A stretch of 50,793 nucleotides of DNA, taken from assembly GCA_016215155.1 (NCBI GenBank), contig JACRLQ010000039.1, positions 1 to 50,793 of the forward strand, read 5' to 3'. This DNA comes from Nitrospirota bacterium (GTDB lineage Bacteria; Nitrospirota; Thermodesulfovibrionia; Thermodesulfovibrionales; UBA6898). The position numbers and the translations under genes are program-made. Shown here piece after piece: positions 1 to 50,793 of this stretch. Under the pieces are notes generated by a model. It ran no database searches, was not told the origin of the DNA, and saw nothing but the letters and a program-made list of their open reading frames with translations. How positions within the stretch are numbered: position 1 is the stretch's first letter; every line of letters begins with the position of its first letter.

Positions 1-221
1 ATTTCATCGGCCTTAACGCTGTCAACACTGCGTCTATCACTGATCCGGTCCAGAAGATTCTTGTTCTTTATTGCTCTTGCCAGAAGCGGTATTGCATATT
101 CGTACATGTCGGCAAAAATACTGTTGTTCTCATTTGTCCAAACAGTAGTGAATCCGGCTCGCGCAAACCCCGTATCAAGGAATACGCCACCCGTGAAAAA
201 AGACAATACTGGAATAAGCAT
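1..221 (-). CDS. DNA cytosine-C5 methyltransferase, N-terminal part (DrmMII-like)
   Basis: This is the first 73 codons of a minus-strand gene that runs off the left edge of the window. The predicted protein begins MLIPVLSFFTGGVFLDTGFA, which matches motif I of cytosine-C5 DNA methylases (the F-x-G-G SAM-binding loop). The segment that follows, ending TVWTNENN, fits the strand carrying the acidic or polar SAM-contact residue. The ATG lies directly after the drmB stop (TAA then ATG, no gap) and has AGGAGAT about 11 nt upstream, so translation is probably coupled to drmB. In class 2 DISARM the methylase DrmMII marks host DNA so that the DrmAB machinery spares it, and the same role is inferred here. 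The catalytic PCQ motif and target-recognition domain lie outside the window, so an intact gene cannot be confirmed. Confidence 0.8.
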   Translation of the reverse strand, partial: MLIPVLSFFTGGVFLDTGFARAGFTTVWTNENNSIFADMYEYAIPLLARAIKNKNLLDRISDRRSVDSVKADE

Positions 222-2126
222 TTATTTTAAATCTCCTAACCTAAAGTAACCGATATCAGAATTATCAAGGCTTCCAACGACAAGTGCTCTGTCAAGAAAT
301 CTGTTGAATTCTTCACACGCGGTTTCAGGGACCAAGCCACAATTATGGCAGGCTGCCAAATTACAATTATCTGGCCCCTGGCCTCCACGGCTACCCATTT
401 CCATGCAGACAGGATCAGCCGAACACCAAGTTGCCTTTTCCAGTGCCTTTAAAACCATCGGCTCGAAATAACCCTGTTTCCCCATTCGTACAAGACCGCC
501 CATTGTGCCTTCAGCGTCACCGGCAGCTGTGTATATAAGAATTCCGGCCATGGGTGCGCCTGCAGTTTCAGATACATATAATCGTTCACGCAGGGACGCT
601 GAACTATAACCACATTCAAAGGTTAACTGGTTCATTAGCAGATGGGCAAGAGTATGAAGAAAAATAAAACGTGGACCTATTTGCCTTACCCGAAGCCCTC
701 TCGCTTGCTGATTCCGCTGATAGCGATCTACTAAAAAACGAACCCTATCTATCACAGAAATCCGTTTTTCCCATATCTGCAATCTTTCTTCGTTTAATTC
801 GAGGAAAATGCCTTCGCCATAAACAATATACGCAGGGAGCCAGGAATTATTACCTTGAGGAACACTTCGCCATAACATAGCCTTTTTTTGTTCAAGGGTT
901 TGATCACTTTCAGGGAATGCACGGCTAAAGCCTGCAAGGACTCTGGTCTCCCTTAGCTTATCAATAAGCATTAATTTTGAAAAGAAGCCAGAGATATTAT
1001 TCTCATAGGTGTCAAGAGAAGCTGCCTTGATCAGTAATTGGCTATCATTTCGAGGAGATCTCAAAACATTAAACTCCGCACGTCGAAGAGCTATCTGCTG
1101 ATCCTCATCAGGGGATGACTGATCTGTCGAATCTTCTTTCTTGCCAGTGAGAATTATGTTGATGCCCGCGGCAATCTCGGCATCAGCATATGGGCGCAGC
1201 AACTGAGCATATAAGTTTCTCAGATCTTCAGGTTTTACTTCTCTGCCAGTCCCAGCCAAAATAGTTAGTAATGTAGAAAGAGGCGGTCCTTCCATAAGAG
1301 CAACAAGTTCAGACGGAGCAGCACTCGTTCCTCTGGGTAAATATATTGCGCTTCTTATATCGGCAAAATAAACATTTGAAGCACTTCTTAATGAGCCTCT
1401 TAAAGGGCGGGGGCATAGCTCATTCTCCTGAGTGCTTAACCAAGGCCGGCTTCCACGGCACTGGAAAACCGTCCCGCTGCTGTCCAGATTCTTGCTCAAA
1501 AACGTTTCACTTCGATCTGATGTGGCTTCAGTAATACTGGATAGCGTGCGTTCAGCACCGCAATCACATTTGACCTTCTGTGCCGCAAGGGAAGCTCCTC
1601 CAGTTGAAATTAAGCGTAGCGGGAGCATGCAAGCAGAAGCTGCAGATCGATGTGCCCATTCTCGCCAAGGGAAATCCTGGATATGCCCTTGATCGCACAT
1701 CGCAATAAAGGGAACTTGCACTAAGTAATTGCTCTTGCCTTTCTCCTGGCATTCAGGACATTTGATCCGGCCGCGGGCTGAAAGTGGCAGCTCGTCGAGC
1801 CTGTAACATTGCCGGCAGAAATGCCATTGAGGAAAACGCAAAAATGGTATTGTGAGACTACTGTTTGGCATATCCTGACCTCTGCGCTTTTCCCTGTAAT
1901 CTGGCGGCAAGCAGAAATGGTGACATCTCAGTAGTCGTTGAAGTCTCCATTCGTCAAAAACAAATTCCTGGGTATCTAAAGTCCTACTGTCAGTTTCGCC
2001 GCTTTCACGCTCGAACCAGTGGTCCAGCCCTCCGGAAATAACTGATGTGCCGTCGCGAACAACAACCATAGCACCAACACCAAATGGCGCAATGAGCTGA
2101 GACCTTCTGAGAGGTCCTTTAGGCAT
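222..2126 (-). CDS. drmB: DrmB-like DUF1998 (MrfA zinc-binding) protein of a DISARM-type system
   Basis: The protein starts MPKGPLRRSQLIAPFGVGAM, the characteristic opening of DrmB proteins, and has about 634 residues. Cysteine pairs CRQC (about 104-107) and CPEC (about 123-126) and a CDQGH segment (about 144-148) look like zinc ligands. The C-terminal third is a DUF1998 domain with HTLAHLLMNQL, an IYTAAGDAEGTMGG segment and a terminal cluster C-x-x-A-C-H-N-C. DrmB partners the DrmA helicase in DISARM. An in-frame ATG 18 nt further upstream (2144) is possible, but GGAGG sits 8 nt before the ATG at 2126 and conserved homology begins there, so I chose 2126. The start overlaps the drmA stop by 8 nt and the stop abuts the methyltransferase ATG. 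Function in this variant locus is inferred from the family. Confidence 0.88.
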   Translation of the reverse strand: MPKGPLRRSQLIAPFGVGAMVVVRDGTSVISGGLDHWFERESGETDSRTLDTQEFVFDEWRLQRLLRCHHFCLPPDYREKRRGQDMPNSSLTIPFLRFPQWHFCRQCYRLDELPLSARGRIKCPECQEKGKSNYLVQVPFIAMCDQGHIQDFPWREWAHRSAASACMLPLRLISTGGASLAAQKVKCDCGAERTLSSITEATSDRSETFLSKNLDSSGTVFQCRGSRPWLSTQENELCPRPLRGSLRSASNVYFADIRSAIYLPRGTSAAPSELVALMEGPPLSTLLTILAGTGREVKPEDLRNLYAQLLRPYADAEIAAGINIILTGKKEDSTDQSSPDEDQQIALRRAEFNVLRSPRNDSQLLIKAASLDTYENNISGFFSKLMLIDKLRETRVLAGFSRAFPESDQTLEQKKAMLWRSVPQGNNSWLPAYIVYGEGIFLELNEERLQIWEKRISVIDRVRFLVDRYQRNQQARGLRVRQIGPRFIFLHTLAHLLMNQLTFECGYSSASLRERLYVSETAGAPMAGILIYTAAGDAEGTMGGLVRMGKQGYFEPMVLKALEKATWCSADPVCMEMGSRGGQGPDNCNLAACHNCGLVPETACEEFNRFLDRALVVGSLDNSDIGYFRLGDLK

Positions 2127-5100
2127 TCTCTTCGCCTCCTTCATTCAAATACAGAGTTGTGATCTCCACTTGACACTCTGCATCAACGTTGCGTAAAGAC
2201 CGCTGTGTTGGCCACGAGATTCTGGCCCATTCACTGCTCACATAAGAACCAGCCTCGCGCAATAAGGGTGGATCTTCGTCCCAGCGGTTCCCATCCCAGC
2301 GCCGCCTTTGCCATCGTTGCCATTCATTTATTCGTGCATCAAAAACACGTTCGAAATTTGAAACCTCTTCTGGATCGATTGACTGAATCCTTGGAAGTAA
2401 GAGATTTTTTATCTGATTTAACAAATCTGCTGGATAAGGGTATGGACTTTCGGCTACCGACTTGGTGCCTGCCTGCCGAGCATATGCAACAATGACTGAA
2501 TGAAGCGCCCTATCAAGCACCGGCGGCGAAAATGGCGTGACACTTGTTGGTTCAACCTGTGCATAAAGCCGTTCGTGGTAACTCCGGAACTTCTCAAAGT
2601 GAGAGCGGTCACGGGGCTTGGATGCACTGTATATTGTGACCACAAGACCAGGGCGTTCCTTCCAGCGACGTCCTACTCTTCCAGTAACCTGGATATATTG
2701 CGAAGTAGTCTTAGGTTGTCCAACAATAGAGATCAAAGAGAGACGGTCAATATCAATACCAACTTCAATGATATTTGAAGCTAAACACACATCGACAGGC
2801 TTGCCCTCGGTACCGGTGCAGCTTCTTTCGAGGGCTACGATGGCCTCAGGAATTTCTTCACTCTTTATACGACCAGTCAGCTCCAGGATATCGCCTAACC
2901 CCAATTTTCGAATGCGTGAGTAATCCAGACCGGTGCGGTTCCTCAAAACCTTGAGATAATCAGGAATGTCCGACTGGAATAAAGAGAGCGTCGTTCCCAA
3001 TTCTCTAAAACTATTAAAGAAGATCAATAGGGTCCACCAAGGGTCTCTCTCTGCTGGAGTAAATGGGACCGCTGCCTGAATGAGGGATGTAAAAGTTCTC
3101 ACCTGTGCTGTTTGCAAGGAGCCAAGGCCCGGCGCATTCACACCGATATAGATTCTGCCTGGATAGTTTGTTCCATCTGGCCGTCTTGCATACCGGGCGA
3201 AAAAAGAATCTTCAACATCAAGGCCTGGCGGCGGGAAAAGTGCAGCATCATTGCGTCCGTATAATGCCTTAATTTGCTCGGTATATCGTCTTATAGTAGC
3301 AGTCGAAGCCACTATTTTAGGAGCAATTGCCTGTCCATTGCGGCGATCAGTACACAACTCTTCAATAACTGCTTCATAAAGACCTACCATAGAGCCAAGG
3401 GGGCCGGAGATCAAATGCAGTTCATCCTGTATAATCAGACCTGGCGGACTGCAAATTCGGTTGCCGTCAACCCCAATGCCAAATAGTGCTCTTGCCTCCG
3501 GCCGCCATGAAAGCATTGCAAACTTATCAACAGTTCCAATTACAAGCGAAGGCGGATTCTCATAAATATCTTGGTCTATAACGTAAACAGGCAAACCATC
3601 TTTGAACTCGCACCTGTTGTCGGGGCACTTGAATATTACAGTTGAACCGCGTTGCTCATATCCTATAAGTCTTGGTGCATAACGTGGCGGTGCCCCCTGA
3701 TATTTGATTGGACCCATTTGCGCACCACACCAAGGACACTTATTTACGATAAACATGTTGTCTGTGAACTGATCGCCCCTTAGTAATGCCCTTAATACTT
3801 CTAACGCCTTCTGGTGCGTATTAGGTGTACTGGCTCCTCCAAGCCATATGCCAATAGAGAACTCTTGTTCGCCGAGGTCTTTTGAGTTATTACGGCGCAA
3901 ATACTCCATGACACATAATAAGCTCGAAGCCCTCTGAAACTGCTGAGTTGTTAGCAATCGCAAAGTGTATCTCATAATAGCGTGACACCCATGATCCAAG
4001 GGATCATTAAGTCGTCTCATAAACATCGCAAAGCTTGCAAGCCCGAGATACGCTTCAGTTTTCCCGCCACCTGTAGGAAACCAAATCAACTCAACTGTGG
4101 AACGGTCAGGGACATTGCCATCAGCGGCAGATTTTAGAGTCATCAAAAGAAATGCAATCTGAAAGGCTCTCCACTTGCCTATGAAGCCAGCAGCATTCGA
4201 AGGGTCAGGATCAGTATACTTTTCCGGAAAAATTAGCCTGCGGGCCACCCGGTCATATTTTACAGATCGTGAATTTCGCCGGCTGCAGATCTGCTGTAGC
4301 AACATGGCATGATTCATAAGTTTGAAGGCTTTAAGTGCCATTTGATTTTCAGATAAATAGGTTAATCCGTCCCTCATTCTTTTTGCACATCTGGTGCATT
4401 CGTCGATATGACGGGTGGCTGCTGGAATATAGAATTGATCCAGTCCCTGAATCTCCTTTTTTCTCTCATTAATCCACTGCGCATAAAAATCAATCACTTC
4501 CATTAATGAGGCTAACCCGTCCTCGCCCGGAATGATGCCGGCTAAAGCTGCCATTGATACTTCAATTGGGCTGCCATCATTACGGGTAATATCAGGGGTT
4601 ATGCTCGGAGTTTCAAAAGCCGGAAGACATTCCGCTCTTACCGAATGTGCATTTATATTGTCAGTTCTTTGCCAATCGGCAGCACAGCCATGACCGACAG
4701 CATATGTGTCTGCTTCCCGGTAGAGAAGCAAGATCGACTGGTCTTCATTATCCAAACTGTTTTTTTTAGCTGACGGATACGGCAGTATATGAGGCAGGCC
4801 ATCGGGGGCAACGATATTAACTTGAAAATAAGTTTGAAACAAGCAATATAGATCAACAGGAATTTTAGCTTGTGTTCTATTGACGAGGCATATTGTGAGA
4901 AGCCGTGTCCGCGTGACTTCAGTAGGTCTTGAAAATACTTCGATGCGCAAGTCCAAGTCACCAAGATTAGCACTTTCGAAACTGCCAGAAGATACTTTGC
5001 CGTTGGTTGCACAAATATCCTCTCCACTAAATGTCGCTTTCAGTGTTACCGAGCTTCGTAGCCACCAATCTCTGTCTTTACCGTCCACCCGCACCTTATT

Positions 5101-5652
5101 CTTGGTATAGCGCCCATTTACTGAACTCTCTTGAAATTCATTGAAGGAGGGTACTTCAACTATAAGAGAACAATGAATTGGAAACTCCGCAAGAAAACTT
5201 ATGCCTATACTGCTGGGTCTGTAAGTGTTGGCCGATGTAAGATCAAGGTCATAAGGATCTGTATCACCACCCGTGGCATCAGCCCTTTTAATAATATTTT
5301 CGATATCTTTTGCCCCTTCAGCTGTCAGTAGGTTGTTAGGGGATGTGTCTTCATCTGGTTCTCCTGCTTCTACAATACTGCTGGCAGCATCAGTAAGCGG
5401 AACAGTTTCTTCATTTTCATCCGGTGTGCCAAATGGGTATAAAACACCTATGCCATATCTCTTGAGTGGACGATCCCGTTGCAAGATTTCCTCGCCGGTG
5501 CCTTTTTGCTTCCATGGCATACGGAATTTTGTTAATTCTTCAAAAATGATTACAGTCGAGCAGTCGAGTTCCTCTCCCTGAGGAGACGGGCCTACAAGTT
5601 CCTCCCTCAGTGCTTTCATAATTATCTTTCTATTGCCCACGTGATCAGCCAT
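2119..5652 (-). CDS. drmA: DrmA-like SF2 helicase of a DISARM-type system
   Basis: This 1177-residue protein has a roughly 500-residue N-terminal region followed by a split SF2 helicase core. Walker A is PTGGGKT (526-532), motif II is DELH (743-746), motif III is STAT (783-786), and motifs V/VI lie in ASNIIEVGIDID and QVTGRVGRRW (about 958-997). Between the first motifs is a four-cysteine candidate zinc site (CPWC at 639-642, C676, C681), seen in this helicase family and in DUF1998-linked helicases. Length and layout match DrmA, whose complex with DrmB binds DNA and is thought to be activated by free 5-prime overhangs of invading phage DNA. It overlaps the NERD-helicase gene upstream by 8 nt and drmB downstream by 8 nt, so the three are probably co-translated. 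The match is strong; assignment to a particular DISARM subtype is less certain. Confidence 0.9.
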   Translation of the reverse strand: MADHVGNRKIIMKALREELVGPSPQGEELDCSTVIIFEELTKFRMPWKQKGTGEEILQRDRPLKRYGIGVLYPFGTPDENEETVPLTDAASSIVEAGEPDEDTSPNNLLTAEGAKDIENIIKRADATGGDTDPYDLDLTSANTYRPSSIGISFLAEFPIHCSLIVEVPSFNEFQESSVNGRYTKNKVRVDGKDRDWWLRSSVTLKATFSGEDICATNGKVSSGSFESANLGDLDLRIEVFSRPTEVTRTRLLTICLVNRTQAKIPVDLYCLFQTYFQVNIVAPDGLPHILPYPSAKKNSLDNEDQSILLLYREADTYAVGHGCAADWQRTDNINAHSVRAECLPAFETPSITPDITRNDGSPIEVSMAALAGIIPGEDGLASLMEVIDFYAQWINERKKEIQGLDQFYIPAATRHIDECTRCAKRMRDGLTYLSENQMALKAFKLMNHAMLLQQICSRRNSRSVKYDRVARRLIFPEKYTDPDPSNAAGFIGKWRAFQIAFLLMTLKSAADGNVPDRSTVELIWFPTGGGKTEAYLGLASFAMFMRRLNDPLDHGCHAIMRYTLRLLTTQQFQRASSLLCVMEYLRRNNSKDLGEQEFSIGIWLGGASTPNTHQKALEVLRALLRGDQFTDNMFIVNKCPWCGAQMGPIKYQGAPPRYAPRLIGYEQRGSTVIFKCPDNRCEFKDGLPVYVIDQDIYENPPSLVIGTVDKFAMLSWRPEARALFGIGVDGNRICSPPGLIIQDELHLISGPLGSMVGLYEAVIEELCTDRRNGQAIAPKIVASTATIRRYTEQIKALYGRNDAALFPPPGLDVEDSFFARYARRPDGTNYPGRIYIGVNAPGLGSLQTAQVRTFTSLIQAAVPFTPAERDPWWTLLIFFNSFRELGTTLSLFQSDIPDYLKVLRNRTGLDYSRIRKLGLGDILELTGRIKSEEIPEAIVALERSCTGTEGKPVDVCLASNIIEVGIDIDRLSLISIVGQPKTTSQYIQVTGRVGRRWKERPGLVVTIYSASKPRDRSHFEKFRSYHERLYAQVEPTSVTPFSPPVLDRALHSVIVAYARQAGTKSVAESPYPYPADLLNQIKNLLLPRIQSIDPEEVSNFERVFDARINEWQRWQRRRWDGNRWDEDPPLLREAGSYVSSEWARISWPTQRSLRNVDAECQVEITTLYLNEGGEENA

Positions 5653-7393
5653 GCCGCGCCCCTTTATCTTCCAAAAGAATGCTCAATATTTCGTTCCTAA
5701 CAGAATCATGAGCTAAAATTATTAGTTTCTGCAATGCCCTGGTTACGGCAATATAAAATAGTGCCTTGCTTGTTGGACCAGAAACCTCGTCAACGTCAGT
5801 GACTACAACAATCGGCGCTTCTAATCCTTTAAAGGCATGAATAGAGCAATACCCAATATGCCCTTGCACTGACAATTCAAAAGGCTTTAATCTGTCAGCC
5901 CAGGGGCTGTCCTGAACAGAATGGGCTGCGCATGCCGTATCTGCCTTTGTAGAGAGAATTACGATATTACCCCCTGTCAATCCTTTCTTGTAAAAGCTAT
6001 CTAAGGTTTTTATAAGCAATGTAGTTTGATCTTTGCTACTGTCATAATAGAGCAATTCCGGCTCGATTCCATTGTCTGGGCGGAGTATCTTGCTGTAGTC
6101 AGGATTCAGATTACCAAGAATATGAACCAAACTCGCTATTCGTGGCGTATTTCTGCAATTCATGCGAAGCGCATAGATTGACGCTGACCCTGACCGGTTC
6201 TTAATGAATACGTCCAATGGGATATTGGCTGCTCCAAATATAGCCTGTTTCTCGAAGTCACCAAAAAATTGCCATTGTCCTGACGCGAGACCGCCTTCAA
6301 GGCTTAAGTCCAGGAAATCCAAATATTCATTTCGCAGAATGTCCTGTGCTTCATCAACAATTATTTCGTCAAAGCAATTTTGGACACCCTCCATCAGAAT
6401 TTTCTCGGTCGCAAGGGTAGGAAGTTTATTTGTCCAAAATGTTTCCTGACATTTTTCTGTTTCATTTGGAACAATTCCAGCTGTTGACAACATTTGACTG
6501 TGCAATGTTCTCGTAATAACCTGTGGCTTAAGGCTCTCCATTTGATCTTCAAGCCACTTGCCTAAGTGACGATTAAAACATACAAACAGCACACGATTAC
6601 CTTTCAGAGCGCTCCGGCGAGCTGCCTCAATCGCAAGCATGGTCTTCCCTGTTCCGGCAGGCCCGGAGAAAGCGACCCGCGCATTTGCCTCCATAGCGTC
6701 AAGCGCTGCAATTTGTTCCTGAGTATAATACTTAAGCTCATTTGACAGTTTAAGAGCTTGCTGTTTGGGACTCTCATAGAATTCAAAGCTCGGTCGCAAC
6801 AAGTTGGTCATTATGTTGCACTGTTCTTCAGTTGGACTGACTGATTGAGACTGAAACCATTTCACATCGAGACGTTCCTTAAGAAAGGCTCTCGCTTTTT
6901 CCAAAATGCCCAGCAATAATATACCTAAGGGTCTGGCACGGAAAGCCCGTGTGTCAATTGCCTGCCATGGATGCCATTCATCTGATTTAACAGAGAACTC
7001 CACAAAAGGAAATATTACTGCCGACCAAAAAACTATATGTGAAAAATCAGGTCTTGCTACAATGACTCTCTTGCGAATGCTATACATCGCTTCTGATGCT
7101 TGTCTAAAGGGTCCTCTCCTATCGGGCCGGTTGTCTAAACCATAGAACCATTGCCCATTCTCCCTGCGCAGGCTTGAGCAGGCTTTAACTTCAATGCAAA
7201 GCACTCCCTTCGCTGGAATAATTATTACGAAATCAGCTTCGCCGGAAATCTGCCGCATATGCTCAGCAATATCAAGGGAATGTAATACTATCCAGTCACT
7301 GGTTTCTGGATCATTCTTTAACCTCCGGAAAATTTCTTGTTCTCCTGGGCTTGGGCAAGAGGGCGATATATAAGGTGGTATCATCCTTGCCAT
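5645..7393 (-). CDS. NERD-domain nuclease fused to an SF1 (UvrD/Rep-like) helicase
   Basis: This 582-residue fusion carries an N-terminal NERD (nuclease-related) domain at about residues 10-130, with GEADFVI (51-57) and IEVK (67-70) supplying the acidic and lysine residues of a restriction-endonuclease-like fold. An SF1 helicase follows: GPAGTGKT (244-251), DEAQD (347-351), a GDF-x-KQ segment (378-383), CR (413-414), HAFKGLE (519-525) and AVTRA (549-553). NERD-helicases of this type occur in many phage-defence neighbourhoods. Here the gene lies within the DISARM-like operon, overlapping drmA by 8 nt. AAAGGA stands 6 nt before the chosen ATG. It could supply the nuclease activity that DrmC (absent here) gives canonical DISARM; that substitution is an inference. 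The gap of 88 nt to the upstream gene is the largest in the operon. Confidence 0.85.
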   Translation of the reverse strand: MARMIPPYISPSCPSPGEQEIFRRLKNDPETSDWIVLHSLDIAEHMRQISGEADFVIIIPAKGVLCIEVKACSSLRRENGQWFYGLDNRPDRRGPFRQASEAMYSIRKRVIVARPDFSHIVFWSAVIFPFVEFSVKSDEWHPWQAIDTRAFRARPLGILLLGILEKARAFLKERLDVKWFQSQSVSPTEEQCNIMTNLLRPSFEFYESPKQQALKLSNELKYYTQEQIAALDAMEANARVAFSGPAGTGKTMLAIEAARRSALKGNRVLFVCFNRHLGKWLEDQMESLKPQVITRTLHSQMLSTAGIVPNETEKCQETFWTNKLPTLATEKILMEGVQNCFDEIIVDEAQDILRNEYLDFLDLSLEGGLASGQWQFFGDFEKQAIFGAANIPLDVFIKNRSGSASIYALRMNCRNTPRIASLVHILGNLNPDYSKILRPDNGIEPELLYYDSSKDQTTLLIKTLDSFYKKGLTGGNIVILSTKADTACAAHSVQDSPWADRLKPFELSVQGHIGYCSIHAFKGLEAPIVVVTDVDEVSGPTSKALFYIAVTRALQKLIILAHDSVRNEILSILLEDKGARHG

Positions 7394-7481
7394 AGCGCAT
7401 CCTTTATGTCGAATGGATGACCGAGCAGTGAAACAGAGACTTTCATTATCTCACTGGAAACGTTGCGGACCCTGAATGCAG

Positions 7482-8744
7482 TTAAGCTACCACTGTCAAC
7501 AAGTCGTTATAGTCCCACGTTTTGATGCTCTTATATGACATCCAGTTCCTAACATTTATTTCATTTGCCTTTAAAGAGCCGAGATCGATTAGCTTGAGAC
7601 TGACGTCAAGAAGGCTGGCTGATTTTGTTGCCACCTCACGCAATCGTGTTTTCCAGAGCTTTTGCATCATCCTGGCCCCTTCAGCCTCTTTACCCATAAT
7701 CCAATCTGCAATGTTAATAATATAATCGCCACCTCCACTTGTTCGTAACAGAACATAATTGTTAGGTGATATATTATTTGCAGATATTCTCTTCACCCTG
7801 TGCTGTTCCTCTTCATCAAGATCTATTATCAAGACTGAAGAGTTTTCTTCGGTATCCAGAAATACTGCTTTTTCGCCTTCAAGAAGAAAAAGCCGTGCAT
7901 TAACTTCTTCTTGGCCGGCTTCACGTGAAAGATGACCTGTAACTTTTCTCGAAATGCTCCCCCAGTCGATTTTAGGGATCAAATCCTCAGATGATAAATA
8001 TTCTTCTTCAGTTACATATATAGTTTCTGGCGTAGACTTCTCAGGTTCTGCCTTATAGTCTTTTGAACCAATGAAAACCGGCTCAACTCGCAAGGTTTCC
8101 TTAATCCAGCCATACCGGACCAAATTAAGCTTGAATGCCCTTGGTGCGCTATAAACATAAGACGGGAACCAGCGTGAGGGACCGATTACAAAAAGGTTTT
8201 TATAACAATTCCCGCGTCTGACCTGGACAGGCGCCAATAATGGAATTCTATGCAGCACATGGTGAGATTTCAATACCTCTTCTGCAGATGGGATAAGATA
8301 TGACTCCTTTAGTAATATGGCTGTGTCGGAACTTTTGTCAGGTTGAACTTTTGAATCCAAGAAATCCAGTAACGGGCTTTCATTGAGTTCAAGCAATGAA
8401 AATATCTGTTCGAGTATTTCTTGCGCATACCCGTCAAACTGTGGAAAAAGGTTTTTGCAGCGCAATGCACTATGTTTCAATACTCTAATACTGCTGAGCG
8501 TTTGTGATGGAGGGCTATTCAGAAACAGCGGAGCAGCACATAATTCAAAACGATATCTTTTAAGAGGCGACATAAAAGCCTTCCAGTAGGGATCATCAGC
8601 ATTTTCGCCTAATATATGTTCAAATTTTTTCAGCGAAAGACAAAATTTGCCAAGTGCTTTGTGGGCAACTGTATGTTTAATTATTTCGAAATTTTTGCTG
8701 CATTCATATATATCAGTGGCAACTGTCAAATCACATTGCTTCAT
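7482..8744 (-). CDS. Unrecognised 420-residue protein of the DISARM-like operon
   Basis: I do not recognise a named family. The protein has no signal peptide, membrane segment, Walker motif or phospholipase-D HxK motif. The N-terminal half (1-150) looks helical, with a long hydrophobic/charged pattern. The C-terminal half has a beta-rich stretch (RLFLLEGEKAVFLD, then SVLIIDLDEEEQHRV) followed by VLLRTSGGGDYI and a helical tail with Q-K-L-W-K. The upstream gene ends inside its start codon (4-nt overlap, ATGA), so the two are translationally coupled. With that 312-residue neighbour it occupies the place of drmE in class 2 DISARM, and the two together approach the size of a single large DrmE. 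A split DrmE-like protein is one possibility, but I cannot confirm homology from sequence alone. Confidence 0.7.
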   Translation of the reverse strand: MKQCDLTVATDIYECSKNFEIIKHTVAHKALGKFCLSLKKFEHILGENADDPYWKAFMSPLKRYRFELCAAPLFLNSPPSQTLSSIRVLKHSALRCKNLFPQFDGYAQEILEQIFSLLELNESPLLDFLDSKVQPDKSSDTAILLKESYLIPSAEEVLKSHHVLHRIPLLAPVQVRRGNCYKNLFVIGPSRWFPSYVYSAPRAFKLNLVRYGWIKETLRVEPVFIGSKDYKAEPEKSTPETIYVTEEEYLSSEDLIPKIDWGSISRKVTGHLSREAGQEEVNARLFLLEGEKAVFLDTEENSSVLIIDLDEEEQHRVKRISANNISPNNYVLLRTSGGGDYIINIADWIMGKEAEGARMMQKLWKTRLREVATKSASLLDVSLKLIDLGSLKANEINVRNWMSYKSIKTWDYNDLLTVVA

Positions 8745-9679
8745 TCTGCCCCTTCCTGGAAAGAAAGAATATCGATCCCTTGGGGCAATTCAAGAGTATT
8801 TTCAATTGGGGTGTCACCTATACGCCTTTCAACGTATTCATTATTTAACTGGTCGACTGCATCTTGAAAACAAGATTCTGTTTTATCCAGCAGTACGAGC
8901 CAATTTGACTGGAGCCAGTAATCACGCCATTTCAAAAAACTGATGGCTCCGTCAAAAATGACCATATAGGGTCTATCTTGATTAGCCGTTAAAGATGTGT
9001 GTTCTCTATCTGCCGGCATTATATTTGACCGGTATGCACTTCCTTCAGCCATGAACTTTCTTGCCCTGAGTACGTCTTGAAATGTTCCCTCGACGTGTCC
9101 TGATCCAAATGATATTTCTGTATCTTTAATTTCGTGCCGTAATGTGTTTACACAGCCGATAATTACGCATTCAAGACGTGATCTCATTGCGAACTCATAT
9201 GAGTTATTTGTACCAAGCATAGTTTTCAGAAATTCTTTATTGTGAACAATGCGGTGCTCTCCAACTGTTTTTTCAGGCGAACCATTACTTGAACCCCCGA
9301 CTATTTGAAGCCTTTTTCTTGCTTCCTGAAGAGGGAGGCCGCATTTGCATCTTTGCCTTCCCCTTTTCCAAATAAAATTTATAGATGGACCATCTTCCTT
9401 CTGTTCTATTCCAATAAATTCACCATGGTAACAGTCCTCGCCTGAGCGATAAATCACTGGCCGTCCAGACTCGATGGTCTTAAGATTGTCGAGGTATTCA
9501 GTATCATCAAGACTGTCATAAGGGATTTTAGCGCGCTCGATAATATATCCTGTTGCTATCAGCGCTGCAGCATACGCCCTAATTGGAACAGCAAGGCCAG
9601 TAATAAAGCGATAGTGGGGATCTTGTGGAGCTGCTATGGCAGAGCCGAGGGAGATAAAGGAGATAGCCCACGAAGGCAT
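8741..9679 (-). CDS. Unrecognised 312-residue protein, first visible gene of the DISARM-like operon
   Basis: I do not recognise the family. Visible features are a CKCG pair near the middle that might bind metal, and a C-terminal segment MVIFDGAISFLKWRDYW then NWLVLLDKTE, with a hydrophobic-strand-plus-acid pattern reminiscent of a Walker B strand but without any Walker A. No signal peptide or membrane helix is evident. An in-frame TAG lies 6 nt upstream of the ATG, so the frame is closed there. The ribosome-binding site is poor (only TAGG), and the artificial adapter begins 22 nt upstream at 9701, so promoter and leader are lost and the true start is uncertain. It overlaps the next gene by 4 nt. 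Operon position argues for a role in the same defence system. Confidence 0.65.
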   Translation of the reverse strand: MPSWAISFISLGSAIAAPQDPHYRFITGLAVPIRAYAAALIATGYIIERAKIPYDSLDDTEYLDNLKTIESGRPVIYRSGEDCYHGEFIGIEQKEDGPSINFIWKRGRQRCKCGLPLQEARKRLQIVGGSSNGSPEKTVGEHRIVHNKEFLKTMLGTNNSYEFAMRSRLECVIIGCVNTLRHEIKDTEISFGSGHVEGTFQDVLRARKFMAEGSAYRSNIMPADREHTSLTANQDRPYMVIFDGAISFLKWRDYWLQSNWLVLLDKTESCFQDAVDQLNNEYVERRIGDTPIENTLELPQGIDILSFQEGAE

Positions 9680-9700
9680 TGCAACCTATCTACCGCCATT

Positions 9701-9734
9701 AGATCGGAAGAGCACACGTGTAGGGAAAGAGTGT
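9701..9734. other. Illumina TruSeq adapter sequence: chimeric assembly junction
   Basis: The 34 bases begin with AGATCGGAAGAGCACACGT, the start of the standard TruSeq index-adapter arm, and continue as GTGTAGGGAAAGAGTGT, the reverse complement of the TruSeq universal arm. The two arms meet at the self-complementary octamer ACACGTGT, where an assembler could step from one adapter strand to the other. This is synthetic library sequence, not biology. The contig was probably joined here through untrimmed adapter, so linkage between the defence operon on the left and the chromosomal genes on the right is unsupported. Confidence 0.95.
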
Positions 9735-9830
9735 TATCTTGTTTTATCACCGCGCTCCCTCCATTATTCACATGCCTCCCACACTATAGAGAACTAACTC
9801 CAGGTCTTTAGACTGAAGCCTGAAGCCTAA

Positions 9831-10208
9831 TTATAGACCCAGACGATCTTTTATCGCCGCTAGAAAAGTTTTACCTTCTTCGATTTTTATGGATGCAACA
9901 GGCTCGATAATCTCTTCCTGTATATCATAATCGGCAATTTCTCTTATCTTTCTTGCATCGATAAGCATCCGGTGATATTTCGGATCTATCCTGCCCGCCT
10001 TTGCAAAATAGTATCCAAGCGCGGATTCAACGGCAGAGTGTTTTGTAACGTCAATATCTTCGGATTTCAACAAGGCTTGAGCGGCATAGTACATCGAGTA
10101 ATAAACTTTACTTGCAGCATCGGAAGGATACCCGTCTCGCAAGAGATCTTTTGCCACTTCAAGTGCATGCTCGGCCTTTTCAATAAGCTTTTTGACTTCC
10201 TCTGTCAT
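9831..10208 (-). CDS. HEPN-domain protein, probable toxin of an HEPN/MNT pair
   Basis: This 125-residue helical protein matches the HEPN family: an N-terminal helix with A-E-H-A-L-E, the segment KVYYSMYYAAQALL (about 39-52), and the RKIREIADYD motif near residue 90 that marks the usual position of the conserved HEPN arginine. HEPN proteins are often RNases or nucleotide-binding partners of small nucleotidyltransferases. Here the gene follows an MNT-family nucleotidyltransferase with a 4-nt ATGA overlap, the standard HEPN/MNT toxin-antitoxin arrangement. The canonical RNase signature R-x4-6-H is not evident because the histidine position is not histidine. It could therefore be a non-catalytic HEPN of the DUF86-unlike class, so toxicity is uncertain. 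Confidence 0.85.
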   Translation of the reverse strand: MTEEVKKLIEKAEHALEVAKDLLRDGYPSDAASKVYYSMYYAAQALLKSEDIDVTKHSAVESALGYYFAKAGRIDPKYHRMLIDARKIREIADYDIQEEIIEPVASIKIEEGKTFLAAIKDRLGL

Positions 10209-10534
10209 ACCGTAATACCTTCTTTTTCGACATGCCGGTAGAAAGAATATCCCTTATTCAGGGCTGTCAAAAATTGTGACTCTGCAAGGACCTTAAGCGA
10301 GATTACAGGTTTAAAATCATTGTCCCACATGACCTGATACGCAATGTCTTCGAGGCATTTTTCTATCTCGGAGTTTTTTTCATCGACCAGAGCCAGGAGG
10401 TCGAGATCAGAATCGCCTGTCTCTTCTCCTCTTGCCCTTGAGCCGAACAAAACCAGTTTCTTCAGATGTTTTAAGACATCCCCGGTCAGTCTGCTTTTTA
10501 AATCAATAACGAGTTGCCTGTCTTTTTCGTTCAT
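10205..10534 (-). CDS. MNT-family minimal nucleotidyltransferase, probable antitoxin partner of the HEPN protein
   Basis: The protein carries the polymerase-beta nucleotidyltransferase signature LFGSRARGEETGDSDLDLL: GS, then a D-x-D pair that would coordinate Mg2+ and NTP. In HEPN/MNT modules this enzyme can neutralise the HEPN toxin, in studied cases by AMPylating it. I placed the start at the ATG beginning MNEKDRQ (110-residue region), because homologues usually start about 25-30 residues before the GSRARG motif. A start at 10600 would add 22 residues and has a better Shine-Dalgarno (GAAGGGG), so it remains possible. The stop overlaps the HEPN start by 4 nt. Confidence 0.82.
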   Translation of the reverse strand: MNEKDRQLVIDLKSRLTGDVLKHLKKLVLFGSRARGEETGDSDLDLLALVDEKNSEIEKCLEDIAYQVMWDNDFKPVISLKVLAESQFLTALNKGYSFYRHVEKEGITV

Positions 10535-10745
10535 ATATTTTCTTCTTACCAGTTTATCACAGTGGACAGGTTTTCTTGCATACCGCTTTCCAATCAGCAT
10601 GCATCCCCTTCAAAGCAACAAAGTGCTTAATAATAATATGTTATTTCTGTTAAAGGCAAGAACTATTTGCAGAACTGGTTGGGGCTATTGGGGTCGATAG
10701 GCGGTTCCGTAAGAGTGACGGCAGCGACAAAAAATGGCAAGGGGG

Positions 10746-11186
10746 TTACCGGCCATATAGACGAAAATCCAGAAATTCACGTATTCTCACAAAATCCTTT
10801 TCATTTTTTGTAAGCACAAACGCCCCAATTCTCCTGGCGGAGCAGGCGATAAGAATGTCATTTTGGAGCCGCGAGAGATATGTTGAGTCATAGCCGTATT
10901 TTTTTCTGCACTTCGCAATGATGCCGCCCGTTTGACGCCAGTCTTTATCATTGGGGACTATCAGTCTTCCGACATCCTGAAAGGTTTGATACAACTTGTC
11001 GAGAAGCTTGATTGATTGACTGTCATGCGCTCCGGCGAAAAGTTCAGAAATGACAACCGAACTCATATATAGAAGCGGACTGACAAAGTCCTCGGGAAAA
11101 TGCGGATGCATAATACCATCTCTGAGGAAAGGTATATAAACGGAGGTATCAAGGACAGCTTTAATCTGATAATCTGCCGAAGACAT
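10746..11186 (-). CDS. PIN-domain ribonuclease, VapC-like toxin
   Basis: This 146-residue protein has the PIN-domain order of acidic residues: LDTSVYIP (first Asp at about residue 12), VVISELFAGA (Glu about 48), then NDILIACSA and VLTKNEKDF near the end. PIN toxins of VapBC modules cleave RNA, commonly tRNA or rRNA, using Mg2+ bound by these acids. The start codon lies inside the preceding antitoxin gene (26-nt overlap), and the pair sits behind a palindromic operator-like site. All four expected acidic positions appear present, so the protein looks intact. The RNA target cannot be inferred. Confidence 0.87.
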   Translation of the reverse strand: MSSADYQIKAVLDTSVYIPFLRDGIMHPHFPEDFVSPLLYMSSVVISELFAGAHDSQSIKLLDKLYQTFQDVGRLIVPNDKDWRQTGGIIAKCRKKYGYDSTYLSRLQNDILIACSARRIGAFVLTKNEKDFVRIREFLDFRLYGR

Positions 11187-11370
11187 CTTCTATCTTACAT
11201 TTACCTTTGACCGACATAAGGGTCCTATGAATTTTTGCATTCGCAATCACCATATCGAGGGCCTTATTGATTGCCTCAGTATCGGTAGAGGCATGGGTAA
11301 GCCGTCTGACCATCTCAATTTTGCCGTGTTCAAGAAGAAACTGTTTTCTTACTTTTGCTTCTGCCTGCAT
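11161..11370 (-). CDS. Small antitoxin-like protein upstream of the PIN toxin
   Basis: This 69-residue, charged protein has a helical middle (EAINKALDMVIANAK) and a C-terminal tail suited to wrapping a toxin. The pattern KIEMVRRLTHASTDTEAINKALD resembles the strand-helix-helix of a ribbon-helix-helix DNA-binding domain. A very strong Shine-Dalgarno (GGGAGGTGATG) precedes the ATG, which would favour antitoxin over toxin synthesis. Gene order (antitoxin first, overlapping toxin) and the upstream 14-bp inverted repeat support autoregulation. The family assignment is by context and pattern only. Confidence 0.75.
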   Translation of the reverse strand: MQAEAKVRKQFLLEHGKIEMVRRLTHASTDTEAINKALDMVIANAKIHRTLMSVKGKCKIEDVFGRLSD

Positions 11371-11386
11371 ATTTCATCACCTCCCA

Positions 11387-11417
11387 TATGTGTATGTTAT
11401 ATGATAACATACACATA
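11387..11417. promoter_or_regulatory. Perfect 14-bp inverted repeat, likely antitoxin operator
   Basis: TATGTGTATGTTAT (11387-11400) and its exact reverse complement (11404-11417) flank a 3-nt spacer. The right edge of the gene-proximal arm lies 17 nt before the antitoxin ATG and overlaps its Shine-Dalgarno region. A symmetric site of this length is what a dimeric or tetrameric antitoxin would bind to repress its own operon. Confidence 0.7.
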
Positions 11418-11446
11418 GATATAATCATACAGTTAGTTGCCTGGGC

Positions 11447-11477
11447 AAAAAAAGGGCAGGGGGAGACCCTGCCCTTT
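11447..11477 (-). terminator. Rho-independent terminator of fhs
   Basis: AAAGGGCAGGG (11451-11461) and CCCTGCCCTTT (11467-11477) form a perfect 11-bp stem with a 5-nt loop. On the minus strand the stem is followed by a run of seven T (plus-strand A at 11447-11453). It lies 22 nt beyond the fhs stop and insulates fhs from the toxin-antitoxin operon downstream on the same strand. Confidence 0.85.
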
Positions 11478-11499
11478 AGGACAATATGTCAGTTGTTTT

Positions 11500-13263
11500 T
11501 TAGAACAATCCGCTGACTTTTCCTGTTTCTACATCTACATCGATACGTCTGAAGGCGGGGTTGGAACTCGTCCCCGGCATGAGGCTTATTGTCCCTGCCA
11601 TCGGGCAGAGGAACTTGGCGCCGGAGTAAATCAGGACGTCCCTGATCGGCAGGACCCAGCCTTTAGGCACTCCTTTTAACGTCGGATCATGTGTAAGGCT
11701 CAGGTGGGTCTTGACCATCATGGTAGCGTAGTCCGCATACTGCGGATCGTCTTCCAGCATCTTCGCCTTCGCCTCGGCCTCGGCTGTCCAAGATACTCCG
11801 TCAGCACCGTAAACTTCTTTTGCGATGATCGCCACACGGTCGCGCAGTTTCATCTCGAGAGGGTAGAGGAACTTGAAGTCGTTTTTGTCATTGCAGGCGT
11901 CGATGACCGCATCCGCCAGTTCAAGAGCGCCGTCGCCGCCTTTAAGCCAATGCTGTGATTCAGCGCAGCGTGCGCCTGCCGCTTCGGCTGCTTTCTTGAT
12001 AACGGCCACCTCAGCGTCAGTGTCAGTGTAGAAGCGGTTGACGCAGACGACCGGATTGATGCCGGACTTGCGGATCACATTGATCATATGGACCATATTG
12101 GCGCAGCCCTTTTCGACCAGGGCGATATTTTCCTTGGTGTATTCTTCCGGCAGGGCCTTACCGGCGACGACTTTAGGACCTCCGCCATGCATCTTAAGCG
12201 CGCGGACCGTTGTGGTCAGGACCGACACATGTGGTTTCAGGCCGCTGAAACGGGACTTGACGTTCCAGAACTTTTCAAAGCCGATGTCAGCCGCAAAGCC
12301 CGACTCTGTAACGTGATAATCAAAGAGCTTAAGTCCGACCCTGTCGGCAATGATCGATGACTGGCCGACGGCGATATTGGCAAAAGGCCCGGCGTGCACA
12401 AGACAGGGGTTATATTCGGCGGTGCACATGAGCGTCGGATTTATGGTATTTCTCATAAACGCCGCCATGGCGTTGCCGACTTCCAGGTCGCCTGTGGTAA
12501 CCGGCTTGCCGCTTTTGTCAAAGGCCACGGTAATATTATTGAGGCGCTGCTTCAGGTCTGCAAGGTCGTTGGCAATCGACAGGATCGCCATGCACTCAGA
12601 CCCTACCGCTATTCCGAACTTCGACTGCATCATGAAACCGTCGGTGCGTCCGCCGATGCCGATAATGATATTCCTTAAACTCTGGGCGCAGAAGTCGATT
12701 ATCCATCCCATCTCGACACGGGTAGGGTCGATGTCCAGACGTCTCATCTTGGTGAGCCGCGCCAGCTGTTCATCATTATAGTTACGCTCGTGCTGCATGC
12801 GGGAGGTAGCCGCCACCATGGCCAGGTTATGTGCATTCATAATATCGTTGATATCGCCCGTGAGACCGAGGGAAAATTCGGTCATCGGGATCAGCAGAGA
12901 GTTGCCGCCGCCGGCGGCAGTCCCCTTGACGTTCATCGTCGGGCCTCCGGAGGGCTGGCGCAGGGCGCCTCCCACGTTAACGCCACGTTTGCCGAGCCCC
13001 TCCATGAGCCCGCAGGACGTAGTGCTCTTGCCTTCTCCAAGAGGCGTAGGCGTTATGGCCGTCACCTCTATGTATTTTCCGTCGGGATTGTTCTTCAGAC
13101 GGTTTATTACCTTGAGAAAGTCAATCTTGGCCAGGCGGCCCATCGGGAGCATTTCATCCTTTTGTAGCCCCAGTCGCTCCCGCCAGTCTTCGGGGGTAGG
13201 CATATTTTTTTCGGCCTCTTCGGAAATCTGCCAGTCGGCTAACTTCGTTGCATCAAATGCCAT
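11500..13263 (-). CDS. fhs: Formate-tetrahydrofolate ligase
   Basis: This enzyme joins formate to tetrahydrofolate with ATP to give 10-formyl-THF in the cytoplasm, the entry step of the methyl branch of the reductive acetyl-CoA pathway and a donor for purine synthesis. The 587-residue protein has the family P-loop [12 protein letters not shown] (71-82), then [13 protein letters not shown] and a glycine-rich segment, and later the conserved [18 protein letters not shown] stretch. Length is slightly above the common 555-560, with the extra residues mostly before the P-loop. purN, which consumes 10-formyl-THF, lies nearby on the other strand, separated by the surA-like gene. A strong terminator follows the gene. 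Confidence 0.96.
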
Positions 13264-13294
13264 GAGTTTCTCCTTGTCCTGATTAACATGATGA

Positions 13295-13311
13295 CCGCAG
13301 GAAATCTGCGG
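13295..13311. promoter_or_regulatory. Short perfect hairpin between fhs and the surA-like gene
   Basis: CCGCAG (13295-13300) pairs with CTGCGG (13306-13311) around a GAAAT loop, in the 243-bp divergent spacer between fhs and the surA-like gene. It could sit in the fhs leader, 32 nt ahead of the start codon. No known riboswitch is recognised. The remaining spacer is AT-rich and presumably holds both promoters, but I see no convincing consensus boxes. Confidence 0.3.
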
Positions 13312-13506
13312 TTTATTGCAAGAATTATATATGGAAAGGGGCCATTAAGTAAATAGAAATCTTTATAAGCTTATTAAATCTTTTAATAGGCCTATGAAGC
13401 GGGACTTATGCGGCGGACGATAGGAAGAATTCTCAATAAGATTTTTTTTGACGCGTTTTATTATTATATAACAAAACAGGAATTATTATGCATTACGGAG
13501 GAACTG

Positions 13507-14463
13507 ATGCGATATGTGATTGTGCTGATTGCTATGCTTATATTGCTTGCCGTTACAGGGGTAACAAGCGCGGCGGTTTTGTTTGACAGGGTCGTTGCCG
13601 TGGTAAACCAGGAGGTCATCACCTGGAGTGAATTATATAAAAATATGGAGGCGGACGCGTCGCCCCAGGTAAAGGAGTTGAGCGAGGCGGAGCGGCTTAA
13701 GGTATTCAAAAGCGGAGAACCGGTGTTTCTCGAGGCCCTGATCAATGTCCGGCTGCAGATCCAGGAAGCAAGGGCCGGCGGCTTTTCGGTCTCGGACGAC
13801 GAGATCAATGAATCGATCGAGGGCATAAAAAAGAAATACGTGATGTCGGACACGGAGTTCAGGGAATCACTTAAAAAAGAGGGGCTGGATTACGAAGATT
13901 ATAAGACCAGGCTGAGGGAACAGATACTCATAAGCAAGATAGTCAACCACCAGGTCAAGAGCAAAATACTTGTTTCCGATGCCGATATTGACGGTTTTCT
14001 TGCTGAAAACAAGGAGTTTTCGACCGGCACTGAAGGGTTCAGGATCAGCCAGATATTTTTTAAGAAACCGAAGGCGTCGAATGACGGCAAAGGCGTCGAG
14101 GAAAGGGCCGAATCCGTGTATAAAAGAATCCGGGACGGGGCCGATTTTAAGGAACTTGCGAAACAGTTCTCTGAAGAGCCCCAGGGCGCAAGCGGCGGAG
14201 ACCTTGGCATGATCAAAAAAAATCATATAATGAAAGAGTTCGCCGAGGTCCTCTCCGTCATGAACCAGGGCGGCGTGAGCCGGCCCTTCTGGACGGAACG
14301 CGGGCTCCATATCATACGGCTTGATGAAAAGATTGCGGCTAAAGAAAAAAGCGAGGTCCGGGAGGAAGCCAGGCGAGAGCTCAACGGCAGGATATTCATG
14401 GAGAGGTACAACGCGTGGCTGAAATCTTTAAGGGAAAAGGCATTCATCGAAATAAAGCTATAA
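13507..14463 (+). CDS. SurA-like periplasmic peptidyl-prolyl isomerase / chaperone
   Basis: This 318-residue protein has a signal peptide (MRYVIVLIAMLILLAVTGVT, cleavage expected after TSA). The SurA N-terminal domain begins VLFDRVVAVVNQEVITWSEL. A single parvulin-type rotamase domain (about residues 175-290) carries RISQIFF, GADFKELAKQFSEEP, GGDLGMI and GLHIIRLDEK. It would fold outer-membrane proteins in the periplasm. The ATG at 13507 follows GGAGGA at good spacing and begins the signal peptide; an upstream in-frame start at 13408 would bury the signal peptide and is rejected. E. coli SurA has two parvulin domains, while this protein has one, as in many non-proteobacterial relatives. Confidence 0.88.
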   Translation: MRYVIVLIAMLILLAVTGVTSAAVLFDRVVAVVNQEVITWSELYKNMEADASPQVKELSEAERLKVFKSGEPVFLEALINVRLQIQEARAGGFSVSDDEINESIEGIKKKYVMSDTEFRESLKKEGLDYEDYKTRLREQILISKIVNHQVKSKILVSDADIDGFLAENKEFSTGTEGFRISQIFFKKPKASNDGKGVEERAESVYKRIRDGADFKELAKQFSEEPQGASGGDLGMIKKNHIMKEFAEVLSVMNQGGVSRPFWTERGLHIIRLDEKIAAKEKSEVREEARRELNGRIFMERYNAWLKSLREKAFIEIKL

Positions 14464-14536
14464 ATGCATGTGATTAACCCACCCTGCGCCCCTCCCCGGA
14501 GGGGACTTTCGAGGCGATGAAGAACTGGAGGTTCAA

Positions 14537-15199
14537 ATGAGTTTACTTAACATAGGGGTTCTGGCATCGGGAAGAGGGTCAAATTTTCAGGCCATGATCG
14601 ATGCGGTGAACTCAGGGGTTCTGAGTAATGTGACGTTGCGGGTCCTGATGACGGACAACCCGGAGGCCCCGGCGATCGACAGGGCAAAAAAACAGGGGAT
14701 CGAACACCTCGTCATGGACCCAAAGAATTTCAGCGGCCGCGACGAATATTTTCATCAAATAGCGGAGGAAATGCGCCGGCGCGATATCGGGCTTATTGTC
14801 CTGGCCGGGTACATGCGGATTGTCGGCAGGCCCCTTATCCAGGCTTTTCCGAACATGATCATGAATATCCACCCGGCATTACTGCCATCTTTCCCGGGAC
14901 TCCATGGACAGCGTGACGCGCTCGAATACGGGGTCAAGATATCGGGCTGCACGGTCCATTTTGTCGATGAGGGGATGGACACCGGTCCGATAATAATGCA
15001 GGCTGCCGTTGAGGCAAAACATGACGATACCGAAGACTCGCTGTCTGCCAGGATCCTGCGCTATGAACACATGATATATCCGGAGGCCATCCGGCTTTTC
15101 AGCGAGGGACGTCTTGAGGTCTCAGGCCGAAAGGTGCTGATCAGGGATATTCCCCCTTCGGGCCGGTCAGGCCTCATATCTCCACTCATCGGAGCGTAG
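14537..15199 (+). CDS. purN: Phosphoribosylglycinamide formyltransferase
   Basis: This cytoplasmic enzyme transfers the formyl group of 10-formyl-THF to GAR in the third step of purine synthesis. The 220-residue protein opens with GVLASGRGSNFQAM (phosphate-binding glycine loop), has VLAGYMRI (folate site), then MNIHPALLPSFPGLHG with the catalytic N-x-H pair, and HFVDEGMDTGPII with the catalytic Asp. The ATG has GGAGG 5 nt upstream. The 73-bp spacer before it contains a small GC hairpin (CCCCTCC/GGAGGGG). Its stop faces the DUF4416 gene 2 bp away, a convergent arrangement. Confidence 0.96.
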   Translation: MSLLNIGVLASGRGSNFQAMIDAVNSGVLSNVTLRVLMTDNPEAPAIDRAKKQGIEHLVMDPKNFSGRDEYFHQIAEEMRRRDIGLIVLAGYMRIVGRPLIQAFPNMIMNIHPALLPSFPGLHGQRDALEYGVKISGCTVHFVDEGMDTGPIIMQAAVEAKHDDTEDSLSARILRYEHMIYPEAIRLFSEGRLEVSGRKVLIRDIPPSGRSGLISPLIGA

Positions 15200-15201
15200 T
15201 T

Positions 15202-15741
15202 TTAATTCTCCGGGATATCTTGAGAAACAAGCTGCCTGAAGAGTGTCCGTGCCTGCATGAATAATCCGAGATACTCAGGCTTCCGGTAATCATGGTAGGC
15301 GTGTGAAAGCGGCAGGTACCTGCCCTTGCTGAATATGTATTCCTGCTCCGCGTATATTCCCCGGCCCAGATATATCCGGTGTGAGTAGTTCTTGGTTGTG
15401 GCCAAAATGACCTTTGCTTCCGTGAGGTATCCAGGATCGAGGTTTATCCGCCTCTTTCCATCCGACATATTCAGTGATTCCAGGGAATCAGTCAGGATCT
15501 TTATATCAGGAAGTGTCGAGGCATCGATTATCCGCCCGAAGAACATGAATTTTCTGTAAATGGGGGCCCCCAGTTCGTCACGATAATACGTACTGTGGTC
15601 CCAGGGCAGAAGAGGGCTCTCAAGCAGGGCAGGGCCGAAATACCCGGTCAGCAGGGGGACAGTACCGTCAAAAATATCCTTTGAAGAAAAAAGACTGCCC
15701 ATAAAGAGAAGGGCCTTCTCTTTATGTCTTTTTGTGCTCAT
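15202..15741 (-). CDS. DUF4416 family protein
   Basis: This 179-residue protein of unknown function resembles the DUF4416 family, found mainly in anaerobic and deep-branching bacteria. Landmarks are an ALLFMGSLFSSKDIF opening, GPALLESPLLPWDHSTYY near residue 35-52, RRINLDPGYLTEAKVILAT in the middle, and FSKGRYLPLSHAYHDYR towards the end. It is soluble, with no signal peptide. The ATG directly abuts the stop of the TlpA-like gene (TAAATG), so it is translated in the clpC-tlpA operon. No biochemical function is known to me. Confidence 0.8.
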   Translation of the reverse strand: MSTKRHKEKALLFMGSLFSSKDIFDGTVPLLTGYFGPALLESPLLPWDHSTYYRDELGAPIYRKFMFFGRIIDASTLPDIKILTDSLESLNMSDGKRRINLDPGYLTEAKVILATTKNYSHRIYLGRGIYAEQEYIFSKGRYLPLSHAYHDYRKPEYLGLFMQARTLFRQLVSQDIPEN

Positions 15742-16281
15742 TTACTGCGCAAGCAGTTTCTGAATAAAACCTTTGGCCTCCGGTGAATTCCAGTCAAAAC
15801 CGCCGATAATCTTTTTTACCAGATTGCCTTTTTTATCGACAATATAAGTTTCAGGAACGCCGGTTACTCCGTATTTTTTAGCTGTTTTGCCGTCAGCGTC
15901 TAGATAAACAGGGAAAGTGAAACCCATGGATTTCAGATATTCATGCGCAGTGGAAGGACTGTCTTTATAAAGGACCGTAACCATCCTGAAATTGTCCGAC
16001 AATGACATCTCCCGAAACAACGCTTCGATCGAAGGCATCTCTTCCTTGCAGGGCGCGCACCAGGAGGCCCAGAAATTTATAAAAAGGACCTTGCCCGCAA
16101 ATTCCGAGGCAGGGATCTTTCGACCGCTGAGGCTGTCTGACACGGTCAGCTCAGGAGCACCCGCGCCTTCCCGTGAAGTTCCCCTTCCGGCATCGCCGCT
16201 GTTTTGTGAAAAGATGTATATCAAAGCGCCGCAGATCACAAGTAAGGCAATAATTACCATTTTCTTCGTCTGGGCCGCCAT
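15742..16281 (-). CDS. TlpA/ResA-like membrane-anchored thioredoxin
   Basis: This 179-residue protein has an N-terminal membrane anchor (KKMVIIALLVICGALIYIF) that exports the thioredoxin fold to the periplasmic side. The active site is WASWCAPCKEEMP, and a cis-proline GVPETYIVD motif follows. Such proteins reduce disulphides during cytochrome c maturation or other extracytoplasmic thiol reactions. I chose the ATG at 16281, which follows the clpC stop by one base (TAGCATG). An upstream in-frame start inside clpC (16326) would precede the anchor with 15 unrelated residues. It is the middle gene of clpC-tlpA-DUF4416. Confidence 0.88.
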   Translation of the reverse strand: MAAQTKKMVIIALLVICGALIYIFSQNSGDAGRGTSREGAGAPELTVSDSLSGRKIPASEFAGKVLFINFWASWCAPCKEEMPSIEALFREMSLSDNFRMVTVLYKDSPSTAHEYLKSMGFTFPVYLDADGKTAKKYGVTGVPETYIVDKKGNLVKKIIGGFDWNSPEAKGFIQKLLAQ

Positions 16282-16282
16282 G

Positions 16283-18724
16283 CTAGTTGACTCCGGTGAG
16301 AACGTGCGCCTCGTCTTCAGCAACAAATACGGGGTTGTCGGCCTCGAGTGTGACCCTGACTTTACTGCCCCCCCTGAATCTGCCCCTGAGAATTTCCTCC
16401 GAAAGAGGGTCCTCTATTACCTTCTGGATGGCGCGTCTCATGGGACGGGCCCCGTAGCTGGGTTTATAATAGCGGTCGAGTATCCACTCCTTTACATCCT
16501 GTGATACATCCAGGATGATGTCCTGTTCAATCAACTGACTGTTGAGTTCATGTATAAGGAGATCGATGATCGAAATCAGGTGTTCCTTCTCAAGAGGGTG
16601 GAAGACCACCACCTCGTCAATCCGGTTGAGGAATTCAGGATTGAAGGATTTCTTAAGCTCGTTGAGAACGTTTTCCTTTATTTTATCGTAAATCTCCGTT
16701 GTGTCGGCCCGCTGGAAACCAAGCGGGGTGGATTTTTCGATAATTCTTGCGCCCAGGTTCGAGGTCATTATTATCACGGTGTTGCTGAAATCCACCTTTC
16801 TTCCAAAACTGTCCGTGAGCACCCCCTCGTCAAGCACCTGCAGGAGGATATTGAACACATCGGCATGGGCCTTTTCTATCTCATCGAAAAGCACGACGGA
16901 ATATGGCTTTTTTCTCACTTTTTCCGTAAGCTGTCCGCCTTCTTCATAACCCACATACCCCGGAGGCGCGCCGGTAAGCTTCGAGACGTTGAAACGCTCC
17001 ATGAATTCGGACATGTCGATTTTGACAAGTGAATTTTCATCGTTAAACAGGAAGCTTGCGAGGGCCTTGGCAAGCTCCGTTTTTCCGACTCCTGTCGGGC
17101 CAAGGAAGAAAAATGTGCCGATAGGTTTGTTCCTGTTTTTCAGCCCCGCCCGTGACCGCTTGATCGCCCTCGAAACAATCCTTACGGCCTCGTTCTGGGA
17201 AATGATCCTTCGGTGAAGTTCATCCTCGATCCTAAGGAGCTTTTCAGATTCCTTCTCTTCGATTTTATAAATCGGGATCCCGGTCATCTTGGCGACCGTG
17301 TAAGCCACATCTTCTTCGGTAAGCACAGGCACTTCCCTGTTTAAGTCATCTTTCCATCTCTTCTGCCCGACCTCCAGGGTCTTTCTTATGCGTTCTTCTT
17401 CTGAGCGGATAGACGTTGCCTTGTCCAGGTCATGCAATTTCACATAAAGGTTTTTTTCCTTGGCAAGCCTGTTTAATTTGAGCTCAAGGTCCTTAAGTTC
17501 GGCCGGCGGTGTAAAACGCTTAAGTTTAATTCTGGAGCCGGTTTCATCTATGACATCGATGGCCTTATCAGGAAGGAACCGGTCAGGTATATACCTGTCG
17601 GAGAGTTTGGCCGAAGCGCTGACCGCATCAGGGCCTATCTTGACCCTGTGGTGAGTTTCATATCTTGATTTCAGACCGGTCAGGATATCGATGGTGGTTG
17701 TGACATCCGGCGGCTGAATCTGTATGGGCTGAAATCTTCTCTCAAGGGCTCTGTCTTTCTCTATATACTTGCGGTATTCGCTGGGTGTCGTTGCGCCGAT
17801 ACACTGAATTTCACCGCGGGAAAGGGCGGGTTTGAGCATACTTGAGGCGTCGATCGAGCCTTCAGCGGCGCCCGCCCCGATGAGGGTATGAAGCTCGTCA
17901 ATAAAGAGAATTATATTGTCGGTTTGCGATATCTCCTTCATGACAATTTTGAGTCTTTCCTCGAACTGGCCCCTGTACTTTGTCCCCGCAATAAGCGCTC
18001 CGAGGTCAAGAGATATTACGCGTTTGCCGAGCAGGTTTTCAGGGACATCGCCGATGACGATCTTCTGACATAACCCTTCCACGACGGCGGTCTTCCCTAC
18101 ACCGGGTTCGCCGATGATGGCGGGGTTGTTCTTGATCCTCCTGCCAAGGACCTGGAGTACCCTTTCTATTTCGTCTTCCCTTCCGATGACGGGGTCAAGC
18201 CTGTTCTCTCTTGCGAGGTTTGTAAGGTCTCTTCCAAACTCATCGAGGGCAGGGGTAGCGCTCCGTTTTTCCCTGTTCTGCGAGAAGGACCTCATGGAAA
18301 GGTTTATTGTCAGCTGCCGGGCGCCCAGAAGGTTTGCTCCCAGGTTCCTCAGGATCTTGCCGGCAATCCCTTCGTCTTCTCTGATAAGGCCCAGCAGAAG
18401 ATGTTCGCTGCCAATGTAATTGTGTCCCAGCAGGCGGGCCTCTTCCACAGCCAGTTCGAGGACCTTTTTCACTCTTGGGGTAAAAGGTATGTCACCGAAG
18501 GTCAGGAGGTTCAGTCCGGCGGGGAGGTTCCTCTCGACTTCAAGGCGGAGTTCCTCGACGGTGAGTCCCATCTTCTTGAGTATGGCGACAGGAAGTCCGT
18601 CGTCTTCCCTCAATACGGCAAGCAGGAGATGTTCCGTGCCGAGATAGTCATTCTGCCTCTTTTCCGCCTCTTCTTTGGCGTATATGATGACCTTACGGCC
18701 TCTCTCAGTAAATTTTTCAAACAT
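16283..18724 (-). CDS. clpC: ATP-dependent Clp protease ATPase subunit ClpC
   Basis: This 813-residue AAA+ unfoldase feeds substrates to ClpP. It has two N-terminal Clp repeats (1-145), a first ATPase domain with GEPGVGKT (205-212) and FIDELHTL (274-281), a middle segment with the ClpC-type UVR-like helix (about 410-455), and a second ATPase domain with GPTGVGKT (542-549). An LGF tripeptide (in STPLGFQ, about residue 668) provides the ClpP-docking loop, so this is a protease partner rather than a ClpB disaggregase. AAAAGGAGT precedes the ATG. A good sigma-70-like promoter lies upstream. Confidence 0.95.
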
Positions 18725-18761
18725 TGTTGACTCCTTTTAAAAGCCTTATGTTCCTATTAAA

Positions 18762-18791
18762 ATGATACTTATTTTAAAGGCTGAAAGTCAA
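18762..18791 (-). promoter_or_regulatory. Probable sigma-70 promoter of the clpC operon
   Basis: On the minus strand TTGACT (18791-18786) and TATCAT (18767-18762) are separated by 18 nt, and the start site would fall about 30 nt before clpC. The -35 box is part of TTGTTGACT, whose exact inverted copy AGTCAACAA overlaps the clpC ribosome-binding site and ATG. The significance of this 9-bp inverted pair is unknown. Confidence 0.55.
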
Positions 18792-18884
18792 CAACGGGGA
18801 GATGTTGCGGTATAAAAAACAGCGCGTTAGCCCGCCATTGGAGCGCATCCCCGGCGCCCCGGCTACGGGACAGGAAAAAAATAT

Positions 18885-19625
18885 TTACGCCTCTTCGCTG
18901 ACGTTGATCAGGTACTTGGCCGCGACTGTTTCGAGGGTAGACTCCCGGGAAGACCCGCCCTTTTGCAGGGAACGCAGTATGTCCATATCGGACTTCCAGG
19001 CGATATCTCCCGGGGCCAGGAGGCTGATGCTTCCGGGTTCATGGTCCGTAAAGAGCCTGTTGTCCTTGAAGCAGTAGTGTTCCTGACTAACCTCGGTGGG
19101 ATACGGGCGCATAAAAGGAGGTATGTCAGTCGGCTTGAACCAGAGCTTGATTTCCCTTTCCGCGTCGCTATCAGATGCGGAGGCGTGGATCAAATTGTCC
19201 ATGCGCTCGCCGACGACATTCCCTCCGTCGTCTTTAAGCGGAACGAGGGTCCCCAGCGAGCGGATGCAGCCGGGCTTGTTTTCCCTTGCCACATGGGGGT
19301 TTGTAGGACCGCAGATGTCCCGTATTTTTTGCACCGCACCGGGCCCCTGATACATCAGCGCGATCGTCCGGCGTTTCCATGGTTCTTCCGCATAATGAAG
19401 GATACCCATGATATACTCAAGCAACGAGGGATAAAATACCTTGCCCTTGTGCTCAGCATAATGCTCCTCAGCAAGCATCCGGCCCACATAGACTATTTTT
19501 GCCCCTGCGAAGCGGAGACCGCTATGGAATTCAGAAAGCTGCGAAAGCACATATCCCGTCAACGAATTCTTAAGGGCATCGGGTTTTATCAGTACAAGCG
19601 TCTGTTCAAATTTTTCATTCCACAT
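18885..19625 (-). CDS. Nucleoside-diphosphate kinase domain protein with C-terminal extension
   Basis: The first 165 residues are a nucleoside diphosphate kinase: TLVLIKPDA with the phosphate-binding Lys14, GPTNP (106-110), an arginine in GCIRSLG (119-125), and NLIHASASDSDAEREI with the phospho-acceptor His148. Such kinases balance NTP pools through a phosphohistidine. At 246 residues it is about 100 longer than ordinary Ndk (about 140). The extra length comes partly from expanded loops around residues 80-140 and mainly from a roughly 80-residue tail of no recognised fold. All key residues are present, so activity is expected. The ATG beginning MWNEKFEQ is preceded by a weak GGGAC. Confidence 0.82.
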   Translation of the reverse strand: MWNEKFEQTLVLIKPDALKNSLTGYVLSQLSEFHSGLRFAGAKIVYVGRMLAEEHYAEHKGKVFYPSLLEYIMGILHYAEEPWKRRTIALMYQGPGAVQKIRDICGPTNPHVARENKPGCIRSLGTLVPLKDDGGNVVGERMDNLIHASASDSDAEREIKLWFKPTDIPPFMRPYPTEVSQEHYCFKDNRLFTDHEPGSISLLAPGDIAWKSDMDILRSLQKGGSSRESTLETVAAKYLINVSEEA

Positions 19626-19714
19626 TTGTAATGTCCCTTTCTGCGACTGTGTTTTATTTTATAAGGTAAAAAAGAGAACCTGCTTTTTGGATAGCCCGGC
19701 CCTTACACACAGAG

Positions 19715-20644
19715 TTATTTTGACAGCGCTATTGCTACCATTTCCCTGACTGCGTGCGCGGATTTGCTGAATTGCGCGGCTTCGTCGTCCGTAAGGTTCA
19801 GTTCAATGATCTTCTCGACACCATTTCTTCCCAGAATGACCGGCACCCCGACATAGGTCCCTTTAATCCCATATTCCCCGTCAAGCAACGCCGCGCAGGG
19901 CAGCAGCCTTTTTTCATCGAGAATAACCGACTTTACCATCTGAAATACGGATGCCGCAGGGGCATAATAGGCGCTTCCCGTCTTCAGAAGCGCCACGATC
20001 TCGGCGCCCCCGTTTCTGGCCCTGTGAATAAGTTCATTTATGCGCTCCGGAGCGATGAATTCTTTAAGAGGAATGCCTTTAACAGTAGTGTATTCGGGGA
20101 GAGGCACCATAAAGTCGCCGTGCCCGCCCAGCACGATCGTCTCGATGTCCTCGGGCGAAATGCCTAGTTCGAAAGATATGAATGTCCTGAACCTTGACGC
20201 GTCGAGGATCCCCCCCATGCCTATCACCCGGCTACTCTTGAAACCCGAGACTTCGCGCGAAATCTGCGTCATGACGTCCATAGGATTCGTCACGACAATG
20301 AACAGCGCGTCGGGAGAAAGCTTCGCTGTTTCACTTACCACCTGCCTGATGACCCCTGCGTTGGCATGCAGAAGATCGTCCCTGCTCATTCCCGGTTTTC
20401 TCGGAAGCCCGGCGGTAACCACAATAATATCCGAGCCCCGGGTGTCTCCGAAATCATTAGTGCCGACAATGGAGGAGGCGACATTCCACAGAGGTCTGGC
20501 CTCGGCAAGGTCGAGCGCCTTGCCCTGGGGAACTCCGTCGCTTATGTCAAAAAGGACGACATCGGCCAGACCGGACTGCACAATTAAATGCGCCGTTGTC
20601 GCGCCGACGTTACCTGCCCCTAGGACCGAAACTTTTGTATTCAT
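19715..20644 (-). CDS. mdh: Malate dehydrogenase (LDH-like type)
   Basis: This 309-residue NAD-dependent enzyme interconverts malate and oxaloacetate. Visible motifs are the dinucleotide fold GAGNVG (9-14), VTAGLPRKPGMSRDDLL with the substrate-selecting arginine of malate dehydrogenases, VVTNPMDVMT, and the catalytic-histidine segment LGGHGDFMVPL. Arg rather than Gln in the GLPRKPGMSR loop argues for malate over lactate. It is transcribed alone or with the ndk-like gene downstream (89-bp gap). The ribosome-binding site is weak. Confidence 0.93.
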   Translation of the reverse strand: MNTKVSVLGAGNVGATTAHLIVQSGLADVVLFDISDGVPQGKALDLAEARPLWNVASSIVGTNDFGDTRGSDIIVVTAGLPRKPGMSRDDLLHANAGVIRQVVSETAKLSPDALFIVVTNPMDVMTQISREVSGFKSSRVIGMGGILDASRFRTFISFELGISPEDIETIVLGGHGDFMVPLPEYTTVKGIPLKEFIAPERINELIHRARNGGAEIVALLKTGSAYYAPAASVFQMVKSVILDEKRLLPCAALLDGEYGIKGTYVGVPVILGRNGVEKIIELNLTDDEAAQFSKSAHAVREMVAIALSK

Positions 20645-20822
20645 GGATCGATATTATATATCAGTCAAATAAATATGGCAAGGTCATGTTGCGAGGGCAA
20701 GGGTGTGCGGCAAACTTATGAGTAACGTTTCATGCCGCTGACTGTCCCAATAGCGGCGCTGCCTTCGATACAAACCGTGACCCCCACTCCGTTATAGCAA
20801 TCTCGATTGAGGGTGTCGTGAC

Positions 20823-21503
20823 TCAAATGCCGGACCCATCCGGACTGGTTCGCAAGGGAGCATCCCTCTTTTTTTCAAACACACATTCCCAGCCATAATA
20901 ATAGCCTTTCTCAGGTGTAAGTTCCCTGAGAAAAACATCCGCTATGTAATTTACTTCATCCTGTGTAATATGGCGTATCCCTCGCGCCCTCCAGTCATAA
21001 TTGTTTTTGAGCCACGCCCAGCATTCTTCCCAGGGTCTGTGTATAAGGAGATCGAAGCCAGCTACAGCCATAATGTCCTTCAAGCTTTCAAGAGTCAGCT
21101 GGCTTATATGTCCTCCTCCTTCAGGGTGAATTAATCTAAAAAAACGGTCAGAAAACATACTTGCATCAGGTATGCCCACATGCACCAGGCCGTTCATGGA
21201 GAGCACTCTGTTAAAGAGCGCCGCAACCTGAGGCGGATCGGCAAAATGCTCAAGAACATGTTCCGCCATGATTAAACTGAAATACCCTTCAAATTCCTTG
21301 CGTGCGCAAAAGCTTTCAATATCCGACAAAAAGAATTCAGTGTTGGGAGGAAGAACCGAGGGAATATCTATAAGGTCAACCGCTATCATTTGCGCATCAG
21401 CGGGTTTGTTAGACCACCATTCAGCGCCAGTTCCGCACCCCGCATCAAGTATTCTAGCGGCGCGTTCAATCATTTCCTGCACCCAATTATTTGAGGAAAA
21501 CAC
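20823..21503 (-). CDS. Class I SAM-dependent methyltransferase
   Basis: This 226-residue protein has the SAM-binding motif ILDAGCGTGAE (about 17-27) and an EHVLEHFADP post-motif typical of the Methyltransf_11/23 group. Two polar patches follow, as does GGGHISQLTLESL. No signal peptide is present. The substrate is unknown; similar proteins act on lipids, quinones or sugars. It stands alone, with 178 bp of featureless spacer to mdh and 243 bp to the divergently transcribed inositol-phosphate synthase gene. Confidence 0.8.
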   Translation of the reverse strand: MFSSNNWVQEMIERAARILDAGCGTGAEWWSNKPADAQMIAVDLIDIPSVLPPNTEFFLSDIESFCARKEFEGYFSLIMAEHVLEHFADPPQVAALFNRVLSMNGLVHVGIPDASMFSDRFFRLIHPEGGGHISQLTLESLKDIMAVAGFDLLIHRPWEECWAWLKNNYDWRARGIRHITQDEVNYIADVFLRELTPEKGYYYGWECVFEKKRDAPLRTSPDGSGI

Positions 21504-21677
21504 TGATATACTCCTTATTTTTACGGCAAACTTTCTGTTGGCTTTACATCGATCCCGTTTCTTCGCGACTTTTTGCCGCTATTATTAACAATCCTGATGA
21601 ATCGGTGTTTATAATACCATAATGTCGTGATACTTGCCGATATAATCGCGCTTTGCGTTGTTGCCGTATTATTGTCC

Positions 21678-21707
21678 TTGACATAACCCAGTTTAATAGG
21701 ATATAAA
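21678..21707 (+). promoter_or_regulatory. Sigma-70-like promoter of the inositol lipid gene pair
   Basis: TTGACA (21678-21683) and TATAAA (21702-21707) are separated by 18 nt, giving a start site about 33 nt before the inositol-phosphate synthase ATG. The consensus -35 box and near-consensus -10 box make this one of the clearest promoters in the window. Confidence 0.65.
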
Positions 21708-21746
21708 TTTTGGGTTGAAATAATTAGTGAACCGGAAGGAATCTAG

Positions 21747-22850
21747 ATGAAAGACATTCGTATCGCGATTGCAGGTGTAGGCAACTGTGCAAGCTCGCTT
21801 ATCCAGGGAATTGAATACTATAAACGTCTTAAGACCGGAGGCTCAACTACCGTATCAGGGCTTATGCATTATGATCTCGGGGGGTATCGTCCCGGCAATA
21901 TCAAGGTTGTTGCCGCGTTTGACGTTGACAAAAGAAAGGTCGGGCTGCCGGTTTCGGAGGCCATTTTCAGTAAGCCGAACTGCACAAAAGTCTTTCAGAA
22001 AATATCCTCCCGCAATGACGTCAGGGTCGATATGGGAAATATTCTGGACGGTATATCCGCCCATATGGACGGCTACGATGAAAGCAGGCGTTTTATCGCT
22101 GCAAACAGAAAACCGGCTGACATAGTGAAAGTGCTTAAAAAATCCGGGGCGGAGATTCTGATCAATTATCTCCCTGTCGGCTCTGAAAAGGCGACAATGT
22201 TTTATTCCGAGGCCTGCCTGAAGGCCGGGGTAAGCCTGATCAACTGCGTGCCTGTGTTCATAGTCTCAAACAAGTCCTGGGCGAAACGGTTTGAAGAGGC
22301 CGGCATCCCTGCCATCGGCGACGACATAAAAAGTCAGATCGGGGCGACGATAATTCACCGGTGTCTGACAAAGTTGTTTGAGGACAGGGGGGTAAAGATT
22401 GACAGCACCTATCAGCTCAATGTGGGGGGCAACACCGATTTCCTCAATATGCTCAACAGGACAAGGCTTGTGATGAAAAAGGTTTCAAAAACAGAGGCGG
22501 TCCAGTCACAGATGCACCATCCGCTGAGCCCCGATAATATCCATATCGGTCCGTCGGATTATATCCCATGGCTTAACGATAACAAAATCTGTTTTTTGAG
22601 AATTGAGGGCAGGGGGTTTGGCCAGGTGCCCCTTAATATCGAGATGCGGTTGTCGGTCGAGGATTCTCCAAACAGCGCCGGGGTGGTCATCGACGCCATA
22701 CGATGCTGCAGGCTCGCCAGGGACAGAAAGGTCGCCGGAGCGCTTATTTCACCGTCTGCCTATTTTATGAAACACCCCTTAAGGCAGTTCCCCGACGATG
22801 CGGCCTTGACCATGGTCGATGAATTTATTACAGGGAAAAGAGAAAGATAG
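21747..22850 (+). CDS. ino1: Inositol-3-phosphate synthase
   Basis: This 367-residue enzyme converts glucose 6-phosphate to 1D-myo-inositol 3-phosphate using bound NAD. Family landmarks are the Rossmann start IAGVGNCASSLIQGIEYY (8-25), GLMHYDLGGY, VVAAFDVDKRKVG, LINYLPVGSEKA, then GDDIKSQIGATI, NVGGNTDFLNM and HIGPSDYIPWL with the catalytic lysine region. Its length and motifs match the short prokaryotic form known from actinobacteria and archaea. The CDP-alcohol phosphotransferase gene follows by 12 nt, so the pair probably makes an inositol phospholipid. GGAAGGAAT upstream acts as the ribosome-binding site. Confidence 0.93.
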   Translation: MKDIRIAIAGVGNCASSLIQGIEYYKRLKTGGSTTVSGLMHYDLGGYRPGNIKVVAAFDVDKRKVGLPVSEAIFSKPNCTKVFQKISSRNDVRVDMGNILDGISAHMDGYDESRRFIAANRKPADIVKVLKKSGAEILINYLPVGSEKATMFYSEACLKAGVSLINCVPVFIVSNKSWAKRFEEAGIPAIGDDIKSQIGATIIHRCLTKLFEDRGVKIDSTYQLNVGGNTDFLNMLNRTRLVMKKVSKTEAVQSQMHHPLSPDNIHIGPSDYIPWLNDNKICFLRIEGRGFGQVPLNIEMRLSVEDSPNSAGVVIDAIRCCRLARDRKVAGALISPSAYFMKHPLRQFPDDAALTMVDEFITGKRER

Positions 22851-22862
22851 CTTTGCCGGCCG

Positions 22863-23426
22863 ATGCTAGGTGAAAAATTCGGTCATTTTATCGATAAACC
22901 TCTTTCCGGTCTGGCAAGACGAATAACCTGCAGCCCTAACAGCCTCACAGTAACCGGCTTCATTATTACCATATTTGCTTCCTTTGTGCTGGTCTCCGAT
23001 CTTTTCATCGGGGGAATTCTCATCCTGATCGGGGGGGCCTTTGACATTATGGACGGCGTCGTGGCAAGGGTAAGCGACAGGACCTCCTCTTTTGGCGCCT
23101 TCCTGGATTCCGTTTTAGACCGCTATAGCGACGCAGCGATGTTCTTGGGAGTATCTTTTTATTATCTAAAAAGGGGAAATATCTACGGAGTATGCCTCGG
23201 ACTTGCCGTATTGATCGGCGCTTTTTTGATCAGCTATGCGAGGGCCAGGGCGGAGGGGCTCGGTATCGGCTGCAAAGTCGGGGTCATGGAGAGGCCCGAA
23301 CGGATGATTGTGCTGGTGACCGGTCTTTTAACGGGAATGCTGATCCCCGTGCTCTGGCTGCTCCTGGTTCTCACCCATTATACCGCGGTTCAGAGGATCA
23401 TGCACGTACGGAATAACTCCCGATAA
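22863..23426 (+). CDS. CDP-alcohol phosphatidyltransferase, probable phosphatidylinositol-phosphate synthase
   Basis: This 187-residue membrane enzyme has the complete CDP-alcohol phosphotransferase signature: D61, D64-G65, A68-R69, G78, D82 and D86 in DIMDGVVARVSDRTS followed by SFGAFLDSVLDRYSD. Several hydrophobic helices surround it. These enzymes join a polar alcohol to CDP-diacylglycerol at the inner membrane. Its position immediately after inositol-3-phosphate synthase suggests inositol 3-phosphate as the acceptor, as in mycobacterial PIP synthase. Substrate choice is inferred from context; a PgsA-type glycerophosphate specificity is the alternative. Confidence 0.88.
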   Translation: MLGEKFGHFIDKPLSGLARRITCSPNSLTVTGFIITIFASFVLVSDLFIGGILILIGGAFDIMDGVVARVSDRTSSFGAFLDSVLDRYSDAAMFLGVSFYYLKRGNIYGVCLGLAVLIGAFLISYARARAEGLGIGCKVGVMERPERMIVLVTGLLTGMLIPVLWLLLVLTHYTAVQRIMHVRNNSR

Positions 23427-23489
23427 TCCGGCGTTTAAAGCAGCGCATAAACGGCCGGATCCGGGAACCGGCACTGAAGCATTCTTAAC

Positions 23490-23564
<75 letters not shown>

Positions 23565-23994
23565 CTCTAAAAAGTGTACGCGCGTATTATAGCAAAGACA
23601 CTAAAAAAAAACAGTCTGAAGTTATAATTCCGCGCACAAAATTTTGCCGGGCCGCACGTTCGTAAAGAGGGCCTGACAATTTTGAAATTAGGGTTAATGT
23701 CCTTTGATATCATAACGTTGAACAGCATGACTTAAAGTCATATATTATATTCCAATGGAATTGATAACGTAATGCTTTATTTTATGCGCCACCCCTGATC
23801 CGGTCGTGACTGCGGAGTTGCCTTACAGATAACTAATTTAACATAATATATCTTATCAGACACTTAATATAAACACGAATTGTTAACAATCTGTTAGTAT
23901 CGATGTGTAATAATCGCGACTTCTGCTACAACGACTAAGTTTCTCGGATTTGACTTTGAATTAGGCAGTGTAAAAAACCTGATTTAATTGGAGG
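23565..23994. other. 430-bp AT-rich intergenic region without a recognised gene
   Basis: This stretch between tRNA-Gly and mtaB is markedly more AT-rich than its flanks and has no open frame of note. It contains two small palindromes (ATGACTT-A-AAGTCAT near 23729, and ATTCCA-A-TGGAAT near 23750) and an isolated Shine-Dalgarno-like TTGGAGGTTAAGG at its right end that precedes no plus-strand gene. I see no tRNA, no clear terminator and no riboswitch fold. Confidence 0.5.
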
Positions 23995-25233
23995 TTAAGG
24001 ATTTGTTACGCGCACTCCTTCGAGAATGTCGTTTTTTATGCTTACGGATCTTACAGTCTCAACGCTTCCCTTGGCAAAATAAGGCACTCTGACCTCTATC
24101 TTCAGGTAATTGCTGGATGTTCCGCACGCGGTTCCATCTCTGCGGTACTCCTCAAGAACTATCTCATGAACTTTATTCAGCTGAGAGCGCATATATTTAT
24201 TCTTCTTTTCAAAGCCAAGCGACATAAGTTCATCGACCCTTCTTTTGGTCTCTGATGCAGACGGTTTTAAGGGCATGGCGCAGGCGTCCGTCCCGGGCCT
24301 CGGAGAAAAGGGAAAGACATGCAGGTATGTAAACGGAGAGGCCGTGATGAAATCAAATGTTTCGCCAAATTCCCTTATGCCCTCACCCGGAAATCCCGCA
24401 ATGACATCGGTCCCGAGCGCGATATCGCCGAGCTTTTTAATAACCGAATCGATTTTTCTCCGGTACGTGGATGAAGAATAATTCCTGCGCATAAGCGTAA
24501 GGACCCTGTCACTGCCGCTTTGAAGTGGTATGTGAAGGCTTCTGCAGACCCTTCCGTCCTTTAAAATATCGATCAGTTCGTCGTCGATCTCGCCTATCTC
24601 GATCGAGCTTAGCCGGACCCTGTAGATAGACGTTTGTTCAAGAATCGCCTTAAGCAGATCATTGATGGTCAGGGGCGTCGGAAGATCCATCCCATATGTT
24701 CCAAGATGAATGCCCGTAAGTACGACCTCCTTGCCCCCCCGCTCCGACAAGGCATTGACCCTCTCCAGAACCTCTTCGAGAGCTACGCTCCGTGATCTTC
24801 CTCGGGCCAGGGGGACAGTGCAGTACGAACAATGGAAATTGCAGCCGTCCTGGACCTTAAGAAGCGGTCTTGAATGACCCTGTCTGATATATACCGGACG
24901 TGGATTGGAGCCGACAACCAGTCCGGCAATAAGTGCTTTATCCCTGTTATCGACTACACGTATGTCCCCGCGAATATTCCTTATCTCTGCCTTATTTAAT
25001 TCTGAAAAGCAACCGGTGACGATTATATGCGCGCCGGTCCTTGCAGCCTTTCTGACCATATACCTGGAGGTAGAGTCGCTCTTTTGAGTTACGGAACAAG
25101 TATTGACGATGCAAATATCAGGATTATCGTTTATATCTACTAGGGTTACGCCGTTATCTTCAAGTGTTCCTTCAAGAACGGAAGACTCCGACTGATTAAC
25201 TCTGCATCCAAGGGTAACCACTGAAACCTTCAC
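23995..25233 (-). CDS. mtaB: tRNA t6A37 methylthiotransferase MtaB
   Basis: This 412-residue radical-SAM enzyme inserts a methylthio group into threonylcarbamoyladenosine at tRNA position 37. It has the N-terminal UPF0004 domain with TLGCRVNQSE, IVNTCSVTQKSD and VTGCFSEL supplying three cluster cysteines, the radical-SAM motif DGCNFHCSYCTVPLARGRSRS with C-x3-C-x2-C, and a C-terminal TRAM-like region. The GCRVNQ sequence distinguishes MtaB from MiaB. It starts with GTG that overlaps the miaB stop (GTGA), so the two methylthiotransferases are co-translated. Confidence 0.93.
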   Translation of the reverse strand: MKVSVVTLGCRVNQSESSVLEGTLEDNGVTLVDINDNPDICIVNTCSVTQKSDSTSRYMVRKAARTGAHIIVTGCFSELNKAEIRNIRGDIRVVDNRDKALIAGLVVGSNPRPVYIRQGHSRPLLKVQDGCNFHCSYCTVPLARGRSRSVALEEVLERVNALSERGGKEVVLTGIHLGTYGMDLPTPLTINDLLKAILEQTSIYRVRLSSIEIGEIDDELIDILKDGRVCRSLHIPLQSGSDRVLTLMRRNYSSSTYRRKIDSVIKKLGDIALGTDVIAGFPGEGIREFGETFDFITASPFTYLHVFPFSPRPGTDACAMPLKPSASETKRRVDELMSLGFEKKNKYMRSQLNKVHEIVLEEYRRDGTACGTSSNYLKIEVRVPYFAKGSVETVRSVSIKNDILEGVRVTNP

Positions 25234-26552
25234 GGGACCAGCTGGTGTGCCTGTTTCTCTGAACGTCTTATTCCTTCAAGGGAATGGAGCCGTGCATGTT
25301 TTATCTCCGCAAGAAGAAACTCGCCCTCTTGCTCACCATTATTTTCGATAGTCACTATTTTATTGGTCCGGGTCCTGCCCTGCAGGGTGCGGGGATTGCT
25401 CTCGGAGGCGCCTTCGATAAGTATTTCCTGAACTGTGCCTTCCAATAGTACGTTTTTCTGATGGGTAATCTCTTCCTGCGCTCTCAGCAGACGGTTCAAT
25501 CTGTCCGTTTTAATTTCCTCAGGAATGTGGTCTTTAAATTCATCTGCCCTGGTGCCTTTACGTCTGGAATATTTAAAGGCAAACAAGCCGTCAAACTCAA
25601 TCTCTTTCAGCATTGAAAGAGTAAGCTGATAATCAGCCTCTGTTTCCCCCGGAAAGCCAACAATCACATCGGCGGTTATCGATATGTCGGGGACACGGTT
25701 TTTCAGCGCATTGACTTTATTGATATAATCTTCGAGGCCATACCTTCTGTTCATTAATTTTAGTATACGGTCGGAACCCGACTGGATAGGAAGGTGTATA
25801 TGTTCGCAGACGGATTTAAGTGAGGCCATGGCATCGACCAGCCCGGACGACATGTCCCCTGGATGCGACGTCACAAAACGGACCCTCGGGACCCCGATTC
25901 GGTCGATTTTCTCAAGCAGGCAGGGAAAGTCGACGTCACTGGAGTAAGAATTGACATTCTGTCCGAGCAGTGTGATTTCTTTGTATCCGCTGTCATAAAG
26001 TTGGCTGATCTCAGAAAGTATATTTTGACTCGGGCGGGATACCTCACGGCCCCTCGTATAGGGCACTATACAATAACTGCAGAAGTTATTGCAGCCATAC
26101 ATGATCGACACCCAGGCCCTCGTCTTGCTGTCTCTAGAGGGAAGAAATTCGGACTCGGCGATAGCCGGGTCCCAATCAACCGCCATGCCCCGGGCCTCAT
26201 AAATCAGATCGCTCAGAGAATTGATATTCTGGGGTCCAAGTATATAATCGACATAAGGGGCCCTTTTGAGTATTTTATCCTTGGAATCCTGGGCCACGCA
26301 CCCTGCAACGGCTATTTTCACGTCCTTATTCTTAAACTTGAGGTGCTTAATTCTTCCCAGTTGGCTGTAGAATTTCTGCTCGGCCTTTTCCCTTATGGAA
26401 CAGGTGTTAAAGACAATCAGGTCTGCGTCCGAGGGCGTCATGGCGTTCATATAGCCGCTGTTAGACAGCAAGCCCCTGATTTTTTCAGAATCATGCACAT
26501 TCATCTGACAACCATACGTGTATATATAGACGGATTTAGCTGTTCTATCCAC
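25230..26552 (-). CDS. miaB: tRNA i6A37 methylthiotransferase MiaB
   Basis: This 440-residue radical-SAM enzyme makes ms2i6A at tRNA position 37. Features are [29 protein letters not shown] and VAGCVAQ for the first cluster, [19 protein letters not shown] for the radical-SAM cluster, and a C-terminal TRAM domain. The frame stays open another 345 nt upstream, but that part is antisense to secA and unrelated to the family, so the start is the GTG at 26552 (then [15 protein letters not shown]). No Shine-Dalgarno is visible before it, and the start lies only 10 bp from the divergent secA ATG. A TAAATT hexamer stands 5 nt upstream, so a leaderless transcript is possible. Confidence 0.92.
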
Positions 26553-26562
26553 GTTAAAATTT

Positions 26563-29175
26563 ATGTTTGGAATACTAAAGAAGCTTATCGGCACAAAAAA
26601 TGACCGTGAGATTAACAGGCTGCTACCCCTTATTGACAGGATAAATGCCTTTGAGACAGACATCTCGTCCCTGTCCGATGCGGGACTGAAAGCCAAAACG
26701 GCTGAATTCAGGAAGAAACTGGAGGATGGGGAATCTCTGGATGCCCTTCTGCCTGAGGCATTTGCCGTCGTTCGCGAGGCCTCAAAGAGGGTCCTGAAAA
26801 TGAGACACTTCGACGTCCAGCTGCTGGGCGGGACTATTCTGCATGAAGGAAAAATTTCGGAGATGAAGACCGGAGAAGGGAAGACTCTCGTTGCCACCCT
26901 CCCCGTCTATCTAAATGCCCTCACGGGAAAAGGGGTGCATGTAGTTACAGTTAACGACTATCTCGCCAGGAGGGACTCCGGGTGGATGGGACAGCTTTAC
27001 AATTTCCTTGGATTAAGTGTCGGGGTAATCGTTCACGGTCTGTCAGACGAACAACGGCAGGCCTCATACAATGCGGACATTACCTATGGGACAAATAACG
27101 AGTTCGGTTTCGACTATCTCCGCGATAATATGAAATACGATTATTCGGAGTTTGTCCAGAGAAAACTTAACTACGCAATTGTCGATGAGGTCGACAGTAT
27201 TCTTATCGACGAAGCCCGGACCCCCCTCATTATTTCCGGGCCTTCGGAGGAATCTACCGACAAGTATTACAAAATAGACAAGCTTATTCCAAAGCTGCAA
27301 AGAGACACCGACTACACCATAGACGAAAAGGCAAAAACAGTTATTCTCACCGAAGAGGGAAACATACGGGTCGAAAAACTTCTTGGAGCGGGGAACCTTT
27401 ATGACCCGGCAAACATAGAACTTGTCCATCATGTGCTTCAGGGTCTTAAGGCGCATAATATTTTCAAGATCGACGTTGACTATGTCGTCAAAGACGGCGA
27501 GGTGATCATAGTCGATGAGTTCACAGGACGGCTTATGCCGGGCAGGCGCTGGTCGGATGGTCTTCACCAGGCCGTCGAGGCAAAAGAGGGAGTAAAAATA
27601 GCGAGCGAAAACCAGACGCTGGCCACCATTACGTTCCAGAATTTCTTCAGAATGTACAATAAATTAAGCGGCATGACGGGCACGGCCGAGACGGAAGCGG
27701 AAGAGTTCGCAAAGATATATAATCTCGATGTGGTTGTTATTCCTACAAATAAGCCTATGATCAGGAAGGACCATCCGGACCTTATCTATAAGACCGAAAA
27801 AGGCAAATTCCATGCGGTATTAAGTGAAATTGAAAGCCTGTATGAGCGTGGACAACCTGTTCTTGTAGGCACGATTTCTATCGAGAAATCCGAGTTTTTA
27901 AGCGGCATCCTGAGAAAAAAAGGCATCAAGCACACCGTGTTGAATGCCAAATACCATGACAAAGAAGCTGAGATAATCTCACAGGCGGGCCGTAGTAATG
28001 CGGTAACGATCGCTACCAACATGGCAGGCAGGGGGACCGACATCATTCTGGGCGGAAACCCGGTCGGGGTAGCCAAAGAAATGCTTGCGGATAAGCCTGA
28101 CTTTACCGATGAAGACTGGCAGACCACTCTCTCGGCCGCTGAAAAAAAGTGCAGCGCTGACAGGGAGAAGGTCCTTGCGTCAGGAGGACTTCATATTATC
28201 GGGACCGAGCGCCATGAGTCCAGGCGTATAGATAATCAGCTCAGGGGCCGCTCCGGGAGGCAGGGAGACCCTGGGGGAACGCGTTTTTATCTTTCGCTCG
28301 AAGACGATCTGATGCGCATATTCGGGTCTGACAGGATATCCGGACTTATGGGAAAACTCGGGATGGATGAAGATGTCCCGATCGAAAACAGGATGGTCTC
28401 AAAGTCTATAGAGAATGCGCAGAAGCGGGTTGAATCCCATAACTTCGATATTCGCAAACACCTGCTCGAGTACGATGATGTCATGAACAAGCAGAGGACG
28501 GAAATCTATGCCTTCCGGCGGGACATTTTAAGCAGCGGGGACCTCAAGGAAAAGATTTTATCCATGGCAGAGGACACGCTCGAGGACCTTCTGGCAATCT
28601 ATTGCCCGGAAGACAGACCCGGCCATGAATATGACCTGAAAGGGCTTAAAGATGCCATATATGGAATTTATGCGCTGACATTTGATGAGATGCCGGAGGA
28701 TATCATCAGGCTGAGGGAGCTATTGGATACGGAGATCAAGAAGGCCTATGAGATCAAGGAATCGGACGTAGGCAGTGATACGATGAGGTACCTCGAAAAA
28801 GTGGTCCTCCTTCAGGTCCTGGATTCCCAATGGAAGGACCATCTGCTTGCGATGGACCACCTGAAGGAAGGGATCGGGCTGAGGGGTTACGGACAGAGAG
28901 ACCCTCTTGTTGAATATAAACGTGAGGCTTTCGATATGTTTACCGAGATGTCGGGCCGTGTATCCTCAGAAGTGGTGACAAGACTATACAAGATCCAGAT
29001 ACAGCGGGAATCGGAAATCCAGTCACACTCTCGAAGGGCAAGGCTTAATTACAACAGGGGGGATGAAGGCGGGCCGGCCCAGACTGTTACCAAGGGGAGA
29101 AAGACCGGGCGCAATGAGCCCTGTCCCTGCGGCAGCGGCAGGAAATATAAAAAATGCTGCGGCATAAATGAATAA
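26563..29175 (+). CDS. secA: Preprotein translocase ATPase SecA
   Basis: This 870-residue motor drives unfolded preproteins through SecYEG. It has Walker A MKTGEGKT (101-108), [10 protein letters not shown], the [19 protein letters not shown] motif II region, [24 protein letters not shown] and the helicase end [11 protein letters not shown]. The C-terminal tail carries the zinc-binding SecB/lipid-interacting motif C854-P-C856, C865, C866. The start is conserved ([10 protein letters not shown]), yet no Shine-Dalgarno is visible and miaB begins divergently just 10 bp away. The stop overlaps the GAF-GGDEF gene by 8 nt. Confidence 0.96.
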
Positions 29176-30559
29176 GATATTTCTGGTCGGTATCGACCCC
29201 CCAAAAAAAGACGATTTTCCGGGGGCCGCATTCACTCTGATCAAATTCAAGTCGATCAGCACATTGCTGAGCAGACAAAGTGAACAACCTGACCTTATCA
29301 TTGTCAATAAAAACCAGTGCCTCGAAACAACTTTCCGGGATTTTGTCTCCAAATTCAAAGAAGTGCCCAAAATTGTTCTTTCTGAGGCGTCTGGATTTAA
29401 AGGCTTTGGCCCGTGGCTGAAGCAGCCCATGACTTACCCCTCGATTCAGCCGGCGGAAAAAGAACTCGCTTTTATCATAACAAAGGCACTCGCTGAAAAA
29501 CGGATCCTTGAAGAAAATGCAGGTCTCAAAAAAGAGATCAGCAGCATTTCCAAGGAACTTTCTTTTTTCGATTCGATCAGCAAAACAATGACCACTTCCC
29601 GGGATCTGGATGAAATGATCTCCGGAATAATGAAAAGGGCCAGACAACTTATCAAGGCCGACACATGGCATATCTATCTAATTGATGAAAATACAGGCGA
29701 CCTTGTGCTGGAGAAGACCTCCCTGGGAAAAGAAAAAAAAGGCAAGCGGGAAGCTGTGCGACTTGCCAGCGGCAAAGGCATAGCGGGATGGGTCGCAAGA
29801 GAAGGAATTCCTCTTATTCTTCCCGATGTATCAACGGATTCCCGGTTCAGTCCCGATACTGAGGGAGACATACACACATCGGCAAAATCGCTGATGTGTG
29901 TGCCTATCAGGAGCAAGGGAAATATCCTGGGGGTTTTTGAAATAATAAACAGAACAACTAGCGAACCTTTCACAAAGGACGACCTTGTCTTGTTTCAAAG
30001 ACTTGTGGACCATGCAGCCATCGCCATTGAGATGACCACAATCCATCAAAAGATGGCTGAACTGTCCATCACTGACGATCTCACGAAACTTTTCAATACC
30101 CGGTATCTGAACCGCACGCTGGAAATGGAACTTAACAGGTCTATCCGTCATAACACGTCCCTTTCCCTGATATTCATGGACATAGACCACTTCAAGACGA
30201 TTAATGACATGTACGGCCATCTGGTGGGCAGCAAACTATTGGTTGAAATTGGGCAGCTCCTCATCAAAAACCTCCGTGCCATTGACATTGTTGCCCGTTA
30301 TGGAGGTGATGAGTTTGTGCTGGTATTGCCGCAAACAGCTCCCGGGGCCGCCATCACTATAGCCGAGAGGACGAGGCGGTCCGTTGAAAAAAATGTGTTT
30401 CTTAAAAAAGAGGGCTACTCACTGCGTCTGACCGCAAGCTTCGGGGTTGCCTCTTACCCCGAAAGCGCGAACACAAAAGAGGACCTCCTGCGACTTGCCG
30501 ACGAGGCGATGTACCGCGTAAAAAACCGGACACGCAACGGAGTGTATGCTATAGTATAA
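29168..30559 (+). CDS. GAF-GGDEF diguanylate cyclase
   Basis: This 463-residue protein would make cyclic di-GMP. Residues 1-100 look like a degenerate receiver-type alpha/beta domain without an obvious phospho-acceptor Asp pattern. A coiled region leads to a GAF domain (about 130-285; [36 protein letters not shown]). The GGDEF domain (about 300-463) has [12 protein letters not shown] and the catalytic YGGDEFV. The inhibitory I-site RAID lies 5 residues before GGDEF, so product inhibition is expected. It is translationally coupled to secA by an 8-nt overlap and followed after 2 nt by the MglA-like gene. Confidence 0.92.
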
Positions 30560-30561
30560 CT

Positions 30562-31689
30562 ATGGCGTTATTTAATTACGCAACCAAAGAAATAACACTG
30601 AAAATCGTTTACTATGGGCCGGGATTAAGCGGAAAAACGACCAACCTGCAGTACCTTCACACTGTGCTTAATCCTGATTCCAAAGGGAAACTTCTTTCCC
30701 TTTCCACAGAGTCCGAGCGGACACTGTTTTTTGATTTCCTGCCCATAGAACTTGGAAAGATAAGGGATTTTTCCATCAGATTTCAGCTTTACACCGTTCC
30801 GGGACAGGTCAGGTATAACGCGACGCGAAAAGTCGTGTTAAAAGGGGCGGACGCGGTGGTCTTCGTCGCCGACTCTCAAAGGGAGATGAGGGAGCAGAAC
30901 ATTGAGAGTTTTGCGAATATGCGTGAAAACCTGGCCGCCAACAATATCAATCCGGACGAAGTGCCTGTTGTGCTTCAATATAACAAAAGAGACCTGAAAA
31001 ATATCTGTTCCGTTGATGAATTAAACGGAGACCTCAACTCATTCGGGTATCCTTTTGTTGAATCTGCCGCGTTCAACGGTCGCGGGGTCGAGGATTCCTT
31101 CAAGCTCATTACCCGGCTTTTACTTAAGCACATATCCAATAAACACAAGATAGAGATTCAGCCCGTTGCTCAACCGGAGGGACCCGCCGGGACGGAGGAA
31201 AAGAAGGAATCGGCGGTTACGCCCCGTTCGGGGATATTTCCTGACGACGTGTTGCCGGATTTGCCGGGCGGAGTTAATGACGGGTTGCCCGTGACATTGC
31301 CTTCAGAAATACCCGCTTCGGCCGAAGTCCCTGAAATTATATCGGATAATATTCCTCCACGGGATGCTTCAGCAGGACTTGTACCCTCCCCTTCCCTGGC
31401 CGCCCCCTTGTCCGGGACGGCGTGTGACGGAACACTAGAGGCGGTCTCCAAATCAATTGAGACCCTCACCGCGTCGCTGGAGAGGGTCTCCCGTGACGTC
31501 GGTTCGCTCAGTACAGTCGTTGACGAACTCAGAGAGTCGATGCGGATACTGTCGTCTCAGGTATTGGAGGCCCGGGAAAGAGATATAAAGGAGATTAAGA
31601 AAGGCCATGCGGAGATCTCCGGGCTGATTCATGTTATAGACCTTAAACTGGGAAATATGGAAGAGAAAAAAAGCTGGTTCAGATTTTGA
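30562..31689 (+). CDS. MglA-like small GTPase with C-terminal coiled-coil extension
   Basis: Residues 1-195 form a small Ras-like GTPase of the MglA/Rup type: KIVYYGPGLSGKTTNLQYL (P-loop), LYTVPGQVRYNATRK (G3 region), VVLQYNKRDL (N-K-x-D) and ESAAFNGRGV. MglA switches set cell polarity for gliding or pilus motility. Unlike typical MglA (about 195 residues), this protein continues to 375 with a Pro/Gly/Ser-rich linker (about 200-290) and a helical coiled-coil tail (about 295-365). No MglB/roadblock gene is seen nearby. The 3-gene run secA, GAF-GGDEF and this gene is tightly spaced. Confidence 0.88.
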   Translation: MALFNYATKEITLKIVYYGPGLSGKTTNLQYLHTVLNPDSKGKLLSLSTESERTLFFDFLPIELGKIRDFSIRFQLYTVPGQVRYNATRKVVLKGADAVVFVADSQREMREQNIESFANMRENLAANNINPDEVPVVLQYNKRDLKNICSVDELNGDLNSFGYPFVESAAFNGRGVEDSFKLITRLLLKHISNKHKIEIQPVAQPEGPAGTEEKKESAVTPRSGIFPDDVLPDLPGGVNDGLPVTLPSEIPASAEVPEIISDNIPPRDASAGLVPSPSLAAPLSGTACDGTLEAVSKSIETLTASLERVSRDVGSLSTVVDELRESMRILSSQVLEARERDIKEIKKGHAEISGLIHVIDLKLGNMEEKKSWFRF

Positions 31690-31710
31690 CGGCTGGTCCG
31701 GAACCGGGAG

Positions 31711-33117
31711 CTAAAGCAGATATTCAGCCAGATTTATCCTGTACTTGTTGGGGTCCATTGTCTTTAAAATAGTGCGCAGGTACTCGCCCTGGTCATTTTT
31801 TTCCGTAAGGTCCACCACATTGCCCTGTGTCCGTTTGCCTTCTTTGTCTATAATCAGCATGACACGCGGTCTCGCGCCGAACAGCTGGTTGCTCTCATAT
31901 ACCAGGCCGAGTTCCCTGGTATTGAGCATGACAAGCGTACCCACGGGAAAGATGCCGACCATATTAACGAAGAATTTCATAAGCAGCGGGTCCAGCTGGG
32001 TGCCTGACCGCTCGACCATAAGGCTAAGGGCCTTGTCCGGAGACATCGGTATCCTGGAATAGACCCTGGATGACGTCATGGCGTCATATTGATCGGCAAG
32101 GGAAATGATCCTGCTTAAAAAATCTATACCGGATTTTTTCTTTACCCTGGGATATCCGGTGTGATCATAATTGAGGTGGTGCTCGAAGGAGACTATCGCC
32201 GATTTGATCGTCAGTTCATCCAGTTTCCTAAGTTTCAGCAGTGCCCTGACGCCCCACATCGGATGCTTTCTGATCAATTTCCACTCGTCGTCACTGAAGT
32301 TTGAAGGTTTATTCAGTATTTCATTTGGAATTTCCATTTTGCCGATATCATGAAAAATTGCGACTATCCCTAGCTCCGTAAGCAATTTTTTGTTCAGGCC
32401 AAGCCGCTGGGCCAACGCAATCGAGAGGATGCTGACATTCACGGAGTGGTGATAAGTATATTCGTCATAGTCTTTGATCGCGGTCATTCCTATAAGGAGC
32501 TGCTCCTGTTCGAGTATCTGATCGACCATCGTCTCGATTACGCGTTTTGCTTTCTTGATATTTACCTTTTCCCCGCTTTTGATTTTGTTAATGACGCCCT
32601 TCGTGTAGGATACCGCGTTAAAATAGGTCTTTTTGACCATTTTTCTTGGTTCCACGGAGCCGCTTTCGACGATGTTCTTCTTTAATCTCTCGACACTCAG
32701 ACTATTGAGGTCAAACACCTTTTCGGAAATCAAATCAAAAGGACTGGATGAAAATCCGGAAGCAATGAAGGCCGCGATAAAAGTCTTTATATCATCCGGC
32801 CGGAGTTTGTCCTTAAAGATAACGCTCCCCAACTCGCGCTTTTTGAACTCCCTGACAAGAAAATCAAAATTGAGCAGATACTCCAGGGCGAAGCGAATGC
32901 GCGCATCATTGACGTAGAAAAAATCACCCTTCAGTTCAAGCGCGATGACCCTCTCGACGGCTATCAGGCTGTTGATCATTACGATCATCTTGTCGATGAC
33001 AGAAGTGACAGCCACGTTATTGGGGTCATGGATCTGGGACGTTCGCAGGACGACGGACAGCTGGTTGACAATTTCCTTGGCGGTTTTATTCAGCTCAATA
33101 TCATCTTTATTTATCAT
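31711..33117 (-). CDS. HD-GYP domain protein, putative cyclic di-GMP phosphodiesterase
   Basis: This protein has 468 residues from the chosen start. The N-terminal 200 residues are helical with no known domain. The HD-GYP domain follows: HHSVN (223-227), FHDIGKMEIP with the HD pair (256-257), KHPMWG, then HH at 313-314 and HTGYP at 319-323, and a D-Q-Y-D-A-M-T-S segment. The signature GxGYP reads HTGYP, a mild departure. A PilZ-like or beta-rich tail (about 390-468) may bind cyclic di-GMP. The ATG at 33117 overlaps the HEAT-gene stop by 11 nt; a start 57 nt upstream adds residues encoded within the HEAT gene and is less likely. It is the last gene of the tat-HEAT operon. Confidence 0.88.
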   Translation of the reverse strand: MINKDDIELNKTAKEIVNQLSVVLRTSQIHDPNNVAVTSVIDKMIVMINSLIAVERVIALELKGDFFYVNDARIRFALEYLLNFDFLVREFKKRELGSVIFKDKLRPDDIKTFIAAFIASGFSSSPFDLISEKVFDLNSLSVERLKKNIVESGSVEPRKMVKKTYFNAVSYTKGVINKIKSGEKVNIKKAKRVIETMVDQILEQEQLLIGMTAIKDYDEYTYHHSVNVSILSIALAQRLGLNKKLLTELGIVAIFHDIGKMEIPNEILNKPSNFSDDEWKLIRKHPMWGVRALLKLRKLDELTIKSAIVSFEHHLNYDHTGYPRVKKKSGIDFLSRIISLADQYDAMTSSRVYSRIPMSPDKALSLMVERSGTQLDPLLMKFFVNMVGIFPVGTLVMLNTRELGLVYESNQLFGARPRVMLIIDKEGKRTQGNVVDLTEKNDQGEYLRTILKTMDPNKYRINLAEYLL

Positions 33118-34762
33118 GTTCAATCCGCTTGATGGCCCCGCGCACAGATTCCCTGAACTCCTTGTTTCCGTCATTTTTATATTTGTTCAGGATCGGCAAT
33201 ACGTCCTTACCCCCGCAAATCCCCAGTGCGTGGGCAGCGCATGCCCTTTTCTCGTAATTTTTTGACCTTCCGAAGAAACTGCTCTGCCTGAGGGTCTCGA
33301 TAAGGAAGTCACGTACTTCACTGTCGTTCCAGCGCGCCAGCGCCTCGTAAAATTCCTTTTTTTCTTCAAAGTCCCTGTCTTTGAAAGGCTTGTCGTTGAT
33401 CTTGTTGAGGATGATTCGTTTGGCTGCCTCAGACCCGATATTGCCCAATGCCTTCAGGGACGCGGTGCGGACCTGGATTTCGACGTCATCGAGGCAGTCC
33501 CGCAAGGCCTGCAGAACCCCTGTTCCACCAAGCTCGCCGAGGGTCATTATGACTTCCTTCCGTACCCTGATGTCGCCATGAGTAACAGTCTTCAGGAGGT
33601 AGTCCACCGCCTTTTTGTCCCCTATTTTTCTGAGGATATAAATAATATTTCTTACGACGTACCAACGGGAATCATTGAGTCCTCTGGCAAGGAGCAGTAT
33701 GTCTTTGTTGCCGAGCTGGATCAACGCGTCAATAACAAACTTCCTTGCGTGAATGGTCTTTAATTCGCCGAGTATTTTCATAAAAGGCACAATGGCGTTT
33801 TTGTCCAGATATCTGGTAAACTCTTCGAAATTCTTTTCCTGTGTCTCCTGCCCGCTGTCAAGCACCTCTCCGATCAAACCTATTACCTGATCACTGCCTG
33901 AAAATATAATGACCCTTCTCAGTTGTTTCTTTACGTCGTCAGCCAGCGCTTCGCCGTCAATGGTCTGTTTTAACCTGAAAAGTATTTTTGAGGCAAGCTG
34001 GATATCCCCCCTGCTTACGGCAAATTCCACCGCGGCCATAAATGAACCGGCAAGATCATCATAGTCCCCGGCAGTTTCAGAAAGAAATATCATCTCAAAA
34101 AGTATGTCCACCAGCTTGGGTGTCTTGTCCAAACCGTCTTCATCGAGTTCCTGCAGTAACTGCTGAAGGTCCTTATCGGACAGCGGCACGATTGAGGCAT
34201 CCTTGACCTCTTCACGCTCACTCAGGGCGTCCTCATACGCCTGAAAGATATTATCCTCTTTCTCCGACTTGTCCTTTACCTCGGTTACGGCCTTCGACTC
34301 ATAGTCTTCATCATCAGTCAGAAAAAGTTCGTCCACGACATGCTGTATCTTCTGGAAATCCTTCTCCCAAAAGAGCGTGACAATATCGTCGTCAAGTTCG
34401 TTTCTATTGTCATCGATGGATATTATCCGCAGGAAAGACTCCAGCTCATCAAAAGGCAGGCCTTTTTTGAAGCATAATTCTCTGATGCCGTCCTTGAAAA
34501 AAAACAGCGCGATATTGTCCTCTTTTTCGGAACTCGTATAAACCACTTCCGATTCATACAATATTTCATTCTGCCTGATCAGGAGCTTAAGGTCGTCCTT
34601 GTAGTAAAAAAAATCCTTGAATTTGTTGTAATGCTCTTCGAGGGTATTGATATAGATCGGATTATTTTCCGGGTACATCCTCACGATTTTTTTGGATTTC
34701 GTGAGGGACTGGACAATATCCCTGGCTTTTTTTATGTCGTCGCCCACAGAGTAATCCGTCAT
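33107..34762 (-). CDS. HEAT-repeat scaffold protein
   Basis: This 551-residue, soluble protein has an N-terminal 150 residues that are acidic and mixed alpha/beta, then an acidic linker (about 150-210). From about 230 on come helical pairs typical of HEAT/PBS-lyase repeats, for example IGDKKAVDYLLKTVTHGD, VRKEVIMTLGELGG and VQVR-like turns. Such proteins act as scaffolds. It overlaps the HD-GYP gene by 11 nt, suggesting a shared signalling role, and lies 6 nt after the 92-residue gene. The specific partner is unknown. Confidence 0.85.
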   Translation of the reverse strand: MTDYSVGDDIKKARDIVQSLTKSKKIVRMYPENNPIYINTLEEHYNKFKDFFYYKDDLKLLIRQNEILYESEVVYTSSEKEDNIALFFFKDGIRELCFKKGLPFDELESFLRIISIDDNRNELDDDIVTLFWEKDFQKIQHVVDELFLTDDEDYESKAVTEVKDKSEKEDNIFQAYEDALSEREEVKDASIVPLSDKDLQQLLQELDEDGLDKTPKLVDILFEMIFLSETAGDYDDLAGSFMAAVEFAVSRGDIQLASKILFRLKQTIDGEALADDVKKQLRRVIIFSGSDQVIGLIGEVLDSGQETQEKNFEEFTRYLDKNAIVPFMKILGELKTIHARKFVIDALIQLGNKDILLLARGLNDSRWYVVRNIIYILRKIGDKKAVDYLLKTVTHGDIRVRKEVIMTLGELGGTGVLQALRDCLDDVEIQVRTASLKALGNIGSEAAKRIILNKINDKPFKDRDFEEKKEFYEALARWNDSEVRDFLIETLRQSSFFGRSKNYEKRACAAHALGICGGKDVLPILNKYKNDGNKEFRESVRGAIKRIEHDK

Positions 34763-34768
34763 AAGCTA

Positions 34769-35047
34769 TTAAACAAGCATAAAACGTCTTTCTCTGGCAT
34801 AGTTTCTGATAATCATGGAGGCGGAATACAGTCTCTGAAGCTTGACGTTTCTCAGGCGTATGGCGTTTGTATCGTGCGACGGGAACCTCTCCAGCCGTAT
34901 GTCGTTTTGGACCCTGGATATTTCACCATAAAACTCCTTCAGCACCTCAGGCTCGAATGACTTTAGAAATAGCGGATTCACGGCCACGTAGCCATCCGCT
35001 ACATCCCGTATGAGGGCCTTAAGACTTTTTCCCCTGGCACTAGGCAT
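34769..35047 (-). CDS. Unrecognised 92-residue helical protein
   Basis: I do not recognise a family. The sequence is basic and helical with no membrane segment: it opens MPSARGKSLKALIRDVADGY and ends with a KLQRLYSASMIIRNYARER stretch. The chosen ATG is preceded by GGAAGGG and overlaps the tatC stop by 8 nt. An upstream in-frame start (35104) would add 19 residues encoded inside tatC. Position between tatC and the HEAT-repeat gene suggests a small accessory or regulatory role, but none can be stated. Confidence 0.65.
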   Translation of the reverse strand: MPSARGKSLKALIRDVADGYVAVNPLFLKSFEPEVLKEFYGEISRVQNDIRLERFPSHDTNAIRLRNVKLQRLYSASMIIRNYARERRFMLV

Positions 35048-35810
35048 TTTTTCCCTTCCTGTAAATAATTCTTGCCAATAGTATACCAATTTCATACAGC
35101 ACAATAACAGGAATTGCCATAAGCGTCTGATTGAAGGCGTCCGGAGTAGGGGTCAAAACAGCCCCGACTATAAAGGCGGCGAGGACGGCGAATTTTCTGT
35201 TTTTTGCGAGGGTGTCCGGGGTTATAAAACCGAACCTGACCATAAATAGTATTGCGAGCGGCAGTTCGAAAACCGCTCCGAAAGCGAGTATGAACTTAAG
35301 ACAGAAATCCATGTAGCTGCCTACCGAGATCATCGGGGTCATCTGCTCGGATTTATAGCCCAGGAGGAACGTAAGGGCGAAGGGAAGTATTACCACAAAA
35401 CAGAAGGCAGCGCCCGCAAGAAACAGAAAACTGGACGAAAAGACAAAAGGGACTATATATTTTTTTTCCCTCTCGACAAGGCCCGGCGATATGAAGCGCC
35501 ATACCTGATAAAATATGACCGGCATGGTTACCACCACCGCGGCAACCATGGATATTTTCATATACATCCAGAAAGCCTCGGCCGGCGCGAGGAACACTAA
35601 GGAGATGGCCTTTTTCTCCGTAAACTCGAGGTAGGGTCTGGTCGAGATGATTCTCATTTCGGCGCTGAGAGGAAAAACCAGGAGCTTATATAGCTTGTCG
35701 GAATAATTGAAAAGCACGATGAACGCCATCCCGACAAAAGAAACGACTATCAATATTCGTTTTCTCAATTCTTTCAGGTGCTCTATCAACGGCATTTCTG
35801 AGTGGTTCAA
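35040..35810 (-). CDS. tatC: Sec-independent protein translocase TatC
   Basis: This 256-residue, six-helix inner-membrane protein recognises twin-arginine signal peptides. It has PLIEHLKELRKRI at the N-terminus, the conserved FISPGLVEREKKY loop, and FGAVFELPLAILF and TPTPDAFNQTLMAIPV in later helices. The start is TTG, with AAGGA 4 nt upstream, directly after the TatB-like stop. An ATG five codons in lacks a well-placed Shine-Dalgarno. The long periplasmic loop between helices 1 and 2 (TRPYLEFTEKKA) is usual for this class. Confidence 0.95.
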   Translation of the reverse strand: MNHSEMPLIEHLKELRKRILIVVSFVGMAFIVLFNYSDKLYKLLVFPLSAEMRIISTRPYLEFTEKKAISLVFLAPAEAFWMYMKISMVAAVVVTMPVIFYQVWRFISPGLVEREKKYIVPFVFSSSFLFLAGAAFCFVVILPFALTFLLGYKSEQMTPMISVGSYMDFCLKFILAFGAVFELPLAILFMVRFGFITPDTLAKNRKFAVLAAFIVGAVLTPTPDAFNQTLMAIPVIVLYEIGILLARIIYRKGKNA

Positions 35811-36083
35811 TTATTCCTTCTCCTGTTTCTTGTCCGCGGGCACTTCTTTGTCAGGCGCGTCAGCGTCCACTTTCTTGACGAGATTGCTTACGTCGTCCTC
35901 CATCTTGAGTTCCGCTTCTTTGAATTCATTCTCCATCTGGAACCTGGCCTCGTTGACGCCCTTTCTGACCTGTATCACGAACCTCCCCAGTTTTCTGCTG
36001 ATTTCAGGCAGTTTTTCAGGGCCGAACACGATCAGGGCGATGACAAAGATAATTATTAATTCCTGGATGCCTATATCAAACAT
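35811..36083 (-). CDS. tatB: Sec-independent translocase subunit, TatA/TatB family (TatB-like)
   Basis: This 90-residue protein has a single N-terminal helix, the hinge FGPEKLPEISRKLGRF, and a charged amphipathic and acidic tail. The opening MFDIGIQELIIIFVIALIVF resembles TatB more than TatA, which usually starts with a shorter glycine-containing helix. In genomes with only one such gene it may serve both roles. It directly abuts tatC. The final 20 residues are very rich in D, K and E. Confidence 0.88.
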   Translation of the reverse strand: MFDIGIQELIIIFVIALIVFGPEKLPEISRKLGRFVIQVRKGVNEARFQMENEFKEAELKMEDDVSNLVKKVDADAPDKEVPADKKQEKE

Positions 36084-36131
36084 GAATACTCCGTGAACAG
36101 ATTATTTGTCGGACAAAAAATATCAAAAGGA

Positions 36132-36917
36132 CTACTCCTCCTCGTAAATCCTTTTGATCTCCTTCCGGTGATGCGGGGATGTTACGGTCACGGACACCAT
36201 GAATTTATACTCAGGCCTTGTCCGTTTAAGATTGAGTCCCACTCCGACCGTAGTGAACAAATAATCAGTTGTTCTGATCCTGTATCCGAGACGGGACTCG
36301 TAATAGTCGAATTCCTTGGAATTCTGCCTTTTCATGACGATCAGTTCCCCAAGCAGGTTGAAGTTGTTGGCGGCCGAAAGATCGATGCCGGCAGATAGCG
36401 TTACTTCGTTTTTCAACGCGTCGCCCAGCGGCTTTTCGAATTTCAGATTCACGTGCCCCTTAAAGGGGCCTACCCTCTTGCTGGCGATAAAACCAACCCC
36501 TAATCTGCCCTGCGTGCTGAACTGGTCAGCGCCGTTATTAAAAGAAACGTGGGCCATATAAGCGAGAGATGGTCCATATTTCCCTTCTTCATAAAAACGG
36601 TGTTTAAAACCTAATGACATGTCCTCAGCCCCCTCGATAGAATTCTCATATCTGGTTATATAGGGGACCACGAATGAGAGTTCAATTGAGTCGGTGAGGC
36701 CGAACGCCCCCGTTAAACCAAAACGATTGAACTTGGGATGATTGCTTCTTTCAGCGCTGAGATCAACTGCAATGCTCCTTTTAGGGAGACTTTCCGTGCT
36801 GAAGGTAGAGAACACCCCGTCCGGGGCTATGGGTTTAAGTCCTGTAAAATCAAAGGCGAAAACAAAGGAAGGTAAAAACACAATTGACAGACAGACCGCG
36901 CTGATTATTTTCATCAT
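36132..36917 (-). CDS. Putative outer-membrane beta-barrel protein
   Basis: This 261-residue protein has a signal peptide (about 1-21, ending FVFA) and a mature part made of alternating short beta-strand-like segments with aromatic residues, for example SIELSFVVPYITRYE, GPSLAYMAHVSF and GRLGVGFIASKRV. Its pattern resembles small outer-membrane barrels of the phenol-degradation/transporter-like class. The C-terminus is charged (RIYEEE) rather than ending in aromatic Phe, which is atypical for BAM substrates. It lies 48 bp upstream of the tat operon on the same strand. Function is unknown. Confidence 0.6.
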   Translation of the reverse strand: MMKIISAVCLSIVFLPSFVFAFDFTGLKPIAPDGVFSTFSTESLPKRSIAVDLSAERSNHPKFNRFGLTGAFGLTDSIELSFVVPYITRYENSIEGAEDMSLGFKHRFYEEGKYGPSLAYMAHVSFNNGADQFSTQGRLGVGFIASKRVGPFKGHVNLKFEKPLGDALKNEVTLSAGIDLSAANNFNLLGELIVMKRQNSKEFDYYESRLGYRIRTTDYLFTTVGVGLNLKRTRPEYKFMVSVTVTSPHHRKEIKRIYEEE

Positions 36918-36989
36918 TTAGAAAAAATAACAGAAAAAACCTGTAGTGTCAATCTTTTACCCAGGTTTCATCCCGCCGGAACGGATTGT

Positions 36990-37019
36990 TTGACAAATGT
37001 ATTCCGGACAAAATATAAT
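36990..37019 (+). promoter_or_regulatory. Consensus sigma-70 promoter of trxA
   Basis: TTGACA (36990-36995) and TATAAT (37014-37019), both exact consensus hexamers, are separated by 18 nt. The start site would fall near 37026, about 22 nt before the thioredoxin ATG, leaving a short leader with a strong Shine-Dalgarno. Confidence 0.75.
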
Positions 37020-37047
37020 CAGAAACATTTATGACAGGAGGTGTTCG

Positions 37048-37380
37048 ATGTCTGAAGGAGTTATTAACGTTACCACCGCAACATGGGATCAGGAGGTCAT
37101 GAAGTCTGATTCGTTGGTCATGGTTGATTTCTGGGCCGTCTGGTGCGGGCCATGCCGCGTCATCGCGCCGACAGTTGAGGAACTGGCCAAGGAATATGCC
37201 GGCAAGGTCAAAGTTGCCAAGTTGAATACTGATGAAAACCCTGACATAGCCAGTAAATACAAGATAATGGGGATACCTACCATCATGTTCTTCAGGGCCG
37301 GCCAGAAGGTTGACCAGGTTGTAGGGGCCGTCCCGAAGCCCCAGCTCAAAGCCAAGCTTGATTCTCTGCTTGCAGGCTGA
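37048..37380 (+). CDS. trxA: Thioredoxin
   Basis: This 110-residue cytoplasmic disulphide reductant has the active site [37 protein letters not shown], and the cis-proline motif [15 protein letters not shown] lies 5 nt before the ATG, whereas an upstream in-frame start (36997) would run through the -10 box of the promoter and is rejected. The TlpA lipoprotein gene follows after 64 nt, giving a thiol-redox pair. Confidence 0.94.
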
Positions 37381-37444
37381 ATGCTGGTGTCAGGTCGGTC
37401 CTTCGGCGTTGAGGTTTCCCCGGATTCCCGTCAGGAGATGTAAT

Positions 37445-37963
37445 TTGCTGAAAAAAAATATTGTCCTGATTATCCTCTGTGCCGCATCGCTGATGTCCTG
37501 CGCAAGAGATGCCGCGCAGCAGGCAAAATCATCCTTTGCGATCGGGGAAAAAGCGCCCGGGTTCTCGCTTAAAGATATCGAAGGCAAGGAGGTCAGGCTT
37601 GCGGATTTTTCAGGAAAAACGGTTGTCCTGGAGTTCTGGGCCACCTGGTGTCCGCCATGTAAATCATCAGTTGCCGACCTGATAAGGGTCCAGGACAAAT
37701 ATAAGGCCGGAAATGTCGTGGTACTGGCCATATCGGTCGACGAGGGCCAGGATATCGCCTCAAAACTGACCGCATTTGCAAAAGAGAATAATATAAATTA
37801 CAGGATCCTTATCGGCACTGAAGATATTTCAAGGGCGTTTAATGTCAGAAGCATACCCACAGTTATTGTGATCGACTCATCAGGCGTGGCCCGCAGTTCA
37901 CATACAGGCTATGCGGATGATTTTATCAGCCTTTTATCGTCCGAGATAGATAAACTGCTCTGA
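37445..37963 (+). CDS. TlpA-family thioredoxin lipoprotein
   Basis: This 172-residue protein has a lipoprotein signal MLKKNIVLIILCAASLMSC, with lipobox L-M-S-C, placing it on the periplasmic face of a membrane. The active site is FWATWCPPCKSS, and SIPTVIVID is the cis-proline segment. It would reduce extracytoplasmic disulphides or assist cytochrome c assembly. The start is TTG with AGGAG 7 nt upstream. The frame is open further upstream, but that part overlaps trxA and precedes the signal peptide. Its stop is followed by ffh after one base. Confidence 0.88.
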   Translation: MLKKNIVLIILCAASLMSCARDAAQQAKSSFAIGEKAPGFSLKDIEGKEVRLADFSGKTVVLEFWATWCPPCKSSVADLIRVQDKYKAGNVVVLAISVDEGQDIASKLTAFAKENNINYRILIGTEDISRAFNVRSIPTVIVIDSSGVARSSHTGYADDFISLLSSEIDKLL

Positions 37964-37964
37964 T

Positions 37965-39284
37965 ATGTTCGAAAATATTACTGAAAAGCTTGACCGTGTC
38001 TTTAAAGGTATAAGGGGCCGCGGACTCCTGGAGGAAAACGATATTGAAGCCGCGCTCAAGGAGATCCGTCTGGCCCTTCTTGAGGCAGACGTCAATTTCA
38101 AGGTTGTCAGGGACCTCATTCAGAATATCAAGGCAAAGGCCCTTGGAAAGGAAGTCCTCGAGAGTCTGACCCCGGGCCAGCAGGTGGTCAAGATAGTAAA
38201 TGAAGAACTGAGCGCCCTGCTGGGCGGCTCAAACAGCAGGATAAGCCTTTCTCCAAACCCCCCGACGGTTATAATGATGGTCGGACTGCAGGGATCAGGC
38301 AAGACCACGACCACAGCCAAACTTGCCAGGATTTTCAAAAAAGAAGGCAGGCGGCCGTTACTCGTCGCATGCGATCTGCAGAGACCGGCGGCCATCGATC
38401 AGCTTATTACTCTGGGCGGGCAGATCGAGGTAAACGTCTATCATTCACGCGACACAAAAGACCCTGTCACCGTGGCCGCCGATGCCGTTAAAAGAGCAAA
38501 GACGGAAGGCAATGACATAGTCATCCTCGATACCGCAGGCAGGCTTCACGTAGATGAGGCCCTTATGAATGAGCTGAAGAACATCCGGCTGGCGGTATCT
38601 CCCCGTGAGGTCATACTGGTGGCGGACGCCATGACGGGCCAGGACTCGGTAACCATAGCCCGGCAGTTCAACGAGCAAATAGGGATTGACGGCATCATTC
38701 TGACGAAGATGGACGGAGACGCGCGGGGAGGCGCCGCTCTTTCAATGAGGGCAGTAACTGACAAACCGATCAAGTATATAGGGGTCGGAGAGAAAATAGA
38801 TATGCTTGAACCGTTTCACCCTGACCGGATTGCGTCCAAGATACTCGGCATGGGTGATGTCCTTACCCTGATAGAGCAGGCGCAGAGGTCTTTTGATCAT
38901 AAGGAAGCTGAAACCCTGCAAAAAAGAATACTGGAAGACTCGTTCACTTTCGACGACCTTCGCGATCAGATGAAAAAAATCCGCGGCATGGGTTCACTGG
39001 AGAACCTGCTGGGAATGATCCCGGGACTGAACAAGGTCAAGAACATGAACATCGACGAGAGAGAATTTGTAAAGACCGAAGCGATAATAAACTCAATGAC
39101 GCGGAAAGAGCGTGTCAACCATGCAATCCTAAACGGCAGCAGGAGAAAAAGGATAGCACTGGGGAGCGGTACAACGGTAGCCGATGTAAACAGGGTGATC
39201 AAGCAGTATCTGGAACTGAAAAAGATGCTGAAGATGTTCAAGGGCAAGAAGCACCTGAAGATGCCCAAAATGTTCCCATTTTAA
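37965..39284 (+). CDS. ffh: Signal recognition particle protein Ffh
   Basis: This 439-residue SRP GTPase has an N domain (1-90), a G domain with GLQGSGKTTTTAKLA (107-121), DTAGRLHVDE and TKMDGDARGGA, and a methionine-rich M domain for signal peptide and 4.5S RNA binding (about 320-439, ending KHLKMPKMFPF). It targets nascent membrane proteins to SecYEG. It leads the ribosomal-processing operon rpsP-rimM-trmD-rplS. Confidence 0.96.
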   Translation: MFENITEKLDRVFKGIRGRGLLEENDIEAALKEIRLALLEADVNFKVVRDLIQNIKAKALGKEVLESLTPGQQVVKIVNEELSALLGGSNSRISLSPNPPTVIMMVGLQGSGKTTTTAKLARIFKKEGRRPLLVACDLQRPAAIDQLITLGGQIEVNVYHSRDTKDPVTVAADAVKRAKTEGNDIVILDTAGRLHVDEALMNELKNIRLAVSPREVILVADAMTGQDSVTIARQFNEQIGIDGIILTKMDGDARGGAALSMRAVTDKPIKYIGVGEKIDMLEPFHPDRIASKILGMGDVLTLIEQAQRSFDHKEAETLQKRILEDSFTFDDLRDQMKKIRGMGSLENLLGMIPGLNKVKNMNIDEREFVKTEAIINSMTRKERVNHAILNGSRRKRIALGSGTTVADVNRVIKQYLELKKMLKMFKGKKHLKMPKMFPF

Positions 39285-39345
39285 AGCGCTTTACATTATA
39301 AACCTCAATGTATTAAAATTATAAAATTATTCAGGAGGTGTTTTT

Positions 39346-39582
39346 TTGGTCAAGATTCGTTTAACAAGAATGGGAGCACACAAAAAACCTTTTTACAGGA
39401 TGATCGTTACCGATTCCAGGGCGAGAAGAGACGGTCCTTTCATCGAGATCCTCGGTACTTATGATCCCCTCAAAGAGCCCTCGGAGATCAAGATCGATCT
39501 CGAAAAGGCAAGATACTGGATTCAGAAAGGGGCCCAGCCGACCGACACTGCCAGAAAACTTATGCAGAGGGCCGGTCTGTAA
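39346..39582 (+). CDS. rpsP: 30S ribosomal protein S16
   Basis: This 78-residue small ribosomal protein begins [19 protein letters not shown] and has the standard GRFIEILG-type core (here [16 protein letters not shown]). The start is TTG, with AGGAGGTG upstream across a T-run. A TTTACA (39290) with a TTAAAA box 17 nt downstream is a possible weak promoter. No KH-domain gene (khpA) follows it before rimM, unlike many bacteria. The 87 bp between rpsP and rimM hold no gene. Confidence 0.95.
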
Positions 39583-39669
39583 ATTATGCATTTGAAGAGT
39601 TGCAGTCCTTTTTGTTGACGGCGGTATCCAATTGAAATATTCCGACCTAAACCCTTAAGGTTTCCTTTC

Positions 39670-40182
39670 ATAGATTCCACTTCAGTTGTATTAGCAAGAA
39701 TAACCCGGGAGCGCGGGGTCAGGGGTGAATTAAAGGCCCTCCCCCTTTCCCGGATATTCAGTTCTTTGATCTCCGGAAACGAAGTCACACTTATGACCGC
39801 CTCCGGAGAACGCGAGGAACTTGTCATAAATACACTGAGAAACAATAACAGCCACTATATTGTTTCTTTTTTGGGGATAGACAGCATTGAAAAGGCGCAA
39901 AAATACCGCAACTCCCTGCTGCTCGCGGACAAAGACCTCCTCCCCCCGCTGCCACCGGGGGAATATTTCGTCGATGACGTCATAGGCCTGAAAGTAATCA
40001 CGCCGGGGGGGGATTTTATTGGGACGGTTGAAGACGTGTTTGAGACGGGCAGCAATGATGTGTATCTGGTAAAAAAGGGCGGTGAAGAATTCCTGGTCCC
40101 CGCGATCAGGGACGTGGTAAAGAAGATAGACCTGGAGCAGAAAATAATTGTAATAGAAATAATGAAGGGACTTTTCGATTGA
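39670..40182 (+). CDS. rimM: Ribosome maturation factor RimM
   Basis: RimM binds the 30S head and helps its assembly, next to S19. The protein has the N-terminal RimM barrel with VVLARITRERGVRGELKALP and a C-terminal PRC barrel (GEYFVDDVIGLKV, GTVEDVFETGSNDVYLV). The first ordinary start codon in this frame is the TTG at 39766, but that would remove the whole conserved GVRGE-containing strand. The frame is open upstream to 39619 with no ATG, GTG or TTG. The best candidate is ATA at 39670 (then DSTSVVLARI), with AAGG 9 nt upstream. A sequencing error in the start codon is equally likely. Confidence 0.8.
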   Translation: MDSTSVVLARITRERGVRGELKALPLSRIFSSLISGNEVTLMTASGEREELVINTLRNNNSHYIVSFLGIDSIEKAQKYRNSLLLADKDLLPPLPPGEYFVDDVIGLKVITPGGDFIGTVEDVFETGSNDVYLVKKGGEEFLVPAIRDVVKKIDLEQKIIVIEIMKGLFD

Positions 40183-40185
40183 CCG

Positions 40186-40923
40186 ATGCGCTTCAGTGTA
40201 GTGACGATATTTCCTGATATAGTGCACGCCTATATAGGGGCGAGCATAATGAAGCGCGCCATAGCCAAAGGACTGCTGACCGTGAATGTCCACGACTTAA
40301 GGCATTACACTTCGGACAGGCACAGGACGGTTGATGATTACCCTTATGGCGGCGGCGCGGGCATGGTTATGAAACCGGAGCCCTTTTTCAGTATCACAAG
40401 AGAATTATGGCCGGACAAGGGGTCCAGGAAGATCATCCTGATGTCGCCGAAGGGCAGGAAATTCAATCAGGACATCGCGATGGAACTGTCCGGCGAGACC
40501 AGGGAACTCGTTTTTTTCTGCGGCCGCTACGAGGCGATTGACGAAAGGGTCCATACCTGTCTTGCCGATGACGAATTATCTATCGGAGACTATGTTTTAA
40601 CTGGCGGAGAACTGCCGTCATTAGTTATAATAGATGCCGTTACGAGACTGATACCCGGCGCCCTTGGAGATAGCCGTTCCGCCGAGTATGATTCGTTCTC
40701 CTGCGGACTGCTGGATTTTCCGCACTACACGCGGCCTGAGAACTTTGAAGGTATGGCCGTACCCGGGGTGTTGCTGTCGGGCAACCACGCGGATATTGAC
40801 AGATGGAGAAGGAAAGAATCGCTCAGGATAACGATGCTTAAAAGACCGGACCTTTTTGAGGGCCGGAAGTTGTCTTCAGATGACGAGAATATTATTAAGG
40901 AAATAAAGGAGGATTCAGAATGA
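40186..40923 (+). CDS. trmD: tRNA (guanine-37-N1) methyltransferase TrmD
   Basis: This 245-residue SPOUT-class enzyme makes m1G37, preventing frameshifting. It begins [18 protein letters not shown] and has [16 protein letters not shown] (40-60), the knotted SAM site ([33 protein letters not shown]) and the C-terminal [16 protein letters not shown] segment. It starts 3 nt after the rimM stop and overlaps rplS by 4 nt. Confidence 0.96.
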
Positions 40924-41267
40924 ATATGATGGACGTAGTGGAGGCGGGCTTCAAAAGAGACCTGGGTGAATTTAATATCGGTGATACGGTAAAGGTATTT
41001 GTAAAAGTCATTGAAGGCGACAAAGAAAGAATTCAGCCCTTTCAGGGTACCGTCATAGGCAGAAAAGGCAGTGGAACGAGAGAGACGTTTATGGTGAGGA
41101 AGGTCTCTTTCGGGATAGGTGTAGAAAAGATCTTTCCGGTATGTTCACCGAATGTCGACAGGGTGGAAGTCCTTAAAAGAGGGGACGTGAGGCGTGCGAA
41201 GCTCTATTACCTGAGGGACAAAAAAGGAAAGGCCGCCAAAATCAAGGAAAAAGACCAGTACGCGTAA
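40920..41267 (+). CDS. rplS: 50S ribosomal protein L19
   Basis: This 115-residue protein lies at the 30S-50S interface. Family landmarks are [51 protein letters not shown] and [19 protein letters not shown]. The ATG overlaps the trmD stop (ATGA), with AAAGGAGG upstream inside trmD. Confidence 0.96.
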
Positions 41268-41280
41268 CAATAATACAGAT

Positions 41281-41952
41281 ATGCGGCTGATTACATCGAA
41301 GCGGCTTCCGGCAAAGGAAGCTGCTTTTTTTTCGTTAGATTTAGGACAGCTGACTGCAGGGGCCGTTATATGCGGCTGTGACGAGGCCGGCAGAGGCTCC
41401 GGCGCCGCTGAGGTATATGTGGGGGCCGTAATCCTCAGGCCCGACCGTCCAATTCCCGGACTGGCCGATTCCAAGAAGATCTCGGCGTTGAAAAGGGAAT
41501 CTCTCAGCGAAGAGATCAAACAGCATGCGCTGAGCTGGAGCATCGCGACCGCATCGGTCGATGAAATCGAGAAGTTGAATATTCTTGGGGCCACCCTCAT
41601 GGCGATGAAAAGAGCTGTTGAGGGACTGGAGATAAGGCCTGACAGGACTCTGGTGGACGGCAACCATGCCCCCAGGCTCGGCATGCCGGTACAGGCGATT
41701 GTAAGGGGCGACGAAACGGTGCCGGTAATCAGCGCGGCCTCAATACTCGCAAAGGTGGCCAGAGACCGCGCAATGGCAAGATATCATATCGAATATCCCC
41801 AGTACGGCTTCGACGTCCACAAGGGATATCTCACGAAAAGACATACGGAAGCGCTCCGGAAATACGGACCGTGCCTGATACACCGGAGGACCTACGCCCC
41901 TGTCAGGGAACTGCTGTCCCGTGACGATAAAAGACAGGGCAGCTTGTTATGA
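41281..41952 (+). CDS. rnhB: Ribonuclease HII
   Basis: This 223-residue enzyme cuts RNA in RNA-DNA hybrids and single ribonucleotides in DNA. It has CDEAGRGSGAA (D34-E35 catalytic pair, then G-R-G), LADSKKISALKRE, and VISAASILAKVARD with the later catalytic acid, and YGFDVHKGYLTKRHTEAL. The usual GRGPLAGPV after the DE pair reads GRGSGAAEV, an uncommon variant, but all acids are present. A 30-residue N-terminal addition precedes the core. It follows rplS after 13 nt, the common gene order. Confidence 0.92.
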   Translation: MRLITSKRLPAKEAAFFSLDLGQLTAGAVICGCDEAGRGSGAAEVYVGAVILRPDRPIPGLADSKKISALKRESLSEEIKQHALSWSIATASVDEIEKLNILGATLMAMKRAVEGLEIRPDRTLVDGNHAPRLGMPVQAIVRGDETVPVISAASILAKVARDRAMARYHIEYPQYGFDVHKGYLTKRHTEALRKYGPCLIHRRTYAPVRELLSRDDKRQGSLL

Positions 41953-42015
41953 CCATCCGCCTGATTGTGAAGCGGTTTATATGGCAATTACGGGATAATT
42001 CCATTAAAATATTTC

Positions 42016-42675
42016 ATGCGTGAAATTACCGACAGGGAACGCACGGAAGAGTCGCTTGAACTCATATGGGTCCTCCGTGAGGAGGGCCACGATGATCTGG
42101 CCCATTTCCGCGCGAATTCCGACGATGCCGACAACGAACAGCTCCTGGGGGTCCTTGCTCGCGACGGACTTATAACCGTCGAGGGCAATACCGTATTGCT
42201 CACTGAAGCCGGTCATGCCCGCGCACGGGGACTGGTCAGGCGCCAGAGATTGGCGGAACGGCTTTTTACGGACGTATTTGAAATGCCTGACGAGAAGGTC
42301 CTCGACGACGCCTGTAAGGTCGAGCATATCCTCAGTGAGGAACTGACTGAGAGCGTCTGTACCTTCCTGGGACATCCGCCCCTGTGCCCGCACGGGAAAC
42401 CCATACCCCGGGGGGAGTGCTGCAAGAAATTCAGGATCGACGTCGTCCCGGTGGTTACGAGACTTTCCGATTTCGAGGTCGGGGCCTCCGGGAAGATAAC
42501 CTTCATAGTTTCAACCGATCCATCGAGGATCAACAGGCTTAATTCATTGGGTATCGCTGCCGGAAGCGTAATTAAATATATTCAAAAAACACCTTCATGC
42601 ATACTGCAGATAGACGAAACTACCGTCGCGCTGGACCCCGATATCGCAAAAGAAATCTTCCTGAAAAAAATCTGA
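42016..42675 (+). CDS. DtxR/MntR-family metal-dependent regulator with FeoA-like domain
   Basis: This 219-residue transcription factor has an N-terminal winged helix (1-75; ending LITVEGNTVLLTEAGHARA) and the DtxR dimerisation/metal domain (RLFTDVFEMP, DDACKVEHILSEELTES). A cysteine-containing CPHGKPIPRGECCK segment (about 133-147) follows, and then a C-terminal FeoA/SH3-like domain (about 150-219). It would sense iron or manganese and repress uptake genes. No Shine-Dalgarno precedes the ATG. TAAAAT sits 5 nt before it, so a leaderless transcript is plausible. Confidence 0.9.
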   Translation: MREITDRERTEESLELIWVLREEGHDDLAHFRANSDDADNEQLLGVLARDGLITVEGNTVLLTEAGHARARGLVRRQRLAERLFTDVFEMPDEKVLDDACKVEHILSEELTESVCTFLGHPPLCPHGKPIPRGECCKKFRIDVVPVVTRLSDFEVGASGKITFIVSTDPSRINRLNSLGIAAGSVIKYIQKTPSCILQIDETTVALDPDIAKEIFLKKI

Positions 42676-42691
42676 CGGACAGCCTTTTTAA

Positions 42692-43489
42692 TCAAATACC
42701 CGGGCCTGAATCAAATTTTTCTTTCAACGCGTCTCCGAGCAGATTAAAACAGAGTGCGGTCAAGGCTATCAAAAGCCCGGGGGACAGCACCATCCATGGG
42801 GCCGAATTAAGAAACGCCCTTCCGGAGCTTATCATGGAACCCCACGTGGCGGTCGGGGGCTGTACTCCCAGTCCAAGAAAACCGAGCGCCGCCTCGGTCA
42901 AAATATAGCCGCCAAGTTTCATCCCGGCCATTACAAGGGCAAGAGGAACGCACTGAGGCAGAAGATGGATGGTCAAAATCCGAAGATCGCCGCAGCCGAC
43001 CGCTCTGGCGGCCTCGATAAACTGGGACCGGCTGATTGACAGCACATGTCCCCTGATGACTCTTGCAAAAGAGGCCCAGCCGACCGCGGATATCGCTATA
43101 ACGACAGTGTAAATGCCCGGAGGGAGCAATACCGAGATCCCTATCGCGAGAATGAGCGACGGGAAGGCCAGCACAAGGTCCACCAGCGCCATCAAAACAG
43201 TGTCCGTGCGTCCCCCGAAATAGCCTGATATTAGGCCGGTCAAAAGACCGATCCCAAGTGATATGATAACCGCGAATATCGAAATCCCTATGGATATCTT
43301 ACCGCCTGAGAGGACCCTCGTCATGATGTCTCTTCCCTTGTTGTCCGTGCCAAAAAGGTGCTTAAGCGACGGCGGCTCCCTCAGGGAGTCGAGATCGATC
43401 GCGTCAGGGTCGTAGGGCGAAAGGAGCCGGGCGGATATTGAAAGGACAAAAATGGCCGCAATTATGCCGGCCGTAATTTTAATCGACAT
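42692..43489 (-). CDS. Peptide ABC transporter permease, OppC/DppC type
   Basis: This 265-residue inner-membrane permease has an OppC-type N-terminus (LSPYDPDAI, LFGTDNKGRDIMTRVLSGG) and six predicted helices. The EAA loop EAARAVGCGDLRILTIHLLP contacts the ATPase. The ending GDALKEKFDSGP is usual for this family. It overlaps the OppB gene by 11 nt and ends 17 bp from the convergent DtxR gene. No oppD/oppF ATPase genes follow, so the importer must borrow ATPases encoded elsewhere. Confidence 0.9.
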   Translation of the reverse strand: MSIKITAGIIAAIFVLSISARLLSPYDPDAIDLDSLREPPSLKHLFGTDNKGRDIMTRVLSGGKISIGISIFAVIISLGIGLLTGLISGYFGGRTDTVLMALVDLVLAFPSLILAIGISVLLPPGIYTVVIAISAVGWASFARVIRGHVLSISRSQFIEAARAVGCGDLRILTIHLLPQCVPLALVMAGMKLGGYILTEAALGFLGLGVQPPTATWGSMISSGRAFLNSAPWMVLSPGLLIALTALCFNLLGDALKEKFDSGPGI

Positions 43490-44411
43490 TCCCGCCGGTC
43501 CTGAGCCTAGGATCTATATGGCGATAGAGCAGATCGACAAAAAAATTCATCATTATAAAAGACACCGTAGTAATAAGAATGCACCCCAGTATTACGGGGT
43601 AGTCCCTTTTGACGATGCCCTCCATCGCAAAACGGCCTATCCCGTCCCACCCGAAGATGGTTTCCGTGAGGACGGCCCCGCTCAGATAACTCCCGAAATC
43701 GAGTCCGGCAACGGTAACTACAGGTATCAGCGCATTTCTCAATATATGCGCGGTGGTTATTCTCAACTCCGCAATGCCTTTTGCCCTTGCAGTCCTGATG
43801 AAAGGCATGTCCAGGATTTCAACGACACTGACACGGGTAATCCTCGACATTGACGCCATGGCGGGCAGCGCAAGGGTCAGGGCCGGCAATACTAGATATT
43901 TTAATCCTCCCGTGCCCGAGGGCGGAAGGACCTTCAGTTTCAGACTAAGTACAAACATAAGAACGAGACCGCTCCAGAAGACCGGAATGCTCAGGCCAAA
44001 AACGGAAACAGCGGACAGTATCCGATCGGTCCTGGTTTTTCGCGAAAGGGCCATTATGAGACCCAGCATGACCCCGCATGGAAGGGCGATAAGCATGGCC
44101 ATCGAGGCAAGCCTGATCGTATTTGGCGCCTTCACCAATATGTCATCGAGGACCCTTCTGTTCGTATAATAAGACCGGCCCAGATCTCCCTTTGCCAGCA
44201 TGGCTACGTAGCCCATATATTGAGCCAGGACACTTTTATCTCCTCCTATGTCTTTGCGGATCTTTTCAATGGTCTCGGGGTCAGCCCTCTCGCCCGCCAT
44301 GGTATAGACAGGGTCGCCGGGAAGGGCCTTCATAAGAGAAAAGGTCACCAGTGTGATCCCCAAAAGAAGCGGCGCCAGCAGGATAATTTTCTTGACGATA
44401 AATAATTTCAG
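43479..44411 (-). CDS. Peptide ABC transporter permease, OppB/DppB type
   Basis: This permease has about 310 residues, with the OppB pattern: GITLVTFSLMKALPGDP, then GDLGRSYYTNRRV, an EAA loop ARAKGIAELRITTAHILRN, and a final helix leading to YRHIDPRLR. The first common start (TTG at 44363) would cut the first transmembrane helix. Upstream the frame reads LKLFIVKKIILLAPLLLGIT, the expected first helix, starting with CTG at 44411, which has a perfect GGAGG 7 nt upstream (44419-44423). I therefore place the start at CTG, overlapping the substrate-binding protein stop. ATT at 44414 is an alternative. Confidence 0.82.
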   Translation of the reverse strand: MKLFIVKKIILLAPLLLGITLVTFSLMKALPGDPVYTMAGERADPETIEKIRKDIGGDKSVLAQYMGYVAMLAKGDLGRSYYTNRRVLDDILVKAPNTIRLASMAMLIALPCGVMLGLIMALSRKTRTDRILSAVSVFGLSIPVFWSGLVLMFVLSLKLKVLPPSGTGGLKYLVLPALTLALPAMASMSRITRVSVVEILDMPFIRTARAKGIAELRITTAHILRNALIPVVTVAGLDFGSYLSGAVLTETIFGWDGIGRFAMEGIVKRDYPVILGCILITTVSFIMMNFFVDLLYRHIDPRLRTGGNVD

Positions 44412-45973
44412 AATGACACCTCCGTGCCTTTGTCGATATTGTACACAGGAAATATCCGGTAGTTTTTCAGACGCGGGCTGCTGACGGTATAGTCAGTCTT
44501 ATGCCAGAAAAAGACCCATGGGGCCTCATCTGTTATTATTTTTTCAGCATTCATATAATTCAGGTTTCTTTCTTCCGTTGTTGAGGCGTTTTGACCGGCT
44601 TCGATCAGTGCGTCCACAACCTTATTGGTATAACGTGATCTGTTTCCCGCCGGACCATGATTCGACGAATGAAATAACGGGAAAAGGAAGTTCTCCGGGT
44701 CAGGATAGTCCGCCCACCAGCTCAGCCAGAACATATCCGCCTCGCCGTTGTTTATCGCCGCTTTGTACGCGGACCACTCAAGCTGCCTGATCCTTACATC
44801 AAGTCCGGAGGCCCTGAGATATGACTGTATTATCTCGGCAAGGTCCAGCACCTCCTGGTCCGAATTTACATATAAATTTATGACTTTGCCTCCGGCGCCT
44901 AATCCCTTCGTGGTCTGTCTGCTCGCCGTGGGATTATAGCCCGACTTGGCCGGGGGCCCCCATTGCCTGAGAAGCTCCGGTACGGGACCGCGCGCGATGG
45001 TCCCCCTTTTTTCATAAAATGTGTCCATTATTTTATCGATGTCTATTGCCTGGGCCACGGCCCTTCTCAGCTCGGCGTTGTTAAAAGGAGCTCTGGAGCA
45101 GTTAAATCCCAAATAATAAGTGTTGAGTCCCCTGGCCGATGATATAAACGGTCCCCATTTCCCGGACTTACTGAAGCGTGAAAATTCATTCACAGGAATG
45201 GCAAGCACATCCAGATTCCCCAGTTCGAACTCGGTCACCGCGGTCAGATCTTCCGGAATTATTCTGTATGATATACCTCTCACTTTAGCCTTATCGGCAA
45301 AATAATGATCGTTGGCCCGAAGGAGCAGCTCGGTGTTATGCCTCCAGTCGTTCAGAATAAACGGCCCGGTCCCTGCCGGGTGGACGGAAAAATCCTTGCC
45401 GTATCTGTCGACTTCCTCTTTCGGAATGACATATGCGGCGGTCATGGTCAGAAGGTTCATGAAGGGTCCGAATGACCGTGTGAGCGTTATCCTCAGGGTA
45501 TACTTGTCGCGGACTTCGATCCCAGCCACGTCACTCGCCTCGCCTTTCATGAACTCCCTCGCCCCGAGAATCCTGTCCAGGACCCAGGTATTGGGCGATC
45601 TGGTTTCAGCCGCGAGTATCCTTTTAAAAGAATATCTGAAATCATCGGCCGTTACCTCGCGACCGTTGCTGAACCTGACACCTTTCCTCAGAAAAAATGT
45701 AAGTATTCTTCCTCCGTCATGCCGGTCCCATCTTTCAGCGATATCGGGGACGACGTTGAGCCGCTTGTCCAGTTTGACGAGCCCGTTATAGAGCTTTGCC
45801 GATATTGAACCGCCGGTAACGTCCACGACATAGGCGGGATCAAGGGTCGAGGGGTCCGCATTCAGCCTGTAATACAGATATCCATCCTGACGACTGCCGG
45901 TTGAACAACCCAGACAGATAAAAAAGAAACCAAGCAGAAGTCCAAATCTCAATACGGCGGGCGGACGAATCAT
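44408..45973 (-). CDS. Peptide ABC transporter substrate-binding lipoprotein (OppA/DppA family)
   Basis: This periplasmic solute-binding lipoprotein has about 521 residues. A signal with lipobox (LLLGFFFICLGCS) is followed by the SBP_bac_5 signature (YRLNADPSTLDPAYV, RKGVRFSNGREVTADDF) and the C-terminal LSWWADYPDPENFLFPLF. It would bind oligopeptides and deliver them to the OppBC permeases. The ATG at 45973 overlaps the C26 peptidase stop (ATGA). A second ATG 18 nt upstream is possible. Confidence 0.92.
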   Translation of the reverse strand: MIRPPAVLRFGLLLGFFFICLGCSTGSRQDGYLYYRLNADPSTLDPAYVVDVTGGSISAKLYNGLVKLDKRLNVVPDIAERWDRHDGGRILTFFLRKGVRFSNGREVTADDFRYSFKRILAAETRSPNTWVLDRILGAREFMKGEASDVAGIEVRDKYTLRITLTRSFGPFMNLLTMTAAYVIPKEEVDRYGKDFSVHPAGTGPFILNDWRHNTELLLRANDHYFADKAKVRGISYRIIPEDLTAVTEFELGNLDVLAIPVNEFSRFSKSGKWGPFISSARGLNTYYLGFNCSRAPFNNAELRRAVAQAIDIDKIMDTFYEKRGTIARGPVPELLRQWGPPAKSGYNPTASRQTTKGLGAGGKVINLYVNSDQEVLDLAEIIQSYLRASGLDVRIRQLEWSAYKAAINNGEADMFWLSWWADYPDPENFLFPLFHSSNHGPAGNRSRYTNKVVDALIEAGQNASTTEERNLNYMNAEKIITDEAPWVFFWHKTDYTVSSPRLKNYRIFPVYNIDKGTEVSF

Positions 45974-46629
45974 CTTACTATTATACGGCATGACCTGACG
46001 TATGAAGCGAACAACGCCCTTGAAAGGGTGTCCTTCGATCTCTCAGGGTGCCACTGGACCCCGATAAGGTTATCATAATCACTGGAATAAACACCCTCTA
46101 TTATGCCGTCAGGTGAAAAAACGAAAGGCCGGAGCCCGCTTCCCGGCTCTTTGATTCCCTGGTGATGACTGCTTGGGACCTGATAGTTACCTTCCGGAAT
46201 GAATCCATTTGGGGCTATCACTACCTGATGCGCGCCTGACGAATGATCCAGGGATGCCGGGGCCTGAGACGCAATGTCCTGAAAAAGCGTTCCTCCGAAA
46301 AAGACGTTAATAAGCTGCATACCGTAACAAATGCCAAGCACCGGTCTGCGGCGCCGGAGAAAGTCCGAAAGGACCCTGATATCAAAGTCGATCCTGTCTT
46401 TATTTTCGACGGATGACGGAAAGGTGTCCTCCTCATTGTACATCGAAGGAGGCAGGTCTCTGCCGCCGGGGACAACAAGTCCGTCGCAGAAACCGGTCAC
46501 GCATTCGCGGTCGTCAGAAATTAACCTGGGGATTCCGCCGGCGGATGCTACGGCCTCGGCATATAGTTCAAGGTGATTCGGCGGGCCTGCCGGGTTGTAA
46601 CAGGTTATTGCAATGTGAGGGCGACGCAA
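45970..46629 (-). CDS. Class I glutamine amidotransferase-like peptidase (C26, gamma-glutamyl hydrolase type)
   Basis: This 219-residue enzyme has the nucleophile elbow VLGICYGMQLINVFFGG and the catalytic histidine-glutamate IGVQWHPERS near the C-terminus. It matches PuuD-like gamma-glutamyl-GABA hydrolases (peptidase C26): IAITCYNPAGP at the start, DGLVVPGGRDLPPSMY, and SSHHQGIKEPGSGL. It is co-transcribed with a peptide importer, so it may process imported gamma-glutamyl compounds; that substrate is an inference. Confidence 0.88.
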   Translation of the reverse strand: MRRPHIAITCYNPAGPPNHLELYAEAVASAGGIPRLISDDRECVTGFCDGLVVPGGRDLPPSMYNEEDTFPSSVENKDRIDFDIRVLSDFLRRRRPVLGICYGMQLINVFFGGTLFQDIASQAPASLDHSSGAHQVVIAPNGFIPEGNYQVPSSHHQGIKEPGSGLRPFVFSPDGIIEGVYSSDYDNLIGVQWHPERSKDTLSRALFASYVRSCRIIVR

Positions 46630-46674
46630 TGACTTGAACTCAACACAGACTGGGACCTCATTGCCGTGAAGGGC

Positions 46675-47280
46675 CTATGAGGCCTCCGCGCCTTCAAAAA
46701 TGAGTATGTCATCGGAGCTCCCCTCCAGCCTCTCACATGCCTTGCCCATCTCCCTGATAAGGATATTTTTTTCGATCGCAGGTCTGGAATTAAGAATCAC
46801 GGCAACCATTTTTATCAGCCCGATATCGACCTTTTCGCCGTCCCTGACAAACGAGATCACCGATTTCTTTGTCCTGTCGTCACTGGAGTAAAAGGACCCG
46901 ATTTTTTTGTTGAACAGGTCTATTACGCCTCTGATATGTTTCCGCATCTCATGGGATTCGCAGATGACAATAAAATCATGAGTACTCACTGTGGCCACGA
47001 AACAGCAGTTGCAGGTCTCGCATGTTGTCTTCAATATGGCAGCCGCCCACTGGATAATCTCGGCGTGCCTGTCCGGACCGTATTTTATGAGGTAAGGATG
47101 GATATTTGCTATTCTGACATACGCTATGGCATAGCGACCGAGCCTGGGGTAGACCTCCCCCAATCTTTTAATAATCGCCGCTTTGTCCGGAAGGCCGGTT
47201 AGAAAGTCAGGCCAGAGATAGGGATTGTCCTGCTTTTTATGCAGTTCAGTGATATACTTTTTTGCCGCGGTAATACCCAT
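46675..47280 (-). CDS. Degenerate GGDEF-fold protein
   Basis: This 201-residue protein opens its domain with PDFLTGLPDKAAIIKRL, the standard start of GGDEF domains (DxLTGLPNR), and keeps the fold pattern IAYVRIANIHPYLIKYG. The catalytic GGDEF position reads TVSTHDFIVI, so cyclase activity is not expected. It may bind GTP or c-di-GMP or act as a scaffold. A CETCNCC cluster just before that site is unusual and could bind metal. No other domain is attached. Confidence 0.75.
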   Translation of the reverse strand: MGITAAKKYITELHKKQDNPYLWPDFLTGLPDKAAIIKRLGEVYPRLGRYAIAYVRIANIHPYLIKYGPDRHAEIIQWAAAILKTTCETCNCCFVATVSTHDFIVICESHEMRKHIRGVIDLFNKKIGSFYSSDDRTKKSVISFVRDGEKVDIGLIKMVAVILNSRPAIEKNILIREMGKACERLEGSSDDILIFEGAEAS

Positions 47281-47372
47281 CTGTCGCCCCCCGTAACTCT
47301 TTATTTAGATATCAATTATTACAGAACAGAGGGCATGGATGTCAACATTAAATTCTGATTATAAGGTCGCTT

Positions 47373-47403
47373 AAAAAGAAGGGGGCCTAAGATGCCCCCT
47401 TCT
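47373..47403 (-). terminator. Rho-independent terminator of ppdK
   Basis: AGAAGGGGGC (47377-47386) and GCCCCCTTCT (47394-47403) form a perfect 10-bp stem with a 7-nt loop. On the minus strand it is followed by a T-run (plus-strand A at 47373-47377). It starts 27 nt beyond the ppdK stop. Confidence 0.85.
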
Positions 47404-47429
47404 CAATCCGACCTGCCGCAGTGCTGGTT

Positions 47430-50165
47430 TTATTTCTTCTTCGGCCCTTTGACCTTTAGCGCGGCCTGTGCTGCCGCGAATCTGGCAATCGGTACCCTGA
47501 AAGGGGAGCAACTGACATAATTCAAGCCTATATTATGGCAGAACTCGACCGATTTCGGCTCACCGCCGTGCTCGCCGCAGATCCCCATCTTCATCTGTTT
47601 TTTCGCCTTTCTGCCCTTCTCTACGGCGATCTTCATGAAAGCCCCAACGCCGTCCTGATCAATAGTAATGAAAGGGTCGTCCTTGAGAATTCCGTTTTCG
47701 ACATAGAACGGCAAAAATCTGCCGGCGTCATCCCTGGACAGTCCGTACACCGTTTGAGTAAGGTCATTTGTGCCGAAGGAATAGAACTCGGCAACTTCCG
47801 CGATTTCGTCAGAGGTCACGCAGGCCCTCGGCAGTTCGATCATCGTGCCTACCGTATAGGGGACTTTCACTTTAAATTCCTTCTGCACCCTGGCAGCGGT
47901 GTCAACGGTTATTTTTTTCATCGCGGAGAGCTCGTTAACGTGTCCCACCAGGGGAATCATGATTTCAGGCAGGACCTTGACCTTGCCTTTTGTGAGTTCA
48001 CATGCCGCCTCCATGATGGCTTGGACCTGCATCTCGTAGATCTCGGGGTACGTTACTCCAAGCCTGCAGCCGCGGTGTCCAAGCATAGGATTGAATTCAT
48101 GTAAAGAGTTGTTCTTTGCGCTAAGCTGCTCGAACGAAACGCCCATCTCCCTGGCAAGCTCCGTCAATTCGGCGTCAGTATGGGGAAGAAATTCATGAAG
48201 CGGGGGATCGAGGAGCCTTATTGTGACCGGCAGACCTTTCATCGCGCTGAAGATACCCACAAAATCGCTTTTTTGATACGGGAGAAGTTTAGCAAGCGCC
48301 TTTTTCCTGCCCTCCAGACTATCAGACAGTATCATCTCACGGACCGCCTTTATCCTGTCCGCGCCGAAGAACATATGCTCAGTCCTGCAGAGCCCGATTC
48401 CTTCAGCCCCGAAATTCCTTGCAGTTGTAGCGTCACCCGGTGTATCGGCGTTAGTCCTTACCTTTAATGTCCTGAACTGATCGGCAAACTTCATCAGCTG
48501 TTTATACCATGCGTTGTGATCGGGGTCCGCGGGAAGAAGATCCAGTTTCCCCTCATAAACCCGGCCCTTTGTGCCGTTTAAGGTGATCCAGTCCCCTTCT
48601 CTCAGTGTCCTGCCTTTTACACTGAGCGTTTTGGCAGATACGTTTATGACAAGGTCCGAACAGCCCACTATGCAGCACTTGCCCCAACCTCTTGCGACAA
48701 GCGCCGCGTGGCTTGTCATGCCGCCCTTGGCGGTAAGGATAGCCTCCGCGGCGTGCATTCCATGGACGTCCTCGGGTGAGGTCTCTGTTCTTACCAGAAT
48801 CACCTTCTCTCCCTTTTTTGCCCAGGCTTCCGCGTCGTCAGCGGTAAGCACGATCCTGCCGACCGCGCCGCCGGGACCGGCGGGCAGACCTTTTGCCAGT
48901 TCCAGCGCGTTTTTTTCGGCAACAGGGGCGACGCTCGGATGGAGCAGTTCATCCAGCTGTTCAGGCTTGACCCTGAGGATCGCGGTCTGCCTGCTGATCA
49001 GCTTTTCCTTTGCCATCTCAACCGCCATACGAATAGCGGCCTGGCCGTTACGTTTGCCGACCCTTGTCTGGAGCATCCAGAGTCTTCCGTCTTCGATGGT
49101 AAACTCGATGTCCTGCATGTCGGTGTAGTGTTTCTCGAGTCTCTTCTGTATCGCATAAAGTTCCTTGTATAGCTTGGGCATGCTCTCTTCGAGTGAAGGA
49201 AGATGTTTGGTGTCGGCAGTTTTGCCGGCAATATTGACGGGATACGGGGTCCTGATCCCGGCCACGACATCCTCGCCCTGCGCATTGGTAAGCCACTCGC
49301 CGAAGAACATATTTTCACCCGTGGCAGGGTTGCGCGTAAAGGCCACTCCGGTTGCTGAAGAATCGCCGGTATTTCCGAACACCATGGACTGCACATTGAC
49401 GGCCGTTCCCCATTCTTCAGGGATCTTCTCGATCCTTCTGTAAGAAATGGCCCTCTTGCCCATCCAGGACTGAAAAACAGCCCCTATGCCTCCCCAAAGC
49501 TGATCGTGAGGATCGTCGGGGAATTCCTTTTTCAGGGTATGCTTGATTATGACCTTGAACTCGTCGGCCAGGATCTTAAGGTCGGCGACGGTGAGATCGG
49601 TATCACTTTTATGCCCTTTCTCCTTCTTCAGCCTTTCCATCGCGTGTTCCAGCTTGTGGCGTATGCCTTCCCCGTCTTCAGGCTCTATGCCCGCGGCCTT
49701 TTCCATAACGACATCCGAATACATCATGAGGAGCCTGCGGTATGCGTCATACACAAAGCGTTCATTGTTGGTCTTTTTGATGAGTCCCGGGATCGTCTTC
49801 GATGTGAGCCCCACATTGAGCACCGTCTCCATCATGCCCGGCATCGAACTTCTGGCCCCGGAGCGGACCGACATCAGAAGCGGGTTTACGGGATCACCGA
49901 ACTTCTTTCCCATGATCTTTTCGACCCTTGTGATCGCCGCATTCACCTGGGCTTTAAGCTCAACAGGATATTTCCTGTTGTTTTTGTAATAGAGTGTGCA
50001 TACCTCCGTCGTAATCGTAAAGCCTGCCGGGACCGGGATTTTGAGGTTTGTCATCTCCGCGAGATTGGCGCCCTTGCCGCCCAAAAGGTTCTTCATTTCG
50101 GACTTTCCGTCAGCTTTACCGTTACCAAAGAAATAGACGTATTTTTTACCAGAAGTCTTAGCCAT
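47430..50165 (-). CDS. ppdK: Pyruvate, phosphate dikinase
   Basis: This enzyme interconverts pyruvate, ATP and phosphate with phosphoenolpyruvate, AMP and pyrophosphate. It serves gluconeogenesis or glycolysis with PPi in anaerobes and autotrophs. The 911-residue protein has the N-terminal nucleotide-binding domain (LLGGKGANLAEM, MSVRSGARSSMPGMM, FGNTGDSSATGVAFTRN), the phosphohistidine domain GGMTSHAALVARGWGK with the catalytic His, and the TIM-barrel PEP site (EGIGLCRTEHMFF, ending with the CGEHGGEP catalytic-cysteine motif). GGGAGGGAG precedes the ATG at 50165; an earlier in-frame start is five codons upstream. Confidence 0.97.
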   Translation of the reverse strand: MAKTSGKKYVYFFGNGKADGKSEMKNLLGGKGANLAEMTNLKIPVPAGFTITTEVCTLYYKNNRKYPVELKAQVNAAITRVEKIMGKKFGDPVNPLLMSVRSGARSSMPGMMETVLNVGLTSKTIPGLIKKTNNERFVYDAYRRLLMMYSDVVMEKAAGIEPEDGEGIRHKLEHAMERLKKEKGHKSDTDLTVADLKILADEFKVIIKHTLKKEFPDDPHDQLWGGIGAVFQSWMGKRAISYRRIEKIPEEWGTAVNVQSMVFGNTGDSSATGVAFTRNPATGENMFFGEWLTNAQGEDVVAGIRTPYPVNIAGKTADTKHLPSLEESMPKLYKELYAIQKRLEKHYTDMQDIEFTIEDGRLWMLQTRVGKRNGQAAIRMAVEMAKEKLISRQTAILRVKPEQLDELLHPSVAPVAEKNALELAKGLPAGPGGAVGRIVLTADDAEAWAKKGEKVILVRTETSPEDVHGMHAAEAILTAKGGMTSHAALVARGWGKCCIVGCSDLVINVSAKTLSVKGRTLREGDWITLNGTKGRVYEGKLDLLPADPDHNAWYKQLMKFADQFRTLKVRTNADTPGDATTARNFGAEGIGLCRTEHMFFGADRIKAVREMILSDSLEGRKKALAKLLPYQKSDFVGIFSAMKGLPVTIRLLDPPLHEFLPHTDAELTELAREMGVSFEQLSAKNNSLHEFNPMLGHRGCRLGVTYPEIYEMQVQAIMEAACELTKGKVKVLPEIMIPLVGHVNELSAMKKITVDTAARVQKEFKVKVPYTVGTMIELPRACVTSDEIAEVAEFYSFGTNDLTQTVYGLSRDDAGRFLPFYVENGILKDDPFITIDQDGVGAFMKIAVEKGRKAKKQMKMGICGEHGGEPKSVEFCHNIGLNYVSCSPFRVPIARFAAAQAALKVKGPKKK

Positions 50166-50180
50166 TAAACTCCCTCCCAA

Positions 50181-50484
50181 AAAGGATATATTTTGTCGGA
50201 TTATTAAGTTTCATAAGGATTTATATGCTAACTGAGGACTAAAAAAAAATCAATATTATTCAGGCCTCAAAAGGCAAATATGGAAATGTTCGCGCCGAGA
50301 CGAGCGGGCTCGGAAGAATCGATATTCAGGGCCCGTTTTCTGAATTGATTATTAATGTGGTCATTAGCAAAATCACTGACTTCACCCTCCCCCTCATCCC
50401 CTCCCCTCAACAAGGGCGGGGAACAAAAAACAGGGCAGGCACAGGGGCCAGCCCCTACAACACCGAAAACACCCACATTCCGCA
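50181..50484. other. Intergenic region with G/C-rich repeat-like tract
   Basis: This stretch between ppdK and the isocitrate dehydrogenase remnant has no convincing gene. Positions about 50385-50460 hold a pyrimidine-rich tract (CCCTCCCCCTCATCCCCTCC) followed by CAAGGGCGGGG and an imperfect inverted pair GGGGCCAGCCCC. This looks like the dispersed intergenic repeats common in such genomes, though only one copy is seen here. A run of nine A lies near 50245. Confidence 0.4.
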
Positions 50485-50628
50485 CATTTCGCCAGGACGC
50501 TCGAAGACATCGTCATAAAAACGGTGGAAGACGGGACAATGACAAAGGACCTTATGCTTATCGCAGCGCCAAAGGTCGATAAGTATGCCCTCACGGAAGA
50601 AACATTATGGCCGGCGACCTCAACTCTG
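50485..50628 (+). pseudogene. C-terminal remnant of NADP-type isocitrate dehydrogenase
   Basis: In one plus-strand frame the segment translates to HFARTLEDIVIKTVEDGTMT followed by KDLMLIAAPKVDKYALTEE. This resembles the C-terminal helix region of dimeric NADP isocitrate dehydrogenase (family pattern: ...ETVE.G.MTKDLA...). Upstream of the His codon the frame runs into the repeat-like tract with no similarity and no start, so only about 40 codons survive. The frame stays open to 50679, but nothing after about 50604 looks like the family. Most likely a truncated gene copy; a chance match or an assembly edge effect cannot be excluded. Confidence 0.5.
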
Positions 50629-50793
50629 CTATGCATCTTTCGCCTTATCAAAACCAGTTATTATCTTCATTTTTGCTGATGACGGCGTCATCAGCTGCCT
50701 TATAGCGCCAAAGATTGCCTTTATCTCCCCATCATGCTTTTCAAGCCTGTTTTCAAGCAGAGTCAATTTGTGAGCAAGCTCCTTGTTTGAAGA
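50629..50793 (-). CDS. C-terminal part of an ORF6N/KilA-N-type DNA-binding protein (partial)
   Basis: The last 54 codons and TAG stop of a minus-strand gene enter from the right edge. They read SSNKELAHKLTLLENRLEKH, followed by DGEIKAIFGAIRQLMTP. The pattern NKELA-x-KL-x-x-LE...H-x-x-x-I-x-x-I-F-x-A-I-R-Q-L-M is the typical tail of ORF6N domain proteins, which occur in phages, plasmids and bacterial islands and probably bind DNA. The N-terminal ORF6N domain itself lies outside the window. The gene is convergent with the isocitrate dehydrogenase remnant, which fits a mobile or decaying region. Confidence 0.7.
   Translation of the reverse strand, partial: SSNKELAHKLTLLENRLEKHDGEIKAIFGAIRQLMTPSSAKMKIITGFDKAKDA

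Follow-up and report, generated by a model that had tools for sequence, protein, structure and literature searches.

How DISARM destroys phage DNA is an open question. DrmC has proved dispensable in tested systems and many operons do not carry it; how the nuclease step takes place 'has remained a mystery' (PMC9142583). The locus studied here bears on this point, as it was originally predicted to be a DISARM-like operon that lacks drmC and carries a nuclease-helicase fusion ahead of drmA. Our analysis leads us to conclude, with a probability of about 0.7, that it is a damaged representative of a DISARM variant related to class 2 but without DrmC, consisting of a split DrmE, a NERD-SF1 nuclease-helicase, DrmA, DrmB and usually a C5-cytosine methylase. 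A large DrmC-less clade, mostly with an intact nuclease-helicase beside DrmA, provides a concrete candidate for the nuclease step that can be mutated. No named description of this variant was found in the literature, although a mention in the founding DISARM paper is possible. Bell et al. 2025 refer to "many uncharacterized DISARM-like classes", and the accessible part of that paper contains no description of this gene arrangement (PMC12458937).

Organization of the locus

The window, that is, the whole stretch of DNA analysed, is the entire contig C57 (50,793 bp) of a genome assembly of 3.43 Mb in 101 contigs. The predicted minus-strand order was confirmed: two genes designated U312 (8741-9679) and U420 (7482-8744), the NERD-SF1 helicase (5645-7393), DrmA (2119-5652), DrmB (222-2144) and the beginning of a C5-cytosine methylase gene (1-221). 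Of the six coupled genes that had been proposed, the last is present only as a 5' fragment of 73 codons that is cut by the contig end; it is 46% identical to the methylase of the related locus L010 and 57% identical to the 376-aa PF00145 methylase of the related locus L057. The overlaps, given before as 4-8 nt, had to be corrected for DrmA and DrmB, which overlap by 26 nt.

DrmA and DrmB were both matched by the PADLOC models. The former (1177 aa) is an SF2 helicase of the YprA family (PADLOC DrmA, 1.3e-210); it scores 865 bits with NF038325, under the equivalog cut-off of 950, and aligns with its solved relative, the 7s9v DrmA, with an E-value of 4e-201. Its partner DrmB (640 aa), a DUF1998/MZB protein (PF09369 MZB) encoded by a separate gene beside DrmA, reaches 437 bits with NF038324 against an NCBIfam cut-off of 240 and 5e-75 with the PADLOC DrmB model. 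The window's own U312 and U420 matched no family model.

The gene order is conserved in one DrmA clade

A search with U420 led to L010, a locus from the same phylum but a different family, where all six genes form a complete operon. The closest relative found was L057, a Nitrospirae MAG whose DrmA is 79% identical to that of the window. U420 was also present on plasmids (two Nostoc records), the NERD helicase led to one Rhodococcus plasmid, and the viral contigs searched with U420 gave no match. A scan for DrmA with one genome per species (84,980 species) returned 517 relatives; the analysis continued with the best 80 of these. Among the DrmA loci examined, the split U312-U420 pair followed by a NERD helicase directly before DrmA occurred in 53, and 7 more split-DrmE loci had the helicase near, mostly with over-long ORF calls. 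Twenty loci carried the split pair without a NERD helicase, and six combined a NERD helicase with a full-length DrmE. The operon genes touch or overlap, with median intergenic gaps of -4, -13, -4 and -8 nt. The five-gene arrangement is therefore far beyond chance, the same order being found in 53-60 loci.

In a DrmA tree built with a quick method, these loci formed one clade (91 loci, SH-aLRT 99), in which the full-length DrmE loci are basal and a sub-clade of 87 rows (SH-aLRT 100) holds all split-DrmE loci; L166, with a full-length DrmE and a NERD helicase, lies outside. The clade spans about 15 phyla and has the order U312-U420-(NERD helicase)-DrmA-DrmB, in most cases together with a C5 methylase in the vicinity. 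Hosts of the split arrangement with the NERD helicase named in the tree are Nitrospirota, Chloroflexota, Acidobacteriota, Bacillota, Deinococcota, Planctomycetota, Thermodesulfobacteriota, Rhodothermota, Actinomycetota, Myxococcota, Armatimonadota, Kiritimatiellota, Pseudomonadota, Zixiibacteriota and Dormiibacterota. Two sub-clades, one of Bacilli and one of cyanobacteria, have no NERD gene in the operon. The distance matrices of the five proteins are correlated with r of 0.92-0.97 (maximum 0.23 over 999 permutations), showing that the five are co-inherited. The NERD-SF1 helicase ahead of drmA is thus no oddity of a single genome. The system is rare yet very widespread; a convincing U420 was found in 4 of 396 Actinomycetota species, two of the four being known beforehand.

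U420 and probably U312 are parts of DrmE

The original prediction identified no drmE among the genes. However, U420 of L057 matched positions 601-810 of the NCBIfam model DrmE_fam (NF038316) with 3.5e-12, and the Calothrix and Sporotomaculum copies lie above the cut-off of this model. Among the 67 U420 relatives, 27 matched DrmE_fam (E-values down to 7e-28) and 40 matched Pfam DrmE_C at E 0.01. The U420 profile aligned with approximately residues 300-800 of full-length DrmE, with E-values to 2e-39. Judged by these profile matches, U420 constitutes the C-terminal portion of DrmE, about 60% of the protein. The copy in the window, 62% identical to that of L057, is a shortened version of this half and would comprise a RecA2/Hel2i-like region and part of DrmE_C.

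For U312 (54% identical to its L057 counterpart), family searches gave no match, and its assignment comes from gene position, profile comparison and predicted structure. In L096, L155, L166, L167 and L168, a single DrmE gene encoding 797-870 aa occupies the position of U312 and U420 and is followed by the NERD helicase, DrmA and DrmB. U312 therefore sits in the place of the first ~300 residues of DrmE. Its profile aligned with the DrmE N-terminus colinearly over the full length (hhalign P 7e-4). This comparison was null with a misassigned set of proteins; with true DrmE it gave P 0.02, and 7e-4 when more sequences were included, a match of moderate strength. The misassigned set contained large proteins encoded ahead of DrmA in L102, L108, L110 and L118, which turned out to be type III restriction-like, DrmD_b or without assignment and were dropped from the DrmE alignment.

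The AF2 model of U312 (pLDDT 91) had Mfd as its best Foldseek match (E 3e-4). In addition, the N-terminal positions ~60-126 of DrmE_fam matched long, Mfd-sized proteins weakly, and the DrmE of L097 matched the Mfd model. VIA-align returned RecA domains of SF2 helicases and a Tudor/CarD-like barrel at ~76-142, with Z up to 8.5. As this best Z is within reach of unrelated models, we assign an SF2/RecA-like fold and no family. In the AF2 model of the L057 U420, residues ~10-230 matched Hef, XPF, MDA5 and RIG-I (Z 10-11), so that this part is, as modelled, a RecA2 domain with a helical insertion. Walker A was absent from all 77 U312 and 11 DrmE proteins inspected.

We conclude that U312 is probably the N-terminal part of DrmE, a Walker-less RecA-like domain with an inserted small barrel, and that drmE is present in the locus as two genes. 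DrmE as a whole looks like an ATPase-dead SF2 helicase that has been split at its inter-domain boundary. A protein of so far unknown function hereby gains a predicted fold, and the natural two-gene form makes its domains separately testable.

DrmC is absent from the operon and from the operons of its clade

As predicted, there is no drmC between drmB and the methylase. The DrmC search relied on a profile built on three proteins annotated as DrmC. Since it recovered even the divergent L152 protein, at 22 bits, it was not blind. None of the operons of the 91-locus clade contained a DrmC in this search; the only match in the split clade, in L031, lies several kb past the operon.

It was foreseen that the locus would be an ordinary class 2 system if the two unknown genes proved homologous to drmE and drmC lay just past the left edge. 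The homology was found. According to this explanation, drmC and drmMII would be located just off the contig, and the NERD helicase would be an unrelated passenger. Indeed, class 2 systems contain DrmE, DrmA, DrmB and a C5 methylase, and the contig stops inside the methylase. In addition, archaeal proviruses that encode DrmE, DrmA, DrmB and a methylase of type II, but no DrmC, were called class 2 (PMC11705971). However, beyond the methylase L057 has HNH and Vsr genes and L010 a glycosylase gene rather than drmC, and the operons of the clade are devoid of DrmC. Moreover, the NERD helicase is co-inherited with DrmA, the distances of the two being correlated with r 0.94. The relatives thus largely refute an ordinary class 2 system, and we regard it as very improbable.

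The locus resembles DISARM class 2 (DrmE, DrmA, DrmB, DrmC, DrmMII) in having DrmA and DrmB, preceded by a protein of the DrmE family, and a C5-cytosine methylase close to them. It differs in that DrmE is encoded by two genes, DrmC is lacking and the NERD-SF1 helicase is inserted between DrmE and DrmA. The PADLOC definition of type II needs a DrmC and a DrmE match, whereas the locus has neither DrmC, as judged within the contig and the relatives, nor a single-protein DrmE; consequently, such loci would not be called as DISARM type II.

The methylase may also set the variant apart from class 2, as the enzymes of two relatives are closer to DruM2/type II models than to DrmMII. Its nearest PADLOC model is DruM2: the L010 and L057 enzymes scored 418-429 bits with DruM2 and 92-113 bits with DrmMII, the window itself contributing only the 73-codon fragment. 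A C5 methylase was encoded in the examined flank of 48 of 57 relatives; its side and its strand varied. This variation and the DruM2 match count against the reading proposed here. It is accompanied by Vsr in L057, in L155 and near L009, and by an HhH-GPD glycosylase in L010 and others. Both partners are suited to repairing deaminated 5-methylcytosine, and their presence suggests that the methylases of these loci carry out genuine host methylation.

The NERD helicase as a candidate effector

The helicase of the window (582 aa) consists of a NERD domain (PF08378, 48.9 bits) and an SF1 helicase part with UvrD_C_2 (PF13538). The residues E18, D54, E68 and K70, which form the PD-(D/E)xK set, are intact in the window and kept in 62-63 of 63 NERD helicase sequences. 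Walker A (GxGKT), the DExQD motif and the later SF1 motifs are present in all 65 NERD helicases, and the Walker A and B motifs are also intact here. From its sequence, the protein should be active as a nuclease and a helicase and is the likely effector of the variant.

The suggestion that the NERD domain replaces DrmC fits the observation that the two are mutually exclusive: of the eight DrmC-containing loci among those examined, none had a NERD helicase before DrmA. On the other hand, the Bacilli and cyanobacterial sub-clades have neither in the operon, so that the replacement is an inference. It also follows from these sub-clades that the NERD helicase is not strictly essential. The same members speak for another explanation, in which the NERD helicase is a helper, and DrmAB alone block phage replication while nucleases are recruited from the host. 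A PLD-like protein is encoded elsewhere in the genome, and for the tested DISARM, where DrmC is dispensable, host PLD nucleases were proposed (PMC9142583). Yet the catalytic residues are invariant wherever the gene is kept, which is unexpected for a bystander; we consider the helper role unlikely and favor the NERD helicase as effector.

DrmAB of DISARM is described as autoinhibited; for the Serratia system, binding to DNA that has a single-stranded 5' tail and a requirement for ATP hydrolysis were shown (PMC9142583). By extension, DrmA-DrmB of the variant would load onto unmethylated phage DNA carrying such a tail and would then translocate, host DNA being marked as self by C5 methylation. 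The two DrmE pieces, as an ATPase-dead Hef/XPF/RIG-I-like module according to their predicted folds, could bind branched or end-containing phage DNA or hold the complex together. The NERD helicase would unwind and cut the phage DNA exposed by DrmAB, which is the role guessed for DrmC. Going further, the loci may represent a separate DISARM class of about 15 phyla, with NERD-SF1 as a built-in effector and a dead Hef/XPF/RIG-I-like DrmE split at the RecA1/RecA2 boundary into subunits that sense DNA structure; this proposal is tentative, at somewhat less than even odds.

Integrity of the copy in the window

The U420 gene of the window is damaged at its 3' end. Compared with L057, whose U420 has 513 aa, approximately 181 nt are missing and the frame is shifted, so that the protein, with 420 aa, is the shortest unsplit copy of the set (median 521). 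The last 40 codons (L057 residues 474-513) persist in another frame at 7384-7503 on the minus strand, as seen by tblastn (72% over 40 aa) and in the DNA alignment with L057. The 88-nt gap between U420 and the helicase gene is the scar of this deletion.

At the right border of the operon, positions 9701-9734 of the plus strand (34 nt, AGATCGGAAGAGCACACGTGTAGGGAAAGAGTGT) are a hybrid in which two Illumina TruSeq adapters are joined, an assembly artefact; the first 19 nt of the hybrid equal the read-1 adapter, and the last 18 nt equal the read-2 adapter. The sequence AGATCGGAAGAGC, which lies inside it, occurs only once in the 3.43-Mb genome. Homology to the L057 U312 ends at this hybrid, indicating that the ATG at 9679 is internal and that U312 is without its N-terminus. 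As the adapter stands where this N-terminus belongs, it is unproven that the operon adjoins the flank starting at 9735. This flank has the order HEPN/MNT-PIN-fhs; DNA conserved in relatives of the family starts at fhs (~11,500), and comparison with them showed no more than that the part from fhs onward is conserved chromosome. On the left, searches of the assembly with PF00145 and the L057 methylase as queries did not recover the rest of the methylase; they returned only an unrelated C5 methylase on contig C56.

With two genes truncated, the copy in the window may be inactive or misassembled. The frame-breaking deletion in U420, the adapter at the 5' end of U312 and the cut methylase would all fit a decaying or chimeric pseudo-operon without present function within a functional family. 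In contrast, DrmA, DrmB and the NERD helicase are full-length with intact motifs, and both lesions could be assembly faults. A pseudo-operon is possible, though less likely than not.

Comparison with other systems

The locus shares the DrmA-DrmB core with DISARM class 1 (DrmD, DrmMI, DrmA, DrmB, DrmC) but is without the SNF2 helicase DrmD, DrmMI and DrmC; no model match to the type I proteins DrmD and DrmMI was obtained among the genes at 222-11186, a scope limited by the contig edge. Its DrmA, with 1177 residues, is shorter than the solved Serratia protein of class 1 (1325 residues). TALON (Bell et al. 2025, PMC12458937) likewise combines a YprA-family helicase with a NERD nuclease; its helicase, however, is ARMADA-like with a fused C-terminal domain and occurs with TPR-CSD and TBP genes, whereas the locus has a DISARM-type DrmA, a separate DrmB and DrmE pieces, and its operon genes gave no match to TBP or TPR-CSD. 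Nhi, AbiO, C3a187 and the DRT-associated NERD-Hel couple a nuclease domain to an SF1 helicase, the mechanism proposed here for the effector. Unlike the NERD helicase of the variant, these either stand alone or accompany a reverse transcriptase. The variant's helicase scored only 31 bits with the Nhi model.

A different combination of DrmA, DrmB and a NERD-SF1 helicase exists in L100, L101, L107 and L117. There, the NERD helicase is encoded downstream of drmB in the place of DrmC, DrmE is absent, and the loci stand apart in the DrmA tree. Loci of this type often have a second UvrD-like gene upstream.

Gene neighbourhoods of related loci

Genes for an HhH-GPD glycosylase, HNH or Vsr protein adjoin the C5 methylase gene in a locus from another family of the same phylum (L010:591-1346), in the nearest relative found, a Nitrospirae MAG (L057:12672-13655), and in the comparison locus L155 (19254-19712), a neighbourhood that resembles type II restriction-modification loci equipped for repairing 5mC. 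On a viral contig (L096:2237-15136), the genes for a methylase, an MzaE-like AIPR protein, full-length DrmE, the NERD helicase, DrmA and DrmB follow one another consecutively, so that this phage-like contig combines parts of MZA and DISARM. A Nostoc gene annotated as encoding a pentapeptide repeat protein (L007:19952-22153) scored 236 bits with the NERD-helicase model; it lies close to a split-DrmE locus whose operon contains no NERD gene.

In five DrmAB loci without DrmE (L091, L100, L101, L107 and L117), the NERD helicase is located 3' of drmB, in the place of DrmC, often with a UvrD-like gene upstream. These loci are another DrmAB class, which looks undescribed as well.

Surroundings of the operon and other loci of the same genome

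An Illumina TruSeq adapter hybrid remains in the assembly at window positions 9701-9734, a possible chimeric junction in the contig. A HEPN/MNT pair with an MntA-like nucleotidyltransferase (9831-10600) and a PIN-domain VapC-like gene (10746-11186) lie next to fhs, where the conserved chromosome begins; neither was found at the equivalent position in the family relatives.

Elsewhere in this genome, contig C56 (L004) carries a gene for a 621 aa C5 methylase followed by a GHKL/MORC-like ATPase gene, which is likely a further defence locus. Contig C19 (L001) encodes a second NERD-SF1 helicase (562 aa), with an SNF2-type helicase gene divergent from its gene.

Follow-up and report, generated by a model that had tools for sequence, protein, structure and literature searches.

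Does the neighbourhood of a DISARM-like operon and toxin-antitoxin genes, as assembled for a Nitrospirota bacterium, exist in any cell? The window, i.e. the whole stretch of 50,793 nucleotides analysed here, represents an entire contig (C57) of a 3.43-Mb assembly in 101 contigs, and between these two sets of genes it contains 34 bases resembling sequencing adapters. The evidence given below makes it very probable that the contig was falsely joined through adapter DNA, i.e. by a library-preparation artefact captured by the assembly.

Adapter bases at positions 9701 to 9734

On the plus strand, positions 9701-9734 of the window (34 nt, AGATCGGAAGAGCACACGTGTAGGGAAAGAGTGT) represent a chimeric Illumina adapter. 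The 19 nt from 9701 (9701-9719) are identical to the TruSeq index arm and the 18 nt counted back from 9734 (9717-9734) are identical to the universal arm (CGTGTAGGGAAAGAGTGT), with the trinucleotide CGT at 9717-9719 being common to both arms and lying within the palindrome ACACGTGT. These 19 and 18 exact bases sharing CGT bear out the proposal of an earlier note on this DNA that an index arm runs into a universal arm, fused at the palindrome. Past 9734 the window continues with TATCTTG, where the full-length TruSeq sequence would give AGATCTCGG, so the adapter match ends at this point. The right-hand match stops exactly at GAGTGT, with which the short, 33-nt form of the read-1 adapter oligo begins at its 5' end. 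On the minus strand, ACACTCTTTCCCTACACG-TGTGCTCTTCCGATCT is read at this site; here the opening half of the read-1 oligo and the closing half of the read-2 oligo are linked via a shared ACG. The hybrid end adjoining the left piece is GCTCTTCCGATCT, normally the insert-contacting end, and the right piece adjoins the read-1 oligo at its outer 5' end.

The reading that natural sequence merely resembles an adapter by chance is refuted by calculation, as the 19-mer alone has an expectation of about 4e-7 in the window and the 15 bases following it are those of the other arm; such a coincidence is practically inconceivable. Moreover, the 13-nt core AGATCGGAAGAGC has a single exact copy in the 3.43-Mb assembly, located at this site, with the reversed control giving 0, and a search for the R1/R2 hybrid pattern allowing up to 3 mismatches returned the 9701-9734 site as the sole match in the assembly. 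The further statement of the earlier note that this is not natural DNA is therefore confirmed. As a 13-mer with 2 mismatches is not significant, the case stands on the exact 34-nt composite. Neither inverted nor direct repeats that would make 9701-9734 a natural site were found, no tRNA is located close to the join, and promoter matches at the join occur at chance level only. The exact 34-mer was found nowhere else in IMG/VR (0 matches) or in plasmids (0 matches), and phage records show only matches of about 88-91%, a level expected from the plain universal arm. A literature search for a publication with the hybrid oligo found none. The bases at 9701-9734 are adapter-derived and constitute a laboratory artefact of known kind, not a biological feature.

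The operon left of the adapter

The left piece (1-9700), in the following termed X, bears an incomplete DISARM-like operon on the minus strand, cut within the C5 methyltransferase gene at the contig end and, probably, within its first gene at the adapter. From the contig end, it comprises a C5-cytosine methyltransferase gene of which the initial 70 codons are left (drmMII-like, 12-221; 59% identity to residues 1-70 of the counterpart in G133, a genome of the same order), a drmB-like gene (222-2144; Pfam MZB; 76% identical in G133), a drmA-like helicase gene (2119-5652; 78% identical), a NERD nuclease-helicase gene (5645-7393; Pfam NERD with 1e-12 and UvrD_C_2; 77% identical), a shortened drmE-like gene (7482-8744; 420 aa versus 513 aa in G133) and the first gene (8741-9679). 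In X, a drmA helicase gene and a drmB DUF1998 gene lie next to each other, as expected of DISARM (PADLOC DrmA with 1e-210, DrmB with 5e-75). For the drmE-like homologues from G133 and Symplocastrum, weak Pfam DrmE_C matches under the curated cut-off were obtained. The C-terminal part of the drmE-like gene of X has been lost by an out-of-frame deletion of about 180-190 bp near 7490-7514 relative to G133, and the leftover 3' part runs on in another frame; this shortening is either real decay or a second assembly fault. The full-length methyltransferase of G133 has DruM2 as best profile (4.7e-129), ahead of DrmMII (3.4e-33), with only 70 codons being available for comparison in the window.

A complete version of the operon is encoded in G133, the DrmA, DrmB and NERD-helicase proteins of both copies being 76-78% identical. 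This locus (L068, 1880-13655) is a DISARM class-2-like operon with NERD nuclease-helicase, C5 methyltransferase, PDC-M01B-like protein and Vsr, and it has a tRNA-Arg gene (509-585) about 1.3 kb upstream as well as AbiEii and DUF6577 genes after the operon. When searching with DrmA, the operon of X was found in none of 148 other relatives, the four same-genus genomes included. A search of IMG/VR for relatives of the first gene gave no result. On plasmid 1 of Nostoc sp. HK-01 (L210, 9914-18895), a relative of the first gene is followed by a transposase gene, an ORF of the 484-aa class, a helicase gene and another ORF; this arrangement may represent the same operon in a plasmid-borne, cyanobacterial version.

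With 312 aa left, the first gene has probably been truncated by the adapter join, and the lost 5' part does not appear to lie on the other side. In four homologues (from G133, Symplocastrum torsivum and two Nostoc plasmids), the start lies 14-44 codons further upstream. Of the 21 native bases separating the ATG at 9679 from the adapter, 12 match coding DNA of G133 in the same register, a result equalled or surpassed in 0.23% of all placements on the 20-kb G133 locus. Within these 21 bases, there is an in-frame TAG where G133 has a Trp codon. The deduced truncation is based on the four homologues and the 21-base alignment, and translation could in fact begin at the ATG at 9679. On the other side of the adapter, 96 bases show no similarity to the upstream region in G133 (score below the shuffled mean), and none of the three reading frames resembles the N-termini of the homologues. 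A gene cut at the adapter and having no continuation to the right argues against an adapter merely lodged in continuous DNA. True adjacency of X and the right piece, termed Y, with the adapter as a mere spurious insertion of 34 bases, would have its sole support in the similar composition of both sides, but removal of the adapter would leave the first gene still without its 5' part, as neither the bases nor the frames of Y supply it; this reading appears highly improbable. A different matter is one island constituting a true but non-contiguous neighbourhood, which the low G+C and the similar trinucleotide usage of both flanks would also fit.

For the preferred reading of a false join, the following course of events may be proposed. 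Two adapter arms would have recombined at their three shared bases (CGT/ACG) to give the hybrid duplex ACACTCTTTCCCTACACG-TGTGCTCTTCCGATCT, possibly by mis-priming or fill-in at this microhomology and subsequent ligation at the outer end. With X attached to the insert-proximal end of this hybrid and Y to the outer one, the assembler would have read through it and thereby linked two contig ends that lie side by side in no cell, presumably on the basis of only a few joining reads. Native sequence at the outer end of an arm is not expected from ordinary read-through, which makes an aberrantly ligated or mis-primed adapter molecule the simplest source. Consequently, the claim of the earlier note that the assembler fused unrelated ends via untrimmed adapter needs to be modified. 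A false join is very probable indeed, considering the internal adapter and the truncated left gene lacking continuation, but calling the ends unrelated is too definite, since the pieces could be different places of one genome, and a plain untrimmed adapter between two inserts does not fit native sequence abutting the outer end of an arm on the right.

Right flank, composition and source of the left piece

Directly after the adapter, a low-GC segment (9735-11496, 42.7% G+C) encodes on the minus strand a HEPN toxin-like protein (9831-10208; Pfam HEPN, 2e-13; 85% identical in the genome G039 with the same gene order), an MNT nucleotidyltransferase antitoxin-like protein (10205-10600; Pfam NTP_transf_2, 1.5e-8) and a PIN (VapC-like) toxin (10746-11186; Pfam PIN, 5e-7), and the small ORF upstream of the latter (11161-11370) is, judged by position and size, a probable VapB-like antitoxin gene. 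DNA from the small-ORF region is conserved with G039 up to 11416, the PIN-MNT-HEPN layout is common to the window and G039, and MNT-HEPN is also found in G089. In two genomes of the order, the VapBC-like and MNT/HEPN pairs occur together as a conserved set of low GC (9735-11496 in the window and 8498-10179 in L075); in G039, this set is followed by an ORF which by eye resembles a Cas3-type HD protein. The formate-tetrahydrofolate ligase gene (FTHFS, 11500-13263, minus strand), 95-96% identical in four same-genus genomes, is the first gene of the chromosome shared with these congeners, and right of about 11.5 kb FTHFS, SurA, PurN, TlpA-like and ClpC genes occur in the same order in all four. 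After FTHFS, the congeners carry a histone-deacetylase-like gene, Dus, an MFS gene and V-type ATPase genes. A DNA search of this flank against the present genome gave no match but is probably too insensitive at about 70% identity, and proteins were therefore used; in the protein search of this assembly, neither the deacetylase nor the MFS gene nor an orthologue of the ATPase subunit was found, with only 26-31% hits for the ATPase. The congener block after FTHFS is thus either replaced or unassembled here.

The low G+C content left of the join had been taken in the earlier note as a sign of different origins. This does not hold, as X has 44.7% and the segment between adapter and FTHFS just 42.7%, compared to 49.7% in the rest of the contig and 46.8-56.9% in twenty other contigs of the genome, from which the background composition was taken. 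Likewise, GC3 values are 0.36-0.41 for the operon of X and 0.38-0.44 for the HEPN, MNT and PIN genes, versus 0.55-0.67 for the host genes tested, and trinucleotide usage is similar on both flanks of the join. The two flanks are alike in G+C, GC3 and trinucleotides, X still being an outlier in tetranucleotide usage (distance from the genome mean 0.327, with a maximum of 0.271 among 32 equal-size chunks). No composition change falls exactly at the join, nor is one required for a false join. A GC step as evidence for the join was considered and rejected; the step lies at about 11.5 kb, 1.8 kb right of the join, and G+C therefore gives no support to a chimera at 9.7 kb. Composition is as compatible with a foreign piece as with a native island that was acquired, and cannot tell the source of X.

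Two sources of X are about equally probable. That X is DNA of another organism, leaving the present genome without any DISARM-like system, has somewhat less than an even chance. Its tetranucleotide distance exceeding that of all 32 chunks, the absence of DrmA and the first gene from the four same-genus genomes, and the lack of the remaining methyltransferase part on all other contigs of this assembly (G000), which is 100% complete, would all agree with it. However, acquired defence loci are commonly outliers and patchily distributed, so that all three points are equally expected of a native island; furthermore, the toxin-antitoxin segment, physically on the host chromosome, has the same composition, and the operon also occurs elsewhere in the order, in a genome with 76-78% identity of its core proteins. 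Alternatively, and with a probability likewise just short of one half, X belongs to the same genome and lies in or near the low-GC toxin-antitoxin island, not directly adjacent, with the adapter having bridged the gap. GC and GC3 are equal on both sides of the join, and with the deacetylase, MFS and V-type ATPase block after FTHFS not found, the true neighbour of this end would be unassembled or replaced. Shared low GC, on the other hand, is weak evidence, X matches nothing in the flanks of the congeners, and the missing part of the methyltransferase appears on none of the contigs of the genome. Tentatively, and with rather more doubt than confidence, X and Y might together represent one defence island, in which a DISARM class-2-like variant, including a NERD nuclease-helicase gene and also present in a member of another family of the order, sits beside MNT/HEPN and VapBC-like pairs.

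Consequences and comparison with known systems

Since the join consists of adapter, the DISARM-like genes cannot be assumed to be neighbours of the toxin-antitoxin genes, nor even to be part of this genome. Any claim of a DISARM-like system in this organism, or of DISARM beside toxin-antitoxin genes, depends on the adapter-made join. The warning in the earlier note that the adapter undermines both linkages is justified insofar as the contig does not show them, but a native origin of X in the same genome is equally likely. Marker-based scores (100% complete, 1.8% contamination) gave no flag for the join. Hybrids sharing three bases can slip past screens for whole arms, as just 18-19 nt per arm remain, and screening for short adapter cores inside contigs, beyond contig ends, appears worthwhile. 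The value of the adapter scar is in quality control, which protects downstream work.

Compared with DISARM class 2 (drmA, drmB, drmMII, drmE), X likewise combines DrmA, DrmB and a DrmE_C-like gene in a single operon with what is left of a C5 methyltransferase gene. In contrast to this class, a NERD nuclease-helicase gene separates drmE from drmA, both operon ends are missing, and no drmC phospholipase-D gene was seen among the genes scanned of the complete G133 operon, the copy in the window being cut there.

Relics of adapters are also found in other assemblies. The IMG/VR contig L203 starts with TACATTCTTTCCCTACACGTGTGCTCTTCCGATCT, the same ACG-joined hybrid, followed by insert, and in L179 both arms are fused at CTC within the contig; fusions of arms at tiny overlaps thus recur. 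Among the universal-arm matches in IMG/VR, 123 of 125 lie not more than 300 nt from a contig end, on the outer side; the matches in L153 and L179, which fall outside this range, represent internal joins. The 19-nt index arm occurs in 3 of 396 genomes of the phylum of the window, namely in this one and, about 190 nt or less from a contig end, in G063 and G116. An internal site is therefore uncommon among adapter relics, which points to a join. In G116, a genome of the same order (contig C163, locus L205, from 1501 onwards), the index arm is fused to an inverted copy of itself, and some 130 bases of different sequence then lead up to the contig end.

Microbial genome assemblies are well known to contain leftover adapter, preferentially at the ends of contigs (Moeller et al. 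2024, PMC11536531). As in those cases, the AGATCGGAAGAG core with its index- and universal-arm continuations was kept in a contig. The present case differs in its position 9.7 kb inside the contig, not at the end, and in being a fusion of two arms with native sequence against the outer end of one of them. Microhomology-induced chimeric reads have been described to arise in end repair from genomic fragments of fixed tissue (PMC8674242). There, genomic fragments of fixed tissue are joined, whereas adapter arms are concerned here, and that process is applied by analogy only; common to both are a few shared or palindromic bases that let two single strands join during library preparation.
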